Assembly (NCBI GenBank): GCA_030462125.1
Contig: JAKDZT010000007.1
Location: 1-37,091 of the forward strand
Length of the DNA stretch: 37,091 nucleotides
Source of the DNA: Tetragenococcus sp.
GTDB taxonomy: Bacteria > Bacillota > Bacilli > Lactobacillales > Enterococcaceae
Direction: 5' to 3'
Part shown: positions 1-37,091 of the stretch, one piece after another
Position numbering within the stretch: the stretch's first letter is position 1
Layout of the letters: each line of letters starts with the position of its first letter
Position numbers and translations under genes: made by a program
The notes under the pieces: model-generated
Told to the model about the DNA's origin: nothing
The model's database searches: none
The model's input: the letters and a program-made list of their open reading frames with translations, nothing else

Positions 1-53
1 TCTTTTAGTATACGTAAAAATTTGTAAAGTTAGGATGAAAAAGGAGGTCATAC

Positions 54-488
54 ATGAAGCGTTTTGATAGCTTTGAAAAAATTGCTAGTTTCATTGTTGA
101 TATCATGCTAGGATTTTTAGTTATTGTTGTTTTGATTGCGATGGGAATGGCAATTTATGATATTTTTACCCATGTAATAGAAATGTCTTCAATGAATGAA
201 CTTTATTATGTTATTGAAGAAATCGCTACTTGGTTTATCCTGTTGGAAGTATTTTTAATGTTGTTACGTTATGTGAAAGAAGGACATCACGTACCGGTTC
301 GCTATCTTATTTTAATTGGGATTACGGCGGTTTCTCGGAAACTTTTGCTAGAACATGGCGGAGGGTTAGATGCTTTAATGCTAGCTATCGCGATTTTAAT
401 TTTAGTCGTTGACTTGATTTTATTGGAAAGAGTACGATCGTTTCATACCCATAAACATTCGTCTAAAGAAGAAAATGAGGGCTCTTAA
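54..488 (+). CDS. PsiE family membrane protein (phosphate-starvation-inducible PsiE-like)
   Basis: 144 aa, several TM segments, PsiE-like motifs (EEIATWFILLEVFLMLLRYVKEGHHVPVRYLILIGITAVSRKLLL); RBS aaggagg upstream. Confidence 0.8.
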   Translation: MKRFDSFEKIASFIVDIMLGFLVIVVLIAMGMAIYDIFTHVIEMSSMNELYYVIEEIATWFILLEVFLMLLRYVKEGHHVPVRYLILIGITAVSRKLLLEHGGGLDALMLAIAILILVVDLILLERVRSFHTHKHSSKEENEGS

Positions 489-505
489 AAAACTCATGGA
501 CAGAC

Positions 506-547
506 AAAAAAATCCCTTATCAAAAAATGATAAGGGGTTTATTTTTA
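506..547. terminator. Bidirectional intrinsic terminator (psiE + strand / 6S-like RNA - strand)
   Basis: AATCCCTTATCAAAAAATGATAAGGGGTTTATTTTT; T/A tracts on both sides. Confidence 0.8.
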
Positions 548-749
548 AAAAGGTAATATCCGTTGATGCCGTTTATTGTCCTGGAGTATTGATCCCGCAA
601 AGTCTAAGCAGGTGGGTTCCATGGCCAACGTGTCGAGCTACCAAATGAAAAGGCGTGCTGCTAACGCTGGCACCTAACAGATCCCAATATATCAATAAAA
701 ATGTTCGGTCAATACTAAAATTGGATAACTCGTACATCACAGAATTCCC
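548..749 (-). ncRNA. ssrS: Probable 6S RNA (ssrS/bsrA-like)
   Basis: Minus-strand promoter TTGCCA (784-779), 17 nt spacer, TACTAT with upstream TG (761-756); ~195 nt transcript; long self-complementary rod (GAUGUACGAGUUAUCC/GGACAAUAAACGGCAUC; GUAUUGACC/GGAUCAAUAC; GCCAGCGU/ACGUUGGC) with internal bubbles; next to rarA, near which Firmicute 6S RNAs often lie. Confidence 0.72.
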
Positions 750-827
750 AAGCCCATAGTAGCATAAACTTTCAAATGTGGCAATAGAATAGCCGGTCAA
801 TTAGCAAAGTTTATTATGGTAGGCGTG

Positions 828-2099
828 TTATTTTTTCCAATCTTTTAATTGTTTATAACGCATTGCTAACGCTTTTTCATATTTTCCAGTTCCTTTAGGA
901 TGGTAATAAGAAGTGTTTTTTAATTTATCAGGTAAATACTGTTGGTTAACCCAAGCTTCTTGATAATCATGAGGATACTTGTAACCAACGCCGCGGTTTA
1001 AATCTTGAGCGCCCTTATAATGACTATCTCGTAAATGAGACGGAACATCTCCTGCTTTTCCAGCTTGCACATCCTTGAGTGCTTGATCTAATGCTGTATG
1101 AGCTGAATTTGACTTAGGGGATAAGCATAAATCAACGACTGCATCGGCTAGTGGAATCCGTGCTTCAGGTAAACCAATTTTTTCTGCTGCACGAACAGCT
1201 TCGACACAGCGGGCAGCCGCTTGGGGGTTAGCTAAACCAATATCTTCATAACCAATGACCATTAAACGTCGGCAAATGATAGCTAAATCACCAGCCTCAA
1301 CTAAACGAGCTAAATAATGCAAGGCAGCGTCTACATCACTACCTCGGATAGATTTTTGAAAAGCCGAAATAACATCATAATGGGCATCGCCGCCCTTGTC
1401 ATGCGTTAAGGCTTTTTTCTGGATACATTCTTCAATGATCGATAGAGTAATATGGATTTGTCCATTCTCATTAGCAGGCGTAGATTTAACGGCCAGTTCG
1501 AGGCCATTCAATACACTACGTAAATCCCCATTAGTTGCGCGACATAGATGTAATTTAGCATCTTCGTCTAAAGTGACAGGATAATTTCCTAAGCCACGTT
1601 CTTTATCAACTAAAGCAGCATCAAGTGCTTGTGCGAGATCTGTTTCAGTTAAAGGCAGCACTTCAAAAATTTGAGTTCGGCTTCTAATGGCCGGACTAAT
1701 TGTAATGTAAGGATTTTCTGTGGTAGCCCCAATCATAATAATTCTTCCACTTTCTAAATGGGGCAATAAAAAATCTTGTTTGGTTTTATCTAAGCGATGA
1801 ACTTCATCTAATAATAAAATGACTGTTCCACTCATTTTGGCTTCTTCTGCTACGATTTGTAGGTCTTTTTTAGTATCCGTTGCTGCATTAAGCATACGAA
1901 AAGCATATTGGGTAGTCCCAGCGATCGCACTAGCAATACTTGTTTTGCCGGTTCCTGGTGGTCCATATAAAATCATCGAAGACAGCATTTGAGCATCGAT
2001 CATGCGTCGAATAATTTTTCCATCACCAACCAAATGTTGTTGACCGACGACTTCATCTAAATTTTGTGGTCGCATGCGATAACTTAGAGGCTGTTGCAT
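828..2099 (-). CDS. rarA: Replication-associated recombination protein A (RarA/MgsA AAA+ ATPase)
   Basis: MRPQNLDEVVGQQHLVG, YGPPGTGKTSIA Walker A, LLLDEVHRLDKTKQDFLLPHLE, GATTENPY. Confidence 0.95.
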   Translation of the reverse strand: MQQPLSYRMRPQNLDEVVGQQHLVGDGKIIRRMIDAQMLSSMILYGPPGTGKTSIASAIAGTTQYAFRMLNAATDTKKDLQIVAEEAKMSGTVILLLDEVHRLDKTKQDFLLPHLESGRIIMIGATTENPYITISPAIRSRTQIFEVLPLTETDLAQALDAALVDKERGLGNYPVTLDEDAKLHLCRATNGDLRSVLNGLELAVKSTPANENGQIHITLSIIEECIQKKALTHDKGGDAHYDVISAFQKSIRGSDVDAALHYLARLVEAGDLAIICRRLMVIGYEDIGLANPQAAARCVEAVRAAEKIGLPEARIPLADAVVDLCLSPKSNSAHTALDQALKDVQAGKAGDVPSHLRDSHYKGAQDLNRGVGYKYPHDYQEAWVNQQYLPDKLKNTSYYHPKGTGKYEKALAMRYKQLKDWKK

Positions 2100-2230
2100 G
2101 GTTCCCCTTCTTTCTTTTCTTATTTTTAACAGTATAACATATTAGACGATTCTTTATTAAAGAGCAGAGGCTTTAAAGTTACATAAGTTTATAAGCATTC
2201 AACATCATAGGAACTGAGACAGAGAGGGGT

Positions 2231-2393
2231 CCTACACTAGTTTTTCCAATTTCTAGGGTCCCTTTTCTAAACTTACACTAGTTTTCCCAAATTCTAGGGT
2301 TACTTTTCAGAACCTACTCTAGTTTTCCAAATTCTAGAGTCCCTTTTCGAAACCTATCCTAGTTTTCCTAATTTCTAGAGCTACTTTCGAGAA
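2231..2393. repeat. Four imperfect tandem repeats, period 41/41/40 bp, with internal CTAG-bounded inverted arms
   Basis: Units at 2231, 2272, 2313, 2353: cctacactagtttttccaatttctagggtcccttttctaaa and variants. Confidence 0.9.
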
Positions 2394-2582
2394 ATGCTCT
2401 CTACCTTTGGGAAAATAAGGTCGTTGCCATTAGTAGCTGTCACGGTCTAATGACAAATAACAACTTTTTTTCTCACCACCACTATAAACCTCAATAAATT
2501 TTATACTTAGAGACTTTAAGTAGCAATAAATAAAGGTTGGCGCGAACGTGATGTTTTGTGTATGATGGAATAGGTGATACAA

Positions 2583-3236
2583 ATGGAAGAAACAATAAAA
2601 ATTTTTGAAACAAGTTCGACGGTCGATATTGCTCGTTTTTTGGTGGGAATGTACCTTGAACATGAAACACCTCAAGGAAAACTAGGAGGGTATATTGTCG
2701 ATTGTGAGGCCTATTTAGGACCAGATGATAGGGCAGCTCATAGTTATGGAATGAAAAAGACCCCTAGATTAAAAGCGATGTATCAAAAGCCCGGCACGAT
2801 TTATTTATATACAATGCATACGCATTTAATTTTGAATATGGTGACACAACCAGAAGGAACTCCCCAAGGTGTGATGATTCGTGCTATTGAGCCTGTAGAA
2901 GGGAAAGAACGGATGGAAGAAAAACGAGCGAAAACAGGACGTGATGTTTCTAATGGTCCTGGTAAATTAGTGGAAGCTTTAGGGATCCCCAAAGATCTTT
3001 ATGGGCAATCGATTTTTTCTAGCACTTTACATTTGGTACCAGAAAGGCGGAAAGTTCCTAAAAAAATAGAAGAAATCCCGCGTGTGGGCATTCCCAACAA
3101 AGGAAAGTGGACGGATATGCCCTTACGCTTTGTTGCTAAGGGGAATCCTTATATAACGAAAATTCGACGCCAACAAATTGATCCTGAAGGCGGTTGGCAA
3201 GATTCTAACTATCAATTGGAGGATGATCACAGATGA
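2583..3236 (+). CDS. DNA-3-methyladenine glycosylase (AAG/Mpg family)
   Basis: DCEAYLGPDDRAAHSYGMKKTPRLKAMYQKPGTIYLYTMH motif; ATG 2583 preceded by AGGTGA. Confidence 0.93.
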   Translation: MEETIKIFETSSTVDIARFLVGMYLEHETPQGKLGGYIVDCEAYLGPDDRAAHSYGMKKTPRLKAMYQKPGTIYLYTMHTHLILNMVTQPEGTPQGVMIRAIEPVEGKERMEEKRAKTGRDVSNGPGKLVEALGIPKDLYGQSIFSSTLHLVPERRKVPKKIEEIPRVGIPNKGKWTDMPLRFVAKGNPYITKIRRQQIDPEGGWQDSNYQLEDDHR

Positions 3237-4177
3237 AATGGAATGAAATCAAAGTAGAAACGGCTAGCGAAGCGGTTGAAGCGGTAGCTAATATTTTAAT
3301 GGAAGCAGGCGCAAGCGGCGTCGCAATTGAAGACGCCAAGGATGTTGACAACTTTTCCGGTGACGGTTTTGGTGAAATTATCGATCCAGAAATGATTACT
3401 TCGCTGACAGAAGGAGCTTATGTTAAAGCTTATTTCCCTGAAACAATTTTTGTTCCTGAAATTTTGCCAACAATCAAAGAAAGAATCAATAAATTACCTG
3501 ACTTTGGCTTACCGATCGGTAAAAATGAAGTCAGCGTAACAGAAGTTGCGGAAAAAGATTGGGCTACGGCTTGGAAAAAGTACTATCATCCTGTACGAAT
3601 TTCACGGTTTTTGACGATTAAACCCAGCTGGGAAGAATATCAAACCTTAGATCCCAAAGAACAGGTGATTGCTTTAGATCCAGGAATGGCGTTTGGCACG
3701 GGCACTCATCCCACCACTCGTTTAACTTTGCAAGCTTTGGAGACAACTTTGCGAGGGAGTGAAACGGTCCTTGACGTAGGAACAGGGTCGGGTGTATTAA
3801 GTATTGCTGCTAGTTTTTTAGGGGCCAAAGAAATACTTGCTTATGATTTAGATGAAGTAGCAGTTAGAGCAGCCAAAGAAAATATTGCGCTTAATCCATC
3901 TGCGAAAAATATTCAGGTTGAGGTGAATGATTTGCTCTCTGATGTAGATCAAAAAGCCGATGTGATTGTGGCCAATATTTTAGCTGATATTATTATCAAA
4001 ATGCTACCAGATGCTTGGCGCTTATTAAAAACAAATGGCACGTTCATTATATCAGGAATTATCGAAGCCAAAAAACAAACTGTTATGGAAGCAATGCAAG
4101 AACAAGGATTTATTATCGATCAAATCTTTCAACAAAAGGACTGGTACGCTTTAACCTTTAAAAAAGTGGAGGAATAA
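3233..4177 (+). CDS. prmA: Ribosomal protein L11 methyltransferase
   Basis: LDPGMAFGTGTHPTTRLTLQALE, VLDVGTGSGVLSIAA; ATGA overlap with upstream gene. Confidence 0.96.
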   Translation: MKWNEIKVETASEAVEAVANILMEAGASGVAIEDAKDVDNFSGDGFGEIIDPEMITSLTEGAYVKAYFPETIFVPEILPTIKERINKLPDFGLPIGKNEVSVTEVAEKDWATAWKKYYHPVRISRFLTIKPSWEEYQTLDPKEQVIALDPGMAFGTGTHPTTRLTLQALETTLRGSETVLDVGTGSGVLSIAASFLGAKEILAYDLDEVAVRAAKENIALNPSAKNIQVEVNDLLSDVDQKADVIVANILADIIIKMLPDAWRLLKTNGTFIISGIIEAKKQTVMEAMQEQGFIIDQIFQQKDWYALTFKKVEE

Positions 4178-4182
4178 CTGAA

Positions 4183-4938
4183 ATGCAGCGCTACTTTACT
4201 GATGAAATATATGAACAAAAGAGCACTTATCTACTAAGTGGCGAGACCTATCATCATATTACCCATGTGATGCGTATGAAAGAAGACGATCTTTTTTATT
4301 TGGTCTTTTCTAACCAAGTAACGATCCAAGCCAGAATCACTTCTATTACCGACCAAAAAGTGTATGTTAAGGAAGTGGCGAAAGAAAGGCAAGAAAAGGA
4401 ACTACCTTTAAGCATAACAATCGCTTGTGGTTATCCTAAGGGAGATAAATTTGATTGGATTGTACAAAAAGCGACAGAATTAGGAGCAACTGACTTTATT
4501 GGCTTTCCTGCGAAAACTTCAATCGTGAAATGGGATCAGAAAAAATTAGCTAAAAAACAGCAAAGGTTAACAAAAATTGCCCAAGAAGCAGCTGAACAAT
4601 CGCAACGGAGCTTTATCCCTGAAGTGACTCTTTTAGCAAAAGAAAAAGAATTTTTAACCCTTTTTTCACAATTTGACTATATCTTAGTTGCTTATGAAGA
4701 AGCTGCCAAACAAGACGAAACCGCTTCGTTAGCTAAATTATTACAAGAAGTTCAGCCTAAGAGTCGGATATTAGCTATTTTTGGGCCCGAAGGCGGTTTT
4801 TTACCAGAAGAGGTGGCTACTTTTAAACAAAACCAAGCAGTGCTTTGTGGGCTAGGTCCTAGAATCTTACGGGCAGAGACTGCGCCATTATACTTATTAA
4901 GCGCTGTTAGCTATCACTTAGAACTTCTTAATAAATAG
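4183..4938 (+). CDS. rsmE: 16S rRNA (uracil(1498)-N(3))-methyltransferase
   Basis: MQRYFTDEIYEQ, ACGYPKGDKFDWIVQKATELGA, IFGPEGGFLPEEV, LGPRILRAETAPLYLLSA (SPOUT knot). Confidence 0.95.
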   Translation: MQRYFTDEIYEQKSTYLLSGETYHHITHVMRMKEDDLFYLVFSNQVTIQARITSITDQKVYVKEVAKERQEKELPLSITIACGYPKGDKFDWIVQKATELGATDFIGFPAKTSIVKWDQKKLAKKQQRLTKIAQEAAEQSQRSFIPEVTLLAKEKEFLTLFSQFDYILVAYEEAAKQDETASLAKLLQEVQPKSRILAIFGPEGGFLPEEVATFKQNQAVLCGLGPRILRAETAPLYLLSAVSYHLELLNK

Positions 4939-4947
4939 AGCGAATGT

Positions 4948-4977
4948 TTGAAAAAAACCAAGAACTTATTGTATAAT
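4948..4977 (+). promoter_or_regulatory. Candidate sigma-A promoter upstream of relA
   Basis: TTGAAA (4948-4953), 18 nt, TATAAT (4972-4977). Confidence 0.6.
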
Positions 4978-4990
4978 AAGAGTGTTAGTT

Positions 4991-5040
4991 AGCAAGAACA
5001 AGCGCTTTTTAGCCGAGCGTTTGTTTGCTTTTTTCTTTTT
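4991..5040 (+). terminator. Intrinsic terminator in relA leader (1)
   Basis: AGCAAGAACAAGCGCT ... AGCGTTTGTTTGCT followed by T-rich tract. Confidence 0.75.
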
Positions 5041-5061
5041 TGTATATAAATAAGTCAAAGT

Positions 5062-5090
5062 GTCTGGGTTAAAATTACCCAGACCTTTTT
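5062..5090 (+). terminator. Terminator-like hairpin immediately before relA RBS (2)
   Basis: GTCTGGGT taaaatt ACCCAGAC CTTTTT; RBS aaggagg starts 5094. Confidence 0.7.
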
Positions 5091-5106
5091 AACAAGGAGG
5101 GTCAAC

Positions 5107-7317
5107 ATGGCAAAAGACAGTGTGATATCAGGACCTAGCGTCATAAAATTAGTCGCGTATTACATGAGCGAGGAGCATACTGATTTTGTAAAACAAGCCT
5201 TTGAATATGCGGCAGACGCGCATAAAGAACAATATCGCAAATCAGGGGAATCTTACATCGTTCATCCAGTACAAGTTGCTGGCATTTTAGCTGAATTACA
5301 TATGGATCCACACACAATTGCCGCTGGCTTTTTACACGATGTGGTTGAAGATACGGATGTGACCATAGAGGATCTGCAAGCTGAATTTGGCGAAGACGTC
5401 GCTATGATTGTGGATGGCGTGACAAAACTTGGGAAAATCAAATATAAGTCCCATGAAGAACAATTAGCTGAAAACCACCGGAAAATGCTTTTAGCTATGG
5501 CTCAAGACTTGCGAGTTATTATGGTAAAATTAGCGGATCGTTTGCATAATATGCGTACGCTAAAACACCTTAGAGATGACAAGCAACGAAGGATTGCCCG
5601 AGAAACCTTAGAAATTTATGCGCCTTTAGCGGATCGTTTAGGGATTAGCCGAATAAAATGGGAACTAGAAGACCTCTCGTTGCGTTACCTAAATCCTAAA
5701 CAATACTATCGAATTGTCCATTTGATGCAATCTAAGCGTGAAGAACGGGAAAAATATGTCGCCCAAGCCGTAGAGGAAATCCGTGTTGCTACCGAAGAGT
5801 TGGATATTTACGGTGAAATTTACGGACGGCCAAAACATATTTACTCGGTTTACCGTAAGATGGTCGATAAGAAGAAACAATTTGACGAAATTTATGACTT
5901 ATTAGCGATTCGTGTGATTGTTGATTCCATCAAGGATTGTTATGCGGTACTCGGAGCCATTCATACCAAATGGAAACCACTGCCTGGGCGTTTCAAAGAT
6001 TATATTGCTATGCCTAAGGCGAATATGTATCAGTCCATTCATACCACCGTCATTGGGCCTCACGGTAATCCAGTAGAAGTTCAAATCCGTACCCATCAGA
6101 TGCATGAAATTGCAGAATTTGGGGTTGCTGCTCACTGGGCCTATAAAGAAGGTTATACAGACAAACTCCAACCAAATGAAATGACAAATCAAGTTGGCTG
6201 GTTTAAAGAGCTATTAGAATTACAAGATGAGAGTTTTGACGCTTCTGATTTTATGGAAAGTGTCAAAGGGGATATTTTCAGCGACAAAGTGTATGTATTC
6301 ACGCCTAAAGGGGACGTCTCTGAATTACCAAAAGGGTCAGGGCCTTTAGATTTTGCTTACCATGTTCATACAGATGTTGGTAATAAAACAGTCGGAGTAA
6401 AAATTAACGGCAAGATGGCCCAACTTGATTATAAACTGAAAAATGGGGATATTGTAGAAATACTGACCTCGCCAAACTCTTTTGGTCCAAGTCGAGATTG
6501 GTTAAAATTTGTAGCTACAAGTAAGGCAAGAAATAAAATCAAACGCTTCTTTAAAGCCCAAGATCGTGATGAAAACATCGAAAAAGGGCGTAGCATGTTG
6601 GTTAAAGCATTACAAGAAATGAATTTTTCAGCCAAAGAAATGCTAGCTAAAGCTAAAATACAAGAAGTACTAGAACGCTACAACTACCATACAGAAGATG
6701 ATCTGTACGCTGCTGTCGGTTACGGTGAGCTCAGCCCGGTGACTTTAGCCAATCGGTTGACTGAAGAACAGCGCCGTAAACGGCAAGAAGAAGCGGAAAA
6801 ACAACGCGTGCAAGATATGGTTAATAGTGACAACAAAGAGCCGGAAAAAATGAAAATCCGGCATGACGGGGGCGTGGTCATCCAAGGCGTGCAAAATTTA
6901 CTCATTCGTATCAGTCATTGCTGTAACCCAGTGCCAGGCGATGAAATCGTCGGTTATATTACAAAAGGGCGGGGCGTGTCTATCCATCGAAAAGACTGTC
7001 CTAATGTACAAAATTCTTCACAAATGCAAGATCGTTTAATTGAAGTTGAATGGGAAGATGCCAGTAATACGAGTAAAGAATATAACACCGATATCGAAGT
7101 TCACGGTTATGACCGTTCGGGTCTGTTGAATGATATTTTACAAGCAGCCACTTCACAAAATTATCGCATTGTTAATGTAGAAGCACGTTCCAATAAAGAA
7201 AAAACCACAACCATCCGAATCACCATTGCAATTAAAAATCTTTCACATCTACAATCAATTGTTGATAAAATCAAACAAGTTCCAGATATATACAGCGTTC
7301 ATCGTTTGAAAGGATAG
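5107..7317 (+). CDS. relA: Bifunctional (p)ppGpp synthetase/hydrolase (RSH, RelA/SpoT)
   Basis: HD domain ([19 protein letters not shown]), synthetase domain ([24 protein letters not shown]), TGS and ACT domains. Confidence 0.97.
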
Positions 7318-7321
7318 GGTT

Positions 7322-7771
7322 ATGAAAGCAGTAGTACAAAGAGTGAAAAAAGCGAGTGTTAGCATTAATGAAACAACTGTAGGACAAATTGAACAAGGGT
7401 TCATGATTTTACTAGGCATTCACGAAGAAGATACGCAAGAAGATGTAGACTATTTAGTAAAAAAAATAGCTAAACTACGCGTTTTTGAAGATGAAAATGG
7501 CAAGCTGAATTTAAGTATTGCTGCAGTTGGCGGCAGTATTTTAAGTGTTTCGCAGTTTACTTTATATGCGGATACTAAAAAAGGAAACCGTCCCAGTTTT
7601 ATTAAAGCAGCTTCTCCCCAAACCGCAGTTCCTTTATACGAAGCTTTTAATCAAGGATTAAGTCAGCAAGGAATTTCTGTGGTAACAGGAGAGTTTGGCG
7701 CGGATATGCAAGTTTCCTTGGTTAATGATGGTCCAGTGACTATTATTTATGACACCAGAGAAAAAGCGTAA
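7322..7771 (+). CDS. dtd: D-aminoacyl-tRNA deacylase
   Basis: [53 protein letters not shown]. Confidence 0.97.
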
Positions 7772-7827
7772 AAAAGCTGGTTCAAAAGTTTTTTATCTGA
7801 GTAAAAATTAGTAGCAAGTCTTATAAT

Positions 7828-7877
7828 TCTAGTGTGGGTAAGCAAGAGTCATAATTTTTTGCTTATTCGTACTAGAA
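7828..7877 (+). terminator. Intrinsic terminator after dtd
   Basis: AATTCTAGT..GTAAGCAA...TTGCTTAT..ACTAGAATTTTTT. Confidence 0.75.
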
Positions 7878-7903
7878 TTTTTTCATTTGTAACTTAAAAA
7901 CGA

Positions 7904-7932
7904 TTGTAAGCGCTTTATAAATGTGAGATAAT
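7904..7932 (+). promoter_or_regulatory. pckA promoter with overlapping cre-like CcpA site
   Basis: TTGTAA-17-GATAAT; cre-like TGTAAGCGCTTTAT at 7905-7918 overlaps the -35. Confidence 0.6.
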
Positions 7933-8010
7933 AAAAGAGTAGGGAAATTGGCTTTCTTTATTAATAATATTTTTGAGTTTTATAATTATTAGAATGAAAG
8001 GAGTTTGTTT

Positions 8011-9657
8011 ATGACAACTATTGGACAATTTGACAGAAGTGAAGTGCAAAAGGGTAACCCGTTATTTTCTCGTTTCAAAACATTAGTGGAAACAGCTTTT
8101 TATCGGAATAATGTGACACCTATTGAAAACTTACAACAGGCCTATCACTATGCGACACAGGTGCCTGGAACGATTGTCACTGACATGCCGGTCAGTCATA
8201 CAAAAGAGCTGGGCTTGCCGGAAGAAGCTAAAATGTTGATATTTAATGATGGGAAAGTAGTAGGGCGAACGGCTGCAGCTCGAGTGGTTATTGGTCATCC
8301 TGGCGTTGATTCTGATTATTATCAAGGAATCTTGCGAGAAGCTTTGTACCACTCAACCAAGCAAAATTACTATAAGGCAAATGTTATCGTAGGACTTGAT
8401 GAAAAATTCATGGTAAAGAGCCATATCATGCTTCCAGAAGGATTTGAAAATAATCTATACTCTTACTTAGTGAATTTTCAAATGGAAAATGAACATTGGA
8501 ACACACGCTATGAAGAATCTGTTTCTTATGAAGAAAATGATATCTACCTTTTCGCTGATCCTAATTGGCATCACCCTGATTTTCCATTTGGTCTAGCCTT
8601 GTTCGATCCTGAACATAACGTAGCTGCTATTTTAGGTTTACGTTATTTTGGCGAACTGAAAAAAGCGACATTAACGCTAGCCTGGGCGACGGCACACCGC
8701 AATAATTACGTGGCTTGTCACGGTGGAATCAAACAATATCATCTACCTGATAAGAATTATACTATGGCTGCCTTCGGGCTTTCAGGTTCGGGGAAATCAA
8801 CGATTACTTTAACTAAGCATGGAGGCAAATACAAAGTCGATGTTTTACATGATGACGCTTTTGTTATTAATCGGGATACAGGCGCAACAGTTGCATTAGA
8901 ACCTTCCTATTTTGATAAAGTGCAAGATTATCCTTTGACACATGCGACCGTTGATTATTATCTAACCATGCAAAATGTTGGCGCGACGCAAGATACAAAC
9001 GGGAATACAGTTCCTGTTTTACAAGACATTAGAAATGGGAATGGGCGTACAGTGAAGTCCCGCTATGTTACAGAAAATCGGGTGGATGCCTTAGACGATA
9101 AGTTAGATGCGGTTTTTTGGATTATGAAGGACGATAGCTTACCTCCTGTAGTTAAAGTGGAGGATCCGATTTTAGCTGCTGTCTTTGGGGCAACACTTGC
9201 AACTAAACGCTCCACCGCAGAAAATGTGGTAGGAGATGCTGATGTAAATCAACTGGTCATCGAACCTTATGCGGATCCATTTCGCGCGTATCCTTTAGCA
9301 GAAGACTATAGTAATTTCCGGGACTTATTTAATAAGAACAAAATTGCTTGTTATATCTTAAATACTGGAGAGTTTCAAGGAAAAGATATTACCCCACAAG
9401 TGACCCTATCGAGTATTGAAAAAATCATCACAGGAGAAACAAGCTTTGCATCATTTGGTCCGATTGAGGAAATGTCCTATTTACCAATTGAAGATTACGA
9501 GGTCGATTTTGGTAATAAAGAATATGTAAAACATGTAAGTGCACGTTTGCAAGGTCGCTTAGATTATATTTTGCAAGTAAATGACGAAAATGAAGGATAC
9601 GATGCTTTACCAAAAGAAACGGAAGAAGCCATGCGTCGTGTATTAGCAGAATTATAA
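8011..9657 (+). CDS. pckA: Phosphoenolpyruvate carboxykinase (ATP)
   Basis: FGLSGSGKSTIT kinase-1 motif, LHDDAFVIN, overall PEPCK-ATP family; RBS gaaaggag before ATG 8011. Confidence 0.9.
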   Translation: MTTIGQFDRSEVQKGNPLFSRFKTLVETAFYRNNVTPIENLQQAYHYATQVPGTIVTDMPVSHTKELGLPEEAKMLIFNDGKVVGRTAAARVVIGHPGVDSDYYQGILREALYHSTKQNYYKANVIVGLDEKFMVKSHIMLPEGFENNLYSYLVNFQMENEHWNTRYEESVSYEENDIYLFADPNWHHPDFPFGLALFDPEHNVAAILGLRYFGELKKATLTLAWATAHRNNYVACHGGIKQYHLPDKNYTMAAFGLSGSGKSTITLTKHGGKYKVDVLHDDAFVINRDTGATVALEPSYFDKVQDYPLTHATVDYYLTMQNVGATQDTNGNTVPVLQDIRNGNGRTVKSRYVTENRVDALDDKLDAVFWIMKDDSLPPVVKVEDPILAAVFGATLATKRSTAENVVGDADVNQLVIEPYADPFRAYPLAEDYSNFRDLFNKNKIACYILNTGEFQGKDITPQVTLSSIEKIITGETSFASFGPIEEMSYLPIEDYEVDFGNKEYVKHVSARLQGRLDYILQVNDENEGYDALPKETEEAMRRVLAEL

Positions 9658-9665
9658 AAAACAGG

Positions 9666-9714
9666 AAATAAACTAGCAGTTACTCCTCAAAAAGTAACTG
9701 CTAGTTTATTTTTA
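9666..9714. terminator. Strong bidirectional terminator, 18-bp perfect stem
   Basis: AAATAAACTAGCAGTTAC / GTAACTGCTAGTTTATTT. Confidence 0.9.
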
Positions 9715-9819
9715 TACATACACACTTAATTTTCCTAAATAAAATAAACTCACACTTTACTTTTCATCCGAAAAATGTTAAGATGTACTTAACCTTTGAA
9801 AAATTAAGGAGGGTTGGAA

Positions 9820-10128
9820 GTGGACATTGGCAAACGGATTTATGATTTACGCACAAACCAAAAGATGAGTGCCAAAGAGCTTGCCAAAAAAGCAGGCGTC
9901 TCTGCTGCTTTTATTTCAGCATTAGAGCATCATACAACGAGTGCTTCCATTGCAACTTTGGAATATTTATGTAACGGATTAGACATTTCATTAAGTGAAT
10001 TTTTTCAAGAAGATGAAGCACCTTTAGACGTGGAGCTACTTCATAAATTCGCGAATATGGACGCTCAACAAAAAACAGCCATTTTAAATTTAATTGAAGT
10101 TTTTTGTGGTGGTAATAAAAACGAATAG
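9820..10128 (+). CDS. XRE-family HTH transcriptional regulator
   Basis: IGKRIYDLRTNQKMSAKELAKKAGVSAAFISALEHHTTSASIATLEYLCNGLDISLSEFF; GTG 9820 preceded by aaggagg. Confidence 0.88.
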   Translation: MDIGKRIYDLRTNQKMSAKELAKKAGVSAAFISALEHHTTSASIATLEYLCNGLDISLSEFFQEDEAPLDVELLHKFANMDAQQKTAILNLIEVFCGGNKNE

Positions 10129-10150
10129 AGCAAAGCTAGGAGGCTAACGG

Positions 10151-12657
10151 ATGAAAGAAGAATACTATAAAGTAACGGTTGAAGATACGATAAAACAATT
10201 TGATACAGATCGAAAATCTGGGCTTTCTACACAAACAGCGGATAACCGCTTTGAAGAAAATGGTCCGAACGAGATCCAACAAGGGGAGAAAACATCGCCT
10301 TGGAAATTGTTGTGGAATCTTTACAAAGTATGATCTATACCACGACGACAGTGATTCGTGATGGTAAAACGCAAACGATCGAAGCGACGAAGGTGGTGCC
10401 AGGCGATGTCCTCTTGTTAAGAGAAGGGGATGCCATAGCGGCGGATGGCCGTATTATTTCCAGCAATAATTTTGCTTGTATTGAATCAGCCTTAACAGGA
10501 GAATCAGATGCGGTTGAAAAAAGTGCAGATGAAATTTATGAAGAAGAAACGCCTTTAGGAGATCAAAAAAATGTGGTCTTTGCTGGGACGGCTGTAACGC
10601 GTGGTTATGCTTATATTGTTGTTACAGAGACTGGTATGGAGACCGAAGTTGGTAAAATTAGTGGCATGTTAGATGAAGATAGTAACGATAAAACACCACT
10701 AGATATCGAACTAGATAAACTAAGTAGAGCGATCATTTTAGCTGCATTTATTGCAGGTATAGCAGTATTTGTCGCAGGATTGCTGACCGGCCAACCCTTT
10801 GTAGAAATGATTCATATTTCGATCATTTTAGCCGTTGCAGCTATACCTGAAGCGATGCCTGCTGTAGAAACCATTACTTTATCAAAAGGTATGCGGACAA
10901 TGGCCGAGCGTAAGGCTTTAGTAAAAACATTGCCTGCTGTAGAAACGTTAGGTGCGACCAGCGTCATTGCCAGTGATAAGACTGGGACTTTGACTGAAAA
11001 TCAAATGATGGCTTCAGAATTAATATTAAATGATGAAACACATTACGAAGTGACTGGGGAAGGTTACGACCCCAATGGCACCATCAAAAGAGATGGTGAA
11101 GAAATTGACCCAGAAAATAATGAAGATTTACTTCATTTTATTCGATCTGGCGTTTTATGTAACACTGCCCATATTGACCAAAATGAAGACGGTGAATATG
11201 AAGTGGTTGGTGATCCTACTGATGGAGCGCTAGTGACACTGGGGAAAAAAGTTGGTTTAGACCGCCAAGATCTTGAAAATGACGGCTATGAAAAAATCGC
11301 TGAAGTACCCTTTTCTTCGGAAAATAAATATATGATTGTCGTTTACGAAAAGGACGAAGAACGGGAATTGATTATAAAAGGTGCCTTTGATGTTATTTTA
11401 AACTTAGCCGATCAATCGCAACAGCTAAAAGACGACTTGCAAGAGCAAAATGAAATTTTTGCTGAAAAAGGCCAACGCGTGATCGCGATTGCTAGCATTA
11501 AAGGCTATGATGGAGGACTAACTGAAGAAGAACTAGAAAGTTCATTAGCTGGTTTAAAAATCCAAGGATTAGTAGGTATTATTGATCCACCACGGCCAGA
11601 TGCTTATGAATCCATTGAAAATGCACAAAATGCTGGCATTAAAGTCAAAATGATTACAGGCGACCATCCTAAAACAGCATCAATTATTGCCAAGGATATT
11701 GGCTTAGCGGATTATGAAAAAATCATGACCGGTAAAGAAATTGATGAACAAGTAGATAATGATGATTTTGCTCAAGTTGTTGACGATACGGCAGTTTTTG
11801 CTCGAGTTTCCCCTGAAAATAAAATGCAAATTGTTTCTGCCTTAAAAAAAGAAAGCGAAGTCGTTTCAATGACGGGGGATGGCGTCAACGATGCTCCAGC
11901 TTTAAATGATGCCAATATCGGCGTTGCGATGGGCGTAAGAGGTACAGAAGTAGCAAAAGAAGCTTCAGATATGATTCTAACAGATGACCGCTTTGGTACA
12001 ATCGTGGATTCAGTTGAAGAAGGACGAATTATTTTTGATAATATCAAAAAATACGTTTCTTTCTTGTTTGCTTGTAACATGGTGGAAATTATTGCTATTT
12101 TTGCTAGTGTGGTCTTTTTGCTACCGATGCCAATTGCTCCGCTACACATTTTATTCTTAAATTTGATTATCGATATTGCTCCTGCAATGTCTCTTTCTTA
12201 TGAACCAGCAGAAGAAAATGTGATGGCAAGAAATCCTCGTTCTGAAAAAGACAGTTTGGTTAATCGGCACTTTTTAACTCGTATTATTTTCAGTGGTGTG
12301 ATTATTGGATTGTCAGCCTTTGCTATATTCTGGTTTTTACTAAATGGCGAACAATCAGGCGAGTATTTGCAAACAGCTGTATTTACTTTTATGGCAATCG
12401 CCCAATTAATGCATCTCTTTAACGTACGTAAAACCAATTCTTTTGGTCTTGATCGTTCAATTTTGCAAAATAAAATATTAATAGGTGCTATCGGATTATC
12501 TGTTGCTTTGCAACTTGTGGCAGTTTATGTACCTGTTATGAATGATCTTTTAGGCACTGAGCCCTTACGACCAATTACTTGGGTAATTATTTTAATTGGA
12601 GCTATCTTGTCTACAGCGATTGTAGGAGTATTTAACAAAATAAAATACCATGATTAA
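10151..12657 (+). pseudogene. Disrupted P-type (P2/Ca2+-like) cation-transporting ATPase; M1-M2 segment missing with frameshift
   Basis: N-terminal ORF 10151-10333 (..GEKTSPWKLLWNLYKV*) and ORF 10300-12657 (ESLQSMIYTTTTVIRDGKTQTIEATKVVPGDVLLL..., DKTGTLT, MTGDGVNDAPAL) are adjacent fragments of one protein in different frames. Confidence 0.85.
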
Positions 12658-12787
12658 TGTAAACTCATTTTATTCTTTAGTGATAAAAAAATAAAATTCT
12701 CCTCGTTGAGTAACGGTAAAGTTTGGTATAATGAATTTAAGACCAAATAAAAGGCTTACAAAAAGTTACTTACGAGGGGGATTTTTT

Positions 12788-14293
12788 ATGGAAAAATTAG
12801 CCGACTTGCAAACCCAGTCAGATATTCGCGGATTTGCTATGGATACAAAAGAATATCAAGCCAATTTGACAACAGATGCGGTGCGAAAAATTGCCGGAGG
12901 TATCGTCAATTGGTTACGTGAAATACGCGGGGTTAAGGGTCAATTAACGATTGGTGTGGGTAGAGATAGCCGTTTAAGTGGCCCCAAACTACAAGAAGCT
13001 TTAATGGAAGAATTGGTTTCTTATGGTATAGATATTTATGACTTTGGTTTGTCTACTACGCCAGCTTTATTTATGAGCACCCAATTTGAGCAATATTCTT
13101 GTGACGCGGGGGTGATGTTGACGGCGAGTCACTTGCCTTATTATTATAATGGTGTCAAAGTTTTCACTCCTCAAGGTGGAGCTGACAAAGAAGATATTGC
13201 TTATATTTTAACTCATACAGAAAGAAATATTGCCGATAATAAAGGAACTGTCACCAAAGCTGATTTACTTACAACTTATGCCAACGATTTAGTGGAAAAA
13301 ATTCGTGCGGGAAGTAAAGGAAATTCGCCACAACCATTAGCTGATTTTAAAGTTGTCGTAGATGCGGGGAACGGAGTAGGAGGATTTTTTGCAGAGCAAG
13401 TTTTGCAGCCTTTAGGGGCAGATACTACAGGTTCTCAATTTTTAACACCTGATGGCAACTTTCCTAACCATATTCCTAACCCTGAGGAAAAAGAGGCGAT
13501 GGAAAGTATTCAACAAGCGGTTTTAGAAAACGAAGCTGATTTAGGCGTGATCTTTGATACGGATGGGGATCGTTCGGCAATCGTTACTAAATCAGGGGAC
13601 GTACTGAACCGTAATAATTTTGTTGCTGTACTAAGTCGTATTATTTTAACGGAGCATCCAGGGACAAGTATTGTCACTAATTCACCTACTTCGGATCATT
13701 TAAAGATATTTATTGAATCATTCGGCGGTAAACAAGTTCGTTATATTTCTGGTTATCGTAGTGTGATCAATAAGGCAAAAGAGTTAAATCAAGAGGGTAT
13801 TGATAGCCAATTGGCAATTGAAACGAGTGGTCATGCCGCATTTAAAGAAAATTATTTCTTAGATGATGGGGCTTATGTAATTGCCAAAATTTTAATGCTG
13901 CTACCAGGTCTACAAGCGGAAGGCAAAACCTTGGAATCCTTGATTGCTGATTTAAAACAACCCCTTGAAACCCAAGAAGTTCGTCTTAAATTAGAAGCGG
14001 AGGATTATCGAGCATTAGGTGAACAAGTTATTAAAGATATTGCAGATATTGATGTCCCTGGCTGGGAAATCGATCCTGAAAATGAAGAGGGAATTCGTTT
14101 TCGTTTAACGCCTCCTTATGGCCATGGTTGGTTCTTACTACGCTTAAGCCTACACGAACCTTTACTTGTTTTACAAATTGAAAATGATGAAGCTGGATTT
14201 ATTGTACCTGTGCTCGAAAAGATGCACCAATTTTTGGAACATTATCCCAATGTTAATCAAGAAGAACTATTAGCATTAACCTCAAATGGTTGA
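12788..14293 (+). CDS. Phosphomannomutase/phosphoglucomutase family
   Basis: SDIRGFAMD, GVGRDSRLSG, GVMLTASHLPYYYNGVK, FDTDGDRSAIV, ETSGHAAFKENYFLDDGAY; RBS cgaggggg. Confidence 0.9.
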   Translation: MEKLADLQTQSDIRGFAMDTKEYQANLTTDAVRKIAGGIVNWLREIRGVKGQLTIGVGRDSRLSGPKLQEALMEELVSYGIDIYDFGLSTTPALFMSTQFEQYSCDAGVMLTASHLPYYYNGVKVFTPQGGADKEDIAYILTHTERNIADNKGTVTKADLLTTYANDLVEKIRAGSKGNSPQPLADFKVVVDAGNGVGGFFAEQVLQPLGADTTGSQFLTPDGNFPNHIPNPEEKEAMESIQQAVLENEADLGVIFDTDGDRSAIVTKSGDVLNRNNFVAVLSRIILTEHPGTSIVTNSPTSDHLKIFIESFGGKQVRYISGYRSVINKAKELNQEGIDSQLAIETSGHAAFKENYFLDDGAYVIAKILMLLPGLQAEGKTLESLIADLKQPLETQEVRLKLEAEDYRALGEQVIKDIADIDVPGWEIDPENEEGIRFRLTPPYGHGWFLLRLSLHEPLLVLQIENDEAGFIVPVLEKMHQFLEHYPNVNQEELLALTSNG

Positions 14294-14310
14294 TTTTCAT
14301 CCGTATATGA

Positions 14311-14356
14311 AAAATTCCAAGTGGAGCCTACATTTTAGCGACTTCCCTTGGAATTT
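14311..14356 (+). terminator. Intrinsic terminator after phosphohexomutase
   Basis: AAATTCCAAG ... CTTGGAATTTTTAT. Confidence 0.8.
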
Positions 14357-14361
14357 TTATT

Positions 14362-14542
14362 GATGTGCTCCCAATAATTGGCTTTATTGGGGGCAACTCT
14401 TTCGATGTGCCACCAATCTATCAATTATTGGGGTCACATCGGCTTATGTCCCTCCAAAAATTTAAGGATCGGTGGCACATCGCTTCATGTGACCCCAATC
14501 TTTTACTAAATTGGGGGTCACATTGGGTGAATTCCCACCAAT
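14362..14542. repeat. Array of ~9 alternating-orientation copies of a ~14 bp core (GATGTGNCNCCAAT), period 41-43 bp
   Basis: Forward cores at 14362, 14404, 14445, 14486, ~14529; reverse cores between (attggggtcacatcgg, gatcggtggcacatcg, aattgggggtcacat). Confidence 0.9.
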
Positions 14543-14662
14543 CGTAATGATATTTCAAAATTAGCAGGGCTTTTTAGGTATGGAAAGTTAGTAGAAAGAA
14601 GATTGAAAAACGAGCGAAAAATCTATATAATGAACGAAAATTGAAAATATGGAGGGACAATA

Positions 14663-16045
14663 ATGGAAGTTTTCCGGAAAAGACCCATTGAAAAAGATTC
14701 GGTCAATACGTTAAAACGGGAATTAAAATTGAAAGATCTGATTATGCTGGGAATTGGTGCCATCATTGGTACGGGCATATTCGTTGTAACCGGACAAGCT
14801 TCAGCAAATTATGCTGGGCCGGCTTCCATGATTTCCTTTATTATTGCAGCGATCGTTGTTGTTTTAAATGGGATTTGTTTTGCTGAATTTGCTTCACGAG
14901 TGCCAGTATCAGGCGGGCCTTATAGTTATATGTATATTGTTTTTGGCGAGCTAACCGCTTGGATTGCTGGCTGGCTATTGATTTGTGAATATATGTTAGC
15001 CGTTTCTTCTGTTGCTGCGGGTTGGTCAGGCTATTTTCAGGGATTTTTGAGTAATTGGGGGATACAGCTTCCTCAAGCTTTAAGAGCTGGTTATAATCCT
15101 GAGCAAGGAACATACATTGATTTAATTGCTGCTTTGGTGATGATTCTAGTTACGCTGTGGGTTACCCAAGAAGCGAAAAAAGCCTTGCGATTAAATAATG
15201 CGATGGTTTGGGTAAAGTTTGGTGTCATTATTTTATTTGTCGCTGTAGGTGTGTTTTTTGTTCAACCGTCTAATTGGCAGCCTTATGCGCCCTTTGGTAT
15301 GCAAGGTATTTTTAACGGTGCAGCCTTAGTCTTTTTTGCTTTTCTAGGGTTTGATTCGATTTCGATGGCAGCAGAAGAAGTAGAAAATCCAAGAAGGGAT
15401 GTACCACGTGGGATCATTGGCTCGATTTTAATTGCTACTGTTTTATACGTTGCGGTGACATTAATTTTGACAGGAATCGTACCTTTTGACCGATTAGGCG
15501 TAGCTGATCCAGTGGCTTTTGCTATGCGTTATATTAATCAAGGATTTACTGGTTCTGTGATTTCAGTAGGGACCATTTTAACTTTACTAACAGTGACTAT
15601 CTCCATGCTTTATTCTTTAGCAAGACTTATTTATTCGATTAGTAAAGATGGTCTATTACCAAAATTTTTACAACAAATTGATGAAAAACGACGGACACCT
15701 AAAAATGCAACCTTTGTAGCGGGAGCCATTGGTTTATTCTTTGCAGCAGCTTTTCCTTTAAATATTTTAGCTGAACTAACAAATATTACGGCGCTTACCT
15801 GTCTGGCCTTAATGGCGTTAGGGGTGATCCGCTTACGCAAAATGTTGGGTGAACCAAAAAAAGGGGAATTTAAAGTCCCTTTTGTCCCTGTATTACCGAT
15901 TATTTCGGTGCTTTCTTGTATATTTTTAATGTTACGCTTGGATAAAATTACCTGGACAGTTTTTATTATCGCGCTTCTTTTAGGATTATGTATTTATTTT
16001 GCTTATGGCTATCAACATAGTGATTTGAATGAAAAAAAGAGCTGA
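14663..16045 (+). CDS. APC-family amino acid permease
   Basis: LKLKDLIMLGIGAIIGTGIFVVTGQAS, FFAFLGFDSISMAAEEVENPRRDVPRGI. Confidence 0.93.
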   Translation: MEVFRKRPIEKDSVNTLKRELKLKDLIMLGIGAIIGTGIFVVTGQASANYAGPASMISFIIAAIVVVLNGICFAEFASRVPVSGGPYSYMYIVFGELTAWIAGWLLICEYMLAVSSVAAGWSGYFQGFLSNWGIQLPQALRAGYNPEQGTYIDLIAALVMILVTLWVTQEAKKALRLNNAMVWVKFGVIILFVAVGVFFVQPSNWQPYAPFGMQGIFNGAALVFFAFLGFDSISMAAEEVENPRRDVPRGIIGSILIATVLYVAVTLILTGIVPFDRLGVADPVAFAMRYINQGFTGSVISVGTILTLLTVTISMLYSLARLIYSISKDGLLPKFLQQIDEKRRTPKNATFVAGAIGLFFAAAFPLNILAELTNITALTCLALMALGVIRLRKMLGEPKKGEFKVPFVPVLPIISVLSCIFLMLRLDKITWTVFIIALLLGLCIYFAYGYQHSDLNEKKS

Positions 16046-16103
16046 ATTGTCCGGCCCTAAAGTTTAACTGCTTTGGGGCCGATGCACATCAGCTCTTTTT
16101 TAT
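16035..16103. terminator. Bidirectional terminator between APC permease and telA-like gene
   Basis: AAAAAAGAGCTGA...GGCCC..GGGGCC...TCAGCTCTTTTTT. Confidence 0.8.
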
Positions 16104-17299
16104 TGCTCTTTTTTGGTTGTTAATTCGATCAATTTTTGTTTTAAACCTTCTTCCATTTCACCAAGTTCGACTTCTGCATGGCGTCGATTTTCTTTTCCTT
16201 CTTGTTGAATGCGTAAGGTTTCTTCAATTGTTTCAACCAAATCATTTTGCGTTTGTTGTAAGGTATCAATATCTACTACACCACGCTCGTTTTCTTTGGC
16301 TGTTTCAACAGCTGAGGTTTTTAACATTTCAGCGTTTTTCTTTAATAAGTCGTTTGTCGTTTCTGAGACTTGCCTTTGCGCAGTTACCGCGTCTTTTTGA
16401 CGTAACAATGTTAAAGCGATGACGACCTGATTTTTCCATAAAGGAATGGCGGTGTTGATCGAAGATTGGATCTTTTCTGCTAAAGCTTGGTTCGTATTTT
16501 GAATCAGACGAATTTGTGGCGCTTGTTGTAGTGTAATTTCTCGAGTTAAACGTAAATCATGGGTGCGTTTATCTAAACGATCCAAAAACTGTGAATAATC
16601 ATTTGCAATTTGCATATCCATTTGTTCCCCGGTTTGTTGCGCTTTTTCCATTGCTTCTGGAATTGTTTTTTGCTCGAGCTCTTCCATTTTTATTTCACTA
16701 GCTGCAATGTAGAGATTTAGCGCGTCAAAGTAGTCCTTATTTTTTTGATAGAGTTGTTCGAGCATTAAATGATCTTCAAGCAAGCCATCTTTTTCTTTGT
16801 CGAGCTTAACGGCAACTTTATCAATCTGAGCACCAATCTTTTGGTATTTTGCGGTGATTTCATAAATTGATTGTTTCACTTTGCCGAACATACGTTGAAA
16901 AATATTTCCTTCTCCGGCACGAAGTTCATCTGGATTAGCTTCTTGTAGACGATACATCAATTCATTGAGTGAGTCTCCAACAGGACCGATATCTGAAGTT
17001 TGTACTTGATCTAGCATCGATTGTGAGAACTCACTTAACTTTGTTTGGGCTTTGGTGCCATAACTTAATACGGCTTGTTGGTCTGTCGCATCAATCTGAT
17101 CAGCTAACTGCTTAGCTTGTTGTTTTCTTTCTTCAGATAACTTATCAATTAATCGAGGGGCTTGTTCTTGCGTATGTAATTCGGCTAACTCTTCTTGCTG
17201 AGTGGTGGTTAATTGGTTTAAATCTGGAGTAAATGAGTCGCTCATTAAATTTTCCAGCGTTTTATCAACGGATGGTTGTTCATTGGACTGATCGGACAT
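16100..17299 (-). CDS. Toxic anion resistance protein (TelA family)
   Basis: [51 protein letters not shown]; likely start ATG at 17299 (MSDQSNEQ). Confidence 0.9.
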
Positions 17300-17357
17300 A
17301 GCAGTTTTTCCTCCTTTAAGTAGATTGAAAAAACAGAAGAAGATAAAAGCCAAGCTT

Positions 17358-18035
17358 TTATCTAGCTTCATGTTCTTTATAATTTCTGTTTTGTTTTAAG
17401 CTTTGTTTGGCAATAGACATTTCAACATCTAAGTCGTCTAAATCATCGGCTACAAATTTTTGATAATCGGTCGTAATTAAAGCAGCCATTTGATCGATGA
17501 TTTGGATGCTTTCTTCAATTTTATCGTAAGTGTCTCGGTTTTTAATTTCATGTTCATTAATTTCAATAAATTTATCTGTTAAATCAACTAAATTTGGCAA
17601 ATGGGTATATAAGAAGTGATTGGCTTCTGGCATGCGCTTGGGGGAATGAACGATTTCTTTAAATAAAGCCTTGGCAGCTTTGGTCGTATCGTGACGCAAA
17701 TCAACAGCTCTTAGTTTCCCACTTTTATTCATTGTTGCTTGTAGATGTTCAATTTGTTTTTTGGTTTGGTTCATCGTTTGGCGAAACATCGTAATTTCGC
17801 TATCTGACATTCCGGCGTCGATATAACTTTTTTCTCGTTTTTTTGACAATGTTGGTAGGTCACTTTCGTCATTTTTTTGCGAGTTGCCCTTTAAACCATA
17901 ATAGAGTAAGAAGCCACCAGCAATAAAAAACAATAATGGGAAGGAATCGAGTGAACCATTTCCGGAGAAAACGTTAAGTAAAAAGATGACGCCTAAAATG
18001 GTAGCAATCCATAATCCCCACTTTGATTTTTTCAT
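17358..18035 (-). CDS. XpaC-like / 5-bromo-4-chloroindolyl phosphate hydrolysis family protein
   Basis: N-terminal TM segments and XpaC-like coiled region; upstream of telA, a commonly conserved pair. Confidence 0.8.
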
Positions 18036-18226
18036 TTTTTAAACCTCCTAAAAACCTCATATATAAACGTTTCTTGTCTTGATTTCTACACCTTCATTCT
18101 AGCACGATATATTCAATAAAAGAATCCGACTTACGGTGTATTTCCATAATTTAGAAAAAACATAACCTTTTATATGTTAGAATATAAGAAATTACTTAGG
18201 ATAAAAAAAGAAAGTTTGGTGAAACG

Positions 18227-18796
18227 ATGCTAAATTTTGAAGATTTTGCAGAGAAAACAATCTCTAGAAAAGAGATATTTAATGGGAAAATTATTGATGT
18301 GGCGCTAGATGATGTCAAAGTACCCAATGGTCAGACCTCTAAGCGTGAATTAGTATTTCATGCTGGTGGTGTGGGTATCATTGCGCTAACTCCCGAAAAT
18401 AAAATGGTATTTGTACGGCAGTTTAGAAAGCCATTGGAAAAAGTTATTTTAGAAATTCCAGCAGGTAAAATCGACCCTGGTGAAAATGCTCATCCAGAAG
18501 ACACTGGGAAAAGGGAATTAGAGGAGGAAACAGGTTATAAATGTAGCTCTATGAGACATCTTGCTTCCATGTATTTGTCTCCTGGTTTTTCTAATGAAAT
18601 GTTGCATATCTATCTAGCAAATGATATAAAAAAAACAGCGCATCCTAGATCACAAGATGAGGATGAATTACTCGAAATTTATGAATTAACCTTAGAGGAA
18701 GCTGAACAAGCAATCAAAGACCAAACTATTTGTGATGCCAAAACAATCTATGCGATTACTTGGTGGAAATTATTGCTTGCCCAAGGGAGTGTTTGA
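18227..18796 (+). CDS. NUDIX hydrolase (ADP-ribose pyrophosphatase-like)
   Basis: NUDIX box GKRELEEETGYKC; VRQFRKPLEKVILEIPAGKIDPGE. Confidence 0.93.
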   Translation: MLNFEDFAEKTISRKEIFNGKIIDVALDDVKVPNGQTSKRELVFHAGGVGIIALTPENKMVFVRQFRKPLEKVILEIPAGKIDPGENAHPEDTGKRELEEETGYKCSSMRHLASMYLSPGFSNEMLHIYLANDIKKTAHPRSQDEDELLEIYELTLEEAEQAIKDQTICDAKTIYAITWWKLLLAQGSV

Positions 18797-18797
18797 T

Positions 18798-19082
18798 ATG
18801 GCAAAAGAACCACTTGTTTCCCGAGCGCAACTGCGTAAACACCGAGATGAAGAGGAAAAAGTGCAAGAACAAAATCCAAAACAAGAAGAAAAGCAATATC
18901 AGGAAGAAGAAAAAAGAATTGATAATTATTACCGAAAACAATTGAAACAAAACAAGCCGATCAATACAACGCGATCCAGTCAGAACCAACGTTCTCGCCG
19001 AATGAATAGTTTTTTGATGAAATGGATCGTTATCGTGTTTTTATTATTGGTATTGGTTTTAATGATGGTTTTCTTTTTATAA
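18798..19082 (+). CDS. Small single-pass membrane protein, charged N-terminus
   Basis: MAKEPLVSRAQLRKHRDEEEKVQ... plus C-terminal TM (FLMKWIVIVFLLLVLVLMMVFFL); between NUDIX gene and mtnN. Confidence 0.75.
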   Translation: MAKEPLVSRAQLRKHRDEEEKVQEQNPKQEEKQYQEEEKRIDNYYRKQLKQNKPINTTRSSQNQRSRRMNSFLMKWIVIVFLLLVLVLMMVFFL

Positions 19083-19106
19083 TTTTAGCAAAAAAGGGAG
19101 AAGCAA

Positions 19107-19799
19107 ATGAAAATAGGAATTATTGGTGCCATGGCACAAGAAGTAAAAGTTTTGACTGAATCATGCCAAGACGTAGAAAAATGGGAGAGGGCAGGAGCTA
19201 CTTTTTATTCTGGAGAGATGGCAGGCCATGAAGTTATTGTGGTGCAATCTGGTATCGGTAAAGTGTTAGCTTCACTGACTGCTAGCCTTTTAATCCAGCA
19301 ATATCAAGTGGATTTTTTAATTAACACAGGATCCGCTGGTGGGATTGGTACAGGTCTTTCGGTAGGTGATGTGGTTATTGCGGAAAAGCTAGCTTATTAT
19401 GATGTAGATGCTACGGGCTTTGGCTATGAATATGGGCAACTTCCAGGTGGAATGCCACTGTATTATGAAGCAGGCAGCCAGTTAGTTGAACAAATCGCTG
19501 CTGCTGCAGAAAAATCAAACCTTTCGATTAAAAAGGGGTTAATTGTTACTGGCGACTCTTTTATTGATGATCAAACAAAAATTAGCGAAATCTTAAATCA
19601 TTTTCCATCGGCGTTGTGTTGTGAAATGGAAGGCACAGCAATCGCTCAAACCGCTCAACAGTTCAATGTCCCAGCGGTCGTTATTCGGGCGATGAGTGAT
19701 ACAGCCGATCATGCTGCAACTCAAAGTTTTGATGAATTTATTGACCAAGCGGGTCAGCGTTCTGCTGAAATGGTTATGACTTTTATTCGCTCTATTTAA
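19107..19799 (+). CDS. mtnN: 5'-methylthioadenosine/S-adenosylhomocysteine nucleosidase
   Basis: MKIGIIGAMAQEVKVL, NTGSAGGIG, CCEMEGTAIAQTAQQF, RAMSDTAD. Confidence 0.96.
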   Translation: MKIGIIGAMAQEVKVLTESCQDVEKWERAGATFYSGEMAGHEVIVVQSGIGKVLASLTASLLIQQYQVDFLINTGSAGGIGTGLSVGDVVIAEKLAYYDVDATGFGYEYGQLPGGMPLYYEAGSQLVEQIAAAAEKSNLSIKKGLIVTGDSFIDDQTKISEILNHFPSALCCEMEGTAIAQTAQQFNVPAVVIRAMSDTADHAATQSFDEFIDQAGQRSAEMVMTFIRSI

Positions 19800-19811
19800 A
19801 AATGCAGATAA

Positions 19812-19860
19812 AAAGAACGAAGACGGCAAAATGTTCTTGCTATCTTCGTTCTTTTTACTA
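19812..19860. terminator. Bidirectional terminator between mtnN and pepO
   Basis: AAAAAGAACGAAGA...TCTTCGTTCTTTTT. Confidence 0.85.
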
Positions 19861-19867
19861 GTTAAAA

Positions 19868-21760
19868 TCACCAAATTCTCACACGATTTTCTGGTTTGCG
19901 ATACATTTGATCTGTCGGATGAATATCAAAAACAGTAAAGAAATCATCTAAGTTTTGTAATTGAACATTGGCCCGCAATTTTGCTGGGGCGTGCACATCA
20001 ATAGCGAGTAGTAGTTGTTGATATTGTTCTTTAGCTTTTGTACGCCAAATTTTCGCCCAGTTAGAAAAGAAAGCTTCTAAATCAGTTTCTTGCTCATTTT
20101 TTGCTGCTTCTAAAGCACAACTTAAACCCCCAGCATCAGCGATGTTTTCCGAAACAGTTAATTTACCATTAACAGTTCCGCCCGCAATCTCTAAGCCGTC
20201 AAATTCATCAATCATATCTTGTGCCAAATCTTCAAAATGTGCTAGATCTTCTTTGGTCCACCAATTATTCATATTCCCGTATTCATCAAACTTAGCGCCA
20301 TTATTATCAAAAGCATGAGAAATTTCATGAGCAATGACAGCACCAATCCCGCCATAATTAGCGCTTGCTGATTGTTCAAGACTATAAAATGGTGCTTGTA
20401 AAATAGCAGCAGGGAAAACAATTATGTTTAATGAGCCATTATAATAAGCGTTGACTGTAGAAGCGGCCATTTCCCACTCCTTACGATCTACAGGCTGTTT
20501 AAATTTCTTGAAATTATCTACTCGCTTGAGTTGTGAAAAGCGACGAACATTAGCTACCAAGGAGTCTTCTTTATTAGTTACCAATTTTTCATAAACAGCT
20601 GGAATTTTATCAGGATAACCTACATTAATTCCAATTTTATCTAATTTCAAAATGGCTTTTTCTTTCGTTGCTTCGCCTAGCCAATTATTTTGTTTTAAGC
20701 GATTTTTATAAACTTGGATCATGGAATGAACCATATGTTCGACATCTTGTTTGGCTTTTGTACCAAAGTATTTCTTGCCGTAATAAAGACCAATGATTTG
20801 ATCAAATTGACCTAAAGTTAAATGAAAAGCTGCTTTTTCTTGTGATGGAAGTTCTGAAATACCGGATAAACTACGGCGATACAGACTTCCTGTTTGGCGA
20901 AACTCTTCGCTTAAATAGTTAGCGTAAGAAACGACTGTTAATGCATACATCCAACTTTTTAGTAAAGGTAGATGCCCTTGGGAAACGAAAGTATTAAAAT
21001 GTTCGAAGTAATAGGGTTCTGTGACGATTACTTGTTCGACTGGTTCATCAAATAGTTCTTTAAAAGCAACTTCAAAGTCGATTTGCTCGGAATAAGCAGT
21101 GACTGTTTTACGATCACGTGGATTGTAGATTTTACTGAAGTCCGCGCTTTCCTCGGCATTGCGCACATAAGGAACCAAACTACGGTCAAAAGCTAAAGCT
21201 TGTTCTGCGATTGTTTCACTTTCTGATTGACTACAGCCAGTTAATTTCAATAGCTTAACGACCATTTCAAAAAAGACTTGCAGTAATTTTTCTCCTTGCT
21301 GATTTTCATCTTCATAATAGGTTTTATCCGGTAAAATCAAAGAAGCAGGCGCAAGGTATAGTGTGTGTTCTTGCGTATTTTTCATATCTGCGTCGACAAA
21401 AAATTCAAATGGCAAAGGCAGGCCTTCTTTAAGCCAACTAGCTAGTTGTTGATTGAGGTTTTCATAGCTATTAATAGCTTGAATTCGATCAAGTAAATCT
21501 TTGATAGGCGCTGCTTTTAATGCATTTCTTTTATCATAGTCATTTGCTAAGCGATAGAAAGCGGCGGCTTCTTGTAAATTTTTATCTGGAATTTTATCCT
21601 CAGAAGAAGCCATTTCCTTTAGTTCACCCATTAAAAGCTGTTCAATACCTTCGTCTAATTCTTGAAATCCGCCAGTTGCGGGTTTATCGGCTGGTATTTC
21701 TGCTTTTTGCAGCCAATCTTCATTCATTGCTTCATAAAAATCATCTTTTAAATTTGCCAA
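19868..21760 (-). CDS. pepO: M13 family metallopeptidase (endopeptidase O)
   Basis: VIAHEISHAFDNNGAKFDEYGN (HExxH), ENIADAGGLSCAL; TTG start (MANLKDDFYEAMN) preceded by GGAGGG. Confidence 0.93.
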   Translation of the reverse strand: MANLKDDFYEAMNEDWLQKAEIPADKPATGGFQELDEGIEQLLMGELKEMASSEDKIPDKNLQEAAAFYRLANDYDKRNALKAAPIKDLLDRIQAINSYENLNQQLASWLKEGLPLPFEFFVDADMKNTQEHTLYLAPASLILPDKTYYEDENQQGEKLLQVFFEMVVKLLKLTGCSQSESETIAEQALAFDRSLVPYVRNAEESADFSKIYNPRDRKTVTAYSEQIDFEVAFKELFDEPVEQVIVTEPYYFEHFNTFVSQGHLPLLKSWMYALTVVSYANYLSEEFRQTGSLYRRSLSGISELPSQEKAAFHLTLGQFDQIIGLYYGKKYFGTKAKQDVEHMVHSMIQVYKNRLKQNNWLGEATKEKAILKLDKIGINVGYPDKIPAVYEKLVTNKEDSLVANVRRFSQLKRVDNFKKFKQPVDRKEWEMAASTVNAYYNGSLNIIVFPAAILQAPFYSLEQSASANYGGIGAVIAHEISHAFDNNGAKFDEYGNMNNWWTKEDLAHFEDLAQDMIDEFDGLEIAGGTVNGKLTVSENIADAGGLSCALEAAKNEQETDLEAFFSNWAKIWRTKAKEQYQQLLLAIDVHAPAKLRANVQLQNLDDFFTVFDIHPTDQMYRKPENRVRIW

Positions 21761-21860
21761 TTTTTTCCCTCCGTTCATGTTATTAATTATGATACAAATA
21801 AAAATAAGAAACAAGCCTCTTGACCTCGTAAATACGAAATCGTAGCTGCGCTTTAGGTCA

Positions 21861-21944
21861 TAAGTTCAGCAAAGAAGGGACCAGAAATGAAGTTTCTATC
21901 CCTAAGTTCAACAAAGAAGATTCCGCAATAGTAGTGAAGTTAGC
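21861..21944. repeat. Two copies of TAAGTTCARCAAAGAAG spaced 42 bp
   Basis: Matches at 21861 and 21903 (16/17). Confidence 0.6.
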
Positions 21945-21999
21945 TAAAATGACTTTTTATTAAAAAATATTGTATAATAATGAGAAAAGGAAGGTAGCT

Positions 22000-22539
22000 A
22001 TGTTAAAAGATCAGTGGATTGGGATAACGTCCGATAAGTTCAAATCTTATAAAAATTGGACTACACCTCAAGGTGGTTTATGTGGCACTTATGCGGCCAG
22101 TGTATTTATCGCTTTTTATCAAGATAATTTAGATGATACGATCATCCCTCGTTTTATCCGCCCTAAAAATAGTAAAGATAAAAGGAATTTGGTCCATTAT
22201 TTACGTCTATTTATTCAAAAACGTGGACTGCCAACAATTGCTTATCAAGTAGCACATGGTTTATCAAGCTATTTTTCTTATTTTAACCTTAACTATCGGG
22301 CACGTGCGACAATGGTTGGTGGTTGGCAACGTGTGATCAAAAGAATTGACCAAGGAAAACCGGTAATTGTCGGGTTAAATAAACTATTAGGTAGCACCTA
22401 TGGCAATCATTGGGTAGTTGCTTACGCTTATAAAGAAACAGCTGATGGGAAACGCTATTTAAAAATCCATGATAACTGGGGAAACTATCAGAAAGTTATT
22501 CCGGCAAAGTGGATAAATGGAACGATTTCCTTGCCTTGA
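22000..22539 (+). CDS. Papain-like (C39-like) cysteine protease family protein
   Basis: Candidate triad: GGLCGTYAA (Cys), GNHWVVAYAY (His), IHDNWG (Asp/Asn); TATAAT promoter and RBS upstream. Confidence 0.65.
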   Translation: MLKDQWIGITSDKFKSYKNWTTPQGGLCGTYAASVFIAFYQDNLDDTIIPRFIRPKNSKDKRNLVHYLRLFIQKRGLPTIAYQVAHGLSSYFSYFNLNYRARATMVGGWQRVIKRIDQGKPVIVGLNKLLGSTYGNHWVVAYAYKETADGKRYLKIHDNWGNYQKVIPAKWINGTISLP

Positions 22540-22601
22540 GTCTTATGGTAAACTAAAATAAGAATGTGTTAAAAGAAAAAATATTTAAATTGGAGGCACT
22601 C

Positions 22602-23573
22602 ATGGACGCTAAGTATGAAGACGAATCGTTGAAATTTTTTAGTTTGAACGGAAATATCCCATTGGCAGAAAAAGTAGCTCAAGTTTTTGGTACTGAATTA
22701 GGGGAATGTACGATTAAAAGTTTCAGCGACGGTGAGATTTCGATCAGTATTGAGGAGAGTGTACGCGGGGTAGATACTTTTATCATCCAAGCGACAAATA
22801 AACCAGTCAATGATTACTATATGGAGTTATTGATTATGATTGATGCGATGAAACGAGCTAGCGCTAAAACAATTAGTGTTGTTTTGCCTTATTATGCTTA
22901 TGCACGGCAAGACCGTACGGCGCGCCCTCACGAACCGATTACAGCCAAATTGATTGCTAACCTGATTGTTGAAGCGGGTGCTACTCGTGTATTAACACTC
23001 GATCTACATACTGTACAAGTGCAAGGTTTTTTTGATATTCCGGTAGATAATTTATTTACGATGCCACTATTTGCACAATATTATCGAGAAAAAGGGATGT
23101 TTGGCGATGATTACGTGGTTGTTTCCCCTAAAAATAGCGGGGTTCAGCGAGCACGAAGCTTAGCTGAGTATTTAGATACGACTATCGCTATCGTCGATCA
23201 AGGAGAAACCGAAACAGATGAAGGTTACGTGATTGGCGATGTTCAGAATAGGAATTGTATTTTAGTGGACGATATTTTAAACTCTGGAGAGACTCTGGCT
23301 AAAGCTAGTGAGCTATTAAAAGCAAATGGCGCCAAAGAGATTAACGCATGTGTTTCTCATGCTTTGCTTTCTGGTAGAGCCAAAGAAACACTGGAACAAT
23401 CAGCAATTACTGATATTTGTGTCACAGATTCTTGTTTAACTGAAGAAAGTCGTCACCCGCGAAATATTACTTATATTACTTGCGCGAAACTTCTAGGCGA
23501 AGCAGTTAAACGGATCCATGAAGATATTCCAATGAGTCCATTGTTTAATAAGGTGGACAAAGACTTTTTGTAG
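22602..23573 (+). CDS. prs: Ribose-phosphate pyrophosphokinase
   Basis: SFSDGEISISIEESVRG, YYAYARQDRTARPHEPITAKL, DLHTVQVQGFFDIPVDNL, CILVDDILNSGETL. Confidence 0.95.
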   Translation: MDAKYEDESLKFFSLNGNIPLAEKVAQVFGTELGECTIKSFSDGEISISIEESVRGVDTFIIQATNKPVNDYYMELLIMIDAMKRASAKTISVVLPYYAYARQDRTARPHEPITAKLIANLIVEAGATRVLTLDLHTVQVQGFFDIPVDNLFTMPLFAQYYREKGMFGDDYVVVSPKNSGVQRARSLAEYLDTTIAIVDQGETETDEGYVIGDVQNRNCILVDDILNSGETLAKASELLKANGAKEINACVSHALLSGRAKETLEQSAITDICVTDSCLTEESRHPRNITYITCAKLLGEAVKRIHEDIPMSPLFNKVDKDFL

Positions 23574-23578
23574 TAAGT

Positions 23579-23622
23579 AACCAATGAGAAAACGATTTTT
23601 GTTTTTTCATTGGTATTTTTCA
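23579..23622 (+). terminator. Intrinsic terminator after prs
   Basis: ACCAATGA...TCATTGGTATTTTT. Confidence 0.7.
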
Positions 23623-23659
23623 CAATGACGATTGAATTTATAAAAAAGAAGGTGAGAAA

Positions 23660-24820
23660 ATGGTTTATTTAGATCATGCAGCAACAACGCCTATGCATCC
23701 GGACGTTATTGCAGAAATGACTCAGGTAATGGAAGAAACTTTTGGTAATCCATCCAGTATTCACCAATACGGACGTAGCGGCCAAACAAAGTTAGAAAAC
23801 GCGCGTCAAACGATTGCAGATAGCTTGCGAGTAAAACCACATGAAATTATTTTTAATAGCGGCGGAACAGAAAGCGATAATACGGCCTTAGTTGAGACAG
23901 CTTTCGCAAAACAAGTGCAAGGAAAGCATATTATTACGACAGCAGTTGAACACCCCTCTATTTTAAATACGGCTCAATACTTAGAAAAATTAGGATTTGA
24001 AGTAACGTATCTACCAGTGGACGAAAACGGTCAGTTGGATATTGATGAAGTCAAAAAGGCTTTGCGTTCGGATACGATTTTAGTTTCTGTCATGATGGCA
24101 AATAATGAAACCGGAAATCTTTTTCCGATTGCTGAAATAGGCGAATTGTTGCAAGATCATCCAGCTATTTTTCATACGGATGCTGTCCAATCTTACGGCA
24201 AAGTTGCGGTGTATCCTGAAGAATTACAAGTGGATTTGTTGAGTGTGTCGGCTCATAAGTTCAATGGTCCTAAAGGTGTTGGCTTTTTATACAAACGAGA
24301 CGGTATTTCACTTCCAACCCTTTTACATGGCGGTGAACAAGAAGAAAAGCGACGGGCAGGTACGCAAAATCTACCTGGTATCTGCGGAATGGCCAAAGCA
24401 ATTGAATTATTGCCACCAGAAACTCAAACAGCGAATCAAGAAAAGTATCAGACATTTGCTAGCAAGTTATTAGATGACTTGACTGCTTATGGGATTGAGT
24501 ATCGATTAAACGGAGATCCAGCAAATAAATTGTCCCATGTATTGAATTTGCAATTTCCTGGGATTTCGAATGATTTGTTACTGATGCAGTTAGATTTAAA
24601 AGGCTTTGCGATCTCTACTGGATCGGCTTGTACAGCAGGAAATGTTGAACCTTCTCACGTGCTTGAAGCAATGTATGGTAAGGATGCTGCAGCTATTGAC
24701 GAATCTGTCCGGATTAGTTTTGGTTATGGAAATACGCAAGAAGAAATCGATCGGTTTGCCAAAACAATCATTGATACGATCCAACGTTTAAAACAAAGAG
24801 AGTCTAGCAAAATCAGTTGA
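23660..24820 (+). CDS. Cysteine desulfurase (IscS/NifS family)
   Basis: VYLDHAATTPMHPDV, GTESDNTAL, SVSAHKFNGPKGVGFLY, STGSACTAGNVEPSHVL; followed by DUF1831 and mnmA. Confidence 0.95.
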   Translation: MVYLDHAATTPMHPDVIAEMTQVMEETFGNPSSIHQYGRSGQTKLENARQTIADSLRVKPHEIIFNSGGTESDNTALVETAFAKQVQGKHIITTAVEHPSILNTAQYLEKLGFEVTYLPVDENGQLDIDEVKKALRSDTILVSVMMANNETGNLFPIAEIGELLQDHPAIFHTDAVQSYGKVAVYPEELQVDLLSVSAHKFNGPKGVGFLYKRDGISLPTLLHGGEQEEKRRAGTQNLPGICGMAKAIELLPPETQTANQEKYQTFASKLLDDLTAYGIEYRLNGDPANKLSHVLNLQFPGISNDLLLMQLDLKGFAISTGSACTAGNVEPSHVLEAMYGKDAAAIDESVRISFGYGNTQEEIDRFAKTIIDTIQRLKQRESSKIS

Positions 24821-24863
24821 TAGCCTTTATAATAAAGACAAAAGCAATTGACGAGGTGAAATA

Positions 24864-25202
24864 ATGGCGTTTCAAGAAACAGCGACAGTTTTAGGCGCAA
24901 GTACTACGTATAAATTGGCATCTACGGCTAAAAGATACACTTTACGTGATAATGGGTTTACTGAAACTTCTAGTGGCAATTTCCAACTGATTCGACCACT
25001 CGAAGCAACCCCACAGAGTAAAGAAGGGTTTAAGTTAAAAATTACCGTAGATAAAAACATTCAAAAATTAAAGATGTCAGTTACAACAGCCAATGGCTTA
25101 AAAGCAGTCAACATTTTTAAAAATAAAAATGAGTTGCTGCAAGAACAATTTTATTTTTTGATGGATAGTTTTATAGAACGTGGTTTGTTTGAAAAAGTTT
25201 AA
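24864..25202 (+). CDS. DUF1831 domain-containing protein
   Basis: Size, sequence and position between cysteine desulfurase and mnmA. Confidence 0.8.
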   Translation: MAFQETATVLGASTTYKLASTAKRYTLRDNGFTETSSGNFQLIRPLEATPQSKEGFKLKITVDKNIQKLKMSVTTANGLKAVNIFKNKNELLQEQFYFLMDSFIERGLFEKV

Positions 25203-25207
25203 AATGA

Positions 25208-26494
<1,287 letters not shown>

Positions 26495-26643
26495 TAGTAA
26501 GTAGAGGTTGGTGACTTTTTTGTCCCAGCCTTTTTGCTATGGAATAGCGAGTCTTGCGGTCTATTTTTTCACAAGCTGATTCATTGCAACTTCCTTTAAA
26601 ACTAAATACGATTAGCCTAGAAAGTAATTTAAGGAGTGAGTTT

Positions 26644-27021
26644 ATGTATCAAGTAGTGACCATGTATGGCGATAATGAACCATGGTGGTTTTTTGAAGAG
26701 TGGGAAGAGGATATACAAGAAGAGACCAGCTTTTTGTCATTAGAAGATGCGGAACGTTTCTTTCAAGAAAAATGGGATTTAATTTGTAAAAATTATACAT
26801 ATATCAATGCTAAGACCAATTTCTTAAGTGCTTTCTGGAATGATGGGGAAGAACGCTGGTGTGAAGAATGTGACGATGATTTGCAGCAATATAAAGGATT
26901 GGCATTGTTAAAAGATCATCAGCCACTTACAATCGAAAGTGAAAGGAAATTTTATGAAGCAACTAATTCTAGCGGAAAAACCAAGCGTTGCCAAAGACCT
27001 GAGCAAAGTATTAGGAGCTAA
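26644..27021 (+). CDS. DUF1033 family protein
   Basis: MYQVVTMYGDNEPWWFFEEWEEDIQE...; RBS aaggagtg before ATG 26644; overlaps topB start by 68 bp. Confidence 0.82.
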   Translation: MYQVVTMYGDNEPWWFFEEWEEDIQEETSFLSLEDAERFFQEKWDLICKNYTYINAKTNFLSAFWNDGEERWCEECDDDLQQYKGLALLKDHQPLTIESERKFYEATNSSGKTKRCQRPEQSIRS

Positions 27022-29032
27022 TAAAAAAACAAAGAATTACTACGAAGGCCCAAATGTGATCGTCACATGGGCCCTCGGTCATTTATTGGGCCTAAAAATG
27101 CCAGAAGAGATTAATAAAAATTGGCAAACGTGGCAAATGGAAACATTGCCGATGATTCCAAAAAATATTGGGATTAAACCATTACCTAAAACAGGACAAC
27201 AACTAAAAGCGATTAAGCAGCTTGCTCATCGTAAAGATGTAAACGAATTTGTTATTGCGACCGATGCCGGAAGAGAAGGAGAACTCGTCGCGCGTTGGAT
27301 TTTGGAATGGATTCATTTTGATAAACCAGTGAAACGCTTGTGGATTTCTTCGCAAACCAATAAAGCGATAAAAGAAGGGTTCAAACGTTTAAAACCAGCG
27401 AAAGAATACGATGCGCTTTATGAATCAGCGTTGGCTAGATCAAAAGCGGACTGGTTAGTTGGTTTGAATATTTCACGAGCTTTAACGGTAAAATATGATG
27501 ATAGTTTAAGTGCGGGAAGGGTGCAAACGCCCACCTTATCCTTTGTACGACAACAAGAAAAACAGATTGATAAATTTAAACCACAAACTTATTATGTCAT
27601 CGAACTAGAAGTATCTGGACAAAAAGCATCTCGTCAACAAAAAAATCCATATGAGCTAAAAGAACAACAAGCAGCACAAAAATTAATTGAGCAAATGAGC
27701 CAACACGCAGGTACCGTGAGCTCAGTATCAGAAAAAACAAAGACAGAAAACGCGCCTTTGCCATATGATTTAACCGAAATTCAAAGAGAAGCCAATCAAC
27801 GATATGCCTTCCCCGCTAAAAAGACACTTTCATTGGTTCAAAGTCTATATGAAACACATAAGGTGGTTACTTATCCACGTACAGACAGCAAATATTTAAC
27901 CAATGATATGAAAAAGACAATGAAAGAACGTCTACAAGCTGTTATAAATTTTGCACCGGAAGTAAAAGAATATATTAAATCAGGAGCTAACGTACAGCAA
28001 AAAGCGGTTTTCAATGATGCGAAAGTATCGGACCACTCGGGTTTGATCCCTACAGAACAGCGCGCGAATGCAGCCAAGTTTTCAAATGATGAGCAAAAGA
28101 TTTACAACATGATTGTAGCGCGCTTTTTGACCTTATTTGCTAAGCCACATAAGAAAATCCAACAAAAAGCAACGGTAGCCTTTGGTGATGAGTCTTTTGT
28201 ATTTACACAAAACAAAGTGATTGAAGCTGGGTGGAAAACCTCAGAAGGTGAAGTAGAGACGGCCAATAACTGGCAAGAAAGACAAAAGGTTCAACCCAAT
28301 TTTTCTTTGAAAAAAGAATTGACTAAACCACCCAAACCTTTGAATGAAGGAACCTTATTGGCTAAAATGGAAAAATTTGGCTTAGGTACACCAGCAACAC
28401 GGGCGGAAATTATTGAAAAATTACTTCGGTCTGAACTGATGGAACGAACACCTAGTGGTTTGCAGGTATCTCCAAAAGGTAAGCAATTGTTAGAATTAGT
28501 GAACCCATCCTTAGTAACGCCTGATTTAACTAAAAAATGGGAAGACGAACTTGAAGCGATCGCTCAAGGCAAGTTCTCTAGCGCTAAATTTTTAACGCAA
28601 ATTGAAAAAGATACCAAACAACTGGTCAAAGAAGTTAAGCAAAGCCAGCAAAAATACCAGGATTTTTCTTTAACGCAAAAGAAATGTCCCGAATGTGGTT
28701 CTTTTTTGCGAGAAAAAAATACTCGCGATGGTAAAATTTATGTTTGCTCTAATTCAGAATGTAACTACCGTCGCCGCAAAGATCCTAAGGTAAGTAACCA
28801 CCGTTGTCCACAATGCCATAAGAAGATGGAAATCATTGAAGGCAAAAACGGCGCTTATTTCCGTTGTAAATTTGACGGTATTACTGAAAAAATTCCAGAC
28901 AAAAAAGACCAAAAGAAAAAAATGTCGAAACAAGAAGAAAAAAAATTATTGAAGAAATACTCAAAACCGGAAGAACCCGAAGAAAGTCCACTTGCGATTG
29001 CGTTAAAAGAAGCAATGGACGAAAAGGAATAA
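26954..29032 (+). CDS. topB: DNA topoisomerase III
   Basis: MKQLILAEKPSVAKDLSKVLG, ATDAGREGELVARWI, YPRTDSKYL, C-terminal CxxC zinc motifs (CPECGSF, CPQCHKK). Confidence 0.96.
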   Translation: MKQLILAEKPSVAKDLSKVLGANKKTKNYYEGPNVIVTWALGHLLGLKMPEEINKNWQTWQMETLPMIPKNIGIKPLPKTGQQLKAIKQLAHRKDVNEFVIATDAGREGELVARWILEWIHFDKPVKRLWISSQTNKAIKEGFKRLKPAKEYDALYESALARSKADWLVGLNISRALTVKYDDSLSAGRVQTPTLSFVRQQEKQIDKFKPQTYYVIELEVSGQKASRQQKNPYELKEQQAAQKLIEQMSQHAGTVSSVSEKTKTENAPLPYDLTEIQREANQRYAFPAKKTLSLVQSLYETHKVVTYPRTDSKYLTNDMKKTMKERLQAVINFAPEVKEYIKSGANVQQKAVFNDAKVSDHSGLIPTEQRANAAKFSNDEQKIYNMIVARFLTLFAKPHKKIQQKATVAFGDESFVFTQNKVIEAGWKTSEGEVETANNWQERQKVQPNFSLKKELTKPPKPLNEGTLLAKMEKFGLGTPATRAEIIEKLLRSELMERTPSGLQVSPKGKQLLELVNPSLVTPDLTKKWEDELEAIAQGKFSSAKFLTQIEKDTKQLVKEVKQSQQKYQDFSLTQKKCPECGSFLREKNTRDGKIYVCSNSECNYRRRKDPKVSNHRCPQCHKKMEIIEGKNGAYFRCKFDGITEKIPDKKDQKKKMSKQEEKKLLKKYSKPEEPEESPLAIALKEAMDEKE

Positions 29033-29055
29033 AGGGTATTACGTACAAGCAAAGT

Positions 29056-29106
29056 ATCCGAACAATAGAAAGATTACTCGATCTTGCCTATTGTTCGGAT
29101 ATTTTT
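29056..29106. terminator. Intrinsic terminator after topB
   Basis: ATCCGAACAATAG...CTATTGTTCGGATATTTTT. Confidence 0.85.
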
Positions 29107-29122
29107 ACTTTACTTAGGTCAA

Positions 29123-29403
29123 TTGAGTAACGATTTTGCTTTTTATTACTCATTAATGTATTTTTGAGTAACGAATTGTTAAAAGATTACTCAATATTGC
29201 ATTAACGAGTAACGAATCTGCTGTTCATTACTCAATATTAAACATTAGCGTGCAAAATAGATGTTTTTTAGTGGTTTATAATAATTAACGAGTAACGAAT
29301 TAGCTATCCGTTACTCGTTATTTTATTTTTGAGTAACAAAACTAGGTTTCTTTACTCATTATCAAGATTTTGAGGAACAAGATAGTATTCTTTTACTTAA
29401 TTT
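29123..29403. repeat. Array of 5-7 hairpin modules GAGTAACGA...TTACTC, period 41 bp
   Basis: GAGTAA-type cores start at 29125, 29166, 29207, (gap of 83), 29290, 29331, 29372; unit at 29287-29320 has perfect arms TAACGAGTAACG/CGTTACTCGTTA. Confidence 0.9.
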
Positions 29404-29485
29404 AAGCTGATTGCCATTTTTTGCTAAATCTTATCCCCATTGCTTCTCCTAAAAGTAGCAATGGGATAATGTTATTCTTCAAAAA

Positions 29486-30589
29486 CTAACGAATGACTTC
29501 TTCGGTTTCTTTGTCGAAAAAATGTGCTTTGTTAAGGTCAAAACTTAAATCGATCATTTCTTCTGGTTCGTGAAAGTCTTGGGCATCAACTTTTGAGACG
29601 AATTCTGTAGGGCCGATTTTTGTATATAACATCGTTTCTGCGCCTAGTAATTCGGAGACAACGACTTCTGCGTGCACCGTTACTTCTGGCTCAGCTTCGA
29701 GTATGACTTGTTCGCCGTGAATGTCTTCTGGGCGGATGCCTAGGGTAATTTCTTTACCTTCATAGCCTTTATCCACCAACGTTTTGTTGCGTCCTTCTGG
29801 AAGACGCAATTCTAATCCATAGTTATCTTTAATGATGCCTTCTTTTAAGGTGACATCAAAGAAATTCATCGCTGGCGAACCAATAAATCCAGCAACGAAC
29901 TCGTTTACTGGTGTATCATAAACTTCTTTAGGTTTTCCAATTTGTTGGATAAGTCCGTCCTTCATGATGACGATCCGATCGGCCATAGTCATCGCTTCTG
30001 TTTGGTCATGAGTCACATAGATGGTTGTCGTTTTTAAACGGCGATGTAGTTTAGCGACTTCTGCGCGCATAGCGACACGTAATTTAGCATCTAAGTTGGA
30101 TAAAGGCTCATCCATCAAGAAAACTTTTGCATCGCGCACAATAGCGCGTCCTAAAGCCACCCGTTGTCGTTGCCCGCCGGATAATGCTGCAGGTTTGCGA
30201 TCTAAGTATTCCGCTAGTCCTAAAATTTCGGCAGCGTTATCTACCTTTTCTTTAATTTCTTTTTTGTTATATTTACGTAATTTTAGACCAAAGGCCATAT
30301 TGTCGTAGACAGTCATATGTGGATACGAAGCATAGTTTTGAAAAACCATAGCAATTTTTCGATCTTTGGGAGCCACGTCATTCATTACTTTATCGCCAAT
30401 TTTTAATTCGCCTTCTGTAATATCTTCTAAACCAGCAATCATACGTAAGGTGGTTGATTTTCCGCAACCAGAAGGTCCAACAAAAACGATGAACTCACGA
30501 TCTTTTATATTTAAGTTAAAATCACTGACAGAGAAAAGTTCTGAATTATCGTATTTTTTTCCTATATTTTTTAATGACATTTCAACCAT
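29486..30589 (-). CDS. msmK: Sugar ABC transporter ATP-binding protein (MsmK/UgpC family)
   Basis: MVEMSLKNIGKKYDNSE, GPSGCGKSTTLRMIAGLE, LSGGQRQRVALGRAIVRD, FLMDEPLSNLDAKLR, C-terminal TOBE-like region. Confidence 0.92.
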   Translation of the reverse strand: MVEMSLKNIGKKYDNSELFSVSDFNLNIKDREFIVFVGPSGCGKSTTLRMIAGLEDITEGELKIGDKVMNDVAPKDRKIAMVFQNYASYPHMTVYDNMAFGLKLRKYNKKEIKEKVDNAAEILGLAEYLDRKPAALSGGQRQRVALGRAIVRDAKVFLMDEPLSNLDAKLRVAMRAEVAKLHRRLKTTTIYVTHDQTEAMTMADRIVIMKDGLIQQIGKPKEVYDTPVNEFVAGFIGSPAMNFFDVTLKEGIIKDNYGLELRLPEGRNKTLVDKGYEGKEITLGIRPEDIHGEQVILEAEPEVTVHAEVVVSELLGAETMLYTKIGPTEFVSKVDAQDFHEPEEMIDLSFDLNKAHFFDKETEEVIR

Positions 30590-30633
30590 AGTTTTGTTCC
30601 TTCTTTCAAACAGATTTGTTATATATACTATAA

Positions 30634-30650
30634 TTGAAAGCGGTTCATAA
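30634..30650. promoter_or_regulatory. Possible cre (CcpA) site upstream of msmK
   Basis: attgaaagcggttcat, degenerate match to TGWAARCGYTWNCW. Confidence 0.4.
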
Positions 30651-30941
30651 AAGCAAGGTAAACCTTTCTACGGGACCCATAAAAAGCCATATGTTATATG
30701 GCAAAGGATAAATAATGAATACGATCTGCTGGAAAAGCATGCACAGAAGGTGTAGGATAAATTTCTTGTAGTTTTGCTGATTCACGTGCCAATTACCTCA
30801 CCAAAAAGAGTTATTTTATTTATTGTAATTAAAAAATGTTATTTTGCCCAACTGAAGAGTAAGTTTCGCTAGAACAATTTCTATTTTTGTTCTTGTTTCT
30901 ATATTACTTCAATCCATGAAGACTTTTTTCGATAAAAGTTC

Positions 30942-30970
30942 TTGACATTTTTATTTACTCCTTGTAAAGT
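30942..30970 (+). promoter_or_regulatory. Promoter of T-box/amino-acid transporter operon
   Basis: TTGACA-17-TAAAGT. Confidence 0.8.
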
Positions 30971-30984
30971 AAAAAACAACTTAA

Positions 30985-31249
30985 ATAACTGACATCGAAA
31001 AGAAGAGTAGCTTTAGTTTTGTTTTAAGAGAGTCTCTGGCAGGTGAGAAGAGACAATAAAATTAGGGTGAAACACATCTTGGAGTCGGCTTTTTGAAAGC
31101 GAAGTAGAAGAGTCCGGGCAGCCCGTTATAGCCAAAGTTATTGATTGATGACTTATTGAGTTTTATTCTGTGAAGAATAAATAAATAAAGGTGGAACCGC
31201 GTAATTGACGTCCTTTAGCCGTGTGTGGCTAAAGGACTTTTTTATTTTT
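30985..31249 (+). ncRNA. T-box riboswitch leader, predicted specifier CAC (His)
   Basis: Stem I with AGUA motif (gaagagtag), specifier loop gtgaaaCACatcttggag (CAC 31073-31075), Stem III TTTATTC-TGTGA-AGAATAAA, T-box AAAGGTGGAACCGCG, terminator GTCCTTTAGCC/GGCTAAAGGAC + T tract. Confidence 0.9.
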
Positions 31250-31261
31250 AATCAGTAACTA

Positions 31262-31352
31262 GTCGAGGTCTTTTCTGTGAGGAAAAGATAAATTGAGGTG
31301 GGAACACGTATTTTGCGTCCTCTGGGTAAAACCAGAGGCTATTTTTATTTTA
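31262..31352 (+). ncRNA. Second, Stem I-less T-box antiterminator/terminator module
   Basis: Stem III-like TCTTTTC-TGTGA-GGAAAAGA, GAGG-TGGGAAC-ACG-tattttg-CGT-CCTC antiterminator, terminator CCTCTGG/CCAGAGG + TATTTTT. Confidence 0.82.
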
Positions 31353-31365
31353 GAGGAGGATTTAT

Positions 31366-32007
31366 ATGAGTTATTTATTTTCTATTTTTCCGCAATTGTT
31401 TGCCGGAATGGAAGTCACTTTTCGATTGTTTCTTTTAACGATTGTGGGTTCCATCCCCTTAGGTATTATTTTAGCCTTTGTATTGCGTAGTCGTTCAAAA
31501 ATTTTTAAACCAATTATTCAGGTGTATGTTTGGTTAATGCGAGGCACGCCCCTTTTGTTACAATTGATCTTCGTTTTTTATGGACTACCTCTTATAGGGC
31601 TCGTTTTTGATCGCTTTGATGCTGCTTTAGTTGCTTTTGTCTTTAACTATGCCGCCTATTTTGCAGAGATTTTTAGAGGAGGCATTCAATCCATACCTAA
31701 CGGACAGTATGAAGCAGCACGTGTGTTACGTTTGTCTTATGGACAAACGCTACGGAAAATTATTATCCCCCAAGTGGTAAAAATTACTTTACCTTCTGCT
31801 GGAAATGAAATTATTAATTTAGTTAAGGATACTTCCTTAGTTTACATCCTTGGCTTACAAGATGTTATGCGTATCGGAAAAGTGGCGATGGAACGTGATG
31901 TTTCCTTAGTCCCGCTTTTAGGTGTAGGTATTATGTATCTGCTTATGACGGCTATATTTACTCTTATCCTTCGTACATTGGAAAAAAGGATGGATTATTA
32001 TCGTTAG
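31366..32007 (+). CDS. Amino acid ABC transporter permease (His/Glu/Gln/Arg HisM/HisQ-like)
   Basis: VWLMRGTPLLLQLIFVFYGLP, FNYAAYFAEIFRGGIQSIPNGQYEAARVL. Confidence 0.93.
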   Translation: MSYLFSIFPQLFAGMEVTFRLFLLTIVGSIPLGIILAFVLRSRSKIFKPIIQVYVWLMRGTPLLLQLIFVFYGLPLIGLVFDRFDAALVAFVFNYAAYFAEIFRGGIQSIPNGQYEAARVLRLSYGQTLRKIIIPQVVKITLPSAGNEIINLVKDTSLVYILGLQDVMRIGKVAMERDVSLVPLLGVGIMYLLMTAIFTLILRTLEKRMDYYR

Positions 32008-32019
32008 GAGGAAAAATCG

Positions 32020-32658
32020 ATGTTAGAACTTAAAAATGTTAGTAAGTCTTTTGGTTCCCAAAAAGTGATTAATTCGTTAGATTTAACGATTCCCGATGGT
32101 TCAATTTTGGCGATAGTCGGACCTTCTGGTGGTGGGAAAACGACCTTGCTGCGGGTTTTGGCTGGTTTAGAAACAGTAGATAGCGGCGATTTCTTATTAG
32201 ACGGCGAAAAATTTGATCCAGTGAATTCAAAAAGTCAAGAGCAAGTAGTAGGTGTCGTATTTCAAGAGTTTGAACTATTTCCACATTTGAGTGTATTTGA
32301 AAATATTGTGCTAGCGCCAAGATTGGCTTTAAAAGAAGAAAAAGAAACTTATACGAAAAAAGCGAAAGGTATTGCCGCACAATTAGGTTTGGATTCATTA
32401 CTGCAGCAATATCCTTATCAGTTATCTGGCGGACAAAAACAACGGGTAGCGATCGCTAGAGCAATGGCTATGGAACCGAAAGTGTTGGCCTATGATGAAC
32501 CTACGAGTGCGTTAGATCCTGCTTTACGTGAACATGTCGAACAAATCATTTTAGGATTGAAGCAACAAGGGGTTACCCAGCTGGTGGTGACACACGATAT
32601 GACCTTTGCAAAAAATATTGCAGATAACTTATTAAAAGTGGATGAAATCAATGATTAA
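32020..32658 (+). CDS. Amino acid ABC transporter ATP-binding protein
   Basis: GPSGGGKTTLLRVLAGLE, YQLSGGQKQRVAIARAMAMEPKVLAYDEPTSALDP. Confidence 0.95.
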   Translation: MLELKNVSKSFGSQKVINSLDLTIPDGSILAIVGPSGGGKTTLLRVLAGLETVDSGDFLLDGEKFDPVNSKSQEQVVGVVFQEFELFPHLSVFENIVLAPRLALKEEKETYTKKAKGIAAQLGLDSLLQQYPYQLSGGQKQRVAIARAMAMEPKVLAYDEPTSALDPALREHVEQIILGLKQQGVTQLVVTHDMTFAKNIADNLLKVDEIND

Positions 32659-32670
32659 AGGAGGAGAAAC

Positions 32671-33468
32671 TTGAAAAAAGTAAAAAGCTTAGGCCTACTA
32701 TTAGCAAGTATTTTTTTACTAGGAGCTTGCACAGCTGGCGAAGACGAGCAAGCAGTCAAAGACGCAGATGTCGTAGTTGGCTTGGATGATACTTTTGTTC
32801 CTATGGGCTTTCGTGATGATGAGGGAAATCTAACCGGTTTTGACATTGATTTAGCAGAAGCCGTATTTGCTTTAAACGATACTGAAGTTGCTTTTCAACC
32901 GATCGATTGGTCAATGAAAGAAACGGAGCTAAAAAATGGGACCATCGATATGATCTGGAATGGTTATAGTCAAACCCCAGAAAGAGAGGAAGACGTAGCG
33001 TTTTCTGACCCTTATATGCAGAATTCTCAATTATTAGTTACTGCAGAAGGGAGTAATATTGATTCAACCGATGAAATGGAAGAAAAAATCCTAGGGGCGC
33101 AAGAAGGGTCTTCGGGTTATAATTCATTCAATCAAGATTCTAAAGTATTAAAAGACATTGTAGAAGGCGAATCTGCTACGCTTTATGATAGCTTCAATGA
33201 AGCATTTATCGATTTAGAAAATGGACGGATCGATGGGCTATTGATTGATAGAGTTTATGCTGAATACTATTTAAGACAGAATGACCAGGAAGATGACTTT
33301 AATCTGATCGAAACGCCTTATGAAGATGAAAATTTTGCTGTGGGTGTTAGAAAAGATAACGAAGAATTGTTAGAAGAAATTAATGATGGTTTTAAAGAAC
33401 TACAAGATAATGGTGAATTTGCAGAGATTTCGGAAGAATGGTTCGGCGAAGATGTTTCGACTGATTGA
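32671..33468 (+). CDS. Amino acid ABC transporter substrate-binding lipoprotein
   Basis: Lipobox LLGAC; MGFRDDEGNLTGFDIDLAEAV, SBP_bac_3 family; TTG start. Confidence 0.93.
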   Translation: MKKVKSLGLLLASIFLLGACTAGEDEQAVKDADVVVGLDDTFVPMGFRDDEGNLTGFDIDLAEAVFALNDTEVAFQPIDWSMKETELKNGTIDMIWNGYSQTPEREEDVAFSDPYMQNSQLLVTAEGSNIDSTDEMEEKILGAQEGSSGYNSFNQDSKVLKDIVEGESATLYDSFNEAFIDLENGRIDGLLIDRVYAEYYLRQNDQEDDFNLIETPYEDENFAVGVRKDNEELLEEINDGFKELQDNGEFAEISEEWFGEDVSTD

Positions 33469-33551
33469 GAAAAATTTAAAGAAAGTTGGGAAGAAACTTT
33501 TGTTCCCTTCTTTTTTTTTGTATAATGGGTAAGAATGAAAAGAGGGATGAC

Positions 33552-35966
33552 ATGGCACAAAAAAAGAAACGTAGCAAAAAACGTAAGACAAAAAAACAAA
33601 TACGCCAGCAAGAAAAATTAACGTTGATTGCCTTGGGTTTTTTATTTATTTTATTTGCTTTATTTGCCTTATTTCAATTAGGCTTTTTAGGAACGTTAAT
33701 CGCTAATGGTTTTCGTATTATTGGTGGGAATACTTATCCCTTCCTTTGTGTCTTGTTAGCTGGTTATGGTTTATGGGTGATGATCAAAAATAATGAGGCT
33801 AAAGTAACGCACGGTAGAAAAATTATCGGGGGCCTTTTGATTTATTTAGGCGTGCTTATTTTTTTCCATGCACAATTATTTGGAAGAATTCAAAACTCTG
33901 ATCCACAGATTTTAACAACGACTTGGCAAATTTTATTAAGTGACATCCAAGGCGCTCAAGTAAATGCGAATGTTGGAGGGGGAATGCTAGGCGCCTTGCT
34001 CTATCAAACGACCTTTTTCCTAGTTTCCAAGATTGGTAGTTATGTAATTGCCGTTCTTGTGGTTGTTTTAGGAGGGTACTTTGTTAGCCCGCTAGATAGT
34101 CAGCAACTATTAGAAATCTTACAGGGAATAAAAGAAAAGATACAAAAATTGATTGTCGGCGATCCGGAGAAAAAAGCGCAAAAGCAAGCGAATAAAGAGG
34201 CTAAAAAACAAGCAAAAAAAACAGAAAAAGAGGAAAAACAAGCGCAAGAACGAGAAGCTGCTTTGCGTCAGTTAAAAGAACAAGAAAAAAATCAAGTTCG
34301 CTCACTTTCTGAAGCTGAAAAATTAGCCCAAGAGCAAAAAGAAGAAACTACAGGTGAACCCGAACAATTAAGCTTTGTTCCGATCGATAGTTACCAACAA
34401 GGCCAAACGGCTAAACCAAAAGCAGAAAATAAGGCAGAAGATACGTCTTCCACAGAAGAAGACGATGGAAAACCCCTTGAATTTGAAATTGCTCAAGAGG
34501 TAGAGGACGAAGATTACGAATTGCCCCCCTCTACTCTTTTGTCACAACCTAAAGCGACAGATCAAAGTGACGAATACAAAAAAATCGAGAAAAATATTTC
34601 GATCTTGGAAAAAACGTTCAAAAGTTTTGGTGTGAGTGCCAAAGTTGTTAAAGCTAGTCTGGGGCCTTCTGTGACAAAGTACGAGATTGAACCGGCCATT
34701 GGCGTTAAAGTCAGCAAAATTGTGAATCTTTCCGATGATATTGCTTTGGCCCTTGCTGCTAAAGATGTCCGCATGGAAGCACCTATCCCAGGCAAATCTT
34801 TAATTGGTATTGAAGTTCCTAATGAAACAGTTAGCACAGTAGCTTTTAGAGAAATGATTGATGAAGCACCTGCTCATCCAGATCATCTGCTAGAAGTTCC
34901 TTTAGGACGAGACATTTCTGGTAAAATACAAACCGTTGATTTAACCAAGATGCCTCACTTACTTGTTGCTGGTTCGACGGGCAGTGGGAAGTCAGTTGCG
35001 ATTAATGGCATAATTACCAGTATTTTAATGCAGGCTAAGCCACATGAAGTAAAATTAATGATGGTTGACCCTAAGATGGTAGAACTAAATGTCTATAATG
35101 GCATTCCTCATCTTTTGACACCTGTGGTCACGAACCCGAAAAAAGCAGCGCAAGCTTTGCAAAAAGTGGTCAAGGAAATGGAAGAACGTTATGAAAAATT
35201 TGCTGCAACGGGTGTGCGTAATATTACTGGTTACAACGAAATGATTAAGCAAAAAAACCAAACAGAAGAACAAAAATATCCAACAATGCCATTTATTGTA
35301 GTTATTGTGGATGAATTAGCTGACTTGATGATGGTAGCTAGTAATGAAGTGGAAGATGCGATCACTCGTTTAGCGCAAATGGCACGTGCTGCTGGGATTC
35401 ACATGATTTTAGCTACTCAAAGGCCAAGTGTTGATGTTATTACCGGGATTATTAAAGCCAATGTTCCTTCACGAGTTGCTTTTGCAGTATCTAGTGGAAC
35501 AGATTCACGTACCATTATCGATTCCAATGGGGCAGAAAAACTGCTTGGACGTGGGGACATGTTATTCTTACCGATGGGTGAGAATAAAGGTATCCGTGTC
35601 CAAGGCGCCTTTATCTCAGACCAAGAGGTGGAAGAAGTTGTTAAATTTGTTACTGAGCAGCAAGGAGCAAACTACGAAGAAAAAATGATGGTAAGTGACG
35701 AAGAAATTGCTAAAGATAAGAAGGAAGAATCAGAAGATGAATTGTATGATCAAGCCAAAGATTTGGTAATAGACATGCAAACGGCCAGCGTTTCTTTACT
35801 CCAACGACGCTTTCGGATCGGCTATAATCGAGCTGCGCGTTTAGTGGATGAACTGGAAGAAAATAACGTCGTAGGTGCTTCAGAAGGTAGTAAACCACGT
35901 AAAGTTTTACTGGATAAACCGACAGATACAGCTGATGAGACTTATCAAGGAGATTCTTTGGAATAA
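33552..35966 (+). CDS. DNA translocase FtsK/SpoIIIE
   Basis: N-terminal TM segments, charged linker, [35 protein letters not shown]-terminal gamma winged helix ([21 protein letters not shown]). Confidence 0.95.
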
Positions 35967-35992
35967 GTTTTATTAAAAGGTAGTCTAAAATT

Positions 35993-36043
35993 TGAAGCGA
36001 GTGATTTCATATTAATGTGAAGTTACTTGCTTCTTTTTTTATA
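35993..36043 (+). terminator. Intrinsic terminator after ftsK/spoIIIE
   Basis: GAAGCGAGTGATTTC...GAAGTTACTTGCTTCTTTTTTT. Confidence 0.75.
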
Positions 36044-36078
36044 CAATTATTAACGAAGATGGATTTTTTAGTAAGCAG

Positions 36079-36116
36079 GCTTGTTTGTTGACACTCACAA
36101 ATAAACAAGCTATGCT
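36079..36116 (+). promoter_or_regulatory. Promoter with operator-like inverted repeat
   Basis: TTGACA (36088)-17-TATGCT (36111); arms GCTTGTTTGTT (36079-36089) / AATAAACAAGC (36100-36110). Confidence 0.65.
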
Positions 36117-36146
36117 TTGAACAAGAAAAATCGAGGAGGATGTATT

Positions 36147-36854
36147 ATGAGACGCCCAATCATTGGAATAGCTGCAAATGAAGCGTTGGATTCTGGCGAA
36201 GTATTGCATCACATGCCGGTTAGTTATACGCCCGATGGTTATGTCAAAGCAGTCCAAAGAGCTGGGGGATTACCGCTTGTTTTACCGATTGGATCGCAAG
36301 AGTTAGCTAAAGAATATATTTCACAAATTGATAAATTGATTTTAGCTGGTGGGCAAGATGTTTCACCCCAATTTTATCAACAAACGCCTATTGTTCAGGG
36401 AAGTTATTCTGAAGCTCGCGATCATTTTGAATTGGCACTTTTGGATGAAGCATTACTACAAAAAAAGCCGGTATTTGCAGTTTGTCGCGGGATGCAATTA
36501 ATGAACGTTTTTTTCGGCGGAAATTTAAAACAAGAATTACAGTCATTTACCCAAGTTGTACATATGCAAGAGCCCATTCCTAGAGAACAGCCTACTCATG
36601 AATTATTGACAAAAGAGTCGAGTATTTTACAACAAATTTATGGTTTACAGACAAATGTCAATTCATTTCATAATCAAGCGTTAAATCGAGTGTCGAGTAA
36701 CTTAACCGAAACCGCCTATTGTCCAGATGGCGTAATCGAAGCGGTAGAAAATAAAGAAAGGCACTTATTAGGCGTGCAATGGCATCCTGATTTTGCTTTT
36801 GAAGTTCAACCGAATGACATGATGGTTTTTAATTATGTTGTAAAAAAATTATAG
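36147..36854 (+). CDS. Gamma-glutamyl-gamma-aminobutyrate hydrolase family protein (peptidase C26, PuuD-like)
   Basis: ILAGGQDVSPQFY, VFAVCRGMQLMNVFFGGNL, VQWHPDF (Cys/His triad). Confidence 0.93.
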   Translation: MRRPIIGIAANEALDSGEVLHHMPVSYTPDGYVKAVQRAGGLPLVLPIGSQELAKEYISQIDKLILAGGQDVSPQFYQQTPIVQGSYSEARDHFELALLDEALLQKKPVFAVCRGMQLMNVFFGGNLKQELQSFTQVVHMQEPIPREQPTHELLTKESSILQQIYGLQTNVNSFHNQALNRVSSNLTETAYCPDGVIEAVENKERHLLGVQWHPDFAFEVQPNDMMVFNYVVKKL

Positions 36855-36938
36855 GAATACGAAGTAATTTTATATGACACTTTAGCGGCAAATCGTTACC
36901 GGTTAGTTTTTGGAACAACTTGATATCAGAACAGACAA

Positions 36939-36968
36939 TGACCTAGATAAATATCTAGGTTTTTTTAT
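36939..36968 (+). terminator. Intrinsic terminator
   Basis: ACCTAGATAAATATCTAGGTTTTTTT. Confidence 0.85.
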
Positions 36969-37091
36969 TTAAAAAAAAGCCGGTAAATCGCGCCTTTCTG
37001 TTTATTACTTACCAATTTCTTATTTTATTTGCAATTTTCTCTTGCTTTTTTAATAATTAATAATTACAATCTTATATAACTTCAGAAAAAG

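Follow-up and report, generated by a model that had tools for sequence, protein, structure and literature searches.

Architecture of the leader and its operon

The window, by which we mean the entire 37,091-nucleotide stretch of Tetragenococcus DNA under analysis, carries on its forward strand the genes of a predicted hisYZX-type transporter and, upstream of them, a T-box leader, the parts of which are collected in Table 1. A search with the Rfam T-box model RF00230, the check proposed in an earlier, sequence-only reading of this DNA, gives one match in the leader at 30986-31218 on the forward strand (122.9 bits, E 5.7e-27, above the gathering score), and the same search of the window returned no second T-box. 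The match is full-length, and its Stem I has the specifier loop together with the AGAGAG and GGUGA-type apical motifs.

Table 1. Features of the leader and operon, with positions in the window.
Feature	Position	Strand	Details and basis
Putative promoter	30942..30970	+	TTGACA-17-TAAAGT; consensus scan, 10/12, a score that alone is no proof of function
Stem I, the only one in the leader	30986..31085	+	AGAGAG at 31027-31032; specifier loop GAAACACA; RF00230 alignment
Specifier	31073..31075	+	CAC (histidine), then A31076; RF00230 alignment; GAA-N-CAC-A conserved in relatives
Stem II and Stem IIA/B	31086..31130 (boundaries approximate)	+	GGGCAGCCCGUUA; RF00230 alignment
Strand X	31136..31148	+	AGUUAUUGAUUGA; partner of x'1 or x'2
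Strand x'1	31148..31154	+	AUGACUU; local partner of X, directly 5' of Stem III-1; partition function, growing transcripts
Stem III-1	31162..31181	+	GUGA loop; folding, z = -3.3
Antiterminator 1	31187..31216	+	AAAGG, bulge UGGAACC (31192-31198), GCGU/ACGU, CCUUU
Terminator 1	31210..31248	+	12 bp and U run, GUCCUUUAGCC..GGCUAAAGGAC-U6; z = -6.3
Strand x'2	31248..31260	+	UUAAUCAGUAACU; 13-bp long-range partner of X, directly 5' of Stem III-2
Stem III-2	31268..31289	+	GUGA loop; folding; 9/9 pairs covary in relatives
Antiterminator 2	31295..31322	+	GAGG, bulge UGGGAAC (31299-31305), ACG/CGU, CCUC
Terminator 2	31319..31351	+	7 bp, CCUCUGG..CCAGAGG, then CUAUUUUUAUUUU tail; z = -4.7
Amino acid ABC transporter permease, HisY-like	31366..32007	+	
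ABC transporter ATPase, HisZ-type subunit	32020..32658	+	
Polar amino acid-binding lipoprotein, HisX-like	32671..33468	+	

Downstream of terminator 1 the leader continues with a second Stem III, antiterminator and terminator, and the series of two switch modules behind one Stem I that the sequence-only reading had described is borne out. The two antiterminators have the identical geometry claimed for them, with AAAGG, UGGAACC, GCG..CGU and CCUUU in module 1 answering to GAGG, UGGGAAC, ACG..CGU and CCUC in module 2, and the loops of both Stems III are GNRA tetraloops. As had also been proposed, the 3' strand of each antiterminator doubles as the 5' arm of its terminator (CCUUU in module 1, CCUC in module 2), and because of this shared strand antiterminator and terminator are mutually exclusive in both modules. 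Only about 20 nt separate the U-run of terminator 1 from Stem III-2, so that a second Stem I cannot fit between them, as the earlier reading had correctly stated. Terminators 1 and 2 are the only ones found on the forward strand of 30600-31500, and both strands of that interval together hold four, against 0.4 ± 0.6 in shuffled sequences. A second complete Stem I with its own specifier, the mark of a full tandem, is absent from the leader, and one Stem I followed by two discriminator/terminator modules, the mark of a partial tandem, is what we find. Judged by its sequence, the leader is a partially tandem histidine T-box, in which one tRNA-His sensor (Stem I, Stem II and Stem IIA/B) is combined with two discriminator/expression platforms.

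The histidine specifier agrees with the transporter predicted downstream, and hisYZX-type transporters of Lactobacillales are reported to be regulated by histidine T-boxes (PMC9413887). The window's permease shares 88-91% identity with its counterparts in five Tetragenococcus assemblies, which places the genome in this genus or very close to it. A search of the window's own assembly (398 contigs) with a tRNA-His pattern gave no match, and the tRNA-His sequences considered here are those of genus relatives. These Tetragenococcus tRNAs have C73, and a G is therefore expected at the N of the UGGN bulge; the window has A at this position in module 1 and G in module 2. In tRNA-His, however, C73 pairs with G-1, which may relax the requirement at N, since the acceptor end may then offer only CCA to the bulge. 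Across histidine leaders L112-L270 the base at N does not follow the discriminator base of tRNA-His (L102-L111): A predominates, and C, U and G occur as well.

Conservation and covariation of module 2

We built a covariance model, R2, from 42 leaders of other genera, leaving Tetragenococcus out. When the search was begun at 31249, R2 recognized module 2 of the window (31251-31361) with 85.6 bits and an E-value of about 1.7e-17, E-values from this model being rough because its calibration was short; module 1 scored 87.9 bits. A weak R2 match at 33453-33531 (18.8 bits) was taken as chance. Both modules are present in all of the other eight Tetragenococcus genomes searched, and the UGGGAAC bulge of module 2 is a change peculiar to the window species within its genus.

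In an alignment of 45 modules, 94.7% of the cells at the paired positions of Stem III-2 and antiterminator 2 hold standard pairs, compared with 76.3% after shuffling and 50-60% in slid controls, and the covariation score is 0.587 versus 0.199 (0/500 shuffles). All nine pairs of Stem III-2 show changes on both sides, and the antiterminator strands vary jointly (GAGG/CCUC, AAAGG/CCUUU, GAAGG/CCUUU and AUCGG/CCGAU); terminator 2 retains 89.6% pairing in the aligned relatives. By these comparative measures module 2 is under selection. The sequence-only reading had held that each switch looks functional and that loss of the antiterminator pairing in relatives would count against it; the conservation and covariation of module 2 across two families, with that pairing kept, support the claim.

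Selection on module 2 might reflect nothing beyond the catching of leak-through by terminator 2, with antiterminator 2 forming at a set rate without tRNA, so that basal expression is lowered and charging is not sensed a second time. Such a backup attenuator would suit the looser bulge of module 2, the sixth position of which is changed in 12 of 86 leaders compared with 0 of 86 for module 1, and the calculated stability of antiterminator 2, which exceeds that of antiterminator 1 in 64 of 66 Enterococcaceae leaders. The stability order is opposite in Lactobacillaceae, however, where antiterminator 2 is the more stable in only 3 of 19 leaders, and we rejected a uniform order of the two antiterminators as a property of the layout. 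Moreover, module 2 keeps the Stem III-2 with its GNRA loop, the antiterminator and the UGG, although the constancy of UGG is partly a matter of construction because our search patterns demanded it. A backup attenuator would also leave the helix X:x'2, described below, without a role, and we regard this explanation as quite unlikely.

Distribution of the partially tandem layout

Searching upstream of the orthologous permease in 107 Enterococcaceae genomes, we found in most genera a pair of T-box cores, separated by about 103-160 nt, and a single AGAGAG and a single CAC specifier. A total of 86 partial-tandem leaders were parsed, 66 of them from Enterococcaceae, 19 from Lactobacillaceae and 1 from another family of Lactobacillales, where our family f1 is identified as Enterococcaceae by its Tetragenococcus members and the name Lactobacillaceae for family f9 is inferred from gene content and leader type. 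Sixty-five of the 66 Enterococcaceae leaders precede the permease; the exception, L229 (G051), precedes a gene for a protein with HisRS-like and HisG domains, which indicates that the layout serves histidine biosynthesis too. The Rfam model reports one T-box per partial-tandem leader, and surveys based on it would therefore undercount the layout. The model's behavior differs only for L257, whose two cores precede the gene of an APC amino acid permease; the Stem I of this leader is unusual, and it lacks a recognizable specifier.

Other arrangements occur in the same family. Seven Enterococcaceae leaders have a single T-box with one module, and two complete T-boxes are found in members of genus g14, in L200, in L207 and in Vagococcus vulneris, both T-boxes of these positive controls being detected by RF00230. 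These full tandems are probably of the kind reported for five Enterococcus species (PMC9413887). In L133, L134, L141 and L143 the cores lie 256-530 nt apart, with a second T-box match of 28-30 bits in the first three and none in L143, and these leaders may represent transitional forms between the full and the partial arrangement.

A core-to-core pattern (100-130 nt) was found in 70 of 400 Lactobacillales genomes, 9 of 397 genomes sampled across the class and 29 of 398 sampled across the phylum, compared with 0, 1 and 2 matches, respectively, for a reversed control pattern. Outside Lactobacillales, in distant Bacillota (L287-L315), leaders with partial-tandem spacing have mostly UUC (Phe) or UGG (Trp) specifiers and precede genes for DAHP synthase (aroF-type), chorismate mutase, trpE, trpD, a sodium:solute symporter and an AMP-binding CoA ligase.

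A helix bridging the sensor and the second module

Strand X, which lies between Stem IIA/B and Stem III-1, has two alternative partners, x'1 nearby or x'2 over 13 bp, and the minimum-energy fold of the whole leader contains the long-range helix X:x'2. In addition to this helix, the sequence-only reading had missed the histidine specificity, the species-specific nature of the UGGGAAC bulge and the wide occurrence of the layout in hisYZX leaders, which extends over Enterococcaceae and many Lactobacillaceae. A free duplex search of large regions was dropped for lack of stringency, GC-rich Stem II segments finding a partner in any sequence, and anchored and partition-function tests were used instead.

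Covariation of X with x'2 was assessed in 53 distinct leaders with the register chosen for each leader. Pairing amounts to 83%, compared with 61.5% after shuffling and 25-44% in slid controls, and there are 175 double-change cells versus 74.6 ± 6 in shuffles (0/500); the relatedness of the sequences remains in the shuffles and is removed in the slid controls. When partners are swapped with the same freedom of register, the 10.1 of 13 pairs formed with a leader's own partner fall to 8.4 within a family and to 7.5 across families. Partition-function calculations give 13.7 expected long-range pairs compared with 2.9 when x'2 is shuffled, and in 16 leaders not used before the corresponding values are 11.6 and 3.6, with 9 of the 16 beating all ten shuffles and L277 having no such pairing. 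The helix is weak or absent in L145, L149, L252 and L277. Overall, comparison across relatives supports the predicted X:x'2 helix well.

Positions 8-13 of X are especially informative, since they form the loop of X:x'1 and are unpairable by x'1. These positions nevertheless covary with x'2, being paired in 69.8% of cases versus 48.8%, with 91 double-change cells versus 47 (0/500) and with 32-51% pairing in slid controls. X:x'2 therefore appears to have been selected itself rather than merely inherited from a duplicated x'1. This observation bears on the view that a full tandem T-box once stood here, that its second Stem I was lost and that module 2 is a remnant in decay, X:x'2 being a by-product of the duplication. 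The full tandems of relatives, Vagococcus included, the single-T-box leaders of seven Enterococcaceae and the seemingly intermediate L133, L134 and L141, with their weak second T-boxes, are what such a history would leave behind. The strong covariation of module 2 across two families does not fit decay, however, and covariation within the X:x'1 loop is not expected if x'2 is simply a copied x'1. As an explanation of the present leader the remnant is highly improbable and already disfavored by these data, although it may correctly describe how the leader arose.

In 22 of 23 full tandems the partition function gives near-zero pairing of X1 to the corresponding segment of the second T-box. Outside Lactobacillales, module 2 often begins with an X-matching strand similar to UCCCGUACC, the statistics being weak, and X:x'2 is weakly supported there in the GC-rich matches of family f14 and in Clostridia. 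The clostridial leaders have an x'-like strand of the UCCCGUACC type before module 2 and give extensions of 4.7 of 8 with their own partner versus 3.9 with swapped partners (10/2000 permutations), a result that is weakened because some X anchors (L303-L305) fell in Stem I.

A proposed exchange of modules under one bound tRNA

Partition functions of growing window transcripts give X:x'1 a probability of 0.64-0.90 up to 31258, and X:x'2 reaches 0.97 from 31266, ahead of the synthesis of Stem III-2. Folding thus predicts a switch from X:x'1 to X:x'2, in calculations that ignore pauses, tRNA and tertiary structure. Transcripts contain x'2 only once terminator 1 has been read through, and the exchange can therefore affect the second decision only. 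Moreover, each window module has 38 nt between the anchor C of its x' strand and its T-box core, the modules themselves lying about 107 nt apart, and in other leaders with a clear local helix the two distances are mostly equal or one nucleotide apart. Given this equal spacing, X:x'2 would bring module 2 to where module 1 had been, with the same geometry to the sensor.

We therefore favor a model in which module exchange lets one tRNA bound to Stem I be tested twice, and give it a probability of roughly 60%. In this model X would pair first with x'1, holding discriminator 1 beside the sensor, and uncharged tRNA on Stem I would allow antiterminator 1 to form and the polymerase to pass terminator 1. 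The emerging x'2 would then displace x'1 from X, expelling module 1 as a loop and bringing discriminator 2 to an equal distance from the sensor; the hand-off might be driven by module 1 refolding into terminator 1 once the polymerase has moved on. The same bound tRNA, or a replacement on Stem I, would have to stabilize antiterminator 2 before terminator 2 forms. Because expression would need two passes, transcripts leaking through terminator 1 could still be stopped, and we propose that the response to uncharged tRNA would be sharpened as a result. The suggestion made in the sequence-only reading, that one tRNA reading licenses two decisions, fits these data, and X:x'2 is a candidate for its structural basis; we infer the hand-off of tRNA and the two-step checking from the same observations.

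The polymerase needs a few seconds to travel between the modules, as assumed from polymerase speed. Release of tRNA from Stem I alone proceeds in the glyQS system at about 0.2 per second (PMC5951919), a rate low enough for the tRNA to stay bound over the seconds assumed. On the other hand, uncharged tRNA on the glyQS core forms an ultra-stable complex (PMC5951919), and a complex of this type could block hand-off from antiterminator 1, which counts against module exchange. That difficulty would disappear if the modules made two independent readings, module 2 binding a second uncharged tRNA-His without Stem I in the manner of an AND gate and X:x'2 only sidelining module 1; the discriminator of module 2 is indeed complete (Stem III, UGGN bulge and antiterminator) and under selection. 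Yet Stem I is the part that captures tRNA rapidly (PMC5951919) and most genera have no second one, and the exact sensor-to-discriminator spacing restored by X:x'2 would be needless, so that we consider independent readings unlikely. Alternatively, X:x'2, which is stable in the full-length leader, might act after both switches, working separately, have made their decisions, for instance through an effect of 5'-end structure on the stability or processing of the readthrough mRNA. Its position directly before Stem III-2, the equal spacing and its timing before Stem III-2 all point to the second decision instead, and make a post-switch role very improbable.

The layout with its bridging helix is likely to be general beyond Lactobacillales. 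The more comprehensive proposal, that one sensor serves two exchangeable platforms, with strand displacement carrying the same tRNA between the decisions, perhaps also in the His, Phe and Trp partial tandems of other Bacillota, seems to us finely balanced.

Relation to known T-boxes and tandem riboswitches

The leader shares with class I transcriptional T-boxes (RF00230) the Stem I and specifier, Stem II, Stem IIA/B, Stem III, UGGN bulge, the competition of antiterminator with terminator and the downstream amino acid gene; it differs in adding a second discriminator and terminator to one Stem I, the model matching module 1 only. Full tandem T-boxes have been described in his transporter leaders of five Enterococcus species (PMC9413887) and in thrS and trp leaders (PMC12452182). 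They likewise place two serial terminators before one operon, and operons of the same type, but have a Stem I for each unit and, by the pairing calculations above, no X:x'2 bridge. In the glycine tandem riboswitch and other contiguous riboswitches (PMC12452182) several elements also control one operon, by means of two sensors and one platform or of two complete switches, whereas the present leader has one sensor and two platforms.

Partially tandem T-boxes were named in a 2020 review among features with an unknown mode of action (PMC7583486), and the architecture is the same as ours, judged by the one-sentence description in that paper. In the literature searched, older T-box surveys being outside its scope, we found no description of a one-sensor-two-platform or partially tandem leader beyond PMC7583486 and PMC9413887, and none of a bridging helix or of platform exchange. 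The T-box class and partial tandems are therefore already known, and the X:x'2 bridging helix with the proposed platform exchange is what is new here. It offers partially tandem T-boxes a concrete, testable mechanism in which a conserved helix would swap platforms under one tRNA sensor, and it predicts which mutations should uncouple the two decisions. If correct, the mechanism would be the RNA counterpart of sequential proofreading, operating while the leader is transcribed.

Other RNA elements were noted in the course of this work. The window contains a 6S RNA at 553-748 on the reverse strand (RF00013, 60.8 bits), and its genome has 21 T-boxes overall, including a full tandem formed by L006 and L007 on contig C40 (13875-14114 and 14151-14388). 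On contig C63, L004 and L021 are adjoining T-boxes on opposite strands (2293-2543 on the reverse and 2569-2757 on the forward strand), perhaps belonging to divergent operons.
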